Assembly (NCBI GenBank): GCA_029863645.1
Contig: JAOTVA010000002.1
Span: 1-64,000 of the forward strand
Length of the DNA stretch: 64,000 nucleotides
Origin: Gemmatimonadota bacterium
GTDB lineage: Bacteria; Gemmatimonadota; Gemmatimonadetes; Longimicrobiales; Gaopeijiaceae
Direction: 5' to 3'
The position numbers and the translations under genes are program-made. The notes under the pieces were generated by a model. The model searched no databases. It saw only the letters and a list, made by a program, of their open reading frames with translations, and was not told the DNA's origin. Positions 1 to 64,000 of the stretch are shown here, piece by piece. Positions within the stretch are counted from its first letter, which is position 1, and every line of letters begins with the position of its first letter.

Positions 1-328
1 CAGCGAACGTAGATAGGCGACGATCTGCCAGACCGTCTGATCGCTCTGGTTGGCCGCGATGCCTCTCATCTCGGTGTTCGGGATACCATCGCGGACCACG
101 ACGAAGAGGCCGCCGTCCGTGCTGGCCCGTTGGAATCCGTTCGTGAGGTTCGGCCCTCGCTCACCCCCGGTTCCACCGATGCCGTGACACCTCGAACAGT
201 GTCGATCAAAACGCAGCTCGCCGGTCGCGACGTCGCGACCGGTGGTGTAGATGTTGGTGCCTTCTTGGGCGGACAGACCGACCGCGAGTCCCGCCATCGA
301 CGCGACGACGAGTAGGGTTCCCCGAAAC
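1..328 (-). CDS. c-type cytochrome, secreted (partial, runs off window start)
   Basis: My reverse translation gives MFRGTLLVVASMAGLAVGLSAQ...RFDRHCSRCHGIGGTG; signal peptide plus CxxCH haem motif. Not in the supplied ORF track because it is open at the edge. Confidence 0.85.
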
Positions 329-518
329 ATGTCGCACCCTCCTGCCAACGAAGCTCCCCGTGATGAGGCCTATTATGCGGTGTAGAGCGGCGAGGCGCAC
401 GTAGAGGTTCCCGCCAGGGGCTGCAGGCCGGGCTCGACTAGGCCCCCACGGCGTTGCTGAAAGGGTCCCATGCGATTACATCGCAGACGCTGCAGGAACC
501 TCTTTTCGGAGATCTTCG

Positions 519-1559
519 ATGAACCGACGGACGCGGCTGTGTCTCACGGTTGCCGGTGCGGCCATGGCGCTGGCCTGGGCGAGTCCTCTGTACGCCCAGT
601 CGAGGGCGCGCGCGACGGGCGTCCCGACGATTCCACACGAGGCCGTCGAGGGCTTCATCAAGCTCCCGGACGGGCTGTACTTCGGTGAGGGAATCGGCGT
701 AGCTACCAACTCCCAGGGCCACGTCTTCGTCTACCATCGGAGTGGTGATACGCGCCTCTTCGAATTCGACGCTAACGGGAACTTTGTGCGCGAGATCGGC
801 GCCGGCCTCTACGGCATGGAGATGGCCCACAAGGTGCGCGTCGACCGTGACGACAATATCTGGGTCGTCGACGAGGGATCGAACATGGTCATCAAGTTCA
901 ATGCCGAGGGCAGGGTCGATATGGTGCTCGGCCGACGTCCACCGGCATCCGTCGGCGCCGTGCCGACCGACAACTCCGGGCCGGACGAGCGCTACCTGTT
1001 CGCGCGTCCGACGGACGTCACGTGGGACCCAGACGGCAACATCTACGTCACCGACGGCTACTACAACCACCGCATGGTGAAGTATTCGCCGGACGGCCGG
1101 TATCTGGGCCAGGTGGGCGGTGGTCAAAGGGGTAACGGCGTCGACGAGCTCAGCACGCCCCACACGATTGCATCAGACGACCAAGGCAACATCTACGTTG
1201 GCGACCGCGGCAACGCGCGCGTGAAGGTGTACAGCAGCGACCTGCAGCTGCTGAGGATGTACGAGGACACGGGAAACCCCTGGGAGATCTGCATCTCTGA
1301 GGGGCCGCATCAGTACCTCTTCGTATCGAACTCGAACCCTGACAGCAATCCGGCCGCGTCCTGGAACCAGACGGGCGAGATCTACAAGATGGAGCTCGAC
1401 GGGACGATCATCGGCCGCTTCGGCGAGGCCGGGAAGAACCCTGGGCAGTTCCAGACGATTCACGGGTTGGATTGCCGGAATCCCAACGAGCTATACACGT
1501 CCGAGATTTCGGCCTGGAGAGTCCAGAAGATTCTCGTAGGCAACACGCCAGTTTCCTGA
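519..1559 (+). CDS. NHL-repeat (6-bladed beta-propeller) secreted protein
   Basis: Signal peptide; repeats such as VRVDRDDNIWVVDEGSNMVIKF and DPDGNIYVTDGYYNHRMVKYSPDG. Confidence 0.85.
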   Translation: MNRRTRLCLTVAGAAMALAWASPLYAQSRARATGVPTIPHEAVEGFIKLPDGLYFGEGIGVATNSQGHVFVYHRSGDTRLFEFDANGNFVREIGAGLYGMEMAHKVRVDRDDNIWVVDEGSNMVIKFNAEGRVDMVLGRRPPASVGAVPTDNSGPDERYLFARPTDVTWDPDGNIYVTDGYYNHRMVKYSPDGRYLGQVGGGQRGNGVDELSTPHTIASDDQGNIYVGDRGNARVKVYSSDLQLLRMYEDTGNPWEICISEGPHQYLFVSNSNPDSNPAASWNQTGEIYKMELDGTIIGRFGEAGKNPGQFQTIHGLDCRNPNELYTSEISAWRVQKILVGNTPVS

Positions 1560-1600
1560 TCGCCACAGACTGAGGCTGCTGGAGCGGCCGGGAGAACGAT

Positions 1601-2650
1601 ATGCGAAGGTTCTTGCACTGCTTGACGGCGATAGTTGGTCTCGCTGCTGCCGGAGCGGTATCAGCGCAGACGAACGCGCCGGCGATTCGGTACCAGGCGG
1701 AGGACGCTCTGAGCGGCTTCCCGAACGACATCCATCTCGGCGAGGCGGCCGGTGTCGCCCGGAACTCGGCAGGCGAGATCTTCGTCTACACGCGGACCGG
1801 CAACCCGTCGCTTTCGCTCGGCACCTCGCGGTATATGTCGCGCTCGGGATCGAGGGTGTTCAAGTTCGACTCGCGCGGTCGGTACGAGAGGGAGATGGGC
1901 CAGGAGATCTACGGGGCGCTCTTCGCTCAGCAGGTCCGCGTCGATCGCGACGACAACATCTGGATCGTCGACCAGATGTCCGGGCAGGTGGTCAAGTTCG
2001 ACCCCGCCGGCCGTATTCAAATGGTCTTGAGCCGAAAGCCCGAGTCGATGGCGCTTCCGGCCAATCCTCCGGGTTCGGGCCGTGGCGGTCGCGGGGCATC
2101 AGAGGGCGAGTCGTTCCGTGGTCCGACGGACGTCGCATGGGATTCACGCGGTAACATCTACGTCGCCGACGGCATACAGAATGCGCGGATCGCCAAATAC
2201 GATCCCGAGGGGCGATGGATCGCTAACCTGGGAGACCGCGGGAATATGCCGGGACAGTTCGACGTCGTGCATGGGCTCGCGATCGACGCCCAAGACCGAC
2301 TCTACGTGGCCGACTACGGGAACCGCCGCATCCAGGTACTCGACTCGAACGGCAACTTCATTCGGGAGATCGGTGGCGTGGGCGCGCCCATGGCGATCTG
2401 TATCACGCCGGGACCGAACCAGCTCCTTTATGTGTCGAACTCGAACCCAGCCGAGGATCCGTTTATCAACGGAGAGATCTACGAGGTGCGGCTCGACGGT
2501 ACGATTACCGGACGGTTCGGGGAGGCCGGCAAGCTGATCGGGCAGTTCGGAATGGTCAACGCGATCGACTGCAGGAATCCTCGGCAACTCCTGATCGGCG
2601 AGCTCGGCAATTGGCGCGTCCAGAGGGTGAACCTTCGCCCGATGCAGTAG
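1601..2650 (+). CDS. NHL-repeat secreted protein, tandem paralogue of 519..1559
   Basis: Signal peptide; VRVDRDDNIWIVDQMSGQVVKFDPAGRIQMVL; same organisation as upstream gene. Confidence 0.85.
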   Translation: MRRFLHCLTAIVGLAAAGAVSAQTNAPAIRYQAEDALSGFPNDIHLGEAAGVARNSAGEIFVYTRTGNPSLSLGTSRYMSRSGSRVFKFDSRGRYEREMGQEIYGALFAQQVRVDRDDNIWIVDQMSGQVVKFDPAGRIQMVLSRKPESMALPANPPGSGRGGRGASEGESFRGPTDVAWDSRGNIYVADGIQNARIAKYDPEGRWIANLGDRGNMPGQFDVVHGLAIDAQDRLYVADYGNRRIQVLDSNGNFIREIGGVGAPMAICITPGPNQLLYVSNSNPAEDPFINGEIYEVRLDGTITGRFGEAGKLIGQFGMVNAIDCRNPRQLLIGELGNWRVQRVNLRPMQ

Positions 2651-2704
2651 GCGTGCGGCCGGGTTGTTGCCCTCGCTCTCAGGCGCCGTGACGGAAGCAT
2701 ATCT

Positions 2705-2918
2705 ATGGCGAGGATCCTCATTGTGGACGATGACGAGACGGACCTGGTTGGGCTGTCCTCCATCTTGGAGCAGGCCGGCCATTCCGTCGTCACGGCCCGT
2801 GACGGCGACGGGGCAGCTCGAGGCGTCGAAGAACTTCGGTGCGCGTGCCGTTCTCACGAAGCCCATCGACAAGGGGCAGTTCCTCGCCGCCGTCGACGAG
2901 GTCGTCTGCTCTGAATAG
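2705..2918 (+). pseudogene. Truncated and frameshifted response-regulator receiver domain
   Basis: Frame 1 gives MARILIVDDDETDLVGLSSILEQAGHSVVTARDGDG (beta1/alpha1); another frame gives ASKNFGARAVLTKPIDKGQFLAAVDEVV (beta5 KP motif); middle including the phospho-Asp is missing. Confidence 0.75.
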
Positions 2919-2953
2919 AGAGAAGTGGGAGCCGCCTGATACAGGAGCGAAGA

Positions 2954-4240
2954 GTGCACATTGAAAGATGGCTGGGAACGACGGCAACGGGTTTGGTTCT
3001 CGGTCTGGCGGCCTGCACCGGAGGCCCGACTGGGGAAGCGCCGGTGTCTGACGCTGGCCTGATGTACAGCGAGGGGCCGACGACGACGGATCCAAACGCG
3101 ATCCGACCCATCACGATCTCTGTCCCGGACGCGGTTCTCGACGACCTCCACGCCCGACTCGATCGCACTCGACTCCCTGACCAGATTCCGGGCACGGATT
3201 GGGACTACGGCACCAACCTGGCCTATATGGGGGAGCTCCTACCGTACTGGCGGAACGACTTCGACTGGCGCACGCAGGAGCGCCGCATCAACGAGTTCGA
3301 CAACTTCGTGACGGCCGTCGACGGGGTCGACGTTCATTTCATCCATGCCCGGTCGTCCAACCCCGACGCGGTCCCCTTGTTGCTGACCCACGGATGGCCC
3401 GGGTCCTTCGTGGAATTCCTAGACCTGGTGGGGCCGCTGACCGATCCTGCGGCCCACGGCGGGAATGCAGCCGATGCCTTCCACGTCGTGGTCCCGTCAC
3501 TCCCAGGATTTGGATTTTCGGGCAAGCCTACGCAGCGGGGCTACAGCCCCGAGCGGATGGCGCATGTCCTGGCGGGACTCATGGAACGCCTCGGTTACGA
3601 TCGCTACGGTCTGCAGGGCGGCGACTGGGGAGCCATCATCGGCCGAGCCCACGCGGGCAACTATCCCGACCGTGTAATTGGGCTCCACTCCAACTTCATC
3701 CTGGGGGGTCCTCCAGCTGGCGGCGATCCCAGCGAGGGCGTTCCGGCCGCCGAGCTGCAACAGCGCCAGGAACGTGTGGCGGCGTTCGCCGAGGGAAGCG
3801 CCTACCAGGACATTCAAGGCACGAAACCGCAGTCACTCGGCTACGGCCTCAACGACTCGCCTTCCGGACTCGCGGCCTGGATCGTCGAGAAGTTTCACGG
3901 ATGGAGCGACAACGACGGCACGGTGGACAGCGCGTTCACCAAGGATCAGATCCTCACCAACATCACGCTCTACTGGGTGACGCAGACCATTACGTCGTCG
4001 ACCAGGATCTACTACGAATCACGCCACACGCCGACGGCTCGCCCGGTTCGCTACGTCGAGGTCCCCACGGGCGCTGCGGTTTTCCCCGAGGAGATCTATT
4101 TCACGCCGAGGCGGTGGGCAGAGGCGAACTTCAACATCGTGCGGTGGACCGTCATGCCGAGGGGAGGTCACTTCGCCGCATTGGAGGAGCCGGAGCTACT
4201 CACGGATGATGTGCGTGCGTTCTTCAGGGAGCTCAGGTAG
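2954..4240 (+). CDS. Epoxide hydrolase (EHN N-terminal domain + alpha/beta hydrolase), putative lipoprotein
   Basis: LVLGLAACTGG lipobox-like start; HGWPGSFVEFLDLVGPL, PSLPGFGFSGKP, GGDWGAIIGRAHA. Confidence 0.85.
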   Translation: MHIERWLGTTATGLVLGLAACTGGPTGEAPVSDAGLMYSEGPTTTDPNAIRPITISVPDAVLDDLHARLDRTRLPDQIPGTDWDYGTNLAYMGELLPYWRNDFDWRTQERRINEFDNFVTAVDGVDVHFIHARSSNPDAVPLLLTHGWPGSFVEFLDLVGPLTDPAAHGGNAADAFHVVVPSLPGFGFSGKPTQRGYSPERMAHVLAGLMERLGYDRYGLQGGDWGAIIGRAHAGNYPDRVIGLHSNFILGGPPAGGDPSEGVPAAELQQRQERVAAFAEGSAYQDIQGTKPQSLGYGLNDSPSGLAAWIVEKFHGWSDNDGTVDSAFTKDQILTNITLYWVTQTITSSTRIYYESRHTPTARPVRYVEVPTGAAVFPEEIYFTPRRWAEANFNIVRWTVMPRGGHFAALEEPELLTDDVRAFFRELR

Positions 4241-4246
4241 GGCGGC

Positions 4247-5425
4247 TCAGTCCCGGGACCGCTCCAGGGCCTGCTCGACGTCGGCGATGATGTCGCTCGG
4301 ATCCTCCAACCCGACGGAGATCCGCACGAGGCCCGGCGTAATGCGCACCGCCTGGCTCTCCTCTTCGGAGAGCTTGGCGTGGGTCGTGGACGACGGGTGG
4401 CTGACGATCGTGCGCGTGTCGCCCAAGTTCGCCGTCATCGAGCACATTTCGATGGCGTCCAGAAATCGCTTCCCCTGCGCGAGCCCTCCGTCGAGGGTGA
4501 ACGCCAGCACCGCACCACCGCCCGACATCTGCCGTTTCGCTACCTCGTACTGCGGGTGCGACGGCAGGAACGGGTAACGCACGGCGCTCAGGCCAGACTG
4601 CCTCTCGAGCCACTTCGCGATCACCAGCGCGTTCTCCGAGTGCTTCTCCATGCGAAGAGCGAGCGTCTCCACGCTCTTGGAGAGCACCCAAGCGTTGAAC
4701 GGCGACAGGGCTGGGCCGGTGGCCCGGCAAAAGTCGAAGATCTCCTTCACGAGGTCAGCATCTCCGACGACCACACCACCCATGACCCGACCCTGACCGT
4801 CGATGAACTTCGTCGCCGAGTGAATCGACAGATGCGCCCCGTAATCGATCGGGCGCTGCAGCACCGGTGTCGCGAAGCAGTTGTCGACGGCGAGGATCGC
4901 ACCGGACTCTTTTGCCAGCGCGCTGAGCCGCTCCAGATCCACCAGGTCCACAGCGGGATTTGTGGGCGTCTCGACGAAGATCAGCTTCGTGTTGTCCTGG
5001 ACCGCCTCGGGCCACGCGTCGGGATTCAACGCATCGATGTACGTGTGCGAGATGCCCCAACGCGGCAAGATCTTCGTCAGGATCGTGTGCGTGGAACCGA
5101 ACAGGGAGCGACACGCCAAGATATGATCGCCGGAGGACAGTAGCGCGCCGAACGTCGAGAACACGGCCGCCATTCCGGTCGCGGTCGAATGTCCGGCCTC
5201 GGCGCCCTCCAGGTGCGCGATCTTCTCGGACAGCTCGGCCACGTTGGGATTCGTGAACCGGCTGTAGATGTTGCGATCGATGTCCCCGGCGAAGGCCGCT
5301 CGCATCTCTTCGCTATCGTCGAAGACGAAGCTCGACGTGGCGAAGATCGGCACCGAATGTTCTCGGTGTTGCGTGACTTCCGCCTGGATGCGTACGGCCC
5401 GCGTCTGGGGCTTCTGATCGCTCAT
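4247..5425 (-). CDS. metZ: O-succinylhomoserine sulfhydrylase / Cys-Met metabolism PLP enzyme
   Basis: SRFTNPNVAELSEKIAHLEGAEAG, IHSATKFIDGQGRVMGG PLP-Lys region. Confidence 0.85.
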   Translation of the reverse strand: MSDQKPQTRAVRIQAEVTQHREHSVPIFATSSFVFDDSEEMRAAFAGDIDRNIYSRFTNPNVAELSEKIAHLEGAEAGHSTATGMAAVFSTFGALLSSGDHILACRSLFGSTHTILTKILPRWGISHTYIDALNPDAWPEAVQDNTKLIFVETPTNPAVDLVDLERLSALAKESGAILAVDNCFATPVLQRPIDYGAHLSIHSATKFIDGQGRVMGGVVVGDADLVKEIFDFCRATGPALSPFNAWVLSKSVETLALRMEKHSENALVIAKWLERQSGLSAVRYPFLPSHPQYEVAKRQMSGGGAVLAFTLDGGLAQGKRFLDAIEMCSMTANLGDTRTIVSHPSSTTHAKLSEEESQAVRITPGLVRISVGLEDPSDIIADVEQALERSRD

Positions 5426-5428
5426 GGG

Positions 5429-6478
5429 CTAGTCGGACGACTCCGGCCTCAGGGCGCGTACCGCCTTGCCAGCCCGCCAAATCTCTTCGCCCGCGAGGTC
5501 GGCGAGCTCCTTCTCCAAACGGTCGCGGTAATCGGGCGCGCTGCACGACTCGATGACGATGCGCGCCTCGTTGCCGGAAGCGACGCTGTCATAGAGCTCC
5601 TCGAAAAGGGGCGCGACCGCTTCGCGGAATTTGTGACGCCAGTCCAACGCGCCCCGCTGCGCCGTGGTCGACGTATTGGCGTACATCCAGTCCATCCCGT
5701 TCTCGGCGACGAGCGGCATTAGGCTCTGCGTGAGCTCTTCCACCGTCTCGTTGAACGCCTCGGACGGCGAATGCCCACGTTTTCTGAGGCAATTGAACTG
5801 CGCCTCGAAGACCCCAGCGATGGCGCCCATCAGAATGCCGCGCTCGCCCGTCAGGTCGGAGTAGACCTCTTTTCGAAAATCGGTCTCGAAGAGGTAGCCC
5901 GAGCCAACGCCGATACCCAACGAGATGACGCGCTCCTTCGCGCGCCCCGTCCCGTCCTGGAAGATCGCGTAGCTCGAGTTGAGCCCCTTCCCGGCGAGGA
6001 AGAGCCGCCGGAGCGACGTGCCCGAGCCCTTGGGAGCGACGAGAACGACGTCGATGCCCTCGGGCGGCACGATGCCCGTGTCCTCCTTGAACGTGATTCC
6101 GAAGCCGTGGGAGAAGTACAGGCACTTCCCGGGTGTAAGGTGCTTCTTGACCGTGTCCCAAAGGGCGATCTGGCCAGCGTCGGAGAGCAGGTACTGGATA
6201 ATCGTACCGCGCTTGGCGGCCTCCTCGATCTCAAAGAGCGTCTCACCCTCGACCCATCCGTCGGCGAGCGCCTTGTCCCACGTCTTCGAGCCCTTGCGCT
6301 GCCCTACGATGACGTTGAAGCCGTTGTCGCGGAGGTTCAGCGCCTGTCCCGGCCCCTGAACACCGTAGCCCAACACGGCGATGGTCTCGTCCTTGAGCGC
6401 CTCGCGCGCCTTCGTCAGTGGCCACTCGTCGCGAGTGATCACGTTTTCCACTTCGTCGCCAAACTGAATCTGCGCCAT
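5429..6478 (-). CDS. ilvC: Ketol-acid reductoisomerase
   Basis: IAVLGYGVQGPGQALNLRDNGFNVIVGQRKG; VYSDLTGERGILMGAIAGVFEAQ; resembles the ~347-aa form recalled from Bacteroidetes. Confidence 0.95.
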   Translation of the reverse strand: MAQIQFGDEVENVITRDEWPLTKAREALKDETIAVLGYGVQGPGQALNLRDNGFNVIVGQRKGSKTWDKALADGWVEGETLFEIEEAAKRGTIIQYLLSDAGQIALWDTVKKHLTPGKCLYFSHGFGITFKEDTGIVPPEGIDVVLVAPKGSGTSLRRLFLAGKGLNSSYAIFQDGTGRAKERVISLGIGVGSGYLFETDFRKEVYSDLTGERGILMGAIAGVFEAQFNCLRKRGHSPSEAFNETVEELTQSLMPLVAENGMDWMYANTSTTAQRGALDWRHKFREAVAPLFEELYDSVASGNEARIVIESCSAPDYRDRLEKELADLAGEEIWRAGKAVRALRPESSD

Positions 6479-6499
6479 GTCCCTATCCCTTTGTGTGTC

Positions 6500-7006
6500 T
6501 CAGTCGTCCAAGTGTGCGTCAAGAATCGGCGCTCCACGGGCCATCGCCATGGCCCCGGAGCGGACCACCGTCTCGATCTCCCCGAGATCGTCGAGCTCGT
6601 CCATGAAAGCATCGATCTCTGGCCCGTTGCCAACCAGTTCCAAGGTGCCGTGCCCTTCGTCGTAGCCCAGTACGTGCCCCCCGAACGCGTCCAGGAGGGA
6701 GGCGAGTCGGGCGCGGGCTGTCTCCGGCGCTCGCACCTTGAAGAGCGCCAGCTCGCGCTCGATGTGGTCCTTGCCGGTCATGTCTACGATGCTCACCACG
6801 TCCACCAACTTCCCCAGTTGCTTGGAGATCTGGTTGATGACCGCGTCGGAGCCGACGGTGACGAGGGTCAAGCGAGAAACCGCCGCGTTGTCCGTCGGGG
6901 CCACGTTCAGGCTCTCGATGTTGTAGCCACGCGTGGAGAACAGGTTCGCCACGCGGGATAAGGCCCCCGCCTGGTTCTCGAGCAAGATAGAGATGATGTG
7001 CCGCAT
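6500..7006 (-). CDS. ilvN: Acetolactate synthase small (regulatory) subunit
   Basis: ACT domain MRHIISILLENQAGALSRVANLFSTRGYNIESLNVAPT; start trimmed from ORF to this Met. Confidence 0.92.
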   Translation of the reverse strand: MRHIISILLENQAGALSRVANLFSTRGYNIESLNVAPTDNAAVSRLTLVTVGSDAVINQISKQLGKLVDVVSIVDMTGKDHIERELALFKVRAPETARARLASLLDAFGGHVLGYDEGHGTLELVGNGPEIDAFMDELDDLGEIETVVRSGAMAMARGAPILDAHLDD

Positions 7007-7138
7007 GATTCGTGCGTTGGTGGTGCCCCGTGGATCGTCCCCGGGGGGCGCCAAGTTCGCCCCAGGAGCGCGCCTATTGCAATGGGCCCGGTCGTCGTCG
7101 AGCTTGCAGGTCCTCTAAACGCAGCCGACGCACGAGCC

Positions 7139-8986
7139 ATGAAGACCCAAGTCCAACCCCCGCCCTCACCTACGAAGACGCCCTCCGGCCAGAAGATGAG
7201 CGGAGCGGACGTGATCGTAGAGGTGCTGGCTCAGGAGGGGGTCGACACAATCTTCGGCTACAGCGGCGGAGCGATTCTACCCACGTACGACTCGGTCTTT
7301 CGCTACAACGCCAAGCACGCGAAGGGTGGTATCGAACCGATGCCGCTCATTGTCCCCGCCAACGAGCAGGGGGCCGGCTTCATGGCCGCCGGCTACGCCC
7401 GTGCGAGCGGGGACGTCGGCGTCGTCATGGTGACGTCGGGCCCCGGCGCAACGAACTGCGTCACGCCCGTTCGGGACAGCCAAGCCGATTCGGTCCCCAT
7501 GGTCGTTATCTGCGGCCAGGTGGCTACCCATGCCATCGGGACGGACGCCTTCCAGGAGGCTCCGGTCTCCGCGGTCATGGGCACGGTTGCGAAGCACGTC
7601 TTCCTGGTCACAGACCCCGAGAAGCTCGAGGAAACGGTTCGTACGGCCTTCGAGATCGCGCGGACCGGCCGGCCTGGCCCGGTCGTCATCGACATCCCCA
7701 AGGACGTGCAGAACTGGGAGGGCACGTTCCGCGGAGAGGGCGTGCTACCGATCCCGGGTTACCGGCACCGGCTGGAGCAGGTCGACGGCAACACGCTGGA
7801 TGAGACCCGGTGTCGAGAGTTCTTCGAGATGCTCGCCGACAGCAGGCGTCCCCTGATCTACGCCGGGGGTGGCGTCATCAAAGCCGACGCGAGCGACGAG
7901 CTGCGGGCCCTGGCAGAGACGTTCGGCATCCCTGTCGTGACCACGCTGATGGGGCTGGGCGCGATGGACACGACGCGCCCTCTTTCGCTGCACATGCTGG
8001 GGATGCACGGGACCGCTTATGCCAACTACGCCGTCGACGACTGTGATCTGCTCATCGCCGTCGGGGCACGATTCGACGACCGCGTCGCGGGAGATCCGCC
8101 CAACTTCGCTCCCAAGGCGAAGCGCGTCATGCATTTCGATATCGATCCCTCCGAAATCCACAAGGTCAAGCGAGCCGACTGGCACTATGTGGGCCGCACC
8201 AAGGCTGCGCTCGAGGCCCTTTGTGCGTATGGCACGAAGAGCGGCTTCGACGGCGCGTTCACCGAGTGGCACGAGGAGATCGCCGGTCTCAAGAGTCGAT
8301 ATGCCCTCGACTACGACAGGGACAGCTCGCTGATCCAGCCGCAGTACGTGCTGGAGACGATGAATGCGATCACGGGCGGCGACGCGATCGTGGCCACCGG
8401 TGTAGGGCAACATCAGATGTGGGCTGCTCAGTATTGCGACTTCCGGGAGCCGGGCCTATGGCTCACCTCGGGGAGCATGGGCACGATGGGCTTCGGTCTT
8501 CCCGCGGCAATCGGCGCGCAGTTCGCGCAGCCGGACAAGCTGGTCATCGACGTGGACGGAGACGCCAGCATCCGCATGAACCTCGGTGAGCTCGAGACCG
8601 TCACCACCTACGACCTGCCCATCAAGGTCATGGTGCTGAACAACTTTGGGGACGGGATGGTCATGCAGTGGCAGCGGCTCTTCTTCAAGGGGCGGCTGTC
8701 CGCCAGCGACAAGTCGTTGCGCAAGAAGGACTTCGTGAAGGCCGCCGAAGCCGATGGTTTTGAGTTCGCCAAGCGCATCGAGCGGAAGCAGGACGTGCCG
8801 AAGATTGTCGCGGACTTTCTGGCCTTCGATGGCCCTGCGTTCCTGGACGTGATCATCGACCCCCAGGCGAGCGTCTATCCGATGGTGGGCCCGGGACTGT
8901 CGTATAAGGACATGATCACCGGCGACTTTATCCCGAACCGTTACGAGCAGGACGGCACAGAGCCCGACTCCTCGGGGATGTTCTAG
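7139..8986 (+). CDS. ilvB: Acetolactate synthase large subunit
   Basis: ThDP enzyme: ADVIVEVLAQEGVDTIFGYSGGAILPTYD, NEQGAGFMAAGYARASG, VTSGPGATN, GTDAFQEAP, DVDGDASIRMN; ORF start trimmed to MKTQVQ. Confidence 0.93.
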   Translation: MKTQVQPPPSPTKTPSGQKMSGADVIVEVLAQEGVDTIFGYSGGAILPTYDSVFRYNAKHAKGGIEPMPLIVPANEQGAGFMAAGYARASGDVGVVMVTSGPGATNCVTPVRDSQADSVPMVVICGQVATHAIGTDAFQEAPVSAVMGTVAKHVFLVTDPEKLEETVRTAFEIARTGRPGPVVIDIPKDVQNWEGTFRGEGVLPIPGYRHRLEQVDGNTLDETRCREFFEMLADSRRPLIYAGGGVIKADASDELRALAETFGIPVVTTLMGLGAMDTTRPLSLHMLGMHGTAYANYAVDDCDLLIAVGARFDDRVAGDPPNFAPKAKRVMHFDIDPSEIHKVKRADWHYVGRTKAALEALCAYGTKSGFDGAFTEWHEEIAGLKSRYALDYDRDSSLIQPQYVLETMNAITGGDAIVATGVGQHQMWAAQYCDFREPGLWLTSGSMGTMGFGLPAAIGAQFAQPDKLVIDVDGDASIRMNLGELETVTTYDLPIKVMVLNNFGDGMVMQWQRLFFKGRLSASDKSLRKKDFVKAAEADGFEFAKRIERKQDVPKIVADFLAFDGPAFLDVIIDPQASVYPMVGPGLSYKDMITGDFIPNRYEQDGTEPDSSGMF

Positions 8987-8990
8987 GGCC

Positions 8991-9875
8991 ATGCGGTGCG
9001 TGCTGGCGGGGTCGATCGTCGCGGCCGCCTTCATCGGGACGCTCGCCGGACCCACCGCTGCCCAGCAGGCTCCCAAGCGGCTCCTCATGCTGACCCATGC
9101 GGGCCTCTACAAGCACACGAGCCTCGGGCCCGCGGAGGCGGCCGTGACGGCGTGGGGCCGGGACGCCGGCTTCGAGGTTACGACGTTGCAGGGCTACCTC
9201 CAGGACGCATCGGCACTCGACCTGTCGGTGGTCACCGCTCAGTACCTGGCCGGCTTCGACGGCATCATGATGATGACCAACGGCAACCTGCCGATGGACC
9301 AGGCACAGCGCCGTGCCCTTACGGACTTCGTGCGGAATGGTGGAGGCTTCATTGGCGTCCACAACGCCGCGCTCACGTTCTACGACTATCCGGAGTTCGG
9401 TGAGATGTTGGGCGGGTACTTCCGCCGCGCCATCCAACAGAACCACGTCTTCGTGCTCCGCGTGGAGGACCAGGATCATCCCGCTACGCGCATGCTCGGT
9501 TCGAGCTGGCCGATCGTGGACGAGCTCTATCATTACGGCACGGCGCCGTGGAGCCCGGACCGGCCCGAGGAGAATATCGATGTCCTCTTCGACAACCGAA
9601 TCCCGATGGGCTTCTCGCGCGATCGCGTCCGTGTATTGATGAGCATCGACACACGGGCCACCGACATCGAAGGGCTCGTTGATGTAGAAGCGGGCGGTGA
9701 TTACCCGCAGTCTTGGGTGCGGCGCTATGGCCAGGGGCGATCGTTCTACACGTCGCTGGGGCACCGCGACGACATCTGGACGAACGACTCGGTGTTCCGC
9801 GCGCACGTCGTCGGGGGCATCCGGTGGGCACTCGGTCTCGAGGAGGGTGACGCCACCCCTCGCGGAGCGCGCTAG
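8991..9875 (+). CDS. ThuA-like domain protein, secreted
   Basis: RLLMLTHAGLYKHTSLGPAE, FVRNGGGFIGVHNAALTFYDYPEFGEMLGGYF, GRSFYTSLGHRDDIW. Confidence 0.85.
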   Translation: MRCVLAGSIVAAAFIGTLAGPTAAQQAPKRLLMLTHAGLYKHTSLGPAEAAVTAWGRDAGFEVTTLQGYLQDASALDLSVVTAQYLAGFDGIMMMTNGNLPMDQAQRRALTDFVRNGGGFIGVHNAALTFYDYPEFGEMLGGYFRRAIQQNHVFVLRVEDQDHPATRMLGSSWPIVDELYHYGTAPWSPDRPEENIDVLFDNRIPMGFSRDRVRVLMSIDTRATDIEGLVDVEAGGDYPQSWVRRYGQGRSFYTSLGHRDDIWTNDSVFRAHVVGGIRWALGLEEGDATPRGAR

Positions 9876-9887
9876 GCCGAGAACAGT

Positions 9888-12482
9888 CTAGATGTACCGC
9901 TGAGGCGCCGGATCTCTGAGGTTGTAGTGCGACGCCATGACGATTCCGTAGGCGCCCGTGTTCGCGATGAGGAGGACGTCTCCCTCGCTCGTCGGCGGCA
10001 GCAAGCGATCGAGGCCCAGGGTGTCTCCGGTCTCGCAGATGGGGCCCACGACGTTCACCCGCTCTGTGGGTTCCTCACCCAGGCGCGTCAGGTTGACGAT
10101 CTCGTGATAGGAACCGTAGAGGGCAGGGCGGATGAGCGAATTCATGCCCGTCGCGACCCCCACGTAACGCACGGCGCCCTTGCCCTTGGTCTGCGTCACC
10201 CGCGCGAGGATCACGCCGGATTCTGCGACTACGAAGCGGCCGGGTTCGATCCAAAGACTCTTCCCTGGGTTCGCCTCGCGCACGCGGCGGAGGCCGGCGG
10301 CGACGGCGTCTAGGTCGAGCGGGTCCTGCGCGGGCTTCTCGGGCACACCGAGCCCGCCGCCCAAGTCGAGTGTCGCGACCTCCGGAAAATGCCCGGCGGC
10401 TTCGGCGAGCGTCTCGGCCAGCTGGGCCCAATGCTCCGACGATAGGATGCCGCTCCCAGAATGCGCGTGGAGTCCGACGATGCGCGTGCCGCCTGACCTG
10501 GCCAGTGCTGCGACCTCGTCGAGCTCGAAGAGCGGGATGCCGAACTTGGCCTGTGCGCCCCCCGTGCGGACCTTGTCGTGGTGGCCACGCCCCACGCCCG
10601 GGTCGAGGCGTAGGAAGACGTCCCTGCCCTCGAAGAGCTCAGGCCAGTTCCGTAGCGGAAAAGAAGAATCAAGCGTCGTATGGACGCCGAGCTCGAGTCC
10701 GTACCGGTATTCGTCCTTGGGCGCAAAGTTCGGCGTGAACAGGATGTCCGTTCGATCGATGTCCGGGAAACGCCCCAGCACTCGTTCGATCTCCCCCGGC
10801 GAGACGCACTCGAAGCAGGCTCCGGCCGCGCGCGCGCGCTCGAGGATCTCGATGTTCGAGTTGGCCTTCATGGCGTACAGAACGCGATCGACCACATCGA
10901 GGGAGCGTAGTGCGCGTAGCCGCTCGTCCACGGTCTCGAGATCATAGACGTACGCCGAGTTGTCGTCGCCGAGACACTCGAGCAGTTCGTGGCGCTTCCG
11001 CTCCCACCACCGCGGCGGTCGCGACGCCCGGGTCGCGCGGTCCGGCTGGAGCTGCTCGAAGCTCGGTCCGAACACTTCGGGGCTACCCGACTCTGCGATG
11101 AGCTGCGCATGCAGCTGGCGCACGAGGCGATCGGCCTGATCCTCGTCAACGACCACCGTGAGGTTCAGGTCGCTGGCGGCCTGCGACAGCAAATGGATCC
11201 GCTGCTGCTCGAAGACCTGGAGCGCCGGCCCCAAGCGATGGAGCAGACCCCGAATGCGTCGCCCGACCAGGCTGACCGCCGCGCATGAGCGAATGAGGGT
11301 CACGCGGCAGATGCCGCTCAGCTCGTCGACGAGGTCGTCGAGGGTCTCCGCCTCGAGTACGTTGGCCTCTGCGTCCAGCGAGACCGTCACGTTCGTCTCG
11401 GACGTCGACACGAGGTCGATCGACAGCCCGCAGTCACCGAATGCCGTGAAGGCCTTCGCCAGGAAGCCGACCTCGTGCCACATGCCTACGGTCTCCATGG
11501 AGACGAGCAGGATGCTCTTCTTGCACGAGATCGCCTTGAGCTGCGCCGGGCCTTCGGTCGCCCCCAACCGGATGACCGTGCCCTGGACGTCGGGCATGGT
11601 CGTGCTGAAGACGTGGAGCGGGATCGCTCGCTCACGGACCGCTGGAATACAACGCGGATGAAGGACCTTGCTGCCTGTCGTCGCGATCTCCTGTGCTTCG
11701 CGGTAGTCGAGTTGGCGGAGGAGGCGCGCCGAGGGCACCACGCGGGGGTCGGCGGTGAACATGCCCGGCACGTCGGTCCAGATCTCGAGGCGCACCGCCG
11801 ACAGCTTCCCCGCGATGTACGCCGCGGCGGTGTCCGAGCCGCCGCGGCCGAGCACCACGGTTTCACCGTCCGTGTTTCGGGCCACGAAGCCCTGCGTGAT
11901 GGGAATGCCGTCGACCCCCGCGAAGCGCTCGACGAGTCCGGGGTCGGCTTCGGCGGAGCATTCCGCGGAGAGATATGCGCCGTGCTCCGAGCCGGGCCTG
12001 CCCTCGAGGCTCGTCATGAAGTCCCGCGCGTCGAACCAGGCGACCGGTATCCCTGAGGCTTCCAGATACGCGGCTCCCAGGCGCGTCGCCATCCGCTCTC
12101 CAAGCGCGAGGAGGCGGGCGCGCGTCCGCGGGGTGAGCTCGCCGACCAGGGCGATCCCCTCGGCGACCTCGCGGAGCTCCGACCGAGCGGGCCCAAGCAG
12201 AGTCGCCGTTTCGTCGGGTGACAGGCCGAGATCGGCCGCGAGCTTGTCGTGGCGCTCGTCGATCTGGGCGATCAAGGTCGCGTGCTCGCGTTCGAGCGCC
12301 GCCTGAGCCACCGACTCCAACGCCGTCGTCACGCCGCTGAGCGCGGAGTGAACTACGACCGGGCGGTACCCCTCGTCGATCCGCCTCCGTAGCACCGTCG
12401 CAATCGTCGCCCAGTTCGCGGCGCTCGATACGGACGTGCCTCCGAACTTGAGGACGATCCAGCGGTGGCTTTGATCGGTCAT
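9888..12482 (-). CDS. lysAC: Bifunctional aspartate kinase / diaminopimelate decarboxylase
   Basis: N-terminal KFGGTSVSSAANW aspartokinase with ACT-like region, C-terminal PLP DAPDC (YAMKANSNIEIL, GGGLGVPEKP, CETGDTLGLDRLLP). Confidence 0.93.
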   Translation of the reverse strand: MTDQSHRWIVLKFGGTSVSSAANWATIATVLRRRIDEGYRPVVVHSALSGVTTALESVAQAALEREHATLIAQIDERHDKLAADLGLSPDETATLLGPARSELREVAEGIALVGELTPRTRARLLALGERMATRLGAAYLEASGIPVAWFDARDFMTSLEGRPGSEHGAYLSAECSAEADPGLVERFAGVDGIPITQGFVARNTDGETVVLGRGGSDTAAAYIAGKLSAVRLEIWTDVPGMFTADPRVVPSARLLRQLDYREAQEIATTGSKVLHPRCIPAVRERAIPLHVFSTTMPDVQGTVIRLGATEGPAQLKAISCKKSILLVSMETVGMWHEVGFLAKAFTAFGDCGLSIDLVSTSETNVTVSLDAEANVLEAETLDDLVDELSGICRVTLIRSCAAVSLVGRRIRGLLHRLGPALQVFEQQRIHLLSQAASDLNLTVVVDEDQADRLVRQLHAQLIAESGSPEVFGPSFEQLQPDRATRASRPPRWWERKRHELLECLGDDNSAYVYDLETVDERLRALRSLDVVDRVLYAMKANSNIEILERARAAGACFECVSPGEIERVLGRFPDIDRTDILFTPNFAPKDEYRYGLELGVHTTLDSSFPLRNWPELFEGRDVFLRLDPGVGRGHHDKVRTGGAQAKFGIPLFELDEVAALARSGGTRIVGLHAHSGSGILSSEHWAQLAETLAEAAGHFPEVATLDLGGGLGVPEKPAQDPLDLDAVAAGLRRVREANPGKSLWIEPGRFVVAESGVILARVTQTKGKGAVRYVGVATGMNSLIRPALYGSYHEIVNLTRLGEEPTERVNVVGPICETGDTLGLDRLLPPTSEGDVLLIANTGAYGIVMASHYNLRDPAPQRYI

Positions 12483-12655
12483 GGCGGACAAGGGGTCGAA
12501 TTCCGTACGGACAGGAAGAGCATCGCTAGGCAATGTGCGGTCAAGGGGGCTTGCGGCGTAGGGGAGCCCGTCCGTACGTCCGGGCTCGCGTCGTACCACG
12601 CCCCTCCCCAGATTACCGTCTCTTGGCGACTTGCCGTTAATGAGGAGAACCGAAG

Positions 12656-13456
12656 ATGAGGCTTCTGACGATCGCCGCCGCCGCGCTCGTGCTGGGGACC
12701 CCGGCCGCAGCCCAGCTGGCGCCGCCGAATGCGCTCGGAGTCACGTACGCGCATGTGCACCTGAACGTGACCGATGTCGCAGCGCACGAGGAGCTGTGGT
12801 CCCAGGTCTTCGACGGCCAGATCGTTGCAAAAGGAAGCCTACGCACCGTTCGCCTGCCCAACATGCTCGTGGTCTTCACTGAGCGTGAGCCGACCGGTCC
12901 GTCCCAGGGGACCGTCATGGACCACTTCGGCTTCAAAGTCCGGGACATAGACGAGATCCTTGCGGCGTGGCGCGCACGGGGCCTCGAGGTCCAGTCGGAG
13001 TTCAACGGCGCCGAGGGCTTCCGCAACGCCTACCTGATCGCTCCGGATGGCATCAGGCTCGAGCTCCAGGAGGATCCGCAACTGCCGATGAAGGCGACCG
13101 GATATCACATCCACTTTTGGACGCCGCAATACCAGGAGCTGATGGCCTGGTACGCCGACTTCTTCGGTGCAGAGATCAGTCCTCGCGGAACGATCCAGAC
13201 GACCGCGAACGTGCCGGGCATGAACCTCAGCTTCGCCGACTGTCGCACGGAGTGCGTTGCGACTCGGGGTCGCGCGATCGATCACATCGGATTCGAGATC
13301 GACGGGCTGGAGCAGTACATCACGAGGATGCAGGCCCGCGGTATCGACTTCCAGATGGGGTACCGGGAGGTCCCCAGCATCGGGCTGGCGATCTCCTTCT
13401 TCACCGACCCGTCCGGCGTGTATGTCGAGCTCACGGAGGGCTTCGACGAGTACTAG
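12656..13456 (+). CDS. VOC/glyoxalase-fold protein with signal peptide
   Basis: YAHVHLNVTDVAAHEELW..., second half GYHIHFWTPQYQELMAWYADFFGAEI; IDHIGFEIDG. Confidence 0.8.
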   Translation: MRLLTIAAAALVLGTPAAAQLAPPNALGVTYAHVHLNVTDVAAHEELWSQVFDGQIVAKGSLRTVRLPNMLVVFTEREPTGPSQGTVMDHFGFKVRDIDEILAAWRARGLEVQSEFNGAEGFRNAYLIAPDGIRLELQEDPQLPMKATGYHIHFWTPQYQELMAWYADFFGAEISPRGTIQTTANVPGMNLSFADCRTECVATRGRAIDHIGFEIDGLEQYITRMQARGIDFQMGYREVPSIGLAISFFTDPSGVYVELTEGFDEY

Positions 13457-13582
13457 GCTGGGCCGGTCGTCAGGCACCCGTGGGGCGTGGAATCACGCTG
13501 GCGCGGGTGGGGCCGTCGCAGTAGTGTCCCGTGCTCTCAAATGTCCTGTAATCGGGGGTAGCGCTCCGAGGAGATCCGTTTC

Positions 13583-14797
13583 ATGCGTCTGAATACCTAC
13601 ACGCTGCTTGCCGCCGCGGCACTTGCCACCACCGCGTGTGCCCCTCAGGAAGCCCCGATGGCCGAGGCGAACGGCCCCGCGCGCTTCCAGGCCCACGACA
13701 TCGCCGACTTCAACGGCTACGCCGTGTCAGTGGCAGACTTCAACAACGACGGTCGACTCGACGCGATCGCGAACTCGCTAGGGGTCCCTGAAGTCGCTTG
13801 GTACGAGAATCCGACCTGGGAGCGGCACGTCATTTTCACCGGCGCGCGGAGCATCGTGAACCAGGCGATGGGCGACATCGACGGGGACGGCATTCCGGAG
13901 GTGGCGATCCAGAGCTCGTTCGCCATGCAGGCCGAGAACAGCGAGGGCATCAACTGGGTGCTTCGCAGCGACGGTCAGCCGGCGGGAGCTTGGCAGGGTG
14001 AGCCGATCGATCGCTGGGAGACGTCCCACCATGTCCAGTGGGCCGACGCCGATGGCGACGGCAACCTGGAACTCTACAACGCGCCGCTCCTCGGACCTGA
14101 GAGCCTCGCGCCGGCGTACGACCAGGACCAGGCTTCGTTCTTCTGGTACGATACCGAGACCTGGACCCGCCACGTCATCGACGACGATATCCCCGGGATC
14201 ATCCACCGTATTCGCCCGGTCAAGTGGGACGACAGCGGCCGCGACGCCTTCCTCATGGCGAGCTTCGAGGGGGTCAATCTTTATCGGGCCTCCGGCTCAG
14301 GAATGGGGATGACCTGGAGCAAGGAAGTCCTTACGCCGGGCCACGACAGCGAGCCGGCACCCAGACTGGGAGCCAGCGACGTGGGTATGGGTGCCAGTGG
14401 GAGTGGTCGGATCCTCGGCACGGTCGAGCCTTGGCACGGCAACGAGGTGGTCGTCTACACAGAGGCCGCCGGAGGTTGGCAGCGCCGTGTCCTCTACGAC
14501 AACATCAACGGCGGCCATGAGGTTGTGGTTGTCGATCTGAACGCGGATGGATACGCAGACATCATTGCCAACAACCAGCAACGCGTGACCGAACGCACGC
14601 CGGATGCTACGCCCGGAGTGGATGTGTTCTACTCTCCGGTGGATCCTGCCACGGGCGAGTGGACGCACGTCAGGCTGGAGTCAGAGTACGCCATGAATGG
14701 CTGCATCGATGCGGACATGAATAACGACAGCCGTCCTGACCTCGTCTGCACTGGGTCAGGCGGGAAGGTCCGTTGGTATGAAAATCTCGGGCTGTAG
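13583..14797 (+). CDS. FG-GAP/VCBS repeat lipoprotein
   Basis: LATTACAPQEAP lipobox; repeats VADFNNDGRLDAIANS, DIDGDGIPEVAIQS, DLNADGYADIIANN, DMNNDSRPDLVCTG. Confidence 0.8.
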   Translation: MRLNTYTLLAAAALATTACAPQEAPMAEANGPARFQAHDIADFNGYAVSVADFNNDGRLDAIANSLGVPEVAWYENPTWERHVIFTGARSIVNQAMGDIDGDGIPEVAIQSSFAMQAENSEGINWVLRSDGQPAGAWQGEPIDRWETSHHVQWADADGDGNLELYNAPLLGPESLAPAYDQDQASFFWYDTETWTRHVIDDDIPGIIHRIRPVKWDDSGRDAFLMASFEGVNLYRASGSGMGMTWSKEVLTPGHDSEPAPRLGASDVGMGASGSGRILGTVEPWHGNEVVVYTEAAGGWQRRVLYDNINGGHEVVVVDLNADGYADIIANNQQRVTERTPDATPGVDVFYSPVDPATGEWTHVRLESEYAMNGCIDADMNNDSRPDLVCTGSGGKVRWYENLGL

Positions 14798-14803
14798 GGC
14801 CGA

Positions 14804-15784
14804 CTAGCAGACCGAACCCAGGACGCCTCCACCGCCGCAGTACGTACCGTCCTGCAGCTGGATGGAGAGGCCGTCCGGGTCGCTGAAGTAGAGTTCCGGG
14901 GTCCCTTCGGGGGCCCCGCCTCTATTAGGCATACGCATCGACACCCAGTGCGCCATCGGAGGCGTGCTGCCGCCCTCCCGCGGCCGAATTCCGTGGCGCT
15001 CCAGCACTCCCTGTACGCGGGGCACGTCGAAGCCGTCCATGTAGAAGCAGGCGTGGTTCACCCGGGCACCCCCATTGCCGGACCCGATGAACATTAGGAA
15101 GTCGGAGCCTTGGCCCACGCCGAGGATGGGGGACGCAGCCTGGTACGCTTGGATGTCGAACCCGAAGACACGTTGGTAGAAGGCGTTCGAGGTTTCGGGG
15201 TCGGTGACGTTGATCGTGAGGTGGCTGATACCCGTAAGGGCCAGGTCGCCGGGGCTGGGGGACGCTTCGACCGAGCCGCACGTTTCGCCAAGCATGCCTG
15301 TGCCCCCGCAATACCTGGGGTCGACGAGCTGCGCCACTAATCCGTCCGGGTCGCCTATGAAGACTTCCGGCGTGCCTCCGCGCGTGGAGATACGTGCCCG
15401 CATCGCCCCGCCGCTCAGGCCCTGACCACCGATCGCCCTCGCGACTCCCTTGTCCGCCAGGACCTCCATGACGCGCCCGAGCTCGTAGTCCTCGACGGCG
15501 ATGCCCCAGTGGTCGATGCGTGGGCCCTCGGGCCCCGCGGGCATGAGCGCCATGAAGCCGGGGCCGTTCCCGATGCGGAGGAGGATCTTGTCCCCGTGCC
15601 GCGCTTGGACCGGCATGCCGAAGAGGCGTTGGTAAAACTCGAGCGAGCGGCCGACGTCGGAGACGGCGAGCGTCACGTGGTGTAGGCCGCGAGTGCGGAG
15701 GGTGACTTCCTGCGCGATCAGCCTGCGGGCGACCACGAGCGCAGGCAGCGAAAGCAGCAGCTCTCGGCGGGTGAGCGGGCTCAT
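14804..15784 (-). CDS. Secreted two-domain VOC/glyoxalase-fold protein with Tat-like leader
   Basis: MSPLTRRELLLSLPALVVARRLIAQ; LHHVTLAVSDVGRSLEFYQRLFGM and ISHLTINVTDPETSNAFYQRVFGF; ORF start trimmed. Confidence 0.82.
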   Translation of the reverse strand: MSPLTRRELLLSLPALVVARRLIAQEVTLRTRGLHHVTLAVSDVGRSLEFYQRLFGMPVQARHGDKILLRIGNGPGFMALMPAGPEGPRIDHWGIAVEDYELGRVMEVLADKGVARAIGGQGLSGGAMRARISTRGGTPEVFIGDPDGLVAQLVDPRYCGGTGMLGETCGSVEASPSPGDLALTGISHLTINVTDPETSNAFYQRVFGFDIQAYQAASPILGVGQGSDFLMFIGSGNGGARVNHACFYMDGFDVPRVQGVLERHGIRPREGGSTPPMAHWVSMRMPNRGGAPEGTPELYFSDPDGLSIQLQDGTYCGGGGVLGSVC

Positions 15785-16731
15785 GGGGCCGGTCTCCTCA
15801 GGAATTTCTTGAGATTGTTGTAGATGACTTCGCCCACGTAAACGTTGCGGGCATCGTCGACGGTGACGCCCTCTCCCAGCGCGTTGTCGATGAACCCGAT
15901 CTCCTGGAAGTCGCTCGCCCGCGCAATGACGATGCCTTGGCGGAGCTGGTAATCGGCCACGTAGACGATGTCGTCCGGCGTGATGTGCATGCCGCTCGCC
16001 ATGATCGCGGGCCACACCGCGAGGAAGCGGCCATTCTGATCGAAGACCTGTATACGCTGGTTGATGCGGTCGCCGACGAAGAGCCGGCCCCGCGAGTCGA
16101 ACGCCAACGTGTGCGGTTCGTTGAACTGACCGTAGTCGGTGCCTTCGGAGCCCCACTCCATGATGAACTCACCCTCGGGCGAGAATTTCACCACACGGTC
16201 GTTGCCGTGCCCGTCCGCCACGAAGATGTCTCCGTTCGGGGCGATGGCGACATCGGCTGGCCCGTCGAACGTGTCCTCTCCCGCGCCTGCAACGCCGGGC
16301 GTGCCGATGGTCATCAGCACGCGGCCGTCCTTGTTGAGCTTCATAACGGTATGCCCCTTCCCGGCGACGCCCCGTGCATCTGTCGTCCAGAGGTTGCCCT
16401 CGTCGTCGAGGGCGAACCCGTGCGGCCAGACATATCTGCCTTGGCCCCAGCTCTGCACGAGCCTTCCGGAGGGATCGTACCGCAGCACGGCCGGGACGTC
16501 GTCGCGGTCCGTGCAGACCCCCGCGAAGCACCGGTGGAAGACCCACAGACTCCCGTCGGTGTCCATCTCCACGCCGATCGTCTGGCCCCAGGCCTCCACG
16601 CCCCGCGGAAGTTGCGCCCAGCCCTCGACGAGGTGGTAGGTGGACTGTTGAGCTTCCACGCCGCTCACTCCAACGGCCGAGGCCGCTAGCACCGCCAAGA
16701 TCGTGAGCCTCGTTCGAGCCGAATCTGCCAT
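15781..16731 (-). CDS. NHL-repeat secreted protein
   Basis: Signal peptide MADSARTRLTILAVLAASAVG; DVAIAPNGDIFVADGHGNDRVVKFSPEGEFIMEWG. Confidence 0.85.
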   Translation of the reverse strand: MADSARTRLTILAVLAASAVGVSGVEAQQSTYHLVEGWAQLPRGVEAWGQTIGVEMDTDGSLWVFHRCFAGVCTDRDDVPAVLRYDPSGRLVQSWGQGRYVWPHGFALDDEGNLWTTDARGVAGKGHTVMKLNKDGRVLMTIGTPGVAGAGEDTFDGPADVAIAPNGDIFVADGHGNDRVVKFSPEGEFIMEWGSEGTDYGQFNEPHTLAFDSRGRLFVGDRINQRIQVFDQNGRFLAVWPAIMASGMHITPDDIVYVADYQLRQGIVIARASDFQEIGFIDNALGEGVTVDDARNVYVGEVIYNNLKKFLRRPAP

Positions 16732-16895
16732 GAGGGCCCCTCCACGCGTCGTCAGGGTATACCGTTGGTTGCCCGGAATCCGTAAAGCTGTGTTGGCCGA
16801 TCTCGGGCCGCAAACGCACAACCGACCCGCACACATAAGTGTCATACAGTGCGGGAAGCGTGAAGAGCCGTGATTTCACAAGGAGTCGATCGATC

Positions 16896-18290
16896 ATGAG
16901 GATGTATCTCGCGTTGGCCGTTGCGCTCGTCACGGCAGCCCCCGTTTCCGCGCAGGTGAGCAACGACCCGTTTCCGGAGCCGATCGGGGACAGTTGGGCC
17001 CCGCTCGTGGTCGACTACACCGACTTTGCCCGGATTCCGGGCGTGGGCGGCGGTCCCCCCCTCATGACGCACCTGCTCGATGAGCCCGGCACGCAGCGGA
17101 TGTTCGTCAACGACATGAATGGGCCGATCCACTCCATCAGCTACGACGGCCGCACGGTCAGGCAGTACGTCGATACGAACGACCCGCGCTGGGGCTACCG
17201 CATCCAGACCCAGGGGTCGGAGCGCGGGCTGCAGAGCTTCGCGTTCCACCCGCAGTTCGGCCAATCAGGTGCGCCCGGGTACGGCAAGTTCTACACGTGG
17301 GTCGACATCGTCGACACGGCGCCCACGCCCGACTTCCGCCCCGGCCCGGATGGCGGAGACAGCCACGACACGGTCCTCCTCGAGTGGACAGCGACGACCC
17401 CGTCTGGAGCGACGTACGACGGCGGCCCGCCGCGTGAACTCATGCGGCTGGAGCAACCTTACGGGAACCACAACGCCGGTCAGCTCGCGTTCAACCCCAC
17501 GGCAGCGCCCGGCAGTTCCGACTACGGAATGCTCTACATGGGCGTCGCCGATGGCGGCAGCGGTGGCGATCCCATGAACATGGCTCAGAACCTGAGCTCG
17601 GCCTTTGGCAAGATCTTCCGCATCGACCCGCTCGGCTCGAACAGCGCAAACGGCAAGTACGGAATCCCTTCGGACAACCCGTTCGTGAGCCAGATCAGGT
17701 CGGACGTCGTCCAGGAGATTTACGCGTACGGAGCGCGTAACCCACAGAAGTTTGCTTGGGACGCATCAAACGGAAACCTGTTCATGGCGGACATCGGCCA
17801 GAACACCGTCGAGGAGCTCACGCTCGTCCCACGCGGAGCCAATCTCGGGTGGAACGTCTGGGAAGGGAGCTACAGGTATGTCGGCCGCAACGGTGTCGAG
17901 ATGTCGAACCCGCGCGGAGATCGGTCCGTAACCTTTCCGGTCGCCGAGTATGGCCAGCCCGATCCGTTGCTGCAGGGACAGTCGGCCGCCGTGGGCGTGC
18001 ATGTCTACCGGGCGAACCAGATCAGGCCCATCGCCAACATGGTGCTGTGGGGCGATAACCCGAGCGGAGAGATCTGGGCGATCCCGGCCGACGATCTGCC
18101 GAACGGCGGGCAGGACTCGATCCGACGGGTGCTGTTCAACGACGCCGGCGAGGCCAAGAACCTGGTTCAGCTCATCCGGAAGACCGTGTCCGGTGCCAAC
18201 CAGGCGGACCTACGGCTCGGCTCGGGCCCGAACGGCTCGGTCTTCGTGTTGAACAAGATGGACGGCATCGTGAGGCGACTCGGGCGGTAG
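16896..18290 (+). CDS. Soluble glucose/sorbosone dehydrogenase-like PQQ propeller protein
   Basis: EPYGNHNAGQLAF-like region (LEQPYGNHNAGQLAFNP), GVADGGSGGDPMNMAQNLSSAFGKIFRIDP, GARNPQKFAWD; SD AAGGAG upstream. Confidence 0.85.
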   Translation: MRMYLALAVALVTAAPVSAQVSNDPFPEPIGDSWAPLVVDYTDFARIPGVGGGPPLMTHLLDEPGTQRMFVNDMNGPIHSISYDGRTVRQYVDTNDPRWGYRIQTQGSERGLQSFAFHPQFGQSGAPGYGKFYTWVDIVDTAPTPDFRPGPDGGDSHDTVLLEWTATTPSGATYDGGPPRELMRLEQPYGNHNAGQLAFNPTAAPGSSDYGMLYMGVADGGSGGDPMNMAQNLSSAFGKIFRIDPLGSNSANGKYGIPSDNPFVSQIRSDVVQEIYAYGARNPQKFAWDASNGNLFMADIGQNTVEELTLVPRGANLGWNVWEGSYRYVGRNGVEMSNPRGDRSVTFPVAEYGQPDPLLQGQSAAVGVHVYRANQIRPIANMVLWGDNPSGEIWAIPADDLPNGGQDSIRRVLFNDAGEAKNLVQLIRKTVSGANQADLRLGSGPNGSVFVLNKMDGIVRRLGR

Positions 18291-18391
18291 GGCTCGCGCC
18301 CGGCTCGGGGCCTTGCCGTGGTCGTTGCCAAGGCCGCAGAATCGCAGTTGCGGGCGGGTAGCCCGGAGCCGATTCCTCGAGTGGAGTCCAG

Positions 18392-19354
18392 ATGATGCGT
18401 AGATGCGCGACGTTCGGCGTTGGCCTCTTCCTGGCGATCACGCTCGCGCTAGCGCCGGCTCCGGCGCTTGCCCAGGGTTCCGTCACCACCGTCGAGTTCT
18501 ACAGCCCCGCAGTCGACCGCACGATGAAGTACAACATCGTGCTGCCCTACGGATACGTGGACTCCGACCTCGAGTACCCGGTCATCTACCTCCTGCACGG
18601 CATCACGCAGAACTATACGGTCTGGGCTCAGATGGGCGTGCCGTTCTACGCCGACATGTACAACGTCATCGTCGTCATGCCCGACGGCGGAAACTCGTGG
18701 TACATCAACTACGCCGAGAGTGCGGGCGGACAGACGAATAACTGGGAGGACCACATCGTCCGTGACATCGTCGGTCACGTCGATGCCAGCTATCGGACCA
18801 TCGAGCGCAGGGAGGGGCGGGCGATCGCGGGTCTCTCGATGGGCGGCTACGGCTCGATTACGATGGGGCTCCGCAATCCCGACCTCTTCGTTTCCATCGG
18901 GAGCACGAGCGGGGCGCTCGAGTACGGGCGCCAGGGCGCGGCGGCCCTTCGCCGCGGCGAGCCGCGTAACCGCAGGGAGGGCTCGACCGAGCCCAACCCC
19001 GCCATCGGCATCGACGGCTTCAGCAGCCAGACCGAGCGGAGCCCGCTGGGGCGCGAGTTCGTCACGGCGGAGCAGGCGGACCAGTACGACCCATTCGTTC
19101 TCATCCACCAGCTACCGGCCGACCAAGTGCCTCATATCTACTTGGACTGCGGCACAGAAGACGGCCTCATCGACGGGGCGCGAGAGCTCGCCGGAATCCT
19201 CATCGAGAAGAACCTGCCGTTCGACTACATGCAGATGGACGGCCGGCACAACGGAGCGTACTGGACGCAGTCCGTCGGACGCATCATCCCCGTGCAGTAC
19301 GAGGTGATTCGGCGGGCGTTGGGCGAGCGGCCTGTGGCGGTGCGGAGGGGGTAG
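18392..19354 (+). CDS. Secreted putative esterase (esterase D / feruloyl esterase-like)
   Basis: YPVIYLLHGITQNYTVW, GRAIAGLSMGGYGSITMGL. Confidence 0.85.
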   Translation: MMRRCATFGVGLFLAITLALAPAPALAQGSVTTVEFYSPAVDRTMKYNIVLPYGYVDSDLEYPVIYLLHGITQNYTVWAQMGVPFYADMYNVIVVMPDGGNSWYINYAESAGGQTNNWEDHIVRDIVGHVDASYRTIERREGRAIAGLSMGGYGSITMGLRNPDLFVSIGSTSGALEYGRQGAAALRRGEPRNRREGSTEPNPAIGIDGFSSQTERSPLGREFVTAEQADQYDPFVLIHQLPADQVPHIYLDCGTEDGLIDGARELAGILIEKNLPFDYMQMDGRHNGAYWTQSVGRIIPVQYEVIRRALGERPVAVRRG

Positions 19355-19387
19355 GCGGTCGCCGTAGCCGACCCGCGGTATGCGACC

Positions 19388-19621
19388 CTACAGAACGAAG
19401 TGTCGGATGCTCTCGTATTGGATCGAAGTCTCCAGCATCCCCAGGACATCACGTAGCGTCAGGTCGCCCTGACCCGCGAACGCGGTCATCACCCGGGGCA
19501 CGTTTCCCTCGTCGTTGTCCCCCATCACGATGACCACGGGCGCCCCGTAGCGATCGCTGATCCTCCGGGCCTCTTCCTCCAGCTCACGCTCGCGGTCGTG
19601 AGTCATGTGCTGTCTCATCGC
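19388..19621 (-). CDS. Small hypothetical protein
   Basis: MRQHMTHDRERELEEEARRISDRYGAPVVIVMGDNDEG...; no similarity recognised. Confidence 0.5.
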   Translation of the reverse strand, partial: AMRQHMTHDRERELEEEARRISDRYGAPVVIVMGDNDEGNVPRVMTAFAGQGDLTLRDVLGMLETSIQYESIRHFVL

Positions 19622-19690
19622 GTGACCTCCCCTCATTGGAACCGTGGTCCGCCCTCAAGATGGGGGGCGCGGCTCGTTCTCGGGAGGGAC

Positions 19691-21889
19691 CTAGCGGAAC
19701 CGCGGAAGCTGGAAGCGCCGATTCGACCGGTCGCACTGCTCGGTCGGTTCGGTGCCCGGGATGTAGTACTCGATGTACTGATCCTCAACGGGGCACCACC
19801 GCGATGCGAGGTTGCCGGTCCGGCGATCGACGAGCACCGCGTTTAACCCGGGGTGCGGACCCCACTGCTCCGGGACGGGGAGCAGGGCCGGGACGGATTC
19901 CACCCCGTTCGCCTCATCGCCCGGCGAGCCCATGTACACGCGCCTCATGAAGTCGCCCCACACGGGGGCGGGGATCGCGGCCCCGGTCGCAGCCCGGCGG
20001 CCCGGCCCGAGCTCGAAGATTGGCGCGGGTGTATCCATCCCGAACCACACCACGGCGAGCAGATTGGGCGTGAACCCACTGAACCACACGTCGGTGCCGT
20101 CGTTCGTCGTGCCGGTCTTTCCGGCGGCGGGTACCTGATAGGGCAGGCCAGCCACGGTGCGCACCGCGTTGACCGCTGTACCGCGTTGCACGACGTCTTC
20201 CAACATAGACACCATGATGCGCGCCACCAGGCTATCCAACACGACAGTGCGCTCTGGCTCTGGCTCCCACACGATATTGCCGTCGACGTCCTCGACCCTC
20301 AGGATCGGCATCGCGCGCGCCTTGCTCCCCAGCGTGGGAAACGCCGAGTACGCCTCGGCGAGCTGCAACGGGATCACGCCGGCCGCGCCGATGAGCGCGG
20401 AAGGGACACGCGGAATCGGCGTCAGGATGCCCATGCGGCGGGCAGTCTGAGCGACCGTCTCGATGCCCACTTCCTCCCACCCGAGGTGAATCGCGATCAG
20501 GTTCCGTGAGGTGTACATCCCCTCACGAATCGTCAGCGGGCCCACGAAGTCCTGCGAGAAGTTCTCGGGACGCCAGTCGGGCCCGGTCAGCTGCGGCGTT
20601 ACGAACGGACCGTCGATGACCACATGAGAGGCGGGAATCCCGCTCGCGATCGCTGACGTGTACACGAAGGGCTTGAACGCAGAGCCGGCCTGGCGCTGGG
20701 CCAGCCGCGCCCGGTCGAACTTCGACTGGTTGAAGTCGCGACCACCGATCATCGCCTTGACCTGGCCAGTCGCGGGGTCGAGGGCGACCATCGCGCCCTG
20801 CAGGTACGGCGTCGAACCCGGGAACTCACCGACGGTGTCGAAGTCGGCGTATCTCGGATGCCGGAAGTTGACCGAGTCCGCCTCGACCTGGGCCCAGCCA
20901 GCGTCCATCGCCTGACGGGCCGCGTGCTGCATGTCCATGTCGAGCGTAGTGTAGACGCGGAAACCCCCTGAGTAGATCTCGTCACCGAACCGGGAGTCGA
21001 GGATCTGCCGTACCCATTCCGTGAAGTACGGAGCGGCCTCGGTCACTTCACCAGACGGCTCTCCCTCAGGAAGCGGGAAGAGCTGCCAGCGCTCCGCTTC
21101 GTCTTCGGTGAGGTATCCCTGATCCGCCATCTGCCGGAGCACCAGGTCGCGGCGGCCCTTGGCGCGGTCTGGAAACCGGAAGGGATTGTAATTTGCCGGG
21201 CGGTTCAGAATGGCCGCGAGGAGGGCGGCTTCGGCGACGTTGACGTCGGCCAGGTTCTTTCCGAGATAAGTCCGCGAGGCGTTCTGGAATCCGAACCCGC
21301 GCCCCATCCAGATTTCGTTGAGGTAGTACTCCAGGATCGCGTCCTTCGTGTACGCCCGCTCGAGGTCCAGGGCCACTTGGATCTCTTTGAGCTTGCGCAC
21401 CGCGCGACGTTCGAATCCGATCTCGTCGAACATGTTTCGGGCGAGCTGCTGCGTGATCGTGCTGCCCCCACCGAGATTCCGGAAGGTCGCGACGCCATAC
21501 GCCGCGCGCGCGATTCCCCAGGGATCGAAGCCGCTGTGGTCGTAGTACCGTTTGTCCTCGATCGCGATGACGGCCTGGGCGACGTAAGGCGGCAGCGCGT
21601 GGATCGACACCGGCGTGCGCCGCTCGAAGCCGAATTCGGTGATCAGACGACCGTCGTGCGTGTAGATCTTGCTCGTCTGCTCGTGCTCCAGGATCCGGAC
21701 CTGGGCGATGGACGGACAGGCGTTCCCGGCGCAGAGGTTTTGCCAGCTACCCCACACGCCACCCAGTCCGAGTGCCGCCAGGAAGGCGGCGAGCAGGAGG
21801 TACTCCCGGGGATACCAGAACCGAGCGAGCTTGGCCCTCAGGCCGCCCACGGCGGGTGTCTCATCGGGTGTCGGTGTCGCAAATGCCAT
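19691..21889 (-). CDS. Penicillin-binding protein 1A (transglycosylase/transpeptidase)
   Basis: GT51: AVIAIEDKRYYDHSGFDPWGIARAAY, GGSTITQQLARN; transpeptidase QAGSAFKPFVYTSAI, AGKTGTTNDGTDVWFSGFTP. Confidence 0.93.
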   Translation of the reverse strand: MAFATPTPDETPAVGGLRAKLARFWYPREYLLLAAFLAALGLGGVWGSWQNLCAGNACPSIAQVRILEHEQTSKIYTHDGRLITEFGFERRTPVSIHALPPYVAQAVIAIEDKRYYDHSGFDPWGIARAAYGVATFRNLGGGSTITQQLARNMFDEIGFERRAVRKLKEIQVALDLERAYTKDAILEYYLNEIWMGRGFGFQNASRTYLGKNLADVNVAEAALLAAILNRPANYNPFRFPDRAKGRRDLVLRQMADQGYLTEDEAERWQLFPLPEGEPSGEVTEAAPYFTEWVRQILDSRFGDEIYSGGFRVYTTLDMDMQHAARQAMDAGWAQVEADSVNFRHPRYADFDTVGEFPGSTPYLQGAMVALDPATGQVKAMIGGRDFNQSKFDRARLAQRQAGSAFKPFVYTSAIASGIPASHVVIDGPFVTPQLTGPDWRPENFSQDFVGPLTIREGMYTSRNLIAIHLGWEEVGIETVAQTARRMGILTPIPRVPSALIGAAGVIPLQLAEAYSAFPTLGSKARAMPILRVEDVDGNIVWEPEPERTVVLDSLVARIMVSMLEDVVQRGTAVNAVRTVAGLPYQVPAAGKTGTTNDGTDVWFSGFTPNLLAVVWFGMDTPAPIFELGPGRRAATGAAIPAPVWGDFMRRVYMGSPGDEANGVESVPALLPVPEQWGPHPGLNAVLVDRRTGNLASRWCPVEDQYIEYYIPGTEPTEQCDRSNRRFQLPRFR

Positions 21890-22035
21890 CGGCTACGAAT
21901 TCTTCCGGCTCGGACGCACTATGAAGACAGATGCAAATGGGGTGCCATCCGTTGCCGCCCGGTGAACGTAGCGGAACGGACGCCTGCGACTCAAGACATT
22001 CTTGACCGAGATCGGCGGCCTGGCGAAGCTCTGGC

Positions 22036-22404
22036 ATGACTATTCGCCCTCGCAGGGTCGAGAAGCCCTGGGGACACGAGCTCATCTGGGCCGAGACCGA
22101 GCTCTATGTAGGCAAGATCTTGCACGTGAATGCGGGCGAAGCGCTCTCGATCCAGATGCACGAGGTCAAGGACGAGACGCTCCATCTCCTCAGCGGCGAG
22201 ATGATCCTGCTCGCCGGCCCGTCGCCCGATGCGCTCGAACGCATAGCGTTCGTGGAGGGAGACTCCTTCAGGGTGCGACCCCACACGGTTCACATGATCG
22301 AGGCGGTCACGGACGTCGACGTTCTCGAGGCGTCCACGGCGCACTTGGACGACGTCGTGCGTTTCAGCGATCGGTACGGACGGGCGCCCGCCGACGCGTC
22401 GTGA
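22036..22404 (+). CDS. Cupin, mannose-6-phosphate isomerase type II-like
   Basis: VEKPWGHELIWAETELYVGKILHVNAGEALSIQMHEVKDETLHLLSGEM. Confidence 0.85.
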   Translation: MTIRPRRVEKPWGHELIWAETELYVGKILHVNAGEALSIQMHEVKDETLHLLSGEMILLAGPSPDALERIAFVEGDSFRVRPHTVHMIEAVTDVDVLEASTAHLDDVVRFSDRYGRAPADAS

Positions 22405-23615
22405 CCATCGGACGTCCGACCAGCGTCGCGCTCCTGCTCGCGGGGGCTCTGGTCACAGCAACCGAGGCGCAACAGGCCTCGGGACCGATGGTGATCTCGT
22501 CGGACGCACAGCTCGCCGCCCTCGCGGAGTCTCTCCTGCCCGATCTCGCCGAGCGCTCCGGCTTGGAGCTGCGTGCGCCGGTACGCCTCGAGCGACGGAG
22601 CCGCGCGCATCTGATCGCCTATCTCGAGTCGAAGCTCGACGAGGAGTTTCCCCCCGAAGAGGCGCGTGCCGTGGTGGACGCGTATTCGTTGCTTGGGCTC
22701 GTGCCGCCCGACCTCGATCTGAGGGCTGTCCTCCTGGGGCTCTACACGGAGCAGATCGCTGGCTTCTACGAACCCGACTCCACGGCGCTCTTCGTCCTCG
22801 ACGACCAGGCCGAGGGGGACATGGAGGCACTGCTGGTCCACGAGTTGGTGCACGCGATCCAAGATCAGAACGCCGACCTCGCGGCGCTTACAGGTCCGGA
22901 CGTCGGGAGCGACCGTGCGACGGCGGCCCAAGCAGCGATCGAGGGACACGCGACGCTCGTCATGATGGAGTTCATGGCGGAGCAGATGATGGGTATGCGG
23001 CTCGACCTGGCGCTCCTCCCGGACCTGGCCGCTCAGCTCAGGCCCGCCGTAGAAGGGATGCGCACGCAGTTTCCGGCCCTCGCCCAGGCCCCCCGAGTCA
23101 TCCAGGAATCGCTTCTGTTTCCATACCTCGAGGGAGCCGCCTTCGTGCAGTCGCTGTGGAGCGCCGGCGAACGCATAGCTCCGTTCGGTGACTACATGCC
23201 CACGTCAACCGAGCAAGTGATGAAGGGGAGCGTGGCCGACCGGCCCGTCGAGATCGCGCTCGACGTGAGCGGCGGTCACGTCGTAGACGACGACGTTTTG
23301 GGCAGGTTGGCTATCGGAGTCCTACTCGACGAGCACGTGGGACCCGCGGCTCAGGAGATCGCCGACGGCTGGGAAGGGGACCGCTACGCATTGGTGGAGC
23401 TGTCCGACGGAACTCGGGGGCTCATTTGGTACGTGCTATGGGAGGACGCAACCTCCCGGGACCGATTCGCAGACGCGCTGGGCGGCGTGTTGTCGCGGCT
23501 CGGCGCCGACGCGACGCTAGCGCGCACGGAAGCCGCGGGAATACCTGCCACCGTCCTACGTGTCGGTACGGTGGCGGACGTTACCGTCGGGGTGCGGGTC
23601 ACGGACGACCCGTGA
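22401..23615 (+). CDS. Secreted putative zinc metallopeptidase
   Basis: GTG start overlapping upstream stop (GTGA); signal-like N-terminus; HExxH in LLVHELVHAIQDQ. Confidence 0.7.
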   Translation: MTIGRPTSVALLLAGALVTATEAQQASGPMVISSDAQLAALAESLLPDLAERSGLELRAPVRLERRSRAHLIAYLESKLDEEFPPEEARAVVDAYSLLGLVPPDLDLRAVLLGLYTEQIAGFYEPDSTALFVLDDQAEGDMEALLVHELVHAIQDQNADLAALTGPDVGSDRATAAQAAIEGHATLVMMEFMAEQMMGMRLDLALLPDLAAQLRPAVEGMRTQFPALAQAPRVIQESLLFPYLEGAAFVQSLWSAGERIAPFGDYMPTSTEQVMKGSVADRPVEIALDVSGGHVVDDDVLGRLAIGVLLDEHVGPAAQEIADGWEGDRYALVELSDGTRGLIWYVLWEDATSRDRFADALGGVLSRLGADATLARTEAAGIPATVLRVGTVADVTVGVRVTDDP

Positions 23616-24736
23616 GCGGCACGGAGCGATCAGCCGGGGTCACCGTGCAGGTCCGGACACGGGACGGATCATACGAAGTGATCGTGGAACGCGGGGTCCT
23701 TCGGGAGCTGCCGCGTCTGGTCAACGAACGGGTTCGGGCCGAGCGTTTCGCGGTGATCTCGGACGACAATGTGGCCCCTACCCATGGGCGCGCGGTCATG
23801 GAGGCAGGGGTCGATGCCGGCTGCGACATGGCGCTCTTCACGTTCCCGGCTGGAGAGGCCTCGAAGTCCCGCAAGAGTTGGTCGGTCCTGACCGACGAGC
23901 TGCTCGACGCCGGCTTCGGTCGGGACTCCTGCGTCATCGCCGTCGGCGGGGGCGTGACGACAGACTTGGCTGGCTTCGTCGCGGCGACGTTTCTGCGGGG
24001 GGTGCCGGTGGTCCAGGTTCCGACGAGCTACCTCGCGATGATCGACGCATCCGTGGGCGGCAAGACGGGCGTGGACGTCCGCGCAGGGAAGAACCTCGTA
24101 GGGGCCTTCCACCCGCCTCGACTCGTCGTGGCCGACCCGGAGGTCCTGGTGACCCTTTCGCTTGCCGAGCGAGCTCAGGGGCTCGTCGAGGCTTTCAAGC
24201 ACGGTGCCATCCTCGATTCGGCGTACTTCGCCTCACTCGAGGACAGGGTGGTGGACCTGCTGGCGGCCGAGCCCTCGGCGAGTGCTCCTGCCGTCGCCCG
24301 CTCCGTAGAGCTCAAGGCGGCCGTCGTGTCTGAGGACGAATTCGAGGGCGGCTACCGTCAGATCTTGAACTTTGGCCACACCCTGGGGCACGCTCTCGAA
24401 GCCGCGTCCGACTACGAGCTCGGGCACGGGAGCGCCGTCGCACTGGGGATGCTCCTGGAGGCACGCCTCGGGGAGCGCCTCGGCGTGACGGAGCCTGGGA
24501 CCTTCGCTCGGCTGCGGGGCCCGCTGGAGGCCTTGCTCGGCCCGATCGACGGTGCCTCCGTCGACCCGGAAGCGGCCGCGACCTATTTGCGGACAGACAA
24601 GAAGGTTCGCGGTGGACAGCCCAGGGTCGTGCTCCTCCGCCGGCTGGGCGAGGTCGATCCCGGCGAGGGATGGAGCCACGAGGTCCCGCAGGAGGCGCTC
24701 GTGGAGGCCTTGGCGGCCGGACTGGAGGGCTCGTGA
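23612..24736 (+). CDS. aroB: 3-dehydroquinate synthase
   Basis: IAVGGGVTTDLAGFVAATFLRGVPVVQVPTSYLAMIDASVGGKTGVD; NFGHTLGHALE. Confidence 0.95.
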   Translation: MSGTERSAGVTVQVRTRDGSYEVIVERGVLRELPRLVNERVRAERFAVISDDNVAPTHGRAVMEAGVDAGCDMALFTFPAGEASKSRKSWSVLTDELLDAGFGRDSCVIAVGGGVTTDLAGFVAATFLRGVPVVQVPTSYLAMIDASVGGKTGVDVRAGKNLVGAFHPPRLVVADPEVLVTLSLAERAQGLVEAFKHGAILDSAYFASLEDRVVDLLAAEPSASAPAVARSVELKAAVVSEDEFEGGYRQILNFGHTLGHALEAASDYELGHGSAVALGMLLEARLGERLGVTEPGTFARLRGPLEALLGPIDGASVDPEAAATYLRTDKKVRGGQPRVVLLRRLGEVDPGEGWSHEVPQEALVEALAAGLEGS

Positions 24737-26328
24737 CGCTGTCGGCACGCTTCGAGGGCGCCACCGTCGCGTCTGCGTTGGCGACTCGTGCGACCTCCGA
24801 TCCGGAAGGCGTCTACCTTCGCTTCGGGGACGACCGGATGACGTTCGGGACCGTGGAGTCGCAGGCCGAGGCGTTGGCGGCGTCACTCTCTCATTTTGGG
24901 CTTCAGGCCGGCGACCGACTCGCGCTCGTGCTGCCCCCATGCCCCGAGTTCGTCGTCAGCGTTTTCGCGTCCGCGAAGCTTGGCACGGTGATCGTCCCGT
25001 TGAATCCGCAGTCGCCGGCCAGCGAGTTGCAGTACGCGCTCCGGCACTCTGAGGCCGCGTGCGCGGTGATCATCGAAGAGGCGTTCGGAATCGACCACCT
25101 CGCGCTGTTCGAGGACCTGATGCCCCAGCTTCCCGAGCTGCGTCACATTGTGACCGTCGGGCAAGAAGACCTCTGGTACGGCGCGGACGTCTTCCAGTTC
25201 GAGGATCTCGTGTCGGCCGGAGCCGGTCGCGACTACGTAGCGAACACCGCGGAATCGGACCATCGCTGCTTCGCGCTGGTGTACACGTCGGGCACGATGG
25301 GCAAGCCGAAAGGTGTCGAACTAAGCGACGCGAACCTGCTGGCCGCCGCCGCGGGCACTGCGGATGCGATCGGACTCGGTGAAGAGGACACCGTGGTCGG
25401 CGTATCAGCACTCTTCCACGTCTTTGGCCTGGGGCCCGGGCTTCTCTCGACGCTGCTCGCCGGGGCGTCCGTCGTCCTGCACCAGGGCACTGAGCCGGAC
25501 GAGGTGTTGGACAGCGTCGAGCGCCACGGAGCGACCGTCCACTACGGGATCCCCACCCACTTCGTGGCCGAGCTGAATGCCCTCGCCGAGCGGCCCCGTG
25601 ACCTTGCGTCACTGCGACTGCTCTTGATCGCTGGAGCGCCGGTGGGAGACGAGCTCATCGCGCGTCTCGCAGCCGAGCTCGACGTGACCGTGACCACGGC
25701 GTATTCCGTGACCGAGACGGCATCGACGGTGAGCGTCTCGCGACTCGACGATCCTCAGGACAAGCGCCGCTTCACGGCCGGTCGCCCCATAGCGGGCACC
25801 TCGGTACGGATCCTCGAAGCGGACGGTTCCGAGCTACCCGTCGAAAGCGTGGGCGAGATCGCTGTCCGAGGGCCCGGGGTCATGCTGGGCTACCACAGAC
25901 AGCCCAAGGAGACCTCGGGCGCGCTCGATTCCGACGGATACTTCCTCACGGGGGACCTCGGCCTGCTAGACGAAGAAGGGTACCTGCATTTGGTAGGCCG
26001 TAAGAAGGACGTTATCATTAAGGCTGGTTACAACGTGTACCCCCGGGAAGTAGAGGCTCGAATCGAGTCCCATCCGGCGGTGCAAGAGGTTGCGGTGATG
26101 GGAATACCCGACCCGCTTCTCGGTGAAGCCATCTGTGCCTGCATCGTCCCGGTTGAGGGTGCGATCGTCACGGGCCAGGAGATCTTGGATTGGTGCCGCG
26201 AAACGCTCGCGGATCCCAAGGTTCCCGACACGGCTCATTTCTTGGACGAGTTGCCCCGAACGGACACGGGACAGGTACGGCGGACCGATCTCTCCCGTCA
26301 GATTCGATCGAAGGGACAGTCGGCCTGA
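24733..26328 (+). CDS. Acyl-CoA synthetase (AMP-dependent ligase)
   Basis: LVYTSGTMGKPKGVELS, GYFLTGDLGLLDEEGYLHLVGRKKDVIIKAGYNVYPREVE. Confidence 0.9.
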   Translation: MTLSARFEGATVASALATRATSDPEGVYLRFGDDRMTFGTVESQAEALAASLSHFGLQAGDRLALVLPPCPEFVVSVFASAKLGTVIVPLNPQSPASELQYALRHSEAACAVIIEEAFGIDHLALFEDLMPQLPELRHIVTVGQEDLWYGADVFQFEDLVSAGAGRDYVANTAESDHRCFALVYTSGTMGKPKGVELSDANLLAAAAGTADAIGLGEEDTVVGVSALFHVFGLGPGLLSTLLAGASVVLHQGTEPDEVLDSVERHGATVHYGIPTHFVAELNALAERPRDLASLRLLLIAGAPVGDELIARLAAELDVTVTTAYSVTETASTVSVSRLDDPQDKRRFTAGRPIAGTSVRILEADGSELPVESVGEIAVRGPGVMLGYHRQPKETSGALDSDGYFLTGDLGLLDEEGYLHLVGRKKDVIIKAGYNVYPREVEARIESHPAVQEVAVMGIPDPLLGEAICACIVPVEGAIVTGQEILDWCRETLADPKVPDTAHFLDELPRTDTGQVRRTDLSRQIRSKGQSA

Positions 26329-26455
26329 AAACGGAGGCCGCGACGCTCATTGTGAGCGCCTCCAGCGGCTTCCCCGACCTCTTCGGCGCTCTAGCGACGT
26401 GGACGAGGTGGGGAGGTCTCGCGGCATCACAATACAGTCTGCGAGAAAGAGCTGA

Positions 26456-28240
26456 ATGACCGCTCCCTACACCAGGGCTCCCCATTTGGGGGTACCCGGA
26501 CACGCGGGGACAGAATCCCTGCACGCCGCGCTGCTCATCGACTTCGACAACGTCACGATGGGCATGCGCAGCGACCTCTCCAAAGAGCTCAAGACCCTCC
26601 TCGATTCCGATGTCATCAAGGGGAAGGTCAGCGTCCAACGCGCGTACGCCGATTGGCGGCGCTATCCCCAGTACATCGTGCCGCTCTCCGAGGCGTCGGT
26701 CGACCTGATCTTCGCCCCGGCCTACGGGAGCAATAAGAAGAACGCCACCGATATCCGCATGGCGATCGACGCGCTCGAGCTCGTCTTCATACGGCCCGAG
26801 ATTGGAACGTACATCCTCCTGACCGGTGACGCCGACTTCTCCAGCCTGGTCCTCAAGCTGAAGGAGTACGGCAAGTACGTGATCGGCGTCGGCATTCAGG
26901 AGTCGAGCTCGGATATCCTCGTCCAGAACTGCGACGAGTACTACTCCTACACGAGCCTCACCGGGCTGACCAAGACGACCGAGCTTCCCGGCCGAGGGCG
27001 CGATCCCTGGGTCCTCGTGAAGGAGTCGGTCGCGAAGATGGTGTCGCGCGGCGACGTCATGCGCTCGGACCGTCTCAAGCAGGTGATGCAGGAGATCGAT
27101 CCTACCTTCGACGAGAAAGGGATCGGCTTCAGCAAGTTCAGCAAGTTCTTGTCCGAAGCCGCTTCGCGTGGGCTGCTCGAGCTCATCAAGGTCGGCAACG
27201 GCCAGTATGAGGTCGGCCCCGCCAAGGGTGGCTCCGGGGGGTCTAGTGGGTCGACTCGTTCGAGCAGCAGCAGCTCGCGGGGGCGTCGTGGCGGTCGCGG
27301 TGGTCGCGGCGGAAAGACGACCGCCGCCCCCGAAGTCTCGCAGCCCGAGCCGGCCACCGAGGCCGCCGCTCCGGGCGGAGACCCGCTCGAGGATGCGTAC
27401 GTCCTCCTTCGGTCAGCGCTCGAGCGCTTGCGAGAGGCCGGGCGGGAGCCCGCACGGGACTCCGACGTGAAGCGGAAGATCCTGGAGGAGCGTCCCGAGT
27501 TCGACGAGACTGAGTTGGGCTTCGCGAAATTCAGCCGCTTCCTGACCCAAGCGGAAGAGCACGGCGTTGTGAGTCTCGATCGCGGGGAGGCGGGGAACCT
27601 GGACGTCTCCTTGACTGAGGGGACCCGTCCGCGCGCGACCGCCGAGGTCCCGCAGACCGAGTCCGAGCCGGACGCCTCATGGGGCACACCGTCCGCGGAT
27701 GGTCCGGCGGAGCCTGAGGCGCCCGAGGAGCCAGCACGACCCGCCGGTCCTATCGTGATCGACGGGCTGCCGACTCCCTCGGAGGAGGCCGGGCTGCGAC
27801 TCGGGCCACGCAGAGGGTCGACGCGCCGTCGAAGCGAAGAGGACGTCATCCCGTTCTTCGAAGGACAGGTGGCCGGCACGGGCGTGACGACTGTGTCGGA
27901 GAGCAGCCCGGCCGGACCTCCGGCCGCTGTGGAGAGCCTGGGTCTGCCGAGCGAGCCCGACGCCATCCTACGATACCTCACCCACCGCTATAGGGGTGTT
28001 GGTGAGAAGACCGCGGAGACCCTCGTTGCTCAATTCGGGTCGGATCTTTTCAAGACGCTGCAGGAGGATCCGGCGGCGATCGAGCGGGTGATTCCGGCCA
28101 ACCGGGCGGAGCAGGTGCTGGAAGCCTGGCGCTCTGACTACGAGCGCCGGACGACGGGCAAGAGCACCGACTCGGGCAGCGGCGGAAACGGTGGCAGACG
28201 TCGAGGACGGGGCCGGTCCCGCGGCCGTAGCCGCGACTGA
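26456..28240 (+). CDS. NYN (LabA/DUF88) nuclease-like protein with two OST-HTH/LOTUS-like domains, RG-rich segments and C-terminal helix-hairpin-helix
   Basis: NYN: AALLIDFDNVTMG...YILLTGDADFSSLVLKLKEYGKYVIGVG; two LOTUS-like repeats ending GIGFSKFSKFLSEA / ELGFAKFSRFLTQA; SRGRRGGRGGRGG; RGVGEKTAETLVAQFG; RRRGRGRSRGRSRD. Confidence 0.85.
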   Translation: MTAPYTRAPHLGVPGHAGTESLHAALLIDFDNVTMGMRSDLSKELKTLLDSDVIKGKVSVQRAYADWRRYPQYIVPLSEASVDLIFAPAYGSNKKNATDIRMAIDALELVFIRPEIGTYILLTGDADFSSLVLKLKEYGKYVIGVGIQESSSDILVQNCDEYYSYTSLTGLTKTTELPGRGRDPWVLVKESVAKMVSRGDVMRSDRLKQVMQEIDPTFDEKGIGFSKFSKFLSEAASRGLLELIKVGNGQYEVGPAKGGSGGSSGSTRSSSSSSRGRRGGRGGRGGKTTAAPEVSQPEPATEAAAPGGDPLEDAYVLLRSALERLREAGREPARDSDVKRKILEERPEFDETELGFAKFSRFLTQAEEHGVVSLDRGEAGNLDVSLTEGTRPRATAEVPQTESEPDASWGTPSADGPAEPEAPEEPARPAGPIVIDGLPTPSEEAGLRLGPRRGSTRRRSEEDVIPFFEGQVAGTGVTTVSESSPAGPPAAVESLGLPSEPDAILRYLTHRYRGVGEKTAETLVAQFGSDLFKTLQEDPAAIERVIPANRAEQVLEAWRSDYERRTTGKSTDSGSGGNGGRRRGRGRSRGRSRD

Positions 28241-28880
28241 GCTGCCGACTCCCGCGACGCCCTGGCGGCGTGGGAGTGTGGGCGACCGGGGATTCCCGGA
28301 CGCATACTTGCACCTCCCGGTTCGTGAGGCTGCCAGAGCCCTTCTGGGGGCGGTCCTCGAGTCGACGATGGGGGACAAGCGCGTCAGTGGCGTGATCGTC
28401 GAGACCGAGGCGTACGACGGACCCAACGATCCGGCCTCGCACGCAGCCACCGTGGCAGGCCCGACCCGGCGCAACCGAGCCATGTTCGGCCCCCCGGGCC
28501 GCGCCTATGTCTACCGCAGCTACGGCGTGCATTGGTGCATGAACGTGGTCACCGGTCCGATAGGCCGGCCACAGGCGGTTCTTGTCCGCGGCCTGGACCC
28601 ACTCGAGGGCGACGCGGTGATGCTGGGTCGGCGCGGGGGCAAGCGACCGCTCACGAGCGGGCCGGGCCGGCTGTGTGCGGCGCTCGGAATCACTGACGCA
28701 CTCTACGGCCACGACCTCCGCGAGCCTCCGCTCGTACTCCGGGCGGGCTGGTCTGTGGACGACGACGTCGTGGGCGTATCCGTACGCGTCGGCGTCACCA
28801 AGGCGGCGGACTGGCCCTGTCGCTTCTATGTTCGTGGGTCCACTGCTGTGTCCCGCCCGGATGGTTGGGGAGCGATCTAG
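28191..28880 (+). CDS. 3-methyladenine DNA glycosylase (AAG/MPG family)
   Basis: VSGVIVETEAYDGPNDPASHA, RNRAMFGPPGRAYVYRSYGVHWCMNVVTGP, TSGPGRLCAALGI; start uncertain, overlaps upstream gene by 50 bp. Confidence 0.9.
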   Translation: MADVEDGAGPAAVAATELPTPATPWRRGSVGDRGFPDAYLHLPVREAARALLGAVLESTMGDKRVSGVIVETEAYDGPNDPASHAATVAGPTRRNRAMFGPPGRAYVYRSYGVHWCMNVVTGPIGRPQAVLVRGLDPLEGDAVMLGRRGGKRPLTSGPGRLCAALGITDALYGHDLREPPLVLRAGWSVDDDVVGVSVRVGVTKAADWPCRFYVRGSTAVSRPDGWGAI

Positions 28881-28890
28881 GGGTCGAGCG

Positions 28891-30303
28891 ATGATGGAAC
28901 CGACGTGGATCTCCGTGCTGCCTCCGGTCCTCGCGATCGCCTTGGCGATCTGGACGCGGCAGGTCTACCTGTCCCTGGCGGGCGGGACCTGGCTAGCCTG
29001 GACGATCATCGAGGGCTGGAACCCCCTCGTCGGCCTGGCGTCGACGATCGATGGGGCCATCGCCGTCTTCGGCAGCGACGGCGACGCGAAGGTGATCATG
29101 TTCACCCTTGTGATCGGCGCGCTGATCGCCACGGTCGAGGCCTCCGGTGGCGTCCGTGGCTTCGTGGCCGCCTTGGAGCGGAATCGGTGGGTCGACTCCG
29201 CGAAGCGCGCGCAGCTGCTGGCGTGGGGCACAGGCGTGGTGATCTTCATCGAGTCGAACATCACGGTCTTGGTGGCAGGAGCGATCTCTCGCCCGTTGTT
29301 CGACCGCTATCGCTGCTCGCGTGAAAAGCTTGCCTACATCATCGACTCGACGTCGGCCCCTATCTGCATCCTCATCCCCATGAATGCATGGGGCGCGTAT
29401 AACCTGGGCATCCTGGAAGGGTTAGGCGTCGAGAACGCGCTCACGGTCTTTCTCCAGTCCATCCTGCTGAACTTCTACGCGATCGCGGCTGTTCTCCTCG
29501 TGCTTGCGGTCATCGTGTGGAACATCGACATCGGCCCCATGAAGAAGGCAGAGGCACGGACGCGAGAAGGGCAGCTTCTCTGGCCAGACGCGACGCCGAT
29601 GATCGACGAGGACGTGCTGTCGCCAGAACCGGTCGACGGCGTGACTCCGAGCGCTCTGAACATGGTGGCCCCCATCGCGTCCATGGTGCTCTTCATGCCA
29701 ATAGCTCTCTACATCACCGGAGACGGATCGCTGCTCGACGGATCCGGCTCGACGAGCGTGCTGTGGTCGGTGTTGGTCGGTCTGGCCGTCGCGTGGGCGC
29801 TGTTGCTCGCGACCCGGACGTTCACTGTCGACGCCCTCGTCAAGATCGCCCTCAAGGGTGCGGGGGCGTTGGTGCCCCTCGCGTTGATTCTGTTACTCGC
29901 CCTGGCGTTAGGAGATGTGATCGAGGCACTCGGTACAGGGCGCTACGTAGCGCAAGTGACCGCGGGGACGATGCCCAACTTCGTCTACCTCCCCTTGGTC
30001 TTCGCCGTCTCGGCGGGCATCGCGTTTTCGACTGGTACCAGTTGGGGCACGTTCGCCATCATGCTGCCGATCGCTGTCCCGGCCGCCCTCACGCTCGGAT
30101 TGCCCTTGGCTCCGTTCGTAGCGGCGTCGCTCTCCGGGGGCGTCTTCGGAGACCACTGCTCACCGATCAGCGACACGACGATCATCTCGTCCATGGCCGC
30201 TGCCACGGACCACATCGACCACGTCCGTACCCAGCTGCCCTACGCCCTCATTGGCGGTGCGATTGCGACGGTCTGCTTTGCGGTGCTAGGAGCCACCTTG
30301 TAG
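28891..30303 (+). CDS. Na+/H+ antiporter NhaC-family membrane protein
   Basis: Multiple TM segments; GTSWGTFAIMLPIAVP, GGVFGDHCSPISDTTIISSMAA. Confidence 0.85.
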   Translation: MMEPTWISVLPPVLAIALAIWTRQVYLSLAGGTWLAWTIIEGWNPLVGLASTIDGAIAVFGSDGDAKVIMFTLVIGALIATVEASGGVRGFVAALERNRWVDSAKRAQLLAWGTGVVIFIESNITVLVAGAISRPLFDRYRCSREKLAYIIDSTSAPICILIPMNAWGAYNLGILEGLGVENALTVFLQSILLNFYAIAAVLLVLAVIVWNIDIGPMKKAEARTREGQLLWPDATPMIDEDVLSPEPVDGVTPSALNMVAPIASMVLFMPIALYITGDGSLLDGSGSTSVLWSVLVGLAVAWALLLATRTFTVDALVKIALKGAGALVPLALILLLALALGDVIEALGTGRYVAQVTAGTMPNFVYLPLVFAVSAGIAFSTGTSWGTFAIMLPIAVPAALTLGLPLAPFVAASLSGGVFGDHCSPISDTTIISSMAAATDHIDHVRTQLPYALIGGAIATVCFAVLGATL

Positions 30304-30369
30304 CGGATCCCGCCCCTTCATGGGGGGTAGGGGCGGCCGTCCGTTGAACCAGACAGGGAGACGAGCGCC

Positions 30370-31119
30370 TTGAAGCAGGTCGTGTGCCTCAAGCGGGTGC
30401 CAGACACCGAGACCCGCATTCGAATCGACGGGTCGGGAACGAGCATCGACCCTTCCGGCGTCAAGTATGTCATCAGCCCCTACGATGAGTACGCTCTGGA
30501 GCTAGCGTTGCGGACGAAGGAAGCCGCGGGTGAAGGCACCGTCGAGCTCCTCAGCTTCGGCGACACCACCGGTCAGGAGACCCTGCGGAAAGGGCTCGCG
30601 ATGGGTGCCGACGGCGCGGTTCTGCTCACGGGGGAGGCGACCATGGACGGCCTCGCAACCGCGAAGGTCTTGGCCGCCGAGCTGAAAGGGTCCGACGCCC
30701 CACTCGTCTTGTTCGGCGTTAAAGCTGCGGACGATGACCAGCAGCAGGTGGGGCCCATGGTGGCGGTGCTTACCGATCGAGCGTGCGTCACGGGGGTGTC
30801 GTCATTCGAGGTGTCCGCCGGAACAGTGGTGTGCCACCGCGAGGTGGAGGGCGGCTCCGAGGTTGTGGAGGCGGTTCTGCCTGCCGTGCTCACGATCACC
30901 AAAGGGGAGCACGAGCCCCGACTGGCCTCGCTGAAGGGCATCATGGCGGCCAAGAAGAAGCCCCTCGAAGAAAAGCCTGCCGAACGCGTTGGCTCACGCA
31001 TTCGGGTGAGAGGCCTGAGCGAACCGCCGGCCCGCCCGCCAGGACGCATCGTGGGTGAAGGGCCCGACGCGGTGCCCGAGCTCGTGCGTTTACTCCGTGA
31101 AGAAGCAAAGGCGATCTGA
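30370..31119 (+). CDS. etfB: Electron transfer flavoprotein beta subunit
   Basis: TTG start; VCLKRVPDTETRIRID, ISPYDEYALELALRTKE, KKKPLEE. Confidence 0.92.
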   Translation: MKQVVCLKRVPDTETRIRIDGSGTSIDPSGVKYVISPYDEYALELALRTKEAAGEGTVELLSFGDTTGQETLRKGLAMGADGAVLLTGEATMDGLATAKVLAAELKGSDAPLVLFGVKAADDDQQQVGPMVAVLTDRACVTGVSSFEVSAGTVVCHREVEGGSEVVEAVLPAVLTITKGEHEPRLASLKGIMAAKKKPLEEKPAERVGSRIRVRGLSEPPARPPGRIVGEGPDAVPELVRLLREEAKAI

Positions 31120-32108
31120 TGCCCAACGTACTCGTGATTGCCGAGACGCGGGACGGGAAGGTCACCGGCGCCTCGCGCGAGGTGACGTCGCTGGCCGCCG
31201 GTGTAGCGAAGTCACTGGGGGGGCACGCCGAGGCACTCTTGCTCGGCGATGTCGGGGCTTCGTCGGAGGCTGGAGGGTTGGGTCGCTTCGGCGCCGCCAC
31301 CATCGCGGTCGCGGAGCACGAGGCGCTGGCCAGCTACCAACCCGAGGCGTATGCACAAGTGGTCGTCTCGCACGTTCGAGCTGGCGACTATTCAGCGGTT
31401 CTCCTTCCGGCGACGACGCTCGGGAAGGACCTCGCTCCCCGCGTGGCCGCACTCCTCGACGTGCCCCTCGCGACAGATGCGACCGGACTCGAAGTAGACG
31501 GCGGCACGGTTGTGGTCGAGCGACCGGTGTACGCCGGGAAGGCCTTCGCGCGTCTGGAGATCGAAGCCACGCCGGTCCTCGTGTCGATTCGTCCCAACGT
31601 CTTTTCGGCGACGGAGACCGACGCCGAAGGAGCGGTCTCCACGTTCACCCCCGACGTCGATCCCTCGACCTGGAAGGTGAAGGTGCTCGAGCGGCTGCAG
31701 GCGACTGGGGGGACGACTGACGTCGCCGAAGCCTCGATCATCGTCTCAGGCGGTCGGGGCATGAAGGACCCCTCGAACTGGAATCTTCTCGAGGGGCTGC
31801 GGGACGCGATGGGATCAGGTGCTGCGCTCGGCGCATCCCGCGCCGTGGTCGACGCCGGGTGGAGGCCGCACAGCGACCAGGTCGGGCAGACAGGCAAGAC
31901 AGTTGCCCCCACGCTCTACATCGCCATCGGCATCTCGGGGGCAATCCAACACTTGGCGGGGATGCGCACGTCCAAGACGATCGTCGCCATCAACAAGGAT
32001 CCATCGGCGCCGATCTTCAACGTCGCGGACTACGGCATCGTCGGGGATCTGTTCGAGGTCGTCCCGCGCCTGACGGAGGAGATCTCGGCCTTGAAGGCGG
32101 GGGACTAG
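31119..32108 (+). CDS. etfA: Electron transfer flavoprotein alpha subunit
   Basis: [74 protein letters not shown] coupling to etfB. Confidence 0.95.
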
Positions 32109-32551
32109 CGCCCGGGCTTGCCCCCGAGGAGGGGCACCGGATCGACTTCATGCCCGGCACGCCACACTTCAAAATGCAGATGCGGAGCCGTGGCATCTCC
32201 TGACTGGCCGCTCAGTCCGAGCACTTCGCGCCCGCCGACCCGCTGTCCTTGGCGAACACGGATCGTCGAGAGGTGTGCGTAGACCGTCAGGATCGATGCT
32301 CCGTGGTCGAGCCAGACGACGTTGCCGAAGCCGGACATGGTCCCCGCGAAGCGCACCGTGCCCGCAGCCATCGAGCGGATCTCCGTGCCCGTGGGGACAC
32401 GTAAGTCGACCCCGCGATGAATGTCCGGACTGGAGCCTCGGAAGCGCAGTCCGAAATCCGACGTGAGGGGTGCGTCGACCGGCCACCGTGGAATGCCGCA
32501 CGCACCGCTCGACAGGAGCGCCACGGCGACGAGAAGCAGCCTGATGCTCAC
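32105..32551 (-). CDS. M23-family peptidase, lipoprotein
   Basis: LLSSGACG lipobox; HRGVDLRVPTGTEIRSMAAGTVRFAG, TVYAHLSTIRVRQGQRV, PHLHFEVWRAG; GTG start inside GTGA overlap. Confidence 0.88.
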   Translation of the reverse strand: MSIRLLLVAVALLSSGACGIPRWPVDAPLTSDFGLRFRGSSPDIHRGVDLRVPTGTEIRSMAAGTVRFAGTMSGFGNVVWLDHGASILTVYAHLSTIRVRQGQRVGGREVLGLSGQSGDATAPHLHFEVWRAGHEVDPVPLLGGKPGR

Positions 32552-33819
32552 GGCTCCCGGATGAGCATGACGGTCACCTCGTCCCCTTCCTCGACCGCGG
32601 AGACACCCTCCTCGATGATCGTGAGCCCCTCGGTTCGAGCCAGCCCGCTGACCAGGCCAGAGCCCTGCGAACCCGTGAGACGGACCGTCGCGTCGCCGGC
32701 GGAGCCGTCCACACCGACGCGCAGGAAGTAGGTGAGCGCCGCCGGGGTACGGAGGGGTACGCTCGCCCGGCAGACGATCTTCCGCCGCTCGGTTCGAGCG
32801 TGGCCACCCAGCCGCCGCAGGAACGGTCGCACGAAGACCTCGAACGTGACGAAGGCGGACGCGGGATTGCCGGGTAGGCTGAAGACCGGCTGGCGACGTG
32901 AGCCGCGCGGCAGCCATCCAAACCCAACGGGGCTCCCGGGCCTCATCCGGACCCGCCAGAAGTCCGGCTCATATCCCAAGCCGTCCAAAACGCGCTTCAC
33001 GAGGTCTGCCTCTCCCATCGAGGCTCCCCCGATCGTAACAAGGACGTCTGCGTCGGCGGCCTGCGAGATCCTCGCGGCCAACGCTTCGCGCGAGTCATCG
33101 GCGATCCCAAGCCGCTCGGGGCGGCCGCCTGCCTCGGCGACCATAGCGGCCAGCATGGGCCCGTTGGAGTCTGGGATGCCAAGGCCGGCCCTGACGTCGC
33201 CGAAGCGATCCGGGCTCCGCAGCTCGTCGCCGGTCGTGAGAATGGCGACCGAGGCGGGACGGCACACCGGAACCTGTTGGAGGCCGGCCGCGGCCAGGAC
33301 ACCGATCGATCCAGGAGAAAGCGTATGCCCTCGGGCGAGGAGCAGCTCGCCGGGTCTCATGTCTTGACCAGCGGGTCGGACGTTCTTTTCGGCGTCCCGG
33401 TCGTTCCGAACCTGCACGGATCCGCTATCGCCTTCGGCATCCGTGTCTTCGACCCTGATGACGGAGTCGGCCCCTGGCGGAACCGGCGCCCCGGTCATGA
33501 TGCGTACTGCCTCGCCTCTTTCGACGACAGCACCGGACGGGTCACCGGCGCGCACCTGGCGTGTCACGACGAGCCGGAGCGGGGCAGATGGGCTGGCTCC
33601 CTGGACGTCCTCGGCCCGGACGGCGTAGCCGTCCATGGCGCTGTTGTCCCAAGGGGGTAGTGTCACATCGGACACCACGTCGTTCGCCAGCGCGAAGCCG
33701 ACACTGGAGTCGAGTGAGACGGAAATGGAGTCGAGTTGCGCCGCGCCGCTCACGACCCTGTTGAATGCCTCTTCCACACTCAGCCAGTCGGCCGAACGCG
33801 ACTCGAAGCTTCGGGTCAC
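32548..33819 (-). CDS. moeA: Molybdopterin molybdenumtransferase
   Basis: LPPWDNSAMDGYAVRAEDV, TGAPVPPGADSVIRVEDT, GGASMGEADLVKRVLD, SLPGNPASAFVTFEVF; GTG start at 33819 overlaps upstream stop. Confidence 0.92.
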   Translation of the reverse strand: MTRSFESRSADWLSVEEAFNRVVSGAAQLDSISVSLDSSVGFALANDVVSDVTLPPWDNSAMDGYAVRAEDVQGASPSAPLRLVVTRQVRAGDPSGAVVERGEAVRIMTGAPVPPGADSVIRVEDTDAEGDSGSVQVRNDRDAEKNVRPAGQDMRPGELLLARGHTLSPGSIGVLAAAGLQQVPVCRPASVAILTTGDELRSPDRFGDVRAGLGIPDSNGPMLAAMVAEAGGRPERLGIADDSREALAARISQAADADVLVTIGGASMGEADLVKRVLDGLGYEPDFWRVRMRPGSPVGFGWLPRGSRRQPVFSLPGNPASAFVTFEVFVRPFLRRLGGHARTERRKIVCRASVPLRTPAALTYFLRVGVDGSAGDATVRLTGSQGSGLVSGLARTEGLTIIEEGVSAVEEGDEVTVMLIREP

Positions 33820-34511
33820 CAGCGGTACAGAAGTGAGACCGACACAGAGAGCCCGCGTACCCACTCGCGGTCTTCCACCGACGGGAAGCCACGGTCGGCG
33901 TCACTGAAGCCTGGAGGCGTCTTCAGCCTCCATAATGAGAACGTCCCGTCCGTACGGAGCGCGAAGCGTTCCGTAGCGAACCAGCGGGTGCCGAGCGCGA
34001 TCGTGCCGAAGAACGAGCTTCCGAAGTCGAACACGTCTCTGGCCTCTACAAGCAGGTCGGCCTCGGCCGGGTCAGACAGGTCGAATGCGACGCCGGCGCC
34101 AAGGGCGAGGAACGGGCTCAGGCCGTGCCAGGCCCGGTCACCGGTCGCGCTGAGCCTGAGGCGGGCGTCGATCGTCGCCAGGAGGGCATCACCCTCACCG
34201 ACGACGCGGTCTCCCTCGGGCCGAGCGGGGTTGATCACGTCCCTGGTGCCGCTGACGGCGCCTGCCACTCCCTCCAGTGCTAGCGGCCCGCTCAATTGGA
34301 GGGCGTACCGCCCCCCGAACATGATCCCGCCGGACGGCCCGTATCCGAAGCGACCGGTGGCGGCGCTCATGTAGCCGCCATAGAGGCCGACCTCCTGCCG
34401 CGACTCGATGAAGGTGTAGGGCGAGGGAATTGCCTGGCCGGCGACCATCGATGGCGACACGAGAACGGCCCCCAGCGTAAGGGTCGAAAGTACCTGAAAC
34501 GCAAGTCGCAT
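33816..34511 (-). CDS. Outer-membrane beta-barrel-like protein
   Basis: Signal peptide, alternating aromatic/glycine strands, C-terminal ...VSVSLLYRW aromatic end. Confidence 0.65.
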   Translation of the reverse strand: MRLAFQVLSTLTLGAVLVSPSMVAGQAIPSPYTFIESRQEVGLYGGYMSAATGRFGYGPSGGIMFGGRYALQLSGPLALEGVAGAVSGTRDVINPARPEGDRVVGEGDALLATIDARLRLSATGDRAWHGLSPFLALGAGVAFDLSDPAEADLLVEARDVFDFGSSFFGTIALGTRWFATERFALRTDGTFSLWRLKTPPGFSDADRGFPSVEDREWVRGLSVSVSLLYRW

Positions 34512-34652
34512 CGAGGGAATGCGCTCCTCGCCGGCAGCAGAAAAGGTTTGACGCCCCATGGCGCCCCGGGCACATTTGAGCGCGTGCCGTCGGCACCGCC
34601 CGTGCTAGAACGCAACTTCTAACACCGCCCGTCCGCGATCGTTTCAGGCCTT

Positions 34653-35702
34653 ATGCCACGCAGCAGCCGGACCTACGCTTGGACCCCGTCGCTCGTCGCG
34701 GCGATCTCGCTCGCGGTGCCGCTCGGTGCCGTCGGGCAGTCCCAGGCCAGCGTCCGCCTGGAAGAGAACTTCCGACGGGCCCCCAACGACGTCGTGCTCG
34801 GTCGGCTGCTCCCCGGTACCAGGCTCAGCGTGGTGGGGAGGGATGCGAACTGGCTGGAGGTCGACATCGAGGGATGGGTCTGGCTCAGCTCGTTGCAGGT
34901 GAGCGAGTCCGACCTCGACTTGGTGGTGGCAGCACCCGAAGGCGAAAACCTGAGAAACGGTCCGTCGGGTGCCATCATCGGCCGGCTCGTGGACGGCGCG
35001 CTGCTGGAGGAGCTGGGGCGCGAGCCTGGTTGGGTCCACGTGAGCCGTCGGGCCTGGATCTGGTCGGCCTCGGTGGATGCCGGGAGCGCCGCGGTATCCG
35101 CGCCCGTGCCACCGGCTGCCGCGACGCCACCGGCGGCCCGGCCCCCCGTGTCGAGTCCACCGGTCTCGCAAACCACCGCGCGACGTCCGGAAGGCTTCGC
35201 AAGCGTCGGCGGGGCAGGGGCTCCGATTCTGACGGCGCCAGACGGCGATACCCTCGCCGTCGCCACTGCCCGCGGTGACCTGCAGATCGTGTCTCGGGAA
35301 GGCAACTGGGCGCGTGTGCGCGTGGAGGGCTGGGTCTGGATGCCGGTGACCAGTCAGGCCATCGACGGCCCAGCGCCGACGGCGCTGCTTCCGGCCGAAC
35401 TGAGGGACGATCCTGCCGCGCACGTCGGCCGGGTGGTTTCGTGGAGCCTCCAGTTCATCTCGTTGGAGGCGGCGGAGGACATTCGAACGGACTTTCGTCG
35501 GGGCGAGCCGTTTCTACTGACTCGGTTCGGCGGGCCTGAGGGTCCGTTCGTGTACGTCGCCGTGCCGCCCGAGCGGGAGGCGGAGGTGGAGGGCCTGGTG
35601 CCTCTGGAGAGAATCAGGGTGACGGCTCGGGTGCGCACCGGAGCATCGGCACTCACCGGAACCCCGATCGTCGATCTCCTGAATCTAGAGCGAAGTCGGT
35701 GA
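34653..35702 (+). CDS. Secreted bacterial SH3-repeat protein
   Basis: Repeated SH3-like blocks: PGTRLSVVGRDANWLEVDIEGWVWLSSL, DGALLEELGREPGWVHVSRRAWIW, GDLQIVSREGNWARVRVEGWVWMPV. Confidence 0.7.
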   Translation: MPRSSRTYAWTPSLVAAISLAVPLGAVGQSQASVRLEENFRRAPNDVVLGRLLPGTRLSVVGRDANWLEVDIEGWVWLSSLQVSESDLDLVVAAPEGENLRNGPSGAIIGRLVDGALLEELGREPGWVHVSRRAWIWSASVDAGSAAVSAPVPPAAATPPAARPPVSSPPVSQTTARRPEGFASVGGAGAPILTAPDGDTLAVATARGDLQIVSREGNWARVRVEGWVWMPVTSQAIDGPAPTALLPAELRDDPAAHVGRVVSWSLQFISLEAAEDIRTDFRRGEPFLLTRFGGPEGPFVYVAVPPEREAEVEGLVPLERIRVTARVRTGASALTGTPIVDLLNLERSR

Positions 35703-37849
35703 GACCCGACCGGCGGCGCTCCCCCTGGTGGATCGGGACGCTGGCGGGCCTGCTCACGACCTCCTGCTCGCCGGGGTCGGTAGCGGTGCTCACCGGTCTC
35801 GAGATCGTAGTTGCGGAGGGCGACGGGCAGTTCGGCACCGTGGGCCAGCTCTTGGGAACTCCACTCCGGGTCGTCGTGCGTACGGGCGCCACGCAAATGC
35901 CGCAGGAGGGCATCAGCGTCCTGTGGGACCTCGAATCGGGCGGCGCGACACTCGTCGGGTCGACGACCGCATCCACCGACTCCACAGGCTCGGTCCGAAT
36001 TGGAGTGCAGCTGGGCAGCGTACCCGCGGAAGTCATCGTGCGAGCCACCCTGGCCGATCAACCCAGCGCGTGGGCGATTTTCACCGTCCATTCGGTCGAG
36101 CCCCCAGTGCTCAGCGACTTGAGTCCGGCATCCGCGGCGGCCGGAGACACGGTTACGCTCACCGGCACCAACTTCAGTCCGGTCCCGGGGCAGAACGTCG
36201 TCCTCTTCTCCGGCATCCGTGGGCGGGTCCTCTCTGCCACGGGCACGCGGCTCGACGTCGAGGTGCCGCGGTGTCTGCCCTCACGACCCGTGACCGTGAG
36301 CGTCCAGCTCGGCACGGTCGCGAGCGGCATCGCGCCGCTCACGGTGACCGGTGGTGGGCAGGTCACTTCGCTTCCGGTCGGATCGCCACTGGACGTCGCG
36401 GACGACGGCGGCTTTCCATGCCATGCTCTGGAGGGTGGGGCCGGCATCCGCTACCTCACTCTCGTCTACTCCGCGAGCACGGTGGGTGCGGCGATGCACC
36501 CCTACGAGCTGACCGCACTCAGCTCGTCGTCGCCTGCGGCTGCGGTAAGCTCTAGGACGGCAACTCAGCCCACGTCCCCCCGGACGCACCAGGTTGATCC
36601 GCAGGCCTTGTGGGACGAGCGGGTTCGGGCCCTCGAGGCCGATCTGGTCTCTGCGGCTCGGCGGCGGAGCCAGAGTCGACCGGCACAGACAAGCGGCGGC
36701 CCGGCTGCGGTGCCCACGGTGGGTGAGAGCCTCGTCTTCAACGTGCTCAATTCGGCTCGCGACTTCGATCAGGTGACGGCGGTCGCGCGGTACGTCGGGG
36801 CCAAGGCGGCGATCTTCGTGGACCAGGCCGCCCCGACCGGGGGCTTCGACATCACGGACTTGGAGGCGCTCTCCGACCGATTCGACAGCGTCATTCATCC
36901 GGAGGTGACCGCGGCCTACGGCGGCCCGTCCGACTTGGACGCAAACGAGCGGGTGATCATCCTGTTCACGCCCGCGGTGAACCGCCTCACCTCTCCCGGT
37001 TCGCCTGGCTTCGTCGGCGGCTTCTTTTTCGGTAACGACCTCCTGACGGGGACGACCGGTAGCAACGGCGCCGAAGTGTTCTACGCGCTGGTCCCCGACC
37101 CGGCCGGCGAGTTCGGAGACCCGAGGACGAAGAGCCAGGTACTCAGCGTCGTTCCCGCAATTTTGGCGCATGAATTTCAGCACATGGTGAACTTCAATCA
37201 GCGGTTCCTGGGTTTGGATGGCGGCCAGGAGGCGCTGTGGCTGGCCGAGGGCTTGGCTCAGATGGCCGAGGAGATCGTGGCGCGCCGGTACGAGGAACTC
37301 GGCGACCCCGCCTCTACGGAGCTCTTCCGTTCTGGCACGCGCGCCAGGGCCAGGCGGTACCTCGGGGCTCCCGATACGGTGAGTGTCATCGTATCGATAG
37401 GGCAGGGCTCACTGGAGGAGCGTGGGGCCGCGTACCTTCTTCTGCTCTATCTGGCCGACCAGGAAGGCATCGAGGTACTCGGCCGACTCGCGGCGACCAC
37501 GCGCACCGGCGTCGCGAACGTCGAGGCCGAGGTCGGGCTGGATTGGCCCGACATTCTGGCCAACTGGTGGTCCGCGATCCTGCTCGACGGACCCGGTCCC
37601 GAGTCCGGCCCCCTAGTCTACCCGACCGTCAATCTGCGGGCCCTGCTACAGGGTCAGTTTCTCATCCAGGGCATACCAATCGGTGGGGGTGGCGCCCGGC
37701 CATCGGGGCTACTCTGGTCATCCTCGGCTGCGTATTACATCGTGAGCCCGGACTCGAACGGTTCGATCGCAGTGCGATTGGGTGGTGAGGCGGGAGGGGC
37801 GAGCAGCCCGCAGGCCGTGATGCGGATGCGAATCATTCGGCTACAGTGA
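35699..37849 (+). CDS. Secreted IPT/TIG-domain protein with HExxH metallopeptidase domain (M30-like)
   Basis: PPVLSDLSPASAAAGDTVTLTGTNFSPV; AILAHEFQHMVNFNQRFLGLDGGQEALWLAEGLAQMAEE. Confidence 0.7.
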   Translation: MRPDRRRSPWWIGTLAGLLTTSCSPGSVAVLTGLEIVVAEGDGQFGTVGQLLGTPLRVVVRTGATQMPQEGISVLWDLESGGATLVGSTTASTDSTGSVRIGVQLGSVPAEVIVRATLADQPSAWAIFTVHSVEPPVLSDLSPASAAAGDTVTLTGTNFSPVPGQNVVLFSGIRGRVLSATGTRLDVEVPRCLPSRPVTVSVQLGTVASGIAPLTVTGGGQVTSLPVGSPLDVADDGGFPCHALEGGAGIRYLTLVYSASTVGAAMHPYELTALSSSSPAAAVSSRTATQPTSPRTHQVDPQALWDERVRALEADLVSAARRRSQSRPAQTSGGPAAVPTVGESLVFNVLNSARDFDQVTAVARYVGAKAAIFVDQAAPTGGFDITDLEALSDRFDSVIHPEVTAAYGGPSDLDANERVIILFTPAVNRLTSPGSPGFVGGFFFGNDLLTGTTGSNGAEVFYALVPDPAGEFGDPRTKSQVLSVVPAILAHEFQHMVNFNQRFLGLDGGQEALWLAEGLAQMAEEIVARRYEELGDPASTELFRSGTRARARRYLGAPDTVSVIVSIGQGSLEERGAAYLLLLYLADQEGIEVLGRLAATTRTGVANVEAEVGLDWPDILANWWSAILLDGPGPESGPLVYPTVNLRALLQGQFLIQGIPIGGGGARPSGLLWSSSAAYYIVSPDSNGSIAVRLGGEAGGASSPQAVMRMRIIRLQ

Positions 37850-37934
37850 CACAGGATATCGCGCACGGATTCATGAATCTTCCAAGGCGGAGCCCCGTAG
37901 TGGCCATGAGTGCCAGCCCAACCCCGGTCTGCTA

Positions 37935-38708
37935 ATGCGCTGTTCCACGTGCGGTGAGCCCCTCCAGCCCGGGGCCGTGCGTTGCCCAACGTGTGGAACG
38001 TCCACGCCCGTCGGGATGGCCCTGGTGCGACCAGCCGGTGTGCGGCGTTGCCCCAGGTGTTCGTATCAAGGGGAGGGCATCTCCTATTTCAGGCGGGGTG
38101 GACACATCGGGATGCTCGTCGGCATCTCGGTGTTCACGTACGGCTTCGGCGGACTGGTGTATTGGTTAGCCCGCCGGAAGCACCTGATATGCCCTCGGTG
38201 TGGGCTGGGTTGGGAGAACGCTTCGCGGGCGCTTACGCTCGCCGGGTCCGAGGCCGAGCAGCGAGCTGTGGAGGAACAGCCCGACGAGCGGCTCCCGAAG
38301 AGCGGCATCAAGCGGCGGCTACTGGGGGCCGGGATGGTCGTGGGTGGTACCCTGCTACTTCTGGCAGGCATCCTCGGAGCCGAAGGCGCACTCGCGGCCT
38401 GGGGGTCTGTAATCGGCGGTGGCGGCTCTCTGACCTTCTACTGGGGCTGGCACGAGCTGCAGGAACGCCGCAAGGCGATCATGCAGCGGATCCAGCGGAA
38501 GGTTTTGCGGTTGGCGGCGGCCAAAGGCGGCACGCTCACGGTGACGGAGGTAGCGGCGGACATCAATCTCGGATTGCCCGCCGCGGAGAAGATTCTCATG
38601 TCGATGGACGACGGCTTTCGGGTCCGGTCGGAAATTTCCAACGAAGGAATCATCTACTACGAATTCCCTGAACTCCTCCACCGAAGAGAGCTGGGTTCGG
38701 GCGACTGA
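37935..38708 (+). CDS. Zinc-ribbon membrane protein with C-terminal winged-helix-like region
   Basis: MRCSTCGEPLQPGAVRCPTCG; CPRCSYQGEGI; two TM stretches; LTVTEVAADINLGLPAAEKILMSM. Confidence 0.65.
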   Translation: MRCSTCGEPLQPGAVRCPTCGTSTPVGMALVRPAGVRRCPRCSYQGEGISYFRRGGHIGMLVGISVFTYGFGGLVYWLARRKHLICPRCGLGWENASRALTLAGSEAEQRAVEEQPDERLPKSGIKRRLLGAGMVVGGTLLLLAGILGAEGALAAWGSVIGGGGSLTFYWGWHELQERRKAIMQRIQRKVLRLAAAKGGTLTVTEVAADINLGLPAAEKILMSMDDGFRVRSEISNEGIIYYEFPELLHRRELGSGD

Positions 38709-38824
38709 GTCGGTCCCGAAATGCATTATTGTGCCGCACGTCGTGTGGCGCTTATGTTGGAACGGCCCCCCGGATACAGCCTTATCCGCCCACGTGTGGC
38801 AACCCGGCATCGGAAGAGCATTGT

Positions 38825-40579
38825 ATGGCAGTTGCGAAGGTCCTCAGACTAGAGGACTACCGCGGAAGAAGGGCAATTCGCGTACAGCTTGCTGAGAAAC
38901 TGTACGGAGCGGACCCAAGAAGACTCGCCGTCTTCCGGCACCTCGCCGAAGTGGCAGAGCTATGCGATGCGGACCGCGCGGCGACGGTTTGGGTCGACGA
39001 GTATGGACCCGGATCGGTGCATCCCCACGTAGTGCTCGATCACCTCGCAGACCGACCGCGCCGACACTTCTCGTCCGAGCCGTTGCGTCGAGCCTGGGAG
39101 CTCGGCGTCCCTGGCGCCGTCGATGCCCAGGCCGACCCGACATCGTCTGCCCCCACGACGTTCGCGATCTCTCTCGGGAGCGACGGGATGCGAGCTTGGT
39201 TCGTCGTGGCAGAATCGAGTGCGCAGCGACCGCCCCTACAGGCGGCGGTCCGGCATCGCCTCATGTTTCTCTCGGGCGAGTGCGCGGCAGTCCTTCTTCA
39301 CCGCGAACTGGACTCGATGCTCGACGCGGAGCGGCCGGAAGGGGACTTCCCGGGCTGGCCGATCTTGCAGGATCTGGAAGGGCGAGAGTCCGATGAGGAG
39401 GTCGGTCGGCGAATCGCGCAGAGATTCGTGGTAGGGCGCGTAGCCCGCATGCATCTGAACGACGAGCTCGTGACGTCCCCCGAACGCATCGCGGAACAGG
39501 TGCGGCGTGCACGCATGGAACTGCCCGACCCGAAGCAGTCGGCCGACCCAGAGGTCGCAGAGTGGCATCGCATCCTGGAACTTCTCGTTCGTGGCGCGCC
39601 GGATGAATTGGCGGATCGTTTCATTCGTCTCGGCGACCTGGTGGAGCGGCAGGCGCACGACAACGGGGCGCTCGAGATGTATTCGTGTGCCTATGAGATC
39701 GCGACCGCGCTGCGGCTCCCCAGGGCCGCCGCGGAGGCCTCCCGTTACATGGGTAACCTCCTGCGTCGGCGCGCGAGCTGGGAGGAAGCCGGCAGCAGAC
39801 TCACATCCGCTCGCGAGATCGCCGAGCTTGCGGGCCTACGCGACATTGCGGCCCGATCGATGGTGGGGCTTTCCCTCATGCGGCAGGATGCGGGCAACCT
39901 GCCCGCGGCGAGGACTGGCCTCAGAGAATCACTTCACGTTGCCGAACGGTCGGGCGACGCCGATACGGTGGCGATGGTGCACCACGCCTTGATGGGCGTC
40001 GAGCAGTTGGCAGGAAACCTATCGGTGAGCCTCGAACACGGGTGGGTCGCCGTCGCGACCTATCAGAGCCATGAACGACGTACCCGCTGCATGGCGGGCT
40101 TAGCCGCTGCACTCGCAGACTGCGGGGACAGGGAAGCGGCTGAGGACGCCTGGTCATGGGTAGCCCAGCGATCAGACGAAGCGTACTACCAGATCTATGC
40201 GCAGGACGCGCTGGCGTACTTGGCGGCACTCCGAGGCGATGGGGTAGCATTCGCGCGGCACGCGCAGCAGTGCGATGCCCTCGGCTGGACGGACAAGCCC
40301 GGGTACGCCAAGGCGGAGATCTTGTTCTACCGAGGCGTGAGCTATCGCGCCCTAGGTGATCTCCCGCAGGCACGAGAATGGCTTAGGGCAGCGGTGGCTT
40401 TCGCCGAGGAGCACAAATACAACCACGTGCTCTTCCGGGCCGACGAAGCGCTGGCGTCCCTGGCCGAGGAATGTGTGGATCCATCGACAACGACGGCTCC
40501 GCCAACCCCCGTCGCGCCGCCCGAGATGCGCGATGGACTCAGGGCGATGCGACGGGAGTTGGCGTTAGCCGAGGGCTAA
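38825..40579 (+). CDS. TPR-repeat protein, possible regulator
   Basis: Start trimmed to MAVAKVLRLEDYRGRRAIRVQ; helical repeats DNGALEMYSCAYEIATALRLPRAAAEASRYMGNLLRRRASWEEA. Confidence 0.65.
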   Translation: MAVAKVLRLEDYRGRRAIRVQLAEKLYGADPRRLAVFRHLAEVAELCDADRAATVWVDEYGPGSVHPHVVLDHLADRPRRHFSSEPLRRAWELGVPGAVDAQADPTSSAPTTFAISLGSDGMRAWFVVAESSAQRPPLQAAVRHRLMFLSGECAAVLLHRELDSMLDAERPEGDFPGWPILQDLEGRESDEEVGRRIAQRFVVGRVARMHLNDELVTSPERIAEQVRRARMELPDPKQSADPEVAEWHRILELLVRGAPDELADRFIRLGDLVERQAHDNGALEMYSCAYEIATALRLPRAAAEASRYMGNLLRRRASWEEAGSRLTSAREIAELAGLRDIAARSMVGLSLMRQDAGNLPAARTGLRESLHVAERSGDADTVAMVHHALMGVEQLAGNLSVSLEHGWVAVATYQSHERRTRCMAGLAAALADCGDREAAEDAWSWVAQRSDEAYYQIYAQDALAYLAALRGDGVAFARHAQQCDALGWTDKPGYAKAEILFYRGVSYRALGDLPQAREWLRAAVAFAEEHKYNHVLFRADEALASLAEECVDPSTTTAPPTPVAPPEMRDGLRAMRRELALAEG

Positions 40580-40583
40580 CTCC

Positions 40584-40826
40584 TCAAGAGCCGGGGTCGG
40601 GCGTGTGGCTGCCTGGGTCCGGCGTGTGGCTACCGGGGTCGGGTGTGTGGCTGCCCGGGTCCGGCGTGTGGCTACCGGGGTCGGGTGTGTGGCTGCCAGG
40701 ATCGGGCGTGTAGCTACCCGGGTCGGGTGTGTGCTGCCCCGTGTCGGGCCCGGTAATGTCAGTGCCGCATGCGGCGGTTCCGATTGCGAGCAGGAGTGCG
40801 AGAAGCGAGCGGCGTAGATTCCTCAT
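40584..40826 (-). CDS. Small lipoprotein with tandem HTPDPGS heptapeptide repeats
   Basis: MRNLRRSLLALLLAIGTAACGTDITGPDTGQ followed by seven (H/Y)TPDPGS units. Confidence 0.7.
   Translation of the reverse strand: MRNLRRSLLALLLAIGTAACGTDITGPDTGQHTPDPGSYTPDPGSHTPDPGSHTPDPGSHTPDPGSHTPDPGSHTPDPGS
40587..40733. repeat. 21-bp tandem repeat, seven units, with partly alternating 42-bp higher-order period
   Basis: + strand units such as gctgcctgggtccggcgtgtg / gctaccggggtcgggtgtgtg read directly from sequence. Confidence 0.9.
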
Positions 40827-40960
40827 GATGGATCCCTCGGTTGTGGCCGGTTGCCGCGGTCCAGGGAGGATCGGGCGAAGCGGCCGAAATAAGCCCGTAG
40901 TGAGAAACTTGAACTTTCCAATAGGCCTGTCGGCGCGTAGTATCACTTTGCGCATGGGGT

Positions 40961-41782
40961 ATGTCTTTTTCGAAGATTATGGCACTAGTCGCGGTACTTA
41001 CGAGAGATCCACGGGTCCGGCAGTCGGTTCAAGGCCCTCTGCTCGATGCGCACTCGGTGGCTACGACCCGCTCCTGGGAGCGGCTGTCCTGGCTCGTTCG
41101 GGAACGTCCGTCGACCGCGGTCGTCCTGGATTCTGGCGCGCTTCCCGGGCACGTGGCTGAGGACGCGGCAGTGGGGGAGCTGCGCCGGCGCTACCCCAGC
41201 GTGGCGGCAATCTTCGTCGTCCAGCCAAGGGCGGATCCGGTGTCGTTGTTCCGGCTGGGACGGGCCGGCCGAACGAACTTGGTGCTCCTCCCCGCCACCG
41301 CGCTTGCTACTGACGTCGCTCGAGCGATGCACACGGTTCTCCTGAACGGGACGAGTGCGCTCGTCACGCGTGCCGTGAGTTCTTACGTGCCCTCTCGTGA
41401 GTCGATGACGATTCGCATAGCCCTCGAAGCGGTGCAGCGGGGGTGGGCCACCGAAGAGCTCGCAGCGCAGCTCGGTCTCACGCGCCCTCACCTCAGCGTG
41501 AGGCTGAGGAACGTAGGGCTCCCCTCGGCCGGGCACCTCCTGATCTGGGCGAAGCTTCTTCACGCCGGGCGGTGGTTGACCGACCCTGGCCGCAGCGCCG
41601 AGAGCATCTCTCGGCAGCTGGAATACTCGAGTGGTGCCGCGTTCCGGCGGGCCCTTCGCGCCTACGTGGGGGCCACGCCGACCGAGGTCAAAGAAGGGGG
41701 CGGCCTGAGGTTCGTACTGCGCCGCTTCCTTGACGCCTGCGGCCTTGGCGGTAGCGTTGTGTTCGACCGTTCGGTTGCTTGA
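40961..41782 (+). CDS. AraC-type HTH regulator with receiver-like N-terminus
   Basis: C-terminal ESISRQLEYSSGAAFRRALRAYVGATPTEVK; N-terminal MALVAVLTRDPRVRQSVQ...VVLDSGALPG receiver-like. Confidence 0.7.
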   Translation: MSFSKIMALVAVLTRDPRVRQSVQGPLLDAHSVATTRSWERLSWLVRERPSTAVVLDSGALPGHVAEDAAVGELRRRYPSVAAIFVVQPRADPVSLFRLGRAGRTNLVLLPATALATDVARAMHTVLLNGTSALVTRAVSSYVPSRESMTIRIALEAVQRGWATEELAAQLGLTRPHLSVRLRNVGLPSAGHLLIWAKLLHAGRWLTDPGRSAESISRQLEYSSGAAFRRALRAYVGATPTEVKEGGGLRFVLRRFLDACGLGGSVVFDRSVA

Positions 41783-41816
41783 TGGGACGCGCCTACCACA
41801 CGAGGGATTTCCCGGA

Positions 41817-42074
41817 GTGAGAGACTTCACAGACGCAGAGGGGCGGGCCTGGCACGCCTCGGTGTTGGAAGAGGCGGGAACCGACTACAAGGGGCGCCTA
41901 TATCTCGTGCTAGCGCCGCGCGACGGTGGAGGCAGCACGGTGACGCTGGACGACGTGCGCTGGAACAGTGAGCGCGCGGCGCGCCGGTCGCTCGACTCGA
42001 TGTCCGAGGTCGAGCTTCGCCGCCGGTTGCGTTCGGCCCTCGGTAGAAGCGGTTCGGCAGTCGCCAAGCCCTAG
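41817..42074 (+). CDS. Small hypothetical protein
   Basis: VRDFTDAEGRAWHASVLEEAGTDYKGRLYLVLAPRDG; GTG start preferred over the upstream Met that overlaps the regulator. Confidence 0.55.
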   Translation: MRDFTDAEGRAWHASVLEEAGTDYKGRLYLVLAPRDGGGSTVTLDDVRWNSERAARRSLDSMSEVELRRRLRSALGRSGSAVAKP

Positions 42075-43780
42075 TCCGTACCTGCTCTCCCGGGAATCTC
42101 GATCCACTGACCGGCAACGATTCGGTCGCCTTCGAGTCGTGGGTTAGCCGTCAGGAGGTCGTTGAGCGAGACGCGGTATCTGCCGGCGATGGCGCTGAGG
42201 TTTTCACCCGAGCTCACGCGGTGGCGGTTCGCCTCGTCCCCTAGTGCGTCCGCCATGATCTGAGCCTCCACCATCTGGAGCGTCGGGGTGCGGCCGGGCG
42301 CCCGCTGGAACGAGGCAAGGAGTACGCCGATCTGATTCTCCACCCGCTTGGCCCGGGTCGTCGATCTCGCTTCGTTCACCAGCAAGGAGAAGGCCAGACG
42401 CTCTCCGTCACCCGACCGAACCACCCCGGACAGCGCCGACACGCCTTCAATCGTGCCGGTCTTGGCCCGGAGATTCCCGGCAGCAGCGGTGCTGTACATG
42501 CGGCTCAGCCCACGGCGTTGACCGGCCTCTGGAAGCGAGGTCCAATATGCAGCCCAGTAGGGGCCCTCGGCCATTCGCTCGAGCACGGACACGAAGGTGG
42601 AAGCGCTCACTCGACTCCCTGCGGAGAGACCCGAGCCGTCCTCCTGGACGAGGCCCCGCAGGTCGGCCCCAATGGCCAAAAGCGTCGCGCGCACTGCCCG
42701 TCCGCTGGCTGCCGGAGAGCCTTCACCGGTCAACGACCGTCCCAGACTCCTAAAGAGCAGCTCGGCGAACAGGTTGTTGCTTTCGTGGTTGATGATGTCG
42801 AGGTATGCGGTCAGCGGCTGGGATACGTGTCGAGCCAGCACCCGCGCTTCGCGCTTTCCGTACGCCGGCGCCCCGACGTTTTGGCGGCCAAGGATGGATT
42901 GGTCCGGGTCCTCGACCGTGCGCAGTCCGCCCTGCAGTGTGATACCGCGCTCTTCAAGCACGGCGCGGAACGTGGCCGCCGCGAAGCGTGCCGGCTCGGA
43001 AACCGTCATCTCACGCCAGACATCTCGGGTCCCCGCGACGATCCGGCCCTCCACCCGCACCGGATCTAGGGGATCGTCTCGAAGGATCGCGAGCCTGGGG
43101 CGCGCCTGGCCCGCCACCGTCTCGGCGTTGTTGACCACCTCCATGCCCGAGTGCGCCGGGACGGTGGTCACGCTGGGAGCCTCCCCCGGGGCGCCCGGGA
43201 CGACCCGGAAGGACACAACGTTCTCGTTGAACGACAGTGCGCTCACAGCGGCGGTGAAGTGATCGTTGAGGTCTCGCGGGTCCCATCCCGGCGGACGCAA
43301 CGGCCCCGTGAAGAACGATGCGTCGCCGACGATGTCGCCGGTCACCGTGTGAATCCCCAGAGCTTCCAGTTGGTCGACGAGCAATTGGAAGGCGTCGTCT
43401 TTCTGCTGGTAGAAACGATCGGAGATGCCCGGGTCCCCGGTGCCGTAGAGGACGAGGTCGCCATCGACGACTCCGCCGGCGACCGTGCCGTCGGTCAGGA
43501 CGTAGGTCCGAAAGCGAAACTCGGGTCCTAGAATCCGAAGAGCCGCCGCGGTCGTGAGTAGCTTGAGGTTCGACGCGGGTGTGAGCGCGGAGTCGGGCGC
43601 GAGCGCGAAGAGCGTGTCGCCCGAGTCGAGGCTGACGATCATGGCGCCCCAAGTCGCGCCGGGGAGTCCAGACGACCCGAAGACCCCGGCTACGCGACTT
43701 TGCAGCTCTTCGATCTCCTGCGCCGACGCCCCGGCGGCAGTCCCAGCGAGAATAGCGCCGACCAAGAGGGTCCGTCGCAT
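42071..43780 (-). CDS. dacB: D-alanyl-D-alanine carboxypeptidase/endopeptidase (PBP4, S13) with C-terminal LysM
   Basis: ALTPASNLKLLTTAAALRILGPEF (SxxK), VQEDGSGLSAGSRVS, LRAKTGTIEGVSALSGVV (KTG); HRVSSGENLSAIAGRYRVSLNDLLTAN LysM. Confidence 0.9.
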   Translation of the reverse strand: MRRTLLVGAILAGTAAGASAQEIEELQSRVAGVFGSSGLPGATWGAMIVSLDSGDTLFALAPDSALTPASNLKLLTTAAALRILGPEFRFRTYVLTDGTVAGGVVDGDLVLYGTGDPGISDRFYQQKDDAFQLLVDQLEALGIHTVTGDIVGDASFFTGPLRPPGWDPRDLNDHFTAAVSALSFNENVVSFRVVPGAPGEAPSVTTVPAHSGMEVVNNAETVAGQARPRLAILRDDPLDPVRVEGRIVAGTRDVWREMTVSEPARFAAATFRAVLEERGITLQGGLRTVEDPDQSILGRQNVGAPAYGKREARVLARHVSQPLTAYLDIINHESNNLFAELLFRSLGRSLTGEGSPAASGRAVRATLLAIGADLRGLVQEDGSGLSAGSRVSASTFVSVLERMAEGPYWAAYWTSLPEAGQRRGLSRMYSTAAAGNLRAKTGTIEGVSALSGVVRSGDGERLAFSLLVNEARSTTRAKRVENQIGVLLASFQRAPGRTPTLQMVEAQIMADALGDEANRHRVSSGENLSAIAGRYRVSLNDLLTANPRLEGDRIVAGQWIEIPGRAGTD

Positions 43781-43820
43781 TCCCCGGCGGGGTATCAAGG
43801 TCGGTGGCTCTGCGCTTGGG

Positions 43821-44285
43821 TCAGGCGTGCACCGGGGCGGGGCCGCCCTCGGGAAGGCACGTGGAGCAGTAGCCGGAGAGTTGGAGGCGGTAGCCCGTGA
43901 CGGTGAAGCCGTCCGACCGTCGGCGGAGGGCTGCGATCTCGGTTTCCGCGATTTCTCCGGGGATGTCCGCGACCCGCCCGCACGCCAAGCACCGGGCGTG
44001 ATGATGGGGGTCGGTGCGGCCATCGTAGCGGGCGGACTCGTCCGCGAAGGTCAGCTTGACGGCGAGGCCACAGCCGACGAGGGTCTCGAGGCTCTTGTAG
44101 ACGGTCGCCAGCGAGATGCCGGGCAGGCCCTCTCGTACGTTCAGAAAGACTTCGTCCGCCGTAGGATGGACGTCGGTGTTCGCCAGGCAACGGTACACCG
44201 CAGCTCGCTGCTCAGTGAAGCGCTGACCGCTCGCTTCCAATGCGCGCCGCAACCGCAGATCGCTCGAATCGGCTTCCATGGCCAT
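43821..44285 (-). CDS. Fur-family transcriptional regulator (Fur/PerR type)
   Basis: RFTEQRAAVYRCLANTDVHPTADEVF, GISLATVYKSLETL, DPHHHARCLACGRVADI, YCSTC. Confidence 0.9.
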   Translation of the reverse strand: MAMEADSSDLRLRRALEASGQRFTEQRAAVYRCLANTDVHPTADEVFLNVREGLPGISLATVYKSLETLVGCGLAVKLTFADESARYDGRTDPHHHARCLACGRVADIPGEIAETEIAALRRRSDGFTVTGYRLQLSGYCSTCLPEGGPAPVHA

Positions 44286-44336
44286 GTTGCTTCTCGAGGC
44301 ACCTTGTCCGAGATCCGTCCAACCGCCGTGAACGCA

Positions 44337-44366
44337 ACGTTACATGGGCGCTGGAAGCAGTGTCAA
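44337..44366 (-). promoter_or_regulatory. Putative sigma70-type promoter for the Fur-family gene
   Basis: On minus strand TTGACA - 18 bp - TAACGT; the -10 overlaps the near-palindrome GTAACGTTGC. Confidence 0.4.
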
Positions 44367-44420
44367 CCTGAATCGCAACGAGCGAGCGACGTGACCCTCC
44401 CCAACCGTCAGAGACCCTAG

Positions 44421-44981
44421 GTGAGCCCTCCGGAACAAGACGCCATTCTCACGCTCGAGCCGCTCATCGAGGCGATTCGCCAGGGATTGGAGGGCGCGGG
44501 TTGGGAGCTATCCGGGCTGCAGAAGACCACGAGTCACCAGTTCGAGGGTCGCTGGGAGGGAGAATCGACCCGGAGCGCGTACCTGTTCTTTCACTCTCAG
44601 GCCGCTCCCGAGCCCGTGAGCATCGATGTGTACCTGGACGAGACCAGCCGCGGCCTGACCGGGAACATCGCCCTCGTCGTGGACCTGGTGCCCCTCGGCG
44701 ACTTGGGTGAGCCAGGCGATGCGCTGCGCGTGCTGGGCACGGTGTCCAGCGCGGCCCTACCCGGCAAGTTCCTGACACCGTTGACGTTGCGGCTTCGGCT
44801 CGAGAACGGCTCCGAGAATCCGGCGGCCGCCGAGACCGAGGTGAGGTTCAAGCTTCGGCTCACCAAGGCCATCATTGCGAAGGGGCCGGCAGCGATCCAG
44901 CGACTTGCCAGCTCGACAGTCGCCGGCTTCGACACCATCATCGCCTCTCCGGAACTGACGAAGTACCTGCCGGAGGGTTGA
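44421..44981 (+). CDS. Hypothetical protein
   Basis: 186-aa ORF starting GTG; no family recognised. Confidence 0.55.
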   Translation: MSPPEQDAILTLEPLIEAIRQGLEGAGWELSGLQKTTSHQFEGRWEGESTRSAYLFFHSQAAPEPVSIDVYLDETSRGLTGNIALVVDLVPLGDLGEPGDALRVLGTVSSAALPGKFLTPLTLRLRLENGSENPAAAETEVRFKLRLTKAIIAKGPAAIQRLASSTVAGFDTIIASPELTKYLPEG

Positions 44982-45086
44982 GGTAGGGGGCGGTTTCCCC
45001 GCCTGGAAGGCGCGTGCAGATTGGGCCTCGTGCCGCACGCGCTCGCGCCGCACATTCCACGTGACGAGAACGAGAAAGGGACGCTC

Positions 45087-47045
45087 ATGAGCAGTGAATC
45101 AGGGTCGCTCGAAGCACTGTTGGACGAGAATCGACGATTTGCTCCCCCGCCTGGCTTTCGCGACAAGGCCAACTTCGGCGATCCAGCGGTTTACGAACGC
45201 GCGTCCAAGGACCGCGAGGCGTACTGGGCCGACTGGGCGGCGCAGCTGGACTGGTTCGAACCCTGGCATACCGTGCTCGAGTGGTCGCCGCCCTACGCCA
45301 AGTGGTTCCTGGGGGGGAAGCTCAACGTCTCGCACAACTGCTTGGACCGTCACGTCCAAGCGGGTCACGCCGACCGGAAGGCACTGATCTGGGAGGGCGA
45401 GCCCGGCGACACGCGGACGTTCACCTATGGCGAGCTCCTCGAGGAGGTCTGTCGGTTCTCGAACGCGCTCAAGGGGCTCGGCGTGGGGAAGGGTGACCGG
45501 GTCACCATCTACCTGCCCATGATCCCTGAAGCGGTGGTTGCCATGTTGGCGTGCACCCGCATCGGAGCGATCCACTCGGTGGTCTTCGGCGGGTTCAGCC
45601 CCGAGTCGCTCTCGGACCGAAACAACGATGCGCAGGCCAAAGTGCTCATCACCGCGGACGGGGGGTGGCGGCGGGGTGGGGTCGTCCCGTTGAAGGAGAA
45701 CGCCGATGAGGCGCTCAAGGCCTCCCCGACCATCGAACATTGTGTCGTCGTGCGGCGGGGTGGCGAGCTGAGCGAGCAGGTGGGCGCCACGCTCCAGGAG
45801 GGCAGGGATCACTGGTACCACGACCTGATCGCGGATGCCTCCACCGAGTGCGCCCCGGAGCAGATGGACGCCGAGGACACGATGTTCATCCTCTATACGT
45901 CGGGCACGACGGGGAAGCCGAAAGGCGTCGTCCACACGACGGGCGGATACCTGACGCAGGTCTACGCGACCACGAACGCAGTGTTCGATCTCCACGACGA
46001 CGACGTCTACTGGTGCACGGCAGACGTTGGCTGGATCACGGGGCACAGCTACATCGTCTACGGTCCGTTGGCGAACCGCGCCCAGGTGATGATGTACGAG
46101 GGTGCCCCTGACACGCCCGATCGTGGGCGCTTCTGGCAGCTCTGCGAGAAGTATGGAGTCACCGTCTTCTACACGGCGCCCACGGCGATCCGCGCCTTCG
46201 CGAAGTGGGGCGACGACTGGCCCGCGAAGTCCGACCTGTCGAAGCTACGGCTGCTCGGGACGGTGGGTGAGCCGATCAATCCCGAGGCCTGGATGTGGTA
46301 CCACAAGGTGATCGGCGGTGAGCGCTGCCCCATCGTCGACACGTGGTGGCAGACCGAGACGGGGGCCATCATGATCACGCCCCTCCCTGGCATCACCGAG
46401 ACGAAGCCAGGCACCGCTACGCGGCCCTTCCCGGGGATCGAAGCGAAGATCATGAACGACGCGGGGGAGGAGCGGTCGGCCGGCTACCTGGCCATCACGT
46501 CACCGTGGCCATCGATGCTGCGCACCGTCTGGGGCGACGACCAGCGCTTCAGGGACACCTACTGGTCGAAGTGGAAAGACACCTACTTCCCTGGGGACGG
46601 AGCGAAGCTGGACGACGACGGCTACTTCTGGATCTTGGGCCGCGTGGACGACGTGCTCAACGTCGCAGGGCACAGGATCGGCACGATGGAAGTCGAGAGC
46701 GCCCTGGTCGATCACCCGTCGGTTGCCGAGGCGGCTGTCGTGGGTAAGAAACACGAGATCAAGGGCGAGTCGATCGCGGCGTTCGTGACGCTCAAGGAGG
46801 GCTACGACGGGACAGACGAACTCCTTGCCGAGCTACGCGAGCACGTCGGCAAGAAGATCGGCGCGATCGCGAAGCCGGAGCTCATCGTCTTCAGCGCCGA
46901 CCTTCCAAAGACGCGATCCGGAAAGATTATGCGCAGGCTGCTGCGGGACATCGCGGAGGGTAGGGCCGTGGGCGATACGACGACCCTAGCGGATCCGGCG
47001 GTGGTCAAGCGGCTGCAGGAGCAGCACGAGGCGGAGGAGGGTTAG
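45087..47045 (+). CDS. acs: Acetyl-CoA synthetase
   Basis: [77 protein letters not shown]. Confidence 0.95.
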
Positions 47046-48430
47046 GACTGCTCCGGCGCGGGCTCGTGCCAGAACAGACCGCCGTGCTCGGAGATGCGTT
47101 CCAGGATCTGGTGCCGTGTGATCGCGCGCGTGATGCGACACCTGGGCGGTTCGTGTTCACTTCCCTCGTGTGCCATGTGCTTCACGTGGCAGTCACCCGC
47201 ACACGACCACTTCGCGAAACACCCTTCGCAATACGGGCGCTTGTCCACCGTCCGTGCCCGGAGGCGTGACAGGGCCACGGGGTCGAGTTGGACCCCTTTC
47301 CCGCCGGACAGGCGTCCGTAGAAGAAGTCCCCGGCGAGATCGCTACCATCCGAGAACGCCTCGTAGCATGCGGAAACGTCGCCGGTCGGGGTAAGTGCGA
47401 AGGAGTCCCGGGTCACCCCGCAGAAATGCCTCGTCACCATGCCGAACCGTGCCGCGGAAAAGTAGACGGTGCGCCCATACGCGCGTCCGATCGACTCGGC
47501 CTCGAGGAAGAGCTCGACGAAGCGGTCGGGATCGATGGCCGGGAGGTCAGAACCCCGGCCCTCCGGATACACGGGTTCGAGTTGGATTCGCTTCGCCGAG
47601 AAGTTGTCGCAGAGGTATTGCACTGCGACCGCGAGGAAGGGGAGTAGGGCCTCGGTGACGGTCAGGCGAAGCTGATAGTCGAATCCGACCCTGTCGAACA
47701 GCTCGAGTGTGCGCTCGATGCTGGCACTCGAGCCTCGCCCCGATGCCGAAGGGCGCTGCAGGTCGTGGAGGTGCGGCAATCCATCGAACGAAACGGAGGC
47801 TCCGTCCAGGTGTTCGGCGATCCAGGCGGCTTTGGCCTCGGGGATCGCCGCGTTCGTGGCGGTGAGGGCTCGGAGCGTGAGACCGTATCGGTCGGCCGCC
47901 GCAGCCGCGTACTCCCACGAGTCGGTCATGACGTCCCAATTGGCCGTGGCCTCTCCCCCGCCGTGGTATGCGACGGTGATCTGCTTTTCTCCCAGCGCCC
48001 GCGCGTTGTCGACGATGAAGTCGATACCCTGCAGGGCCGTCGACAAAGGCATGAACTCACCCGGGGTGTCGCCGGCGCTCGCGTAGCAGTACGTGCAGCG
48101 CAGGTTGCACGCCGTCGTCATGAAGAGCGTGACCGACGTGGGCCGGGGGTCACCGGTCACGTCCGGTTCCGGCAGTGCGTCGGGAGGGCCGTCGACGAGA
48201 CGGAGACTTCGGAGAAAGCCGACGAACTCGGCATCGACCGTCGAACGATCCCGAGCCTGACGCTTCGCTGCCAGGTCGGCCAGAGAGGACACCGCCGAGT
48301 CGTTGCAGAGGAATGCAGCGCGCTGGCGTGGCGCAAAAACGAGTTGACGTCCGCCGGGCCCGGGGATCACGAAGATCTCGGCCGTGAGCTCGGGCGCCCC
48401 GGATCGGACGTCGGTGTCAGCGGGGCTCAC
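47042..48430 (-). CDS. Radical SAM protein with SPASM domain, candidate peptide/protein maturase
   Basis: CNLRCTYC (CxxxCxxC); SPASM-like CX12GX4C ([19 protein letters not shown]) and CX2CX5CX3C ([14 protein letters not shown]); GTG start with GGAGG 8 nt upstream. Confidence 0.88.
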
Positions 48431-48434
48431 CCGA

Positions 48435-49829
48435 TTAACCTCCGTAGACGACGGGAATGCACGTGCACACGAAGTTGATGCTGCACGACGAGGAGCCACC
48501 CGCGGTTGGCGCTTGTCCTGAAACGCAGTTGCAGGTGCATTGCGCACCGGCTGGAATCGGCGAGCCACAGGGAAGCGTGTACCATACCTCCCTTCCTTGG
48601 GAGTCGATGGTGCTGTAGTAGCTGAGGCGCCCCCCTCGCGCCGTCGCTGGCTCGTCGAAGTAGCAGTTCTCGAAGCGTCCTGTCGCCAGGTCGTAAAGCC
48701 TGAGCGAACTGCCCAGACCAAAGGCCAGGTGGCGTCCGTCGGGAGACGGCGCGATCGTGACGAGACGCCCCCCCAGAAGACCGGGGATGCCTCCGCGGGA
48801 CGTTCCATCGGGCACGCTGTGGATCTGGAGCCCCTCTGCGCCGATCATGTACACGTCGCCGTTGGCATCGAGCGCGTGCGTGTAGAAGCCGCGGCCCGCC
48901 TGATTCGAGTCGACGCGTCGGATTACCTGACGTGTCGCGACGTCCCAGAACGTGATTGGCTCGGTCTCACTGCTCGTCACCAGTACGCTGCTGTCGGGCG
49001 TGAAGGTGATCCGCCGGATGAGGGTGTAATCGTTCGCGGGGTCCTCGAAGACGCCGGCCGGCTGCCCGTCGGGCACGGAGTAGGCGCGCACGACTGGCTG
49101 TCCTGGGTTGGAGCCATAGGGCGCCACCGCAAGCAACGACCCGTCGGGGCTGAGGTCCAGGCTCTGGAGGAATCCGGCGGAGACGTTGAAACTCGAGAGT
49201 TCCCCGCCGGTCGACGTATCGAGCATCGTAACGCGGGTCCCATCCGCATAGGCGAGCACGGACCCGTCTCCCGACAGGGCCAACGCGAACGAGCCTGCCG
49301 AGTTTTGCCTGACGTAGTCCCATTCGCTACGAATCGAGCCATCGGAAAGGTTCACGAGCGTGATCCTGCCTGGGAGCTGCGTCGCGACGAACCGACCGAG
49401 GGGATCGAATGCGATCGGAATGGCGAACCCGCTTCCGCTGTAGTTGAGCGACGTCACGAGACGCCCGGACGGGAAGGCCCAAAGCTTGAAGTGGTTGTCC
49501 CCGCGGCCCGTCCCCCCTGACGCGAGGAAGGCACCGTCCCGACTGAAGGCCAGGGCAGCGATCCCTTGGTGGGCTCCGACCTCGTCGCTGCAAAAAGTCA
49601 GGAGGTCGAAACCAGGGTCCCCGGGGTCGGTTGGGTCATCCCCGCTCGAGCACGCAGCGAGGAGGCCCCCCAGCCCGGCCGCGCTCGTGTACAAGAATCG
49701 TCGGCGGTCCACGGACCAGCCGAACACCTCGGAATGGAGGCGGTACAGGGCGGGCTCCTCGGGCGGATCCTCATTTGCGAAGCGGGCGAGGTTCTCGAGT
49801 CGGTACTCAGGTGCCCCGGGTCCGGTCAT
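48435..49829 (-). CDS. WD40/propeller-like Tat lipoprotein with Cys-rich C-terminal tail
   Basis: DRRRFLYTSAAGLGGLLAACSSG Tat/lipobox; repeats such as ALAFSRDGAFLASGG, SLDLSPDGSLLAVAP, TIAPSPDGRHLAFGL; tail CGSPIPAGAQCTCNCVSGQAPTAGGSSSCSINFVCTCIPVVYGG. Confidence 0.85.
   Translation of the reverse strand: MTGPGAPEYRLENLARFANEDPPEEPALYRLHSEVFGWSVDRRRFLYTSAAGLGGLLAACSSGDDPTDPGDPGFDLLTFCSDEVGAHQGIAALAFSRDGAFLASGGTGRGDNHFKLWAFPSGRLVTSLNYSGSGFAIPIAFDPLGRFVATQLPGRITLVNLSDGSIRSEWDYVRQNSAGSFALALSGDGSVLAYADGTRVTMLDTSTGGELSSFNVSAGFLQSLDLSPDGSLLAVAPYGSNPGQPVVRAYSVPDGQPAGVFEDPANDYTLIRRITFTPDSSVLVTSSETEPITFWDVATRQVIRRVDSNQAGRGFYTHALDANGDVYMIGAEGLQIHSVPDGTSRGGIPGLLGGRLVTIAPSPDGRHLAFGLGSSLRLYDLATGRFENCYFDEPATARGGRLSYYSTIDSQGREVWYTLPCGSPIPAGAQCTCNCVSGQAPTAGGSSSCSINFVCTCIPVVYGG
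48439..48443 (-). promoter_or_regulatory. Shine-Dalgarno GGAGG for the radical SAM gene, inside the last codons of the WD40 gene
   Basis: Minus strand GTC TAC GGA GGT TAA TCGG GTG: GGAGG, 8-nt spacer, GTG. Confidence 0.75.
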
Positions 49830-49903
49830 CGTGCGCTCGTGAATTCCGATGAGCGCCGAGGGCGCTCGGGGAAGGTGAAGGAGGACGAGGACACGCCCGA
49901 CCT

Positions 49904-50734
49904 CTACCCGTCCCTCATCGGATCGTCGGTAGGCGGCGCCTTGGCCGCCCGCTCGTCCGCCGGCTTCTCTTTCACCTTCCGCGCGGGCACCCCCACGTAG
50001 ACCCAGTGGGGCTCCGTGCTCTTCGTGAGCACTGCGCTCGTGCCGACCATGGAGTCGTCCGCCACGTGGGTCCCAGCCAGGATCGTGGCGTGGTACGTGA
50101 TGCGTGCACCTTTGCCGATGACCGTCTTGGGCAGGTAGACGATGCGCCCATCTACGATGTTGTGTGAGTGCGAGTAGACGTTGGCGAAGTCGGAGACGGA
50201 CGAACCGTCTCCGATCTCGATGCCACCGCGATCATCGAGCAGCACGTGCCGGTGGATGACCACGTTGTCGCCGATGTTCAAGTTGTAGCCGTACGAAAAC
50301 CTCACGTGCGTGAACGCCTTGAAGTTCTTGCCGCAACTCGCGAACACGTGCTTTGCGAGGATGCGTCTGAACGGGATCCCCAACGCGATGTTCTCACCCA
50401 ACGCGCTCCGGTCGAACATCTCCCAGAGCCACAGGAGCGGCTTGCGCGGGGCATACAGCTCGGTGTCGATATCTTTGTAGTACTCGGGCTCGAGGGTGAC
50501 ATTGCGCGGATCCATTTGCAGCAATGCCAGCCGCGCGGTGGCGGACAGGATCGACGGATCGGTGCCCGCGAACTGCGGAAAGTAGAGATCCGTCAGGATC
50601 TGTCGGCACAGCTCGTTCCGATCGCAAGCAGGGTCGGCCAGCGTCTCGGCGAGCCAATCGAGCCAGGCGCCGTACTGGGACGACGCCGCTTCCGTGATAG
50701 GAACGGGCCTGAGGGGCAAGAAAGGCATAGGCAC
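49904..50734 (-). CDS. Hexapeptide-repeat (left-handed beta-helix) acyltransferase
   Basis: NIGDNVVIHRHVLLDDRGGIEIGDGSSVSDFANVYSHSH, IGKGARITYHATILAGTHVADDSMVGTSAVLTK. Confidence 0.85.
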   Translation of the reverse strand: MPMPFLPLRPVPITEAASSQYGAWLDWLAETLADPACDRNELCRQILTDLYFPQFAGTDPSILSATARLALLQMDPRNVTLEPEYYKDIDTELYAPRKPLLWLWEMFDRSALGENIALGIPFRRILAKHVFASCGKNFKAFTHVRFSYGYNLNIGDNVVIHRHVLLDDRGGIEIGDGSSVSDFANVYSHSHNIVDGRIVYLPKTVIGKGARITYHATILAGTHVADDSMVGTSAVLTKSTEPHWVYVGVPARKVKEKPADERAAKAPPTDDPMRDG

Positions 50735-50800
50735 GGACGTTACCCCGATTCAGGCGTGTGGCAAGGTGGGCGCGGGCCACAGGGAACACTACTTTAGAGC

Positions 50801-51199
50801 ATGCATGACGTTCTGCGCCAGCGGCTTCTGCGGAAGATCGAGAGCCTTCCCGACGACCAGATCTACCAGCTCCTCGACTACATCGAGTTCCTCGAATCGA
50901 AGTACTCGACGGCTGCGCTGGTGGAGGCGTCCGGACTGCAGAAGTTCGCCGAAGGGCTGGAAGACAAACTACGGAAGCGCGCGGTCAGCCCGAGCACGAT
51001 CCGTGAGGCCTTCCAGCTGATTTCAGCGGCGGACCGGGTGCTCGCAGGCGTGTCCTCCGCCGGCAAGCAGATCCTGGCCGATCTCAATCAGGTCTTGGAG
51101 CCTCAGCCAGGTGAGGAAACGCTAGGCGATGGTCCGTCGGGTGAGGGTCAGGAGTCAGGCGGGGAGTCGACGGATGCAGGCAAGCCCCCGCCAGGCTGA
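50801..51199 (+). CDS. Small hypothetical protein, helical N-terminus
   Basis: LRQRLLRKIESLPDDQIYQLLDYIEFLESKY; no firm family assignment. Confidence 0.6.
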   Translation: MHDVLRQRLLRKIESLPDDQIYQLLDYIEFLESKYSTAALVEASGLQKFAEGLEDKLRKRAVSPSTIREAFQLISAADRVLAGVSSAGKQILADLNQVLEPQPGEETLGDGPSGEGQESGGESTDAGKPPPG

Positions 51200-51221
51200 T
51201 ATGTAGCCCGGGCGACACCCG

Positions 51222-51250
51222 TTGACGCCTTCTCGGGGTCCCCATATCCT
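51222..51250 (+). promoter_or_regulatory. Putative sigma70-type promoter upstream of guaB
   Basis: TTGACG - 17 bp - TATCCT. Confidence 0.5.
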
Positions 51251-51255
51251 CTCCT

Positions 51256-51363
51256 ATGCAGAGAGGAACGCTCTTCGGAGCTAGCAACATCAGCCCCTTC
51301 GAGGCCCGATATCGGGCACTTACCGGGGTGGGCGTTTCGTTGTTCGAGGGGAGGTCCCTCTGA
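51256..51363 (+). CDS. Putative 35-codon leader ORF upstream of and overlapping guaB
   Basis: ATG 6 nt after the putative -10; [35 protein letters not shown]; stop TGA overlaps guaB ATG (TGATG). Confidence 0.35.
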
Positions 51364-52841
51364 TGAGTGAGGCGCCCGGAGGGCATCCCCGGATTCTCAA
51401 GGAAGCGCTGACTTTCGACGACGTGCTTCTGATCCCCGGCCACTCTCGGGTGCATCCGAAGGACACCGACGTCTCAACGCTGGCCACGCGAGGCATCGAG
51501 CTGCGCATCCCGCTCATGGCCGCCGCCATGGATACGGTGACCGAGTCGGCGATGGCGATCCAGATGGCTCGAGAGGGTGGGATCGGCATCATTCACAAGA
51601 ACCTCACGCCCGAGCGCCAGGCGAGCGAGGTGGACCGTGTGAAACGGTCCGAAAGCGGGATGATCCTGGACCCGATCACGCTGACCTCCGGTGCTTCGCT
51701 GCGGGACGCGCACGGGTTGATGGCGCGCTTTTCCATATCGGGCGTGCCGATCGTAGAGGAAGGCGGCCGCCTCGTAGGTATCGTCACGAACCGCGACCTG
51801 CAGTTCGAGACCGATCTCGACCTGCCAATCTCATCGGTGATGACGTCGGAGAATCTCGTCACGGTCTCCGTGGGGACGACGCTCGAGCAGGCCCAGGCGA
51901 TTCTCCACGAGCACAGGATCGAGAAGCTGCCGGTCGTCGATCGTGATGGACGCCTGAGGGGCCTCATCACGGTGAAGGACATTTTCAAGCGCCGGATGTA
52001 CCCGAATGCCTGCAAGGATCAGCATGGTCGCCTCCGGGTCGGTGCGGCCGTAGGTGCGTCGAACGCCGATCTTGAACGGGCTGCGATGCTGGTGGACGCG
52101 GGCGCCGACGTCATCGTGGTCGATACGGCGCACGGTCACTCCCAAGGCGTACTCGATGCCATTGCTCGCGTGCGCGAGCGCTTTCCGGACATCCAACTGA
52201 TTGGCGGCAACGTGGGCACGGCGGAAGGTGCGCGCGCCCTCGTAGAGCGCGGTGTCGATGCCGTGAAGGTGGGCGTGGGACCCGGCTCTATCTGCACCAC
52301 GAGGGTCGTGACCGGCGTCGGACTACCGCAGGTCACGGCCATCATGGATGCCGCCGAAGGTGCTGGTGGCGACGTACCGATCATTGCCGACGGTGGCATC
52401 CGGTATTCGGGTGATATCGTGAAGGCGATCGCCGCCGGCGCACACTCCGTCATGATGGGGTCGATGCTCGCTGGAACGGATGAGTCGCCGGGCGAGAGCT
52501 TCCTGCTCGAAGGAAGACGGTTCAAGACCGTGCGAGGCATGGGGTCCCTTTCTGCCATGGAGGAGGGGTCGGCGGACCGTTATTTCCAAGAGGGCGAGCG
52601 AGAGAAGAACAAGCTCGTACCCGAGGGCATCGAGGCTCGTGTCCCGTACAAGGGCCCCGTGTCAGACACGCTCTACCAGCTCGTCGGGGGCCTCAGGAGC
52701 GGCATGGGGTACTGCGGCACCGCGACAATGAAGGACCTTCGTACGAAGTCACGCTTCAATCGCGTGACTTCAGGCGGGTTGCGAGAGTCGCACCCCCACG
52801 ACGTGACGATTACGCGCGAAGCGCCAAACTATCGCATGTAA
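51363..52841 (+). CDS. guaB: IMP dehydrogenase with CBS pair
   Basis: [84 protein letters not shown]. Confidence 0.96.
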
Positions 52842-52857
52842 CGGAGCTTACTCTGTT

Positions 52858-54060
52858 TTGAACCCGTCCCTCCGCACCTTGCGACTACGGACGGGGGTAC
52901 TGTCCCTAGTCGCCTGCGGCTGTGCGGGGGGAACTGCGGTGTATACCATCCCGCCCCCGGAGTCCCCTGAGCTCTTGGCCCACTCGGTCGAGCGGGGCGC
53001 CGTCTACCAGCCGAGGCTGGACCCCGTGAGGGTTTCGCCACCGGCGGTGCGACTGGACGAGCTGTTGGCTTCACCAGTCTTCGGTGATCCAGTCGTGGAC
53101 GGTGTTGTCGCGGAATGGGTCGGCTACTGGGAGCGTGAGGAGGCGGCCGCCATCCCACTCTTCCTCGGGCGCATGGCGAGCTTCGAGCAGGCCATCGACT
53201 CGGCTCTTTTGGTGAACGACCTGCCGGCCTCGCTCAAGTACCTCCCGTTCATCGAGAGCGGATATGATCCTGCCGCGGCGAGCGGTGCCCGGGCTGTGGG
53301 GCTGTGGCAGTTCATGGAGCCAACGGCCGAAGAGATGGGCTTGGAGGTCACCCGCCTTCTGGACCAAAGGCGGGATCCGATCCGCTCTACGGAGGCGGCG
53401 CTCGCCTATCTCTCCGAGCTGCGTATAAGCTTTGGCTCATGGTTCTTGGCACTGGCCGCGTATAACGCCGGCCCCACCCGACTGAGGCAGATCTTGCGCC
53501 GGCACGCGCCTGACGAAGGGCCCTCCGACAGCCTCTATTGGACCCTGAGGCATCTCTTGCCACCTGAGACGCAGAACTTCGTCCCAAAGCTCTTGGGCGC
53601 GATTCTGGTGGCTCAGCGACCGGCGGCCCGCGAATCGGAGCTCGTTGAACCCGACGATCCCTTTCTGTTCGACGACGTCACGGTGCCCGGTGCCACCACG
53701 TTGGATGTCGTGGCGGATGCTTCTGAGACGACCCTGCACGAGATCGAGTGGCTGAATCCGCAGTTCGTGCGTGGGATGACGCCACCAGGTCGTGAAAGCG
53801 GCTTGCGCGTACCGCCAGGGAAGGGTCCGACGTTCGAGCGGAACTACGCTGAGATCCCTGCGACGCAACGCGTCAGGTTCGTGGAGCACCAGGTCGAGGA
53901 GGGTGAAACGCTCTCGCACATCGCGCTTCGGTACGGCGTGATGGTCGCTGACTTGCACGAGGCGAACCCGGAGCTGCGTCCGCGCTATCTGCGCATAGGG
54001 ACTCTGCTGACGGTGCCAGTGGCGCCGGGCGCACGCGGAGCTAATTCGGCCGGTAGTTGA
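52858..54060 (+). CDS. Lytic transglycosylase (MltD-like) with LysM
   Basis: LPASLKYLPFIESGYDPAAASGARAVGLWQFMEPTAEEMG; FVEHQVEEGETLSHIALRYGVMVADLHEANPEL; TTG start. Confidence 0.88.
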   Translation: MNPSLRTLRLRTGVLSLVACGCAGGTAVYTIPPPESPELLAHSVERGAVYQPRLDPVRVSPPAVRLDELLASPVFGDPVVDGVVAEWVGYWEREEAAAIPLFLGRMASFEQAIDSALLVNDLPASLKYLPFIESGYDPAAASGARAVGLWQFMEPTAEEMGLEVTRLLDQRRDPIRSTEAALAYLSELRISFGSWFLALAAYNAGPTRLRQILRRHAPDEGPSDSLYWTLRHLLPPETQNFVPKLLGAILVAQRPAARESELVEPDDPFLFDDVTVPGATTLDVVADASETTLHEIEWLNPQFVRGMTPPGRESGLRVPPGKGPTFERNYAEIPATQRVRFVEHQVEEGETLSHIALRYGVMVADLHEANPELRPRYLRIGTLLTVPVAPGARGANSAGS

Positions 54061-54068
54061 CCGGGCAG

Positions 54069-54557
54069 CTAAGGCGCTGTGTACTTGCCTGAGCGGCCAC
54101 CTTCCTTCTCGACCAACCTGATGCCCTCGATCCGCATGCCGCGGTCGACCGCTTTCGCCATGTCGTAGACGGTGAGGAGCGCGACGGCCACGGCCGTCAG
54201 CGCTTCCATTTCGACGCCCGTCTGCCCACTCACCGTCGCCTCGGCACGTGCCCGAACACCGGGCAGGTCTTGATCCAGCTCCAAGGACACCTGAACACTG
54301 GCCCCCGGCAGGGCGTGGCAGAGGGGGATGAGATCGGCCGTCTTCTTCCCGGCCATGATCCCCGCGAGCTCTGCGACCTTGATCGGGTCACCCTTCTTGG
54401 TCTGGCCAGAGGCGATTACGGTGGCCGTGGCCGCTGCCATGACGATGCGTCCTTCCGCCACGGCGCGTCTGGACGTGACGTCCTTGGCCGAGACGTCCAC
54501 CATATTGGCCCGCCCTTCCGCGTCCAGGTGACTCAGCGCGTCGTCTCTACTGTTCAT
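54069..54557 (-). CDS. moaC: Cyclic pyranopterin monophosphate synthase
   Basis: [71 protein letters not shown]. Confidence 0.95.
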
Positions 54558-55714
54558 GCAGTGGCTCCCTCGGGGCTCCCACTTCGCAGGGCCGTCCGTA
54601 GGTCACGGACCAGGCCGCTCACGACGAGCTGGGGGTTCACGTTGGCCCACGCCAGCTCCCTCGCTCGCTCCACCGACCCGAAGGCGAGGGCCGCGGCAAA
54701 GGGAGCGACCTTCGCTTCGCTAACGCGCCGTTCGAGCTCAGCAACCGCGTCTTGGTTGAGGACCCGTGCCGATGCGCCTGCGGCGACCGCTGCCACGTCG
54801 CGCACCCACTCTTCGACGAAGTCGAAGAGGTCGACCAGGCCCCTGGCGCCCGCTGGTGGAAAGCCGAGGGCGAGTCCGTACCCTTCCGAGCTCCCTGCGC
54901 CCATTGCCGCGGCCACGATTTCATAGGCTCGCCGGCGAAGCCGCTCGAGAGGTCCCCGCTCCGATCCGTCCGGCAAGAAACCGAGGGCCCGTCCGGGGGC
55001 ACCCTGCGACAGCCCCGCGGCCCATTCGGCCTCGGTCGCGTCCACATCGGCATCCTGTTGGAGGAAGTCGGAGACCGTGGCCCTCGGAAGGGGTCCGAGG
55101 TGCAGCGGCACAGTTCGGGACCGGATCGTAGGCAGAAGCCGTCCGGGCTCGCTGCTTGTCAGGATGAACTGGGCCGCCCCCGGTGGCTCCTCCAGCAACT
55201 TGAGCAACGCGTTGGCTGCCTCCGGGCTCGACTCCTGAGGCACGAGCAAGTCGGCTTCGCCGATAATGAAAACGGGTCCCCGCGCCATCACGGGACGCTT
55301 GTAGGCCTTGGCCCGAAGGCTCCTAACGGTGCCGAGGTAGAGCCCTCTCACATCGTCGCTGTGGCTCGCGCGCAGGGGGTGCTCTCGCCGCTCTGCGATG
55401 TCATCGACACGCGCCTGCTCCAATGCTTCGACGAGTTTGTCACCCGTAGCGCCCTTGGGGCGGGGGAGGGGGAAGTACCAATGGACGTCGGGGTGCTCGA
55501 GGCCGAGCGCCATGCGGCACGGCGCACAGGAGCCGCACGGCTCCGCCGTGGGACGCTCGCAGACCAGGAGTTGCGCGAGCCACAACGCGACCCTCTGTTT
55601 GCCGACGCCGCGGGCGCCATGCAATAAGAGCGCGGCTGGAAGCAGGTGCCGAAGATGCGCGCTAGCCAGGGACGCACGGGCTTCGGCATGTCCCATCACG
55701 GGATGGAGACTCAT
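54554..55714 (-). CDS. holB: DNA polymerase III delta' subunit
   Basis: [79 protein letters not shown] start trimmed. Confidence 0.88.
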
Positions 55715-56931
55715 GCGCCCGACGTGGGCTTGAGCCACTGCAGCGGATCCTGGGCGCGCGGCAAGTCGCCGTCTACCGGTGCACGGATCTGAAACTCCAG
55801 GTGCGGGCCCTCTGGTGTGTCCCCGCCGCCGACCGTGCCCACGACCTGCCCCGCCAGGACGTCGCGACCTTCCACGACGCCGATCTCCTCGAGGTACATG
55901 TAATGCGTGTAAAAGCCGCCACCGTGATGGAGAATGACGATGGGTCCGTATCCTTCGAACGGGCCCGCGAACAATACCTGGCCCGCCCGCACCGCACGTA
56001 CTGGCGTCCCGGGTGGGGCGGCGAGGCCGATGCCGTTCCAACGGAAGGTAGTGCCGTTGGGGCGCCGTTCGAGGCCGAAGCGATAGATAAGATCCCCTTG
56101 GAGCGGCCAGTCCAGCGACCCCGCATCGCCCGTCGTGATCGCGGTGCCCCCGGATCGGAGGCGACTGGCTTCCAGCGCGCGTCGACGCTCCTCGAGGCTC
56201 ACGATGAGCGTCGTCATACGAACCTCGTCGGCCTCGAGCTCCTCGATGCGGGACGCCGCCCGTTCCTGGCGTGCCCTGAAGTCGACGAGCGCCCGCTCTC
56301 GTTCGTTTTCGACAGACCGTAACTCAGCGACTTCGGAGACCCGGTCTTGCCGTAGCGAGCCGAGAAGGGCCATCCGCTCCCTCAGGTCGTCGTTCTGGTC
56401 AACGAGCTCGTCTTGCAGGAGCCTCACGCGCTCGACGAGCTGGCGATCGGATGACGCGATCTGCTGCAGGTACCGATATCGATTCAACAGATCGGTGAAC
56501 GAACGGGCTCCGAGCAGGACCTGAACCGTGTGCAGCGCTCCCATCTTGTAGATGTCGCGGAGGCGCCGGTTGAGGACTGCCTCGCCTTCCGAGAGTCGGT
56601 CCTGCGAGTAGATCAGGTCGCGTGTGGTATTCTCGATCTGCTCGGACGTCGCATCCGACTGGAACTCGACCTCGGCCAGAATCGCCGTCGTGGACGAGAG
56701 GCGGCGCTCCACGTTCGCCAGCTCCTGGGACACGTCCCGGACCTGGTTGCGCATGTCTCCAAGCTGGCGCTCCAGCTGCGCACGTTCCTCGCGGATCTGC
56801 TCGAGTCTGCGCTGGCTCTGTTGGATTTCCTGCCCGAGGTTGGGATCTTGAGCGACGGCACGCCGCGTGCCAAAGATCGAGCCGAGGCAGACCATCGCGA
56901 CGATGCAATTCACGCCGCCCCGGGTCACCAT
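55711..56931 (-). CDS. envC: Murein hydrolase activator EnvC-like (coiled coil + M23/LytM)
   Basis: Coiled coil EIQQSQRRLEQIREERAQLERQLGD; LytM region YGPIVILHHGGGFYTHYMYLEEIGVVEGRDVLAGQVVGTVGGGDTPEGPHLEFQIR; adjacent to ftsEX. Confidence 0.85.
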   Translation of the reverse strand: MVTRGGVNCIVAMVCLGSIFGTRRAVAQDPNLGQEIQQSQRRLEQIREERAQLERQLGDMRNQVRDVSQELANVERRLSSTTAILAEVEFQSDATSEQIENTTRDLIYSQDRLSEGEAVLNRRLRDIYKMGALHTVQVLLGARSFTDLLNRYRYLQQIASSDRQLVERVRLLQDELVDQNDDLRERMALLGSLRQDRVSEVAELRSVENERERALVDFRARQERAASRIEELEADEVRMTTLIVSLEERRRALEASRLRSGGTAITTGDAGSLDWPLQGDLIYRFGLERRPNGTTFRWNGIGLAAPPGTPVRAVRAGQVLFAGPFEGYGPIVILHHGGGFYTHYMYLEEIGVVEGRDVLAGQVVGTVGGGDTPEGPHLEFQIRAPVDGDLPRAQDPLQWLKPTSGA

Positions 56932-57785
56932 CAGAGGTCCTCCAGATGGCGGCGGATCGCGAGTAGGCTCGAGAAGGCACCAAACAGACAGCCGGCCCCG
57001 AGCGCGAGCGCTACCCAGCTGTCGGGCATCCACGCGACTTCGAACAGGTAGGTGTATACGCCGCGGTAAGTCGCGTAGGTCAGAGCCCAGGCAATAGCGC
57101 CCCCGAGGAGGCCTGCCATCGCGCCCTCCAGAAGGAATGGCCTCCTTATGAAGCCGTTCGTCGCGCCTACCAGGCGCATCACGTAGATCTCCTCGCGGCG
57201 CGCGAAGATGGCGATCCGAAGCGCCGTGCCGATGATGAGCGCCGCCACGAGCGCAAACGCCGAGCCCAGCACCGCCGTCGTCGCCGCGCCGATGCGGCGG
57301 AGCGTAAAGAGCTTGTCGACCCACTCCCGCCCGTAGCGCGCGTCCTCGACGAACGGATACAGCAGCGCTGCTTCGGAGACGCGTTGGACGATATCGGGAC
57401 TCCGGGACCCCGGGCGTAGCTCTACCTCCAGCGACTGCGGGAGCGGATTGACCTCCAGGTCGGTGAAGAGCGCTCCGAACTCCGGCAACTCCACCCGCGC
57501 ACGTTCCAGGGCGTCCCGCTTCGAGATGAATCTCACGGAACGGACTTCGGGGATTGCCGCGAGCTCGGTGAGGAGCAGGTCGATCTCGCTCTGACGGGCA
57601 TCGTCGCGCAGGTAGACGGCGACCTCGACCCGCTCTTCGATCGACGAGAGCGCGAGCTGTAGGTTATACGTCGCCAAGCCGAAAAGCCCAACGACGTAAA
57701 GGGCGAGCCCGACCATGGCGGACGCGAGGCCCGTAAGAACCGGCGCGCGCCTGAACGCGGCGATCGCTTCGCGGAGTGCGTACAC
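56931..57785 (-). CDS. ftsX: Cell division protein FtsX
   Basis: ALREAIAAFRRAPVLTGLASAMVGLALYVVGLFGL, VRFISKRDALERAR, EEIYVMRLVGATNGFIRRPFLLEGAMAGLLGG. Confidence 0.92.
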   Translation of the reverse strand: MYALREAIAAFRRAPVLTGLASAMVGLALYVVGLFGLATYNLQLALSSIEERVEVAVYLRDDARQSEIDLLLTELAAIPEVRSVRFISKRDALERARVELPEFGALFTDLEVNPLPQSLEVELRPGSRSPDIVQRVSEAALLYPFVEDARYGREWVDKLFTLRRIGAATTAVLGSAFALVAALIIGTALRIAIFARREEIYVMRLVGATNGFIRRPFLLEGAMAGLLGGAIAWALTYATYRGVYTYLFEVAWMPDSWVALALGAGCLFGAFSSLLAIRRHLEDL

Positions 57786-57791
57786 GGTGGC

Positions 57792-58463
57792 CTAACCCTC
57801 CGCCGAATCGAACACGAGCTCGCCGTGGTCGAGCTCGAAGACCCGAGCGTGCGGATAGCGTCGCACCAACTCCAGGTCGTGTGTGGCCATCAAGACTGCC
57901 ATGCCTTTGGCGTTGATGTCCCAGAAGAGGTCCAGCACCCCCCGCGTTGCGCGGTCGTCGAGGTTGCCGGTGGGCTCGTCAGCAAGCAAGACGAGTGGGT
58001 CGTTCGCCAACGCTCGCGCGATGGCCACGCGCTGTTGTTCCCCGCCCGACAGCTCATTCACGTAGGCGCCCGCCATGGTCGACAGACCCACCTGACTCAG
58101 CAGGCGCTGAGCCCTCGATGTGATCGCGGCCCTGGGCGTTCCGGTCACCTCCAACACGAAGGCGACGTTCTCCTGCGCTGTACGCCCTGGCAGAAGCCGG
58201 AAATCCTGGAAGACGAAGCCGACCCGCCGCCGCACCTTCCAGATGTGCCGCTGCGTCACCTTTTCCGAGGAAAATCCGGTCACACGCACCTCGCCTTTCG
58301 TCGGACGATCGGACATGTGGACGAGGCGCATGGTGGTGGACTTGCCGGAGCCGGAGTGGCCCGTCAAAAAGGCGAATTCGCCTTTCTTGAGGTGGAAGGA
58401 CACGTCCCGAAGCGCGTATCCGCGCTTCGGATATTCCCTCGACACATTCGTAAGTTTGATCAC
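57792..58463 (-). CDS. ftsE: Cell division ATP-binding protein FtsE
   Basis: [19 protein letters not shown] Walker [33 protein letters not shown]. Confidence 0.93.
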
Positions 58464-58508
58464 CGGACAAAGCCCGTTCGAGACACGACCTTGCTCCGGA
58501 AAGGAAGG

Positions 58509-59453
58509 TTAGACATGGGCCTGACTCATGTCAAAGCGTGCGTTCGCGAGCCGGGCGGCCAGGCGCACGGCGTGGAGCATCGAGGAGCGGTCGGCACGAC
58601 CCGTGCCGGCGATGTCGAAGGCCGTCCCGTGGTCTGGCGATGTGCGGACGAAGGGAAGCCCGATCGTCACGTTCACGCCCGCGCCGAAGGCTACGGTCTT
58701 GAAGGCAGCCATGCCGACATCGTGGTATGGTGCCACCACGGCATCGAACTCCCCAGCTAGGGCCCGCGAGAACACAGTGTCTGCGGGAATGGGACCTTCG
58801 ACGCACAGGCCGGCCTCGCGCAACCGGGTGAGAGCGGGAGCGAACACGAGGGCTTCCTCCGACCCGAAGAGCCCACCGTCGGAGGCATGTGGATTGAAGG
58901 CGCACAGGGCCAGGCGGGGGCGCTCGATACCCCAGTCACGGCGGAGGGCGTCGTCCAGGAGCTCGGCCTGTGCCACGAGGAGGGACTCGTCAACGGCGTC
59001 GGGCACGTCCCTGAGGGCCAGGTGAGTGGTGGCGAGCAGCACGCGGAGGGGCGCGTCGAAGCGCGTGCGTTCCGCAGCCATGAGCATGCCCACCCGGGGG
59101 CTGCCGGAGAGCGCCGCGAGCATCTCTGTCTGACCCGGGACGTCCCAACCCGCGGCACGAAGTGACGGTTTGTGCACCGGACCGGTCACGACTGCGTGGA
59201 CCTCTCCGGCGAGTGCCATCGCGACCGCCCGCTCGATCGAGCCCGCGCTCTCGGAGCCGGCTTGTGCGTCTGACATGCCGACCGCGGGGGTCCCGCTCCC
59301 GACCTCGTCGCGAGGAGTCACCCCGTGCGGACCGACGATGAAGAACGACGCTTCGAAGCCTTCGGTTGTCAGCGTGTCGATAGCCTGACACGCGACCTCG
59401 GGGCCGACGCCGCGGGGGTCACCAAGCGTGACAGCGATCTGAGGTCGAAACAC
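58509..59453 (-). CDS. pdxA: 4-hydroxythreonine-4-phosphate dehydrogenase
   Basis: VTLGDPRGVGPEV, VVTGPVHKPSLRAAGWDVPGQTEMLA, CAFNPHASDGGLFGSEE, APYHDVGMAAFKTVAFG. Confidence 0.92.
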   Translation of the reverse strand: MFRPQIAVTLGDPRGVGPEVACQAIDTLTTEGFEASFFIVGPHGVTPRDEVGSGTPAVGMSDAQAGSESAGSIERAVAMALAGEVHAVVTGPVHKPSLRAAGWDVPGQTEMLAALSGSPRVGMLMAAERTRFDAPLRVLLATTHLALRDVPDAVDESLLVAQAELLDDALRRDWGIERPRLALCAFNPHASDGGLFGSEEALVFAPALTRLREAGLCVEGPIPADTVFSRALAGEFDAVVAPYHDVGMAAFKTVAFGAGVNVTIGLPFVRTSPDHGTAFDIAGTGRADRSSMLHAVRLAARLANARFDMSQAHV

Positions 59454-60775
59454 TACATGCGAATGTCGATGTACGTATTCGCTCTCAGCGTCTCTAGGAC
59501 CCGTTCTCGCCTCTTGAGCTCCTGGAGCTGGTTTGCGAGGAGAGGGCGCACGTCTTCGAACGTAAACGCGCCCGCCTCGCGGGTACTCATGACCTTGACC
59601 ACAGACAGTCGGAGGTCACTCGGAGCTCCCGAGCCTTGTTGGTACTCCAGGGGACCTATGACGTCTCCCACCGCCGCGGTCCGCAATGCCGCAAACGAAG
59701 GCGGTAGCTCTTGGAGTTGCTGGTACGCGATCGTGAGCGAGTCCGGTTCGGATGCGTCTCCGAATTCGTCGAAGAGGTCCGTCATGTTCTCTCCGGCCAG
59801 CGCCCTTTCGACGACGCGTCGGGCGATGTCCCGAGCTTGTGTAATGTCCGAAGGGCTCACGGCAGGCACCTTGAGGATGTGCCGGGCCTGTACCTCGCCG
59901 CGGCCGCGCGTACGCTCGACCTTGATGAGGTGGAAGCCGAACACCGATTCGGCGATGCCCATGCGGCCCGCCCCCAGCGCGAACGCGGCGTTCTCGAATT
60001 CGGAGACCATCTGCCCGCGGCGGAACCAGCCAACGTCCCCTCCCAGTGCGGCGGTCCCGAGGTCGTCAGAGTTTTCGGTCGCCAGGGCGGCGAAGTCCTC
60101 CCCAGCCTGAGCGCGGACGAGAAGCGAGTCGATTTCGGCTCGCGCGGCGGCTTTGGCGGTGTCGGCAGCCTGCGGACGAATCACCACCTGCCGGAAGGTC
60201 ATCTGCCGCGGCCGCTGCTGCATCTGAGGCTGCAGTTCCTGGAACCGCTCGAGCAGTTCTTCGTCAGTCAACTCGATGGGGCGCGCCGTGCGTAACTGGC
60301 TCGCCATGTAGAGCTGCACGATCTGCTGCTGACGGGCCTCGGTGCGACGCATCTCTCGGTACTCGGCGAGCGTCATGCCGATGTCCCTAAGCGCGGCCTG
60401 AAGCGCCGGCTGGCCCCCGAACTGGACCGCCAGTTGATCAATGAGCTCGGTGATCTGCTGATCGAGGGATGCCTCGTCGACCTGAATGAGGGTATCGCGA
60501 GCGGCCGCCTGAATCACGAGCAACCGATCCACCCAGGACATCAGCACGTCATCGAGGAAGGCCTCGTACTGAGGATGGCCTGGTGCAGGGGTAGTCGAGT
60601 CGGCGAGCTGCATCTGCTGCGCTTCGAACGTTACCTGGGACTCCAAGATCGCAGAGTCACCCACCATGGCGACGACGCGGTCGACGACCCCGAGCTGCAA
60701 GTCCGCTTGAGCCGCCGCGGCCGACGGCATACACAGCGCAATCAGGGCCAAGAATGAAGCGAGCCGTGTCATCAT
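59453..60775 (-). CDS. SurA-like peptidyl-prolyl isomerase
   Basis: Signal peptide; [17 protein letters not shown]; parvulin [45 protein letters not shown]; next to pdxA. Confidence 0.85.
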
Positions 60776-60812
60776 GGGTGCGTCGTAACCTCGGGCGAGC
60801 TGGTGGTTCCGG

Positions 60813-62243
60813 TCATCTCGCAACCGTGTCGGCAGGTTGCGTGGGAGGTATCTGGCTCTCTTCGAGGGCCGAGGGGGGCCGCGCGGCACGCGTTTGGGCG
60901 ACACGAAGCAGAACCTGCCCGACACCACTGTCGAAGATGGCGATAGGAACTCCTTCGCGAAGCTGGTAGCCTACGACGCCTAAAGGTACGATGGCCGTCG
61001 CCCCGGAGAGGTTGTCCGCGATGGCCGAACGCACGGCTCGAGCGATGGCGCGCTCCCTGGCTTCTCCCGGAGCCTGGTCAAGCCGTAGCAGGCCGAGTGA
61101 CCTCGTCGCGTCCCGGAGCTGAATTCTGGCCGCATCGGTGAGCGAATCCACCGCGGCCGGCGTGGGCTCGAAGCCCGACCGCCGAGCCTCGTCGACGAGC
61201 AGCTTTCTGCGGGCTTGGGCGAGAAGAAAGCCCCCCAGGTCTTCGTCGTTGCCGCGAAGCACCTCGTCGCGGAGTGGACCTTGTTCGGAGCGCAGGAGGT
61301 CCAAGAGCTCGCCCGCGGTATAGGCGCCGCCGCTCCACTGGACGAGGGCTCGCCGCGCCGCGCTCCCAGAGAGTCTGCTCTGCGGCGCCCTCGCGAGCTC
61401 GCGGGCTACGTCCAAGGCGCCACTGTTGATGGTCGGAACCGACCGCCCTTCCAAGCCCGCAATGAAGGTGGACTCGGCCGTGACGAGCCTTTGCTCCTGC
61501 ACAAACGAGCGGAAGCCCGTGGCTACGTCGTCGAAGCTCTGCTCTCGGCGCTCCTCGAGGCGGATCAGGTGAAGACCCAGCGGCGTCTGTACGACGTCGC
61601 TGACCTCCCCGGGCTCCAGCGCCAGCACCGCCTCTTCGAACGGAGCCACCATCTCGCCTCGCCCGAAGAAGCCGAGGTCACCACCGACGGGTGCCGTACC
61701 CGGATCCTGGCTGTACGTCCTCGCCAACTCCTCGAAGGGGGTGCCAGCCAGGATTTGCCCACGAATCTGCTGCAAGCGCGTGCGCACGCTGTCGCGTTGG
61801 GCCTCGGTGGCCTGGAGCGGCAAGGACAGCACGATGTGGCGGGCGTGGAGTTGCAGCTCCGGTGCGTCGGCTTCATAGAGCGCCCGCAGCGCTTCCGTGG
61901 TGATCGACGTGTCGACCTGGACGACAGAGTCACGGAGCTGGAGCACCATGAGTTGTTGGACGAGGGGTCGTACGAGCGCCGCAAAGTCGAGGTCGGCGAA
62001 CGTTGAGTCGTCGGCGGCGGCTTCGGCGAGTAGGGTGTAGTCGACCCAGAGCTCCGCCAGGGATCGCACGACCGGTACTTGGGTCGGGAGGCCCTCCTCG
62101 TCCACCAGCAAAGTCACCGCTTCGTCGACCGTGAACCGATAGTCGCCCGCCTGTGCTACTAGCGCCGGCGCATCGGAGCTTCCTCCGCACCCCGCGAGCG
62201 AACCAAGCGCGAGGCACATCACCGCTGTCCTTCGTGTCCCCAT
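60813..62243 (-). CDS. PpiC/SurA-like peptidyl-prolyl isomerase lipoprotein
   Basis: [11 protein letters not shown] lipobox; [61 protein letters not shown]. Confidence 0.85.
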
Positions 62244-62266
62244 CGATTCTGACCTGTTGAAGCTAT

Positions 62267-64000
<1,734 letters not shown>

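Follow-up and report, generated by a model that had tools for sequence, protein, structure and literature searches.

A stretch of 64,000 nucleotides of Gemmatimonadota DNA (the window) encodes on its minus strand a WD40 propeller protein, a putative Tat lipoprotein, with a Cys-rich tail, followed directly by a radical SAM/SPASM enzyme. The two genes probably constitute a post-translational modification cassette, in which the enzyme would cross-link the tail of the propeller protein and the product would be exported by Tat. The pairing of enzyme and tail and the bipartite leader/core architecture of the tail proteins are well supported by genomics.

The two-gene cassette

47042..49829, minus strand: two-gene cassette (WD40 gene and maturase gene), delimited by empty-site comparison in same-genus genomes
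48439..48443, minus strand: Shine-Dalgarno GGAGG for the maturase, within the last codons of the WD40 gene (from the sequence)

The maturase gene starts with GTG, the first base of which is the fifth base past the TAA of the WD40 gene. The GGAGG lies 8 nt upstream of this GTG, within the Gly-Gly codons of the WD40 gene, so that both the five-base distance and the position of the ribosome-binding site inside the VYGG codons are as given in the preliminary description. At its other end, the maturase gene overlaps with its stop codon that of a convergent acetyl-CoA synthetase (ACS) gene; the genes flanking the cassette encode ACS, a hexapeptide transferase and IMPDH.

Four genomes of the same genus carry an empty site, in which the ACS and hexapeptide-transferase genes are adjacent and 15–43 bp apart, and the insertion relative to all four is exactly the WD40 gene plus the maturase gene. 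Joint transfer of the pair as a horizontally moving cassette is well supported by genomics. Contamination of the metagenome-assembled genome (MAG) as the source of the pair was rejected, since the flanking genes are 53–90% identical and syntenic in the same-genus genomes.

The radical SAM/SPASM enzyme

47042..48430, minus strand: radical SAM/SPASM maturase (462 aa, GTG start), from PF04055, CX3CX2C and the SPASM Cys set
48086..48109, minus strand: CNLRCTYC, the radical SAM [4Fe-4S] cluster motif, with C108, C112 and C115 invariant
47138..47422, minus strand: SPASM auxiliary-cluster region, C337 to C431, with seven Cys invariant in 11 homologues
48191..48382, minus strand: maturase N-terminal domain (~residues 17–80), possibly an RRE-like recognition domain, as suggested by a low-confidence model

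The radical SAM domain scores 37.1 bits against PF04055 (cut-off 29.5), and the CX3CX2C motif is present as CNLRCTYC at residues 108–115, its three cysteines being invariant in 11 homologues. The SPASM region reads C337-X12-G-X4-C355, C401-X2-C404-X5-C410-X3-C414 and C431, all likewise invariant, and conforms to the superfamily pattern CX9-15GX4C, CX2CX5CX3C plus a last Cys; the cluster motif and exact SPASM pattern noted earlier are thus confirmed by the alignment.

The best-scoring NCBIfam model is TIGR04064, the nif11 peptide maturase (114.2 bits, cut-off 518.7), and further matches are to NF047865 (PapB; 105 bits, cut-off 340), TIGR03906 (QhpD; 99.1 bits, cut-off 453, among the top three) and TIGR03974 (SCIFF/CteB; 91.8 bits, cut-off 425). 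The enzyme lies far beneath the curated cut-off of every NCBIfam family listed. The nearest solved structure in the PDB is CteB (profile E 2e-46), and in the tree the enzyme falls in a well-supported clade with other tail-linked enzymes. Assignment to the anaerobic sulfatase maturases (TIGR03942) was rejected, with 39.9 bits against a cut-off of 349.45 and no sulfatase gene among the flanking genes scanned; membership in such an unrelated family, which would have undermined the earlier proposal, is not what the clade indicates.

The AlphaFold model of the maturase, built from a two-sequence alignment, has a mean pLDDT of 45.6, and its N-terminus is predicted as three strands followed by helices with pLDDT below 50. 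A Pfam search gave no RRE/PqqD match in this N-terminus. In Chlorohelix, a 98-aa neighbour matches PqqD only at E 0.025. Viral contigs contain 56 distant radical SAM relatives, with 21–44% identity over parts.

The WD40 tail protein

48435..49829, minus strand: WD40 beta-propeller of 464 aa, a putative Tat lipoprotein ending in a Cys-rich tail and the proposed substrate (from the sequence, Pfam and tail comparison)
49683..49760, minus strand: leader motif EEPALYRLHSEVFGWSVDRRRFLYTS, PxhYxhx6WxhxRR, set at a constant distance from the Tat arginines (from comparison of 16 tail proteins)
49650..49706, minus strand: twin-Arg signal RRRFLYTSAAGLGGLLAAC with lipobox (from the sequence; TIGR01409 13.4 bits, cut-off 16.7)
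48513..48581, minus strand: tail core YTLPCGSPIPAGAQCTCNCVSGQ (E 1.5e-14; identity to other canonical tail cores)
48450..48485, minus strand: second Cys module CSINFVCTCIPV, a degenerate CTC repeat, aligning with ICTCNxVCTCIPV of homologues

The 464-aa protein contains a WD40-type propeller (PF00400 35.8 bits, cut-off 27). Its N-terminus shows twin arginines (RRRF, residues 42–45), a hydrophobic stretch and a lipobox Cys (LAAC, residues 57–60), which suggest a Tat lipoprotein, but the TIGR01409 score is under the cut-off. Of its ten cysteines, seven are clustered in the C-terminal 44 residues (hypergeometric P = 4e-6). The WD40-like body, the twin arginines with lipobox and the seven-Cys end, all described previously, are therefore upheld.

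The tail has the form YTLPCGSPIPxGAxCxCNCVxGt, followed by a variable Gly/Pro linker and CTC repeats. Sixteen proteins carry it, encoded by 15 genomes that belong to Gemmatimonadota, Acidobacteriota and Chloroflexota. Neither Pfam nor NCBIfam has a model for the tail, and the arrangement has no named family, as first surmised. The 23-residue core of the window protein is 73–86% identical to the other canonical cores, compared with only 23–33% for the bodies; the conservation on which the original proposal depended is thus far above that of the propeller. CTCxxxCTC and GCSCVxD repeats occur among the tail proteins, that of G837 has tandem octapeptide repeats, and the conserved non-Cys residues are Thr, Asn and Asp beside Cys; the motif is CxC[ND]/CxCxxD. 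In a homologue subset outside the window, a tail ending in YW[HY]P[NT] goes with extra B-type radical SAM genes (5/5 versus 0/8).

The tail proteins span 392–1026 aa, with the body, a propeller in 15 of the 16, placed between leader and core. Chlorohelix encodes a WD40 and a non-WD40 protein that share the N-terminus (72%) and the tail core (78%) but not the body. In two homologues the tail is followed by a Peptidase_S74 domain with the catalytic Ser and a Lys at +5; by the predicted self-cleavage of this domain, the propeller would come to end in the tail.

Another conserved segment, PExYxVx6WxLxRR, is fused directly upstream of the Tat motif. Its distance from the Tat arginines is the same in 15 of the 16 tail proteins; in one Bryobacterales protein the segment is degenerate. 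A search with this motif in six genomes marks the tail protein in each, the one extra match being a 77-aa relic ORF in G444. It is plausibly a recognition leader for the maturase, and candidate pieces for recognition in the window protein are EEPALYRLHSEVFGW and PCGSPIPAG.

Co-occurrence of enzyme and tail

The same radical SAM/SPASM enzyme is encoded in 14 of the 15 tail-bearing genomes, and in 13 of them, from three phyla and in either gene order, its gene is no more than 3 kb away from the tail gene, which is the ranthipeptide trait of a Cys-rich precursor beside its maturase. The exception is G915, a MAG with a tail gene in which the enzyme was not detected. Of the 396 Acidobacteriota genomes, ten have the enzyme, and the seven with the canonical tail are all among these ten (hypergeometric P 4e-13), while none of the 386 without the enzyme has it; equal presence of the tail without the radical SAM gene, which would have spoken against the pairing, is not observed. 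Of the three remaining enzyme-bearing Acidobacteriota, G423 has a tail in degenerate form, G469 encodes a CxC-repeat precursor that stands alone, and in G444 the tail gene is not linked to the enzyme gene. Of 395 Gemmatimonadota genomes, only that of the window has tail and enzyme.

Several other matches were discarded. Tail-like matches on Acidiphilium and Caballeronia plasmids (E 1 and 4) and in Gemmatimonadota G114 (E 3.5e-4, in a 39-aa frame) were rejected as noise, and a phage collection searched with the Chlorohelix tail gave matches only at E of at least 3. Radical SAM genes on Edwardsiella and Salmonella plasmids were set aside, their peptide being of a different kind (FLCCRGG...).

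Proposed mechanism and alternatives

The WD40 protein would be made with three pieces: the N-terminal leader joined to the Tat signal, the propeller body and the C-terminal Cys-rich core. The maturase, translated directly behind it, would bind the nascent or folded substrate, probably via the leader and the PCGSPIPxG block, and would use a 5'-deoxyadenosyl radical to link CxC sulfurs to non-alpha carbons of neighbouring Thr, Asn or Asp. Such ranthipeptide-type thioethers, as made by CteB, PapB and QhpD, would be set in the cytoplasm. Tat would then export the modified, folded protein, lipid-anchored in the species of the window, and the full-size propeller would present, outside the cytoplasm, a tail made rigid by thioether links. 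The chemistry, the order of events and the retention of the tail on the protein are inferred; as this exact arrangement has no characterised homologue, the thioether chemistry rests on distant family resemblance. Known acceptors are Asp (PapB), Thr (CteB), Asn (streptococcal enzymes) and Asp/Glu (QhpD) (PMC11002830; PMC7876137), and the residues in and after the tail CxC match these. Candidate acceptors are Thr432 and Asn434 in the window protein and Asp in the octapeptide repeats of G837. QhpC is cross-linked in the cytoplasm prior to export (PMC7876137), which is the order that Tat would require for the WD40 tail protein.

The tail might instead be a RiPP core released from the protein after modification, with the propeller as an oversized carrier and a small secreted peptide as the product. 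Related enzymes do adjoin small CxC-rich precursors (G469; Methylocystis L045; G412 L097) and the repeats of G837 resemble repeated RiPP cores, but the transferred two-gene cassette has no protease or ABC exporter gene, the propeller is retained in nearly all tail proteins and predicted to leave by Tat, a route for folded proteins, and the predicted Peptidase_S74 self-cleavage leaves the tail on the propeller; a cut-off core is therefore unlikely. CxC motifs are classic metal ligands, radical SAM proteins that mature metal sites are known, and the CTCxxxCTC and GCSCVxD repeats resemble metallothionein-like ligand sets, as if the tail were an unmodified metal-binding or disulfide module and the enzyme acted on another residue (for example, by anSME-like Ser/Cys oxidation) or only as an assembly factor. 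The distance of the enzyme from the sulfatase maturases in a cassette without a sulfatase, its nearest models, which are thioether-forming maturases, and the Thr/Asn/Asp beside Cys, which fit ranthipeptide acceptors, make this quite unlikely. Adjacency by chance of an unrelated propeller and radical SAM gene, to which the unlinked tail gene of G444 and the missing enzyme of G915 could point, is extremely improbable and in practice refuted by the linkage in three phyla, the Acidobacteriota association and the joint insertion at one site.

Cross-linking of the retained tail thus remains the preferred reading. A broader proposal, that protein-borne ranthipeptides form a new class encoded by mobile leader-Tat-body-core cassettes, with multiple thioethers on the C-termini of exported propellers and, in some lineages, a cyclophane-type cross-link added by a second enzyme at YW[HY]P[NT], is evenly balanced.

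To our knowledge, radical chemistry of the RiPP type has been described almost only for short peptides, with QhpC as the exception at protein scale. In the open-access papers searched, nothing relevant was found on the tail or on a WD40 protein with a radical SAM RiPP system, and a description elsewhere is possible. In the tail proteins, leader, export signal, swappable folded body and core are one polypeptide, and the enzyme-substrate pair moves between phyla as a two-gene unit. If the tail is cross-linked, many overlooked modified proteins would be predicted in uncultured bacteria, a group of proteins annotated as 'WD40 repeat protein' would be explained, and the cassette could serve as it stands to attach macrocycles to exported proteins. 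If protein-borne ranthipeptides exist, they would be a genetically encoded display of rigid macrocycles on a folded extracytoplasmic scaffold.

Comparison with known systems

Peptidase_S74 intramolecular chaperones have been described chiefly in phage tailspikes and MYRF; the domain follows the tail in the two homologues described above but is absent from the window protein. The YW[HY]P[NT] end of the homologue subset is aromatic-X-Asn-like, as in the three-residue cyclophane (triceptide) systems, a likeness by association only and outside the window. The nif11-like maturases (TIGR04064) give the best NCBIfam score (114 bits), although the nif11 leader is absent here.

CteB/SCIFF (thermocellin) and PapB (freyrasin) resemble the present system in enzyme architecture, in the adjacent Cys-rich substrate and in the Thr/Asn/Asp by Cys. 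However, their substrates are short precursor peptides with no Tat signal or folded body, and the motif of the window type is CxC[ND]/CxCxxD rather than CX3D or SCIFF. Ranthipeptides as a class have short leader-core precursors, unlike the substrates of 392–1026 aa found here.

QhpC, a small subunit, is made with a cleaved leader of 28 residues, exported by an ABC transporter and incorporated in a three-subunit enzyme with heme and CTQ. None of this is found with the cassette, and its flanking genes are not those of a qhp operon. The likeness to QhpC/QhpD would be in the reaction: while the protein subunit is still in the cytoplasm, awaiting export, a SPASM radical SAM enzyme cross-links its Cys to non-alpha carbons.

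The two window genes

The cassette comprises two genes of the same orientation, 4 nt apart, with the ribosome-binding site of the radical SAM gene lying within the upstream WD40 gene:

Window 47042–48430, minus strand: radical SAM protein (the enzyme), 462 amino acids, starting at GTG and carrying CNLRCTYC plus the full SPASM set
Window 48435–49829, minus strand: WD40 protein, 464 amino acids, with a twin-Arg leader with lipobox and a Cys-rich tail

The sequence bears out the preliminary description of both genes, including the seven tail cysteines: the last 44 residues of the WD40 protein hold seven of its ten cysteines (P 4e-6).

The tail as a conserved module

The tail forms a conserved module. 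In a Bryobacterales MAG (Acidobacteriota) the two genes stand in reversed order; the tail there is TLPCGSPIPAGATCVCNCVPGT, and a second tail copy reads PCTAQPVPPGYECTCNCIPGRY. A Chlorohelix plasmid (Chloroflexota) has three radical SAM genes and, next to them, genes for two tailed proteins, of which one is WD40 and the other is not. The 23-residue profile built from the tail core is very selective: real matches lie at about E 1e-13, and in the first four genomes and records tested the background stays above 0.2 (E-values in genome searches are per genome). It revealed additional carriers in Acidobacteriota, the total set being 16 tailed proteins in 15 genomes; the relatives compared are mostly MAGs. 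The preliminary description proposed the tail as the enzyme's substrate, and its conservation agrees with this: the window core is 73–86% identical to canonical cores and 41% to the degenerate core of genome G423, while the window propeller body shares 23–33% identity with other bodies. Behind the core follow a variable Gly/Pro/Ser-rich linker and CTC[ND]x[VI] repeats, the latter replaced in G837 by long GCSCVxD octapeptide repeats. Up to E 10, the tested tails matched no Pfam or NCBIfam model.

Long octapeptide-run tails, GC[SG]C[VD]xD[TSYV], occur at L177 6227–7804 and L176 1684–3330 and are possibly a repeated-core version of the system. On a Methylocystis plasmid (L045 6194–6580) a radical SAM gene is followed by a 128-residue protein that is crowded with CxC motifs and seems to be a related substrate standing on its own. 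In G412 a short peptide ending LCSCVCINDEQCCGCLLQ overlaps a second, distant radical SAM gene (L097 5748–6041). Edwardsiella and Salmonella plasmids (L043 6187–6366; L044 6085–6258) carry a separate RiPP-like cluster of a radical SAM gene, a 57–59-residue peptide ending FLCCRGG...GGxW, an ABC transporter and an S8 protease.

Co-occurrence of enzyme and tail

The enzyme goes with the tail. Of 396 Acidobacteriota genomes, 10 have the enzyme (E below 1e-60); the canonical tail occurs in 7 genomes, every one of them among these 10 (hypergeometric 4e-13), which upholds the co-occurrence; the 386 enzyme-negative genomes were screened with the canonical profile only, so that degenerate tails there could be missed. 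Of the other three enzyme-positive genomes, two have other partners: in G423 the enzyme gene is overlapped by the gene of a WD40-Tat protein whose tail is degenerate, and in G469 a standalone precursor with CSCHEVCTCDAVCSCNAECSC adjoins the enzyme. Overall, the enzyme lies within 3 kb of the tail gene in 13 of 15 genomes; in G444, the third of those enzyme-positive genomes, the tailed WD40-Tat protein is encoded on a different contig, and in G915 no enzyme was detected, the tail gene lying 1.7 kb from the contig end. In the search of 395 Gemmatimonadota two candidates, G114 and G228, were rejected. A tree of 43 radical SAM proteins places the enzyme of the window in a clade of five tail-linked enzymes (support 100/99); eleven tail-linked enzymes cluster with weaker support (86/69), and that of G469 is unplaced.

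Genomic site

In the window exactly these two genes stand between the acetyl-CoA synthetase (ACS) and hexapeptide transferase genes, the radical SAM stop codon overlapping that of ACS, while in four same-genus genomes ACS and the transferase are 15–43 bp apart. Synteny runs from S13 peptidase/FUR to MoaC as far as contigs extend, that of G399 beginning within ACS. Acquisition in the window lineage is a simpler reading than loss in four relatives, because in the 395 Gemmatimonadota searched the window's genome is the only one with the tail or a close enzyme. GC and GC3 of both genes resemble those of their neighbours, so the transfer was not recent or the donor had a similar base composition. 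In G034, of the same genus, an additional stretch of about 300 bp splits the ACS gene (L112 8950–11216).

Leader motif

Fifteen of the 16 tailed proteins share PxhY/FxhxxxxxxWxhxRR directly upstream of the Tat arginines, at constant spacing; a few are lax at the W position, and the Bryobacterales leader is degenerate. In six genomes the leader profile recovered the tailed protein each time (E 2e-12 to 2e-9) and matched no ordinary Tat signal, the sole other match below 0.03 being a lone 77-residue ORF in G444 (L193 / L206, G444:C4:82862), which has leader and Tat motif without body or tail and seems to be what is left of another tailed protein. The two Chlorohelix proteins are 72% identical at the N-terminus and 78% in the core, with unrelated middles. 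Leader and core move as a pair around an exchangeable body; we infer that the enzyme docks on the leader. Next to these radical SAM genes one repeatedly finds small proteins whose N-terminus carries an RRxF-like motif (L093 5371–6039; L094 5691–6224; L069 4938–5480; L098 458–1078).

Variant tails

In G642 and G698 a Peptidase_S74 domain follows the tail (Pfam E about 1e-9) and carries SDRxxK, fitting the described catalytic Ser with Lys at +5 (PMC3742443); self-cleavage would make the tail the C-terminus. In these two tailed WD40 proteins (L065 4718–7798; L068 5857–7647) the chaperone domain lies right behind the CTC repeats, the Ser/Lys pair kept.

The ending YW[HY]P[NT] is present on tails of all five genomes that have a B-type radical SAM enzyme as well (L041, L066, L069, L174 and G444, the last at L095 and L180) and on none in eight tailed genomes without a detected one (P 8e-4, uncorrected for ancestry). 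This pattern suggests a second modification, whose chemistry would be a guess. At some of these loci there are also additional radical SAM genes and a small gene with weak resemblance to PqqD.

Comparison with known maturases

The tail is very probably the substrate of the adjoining enzyme, and it would likely remain on the propeller. The Tat system exports folded proteins. QhpD modifies its protein while this is still in the cytoplasm, ahead of export (PMC7876137), and with Tat transport this makes a coherent order for the window protein too, in which the tail would be modified in the cytoplasm first and the WD40 protein exported afterwards. The enzyme's top NCBIfam matches are the nif11, PapB, QhpD and SCIFF maturases, every one far below cut-off; by sequence, CteB is the closest of the solved structures (phmmer 1.8e-18; profile 2e-46). 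The radical SAM enzymes that group with QhpD link sulfur to non-alpha-carbons, known examples being Cys-Asp (PapB), Cys-Thr (CteB) and Cys-Asn (streptococcal enzymes) (PMC11002830). Thr, Asn and Asp occur within or immediately after the tail CxC motifs, and by this distant family resemblance a ranthipeptide-type thioether is the somewhat favoured cross-link.
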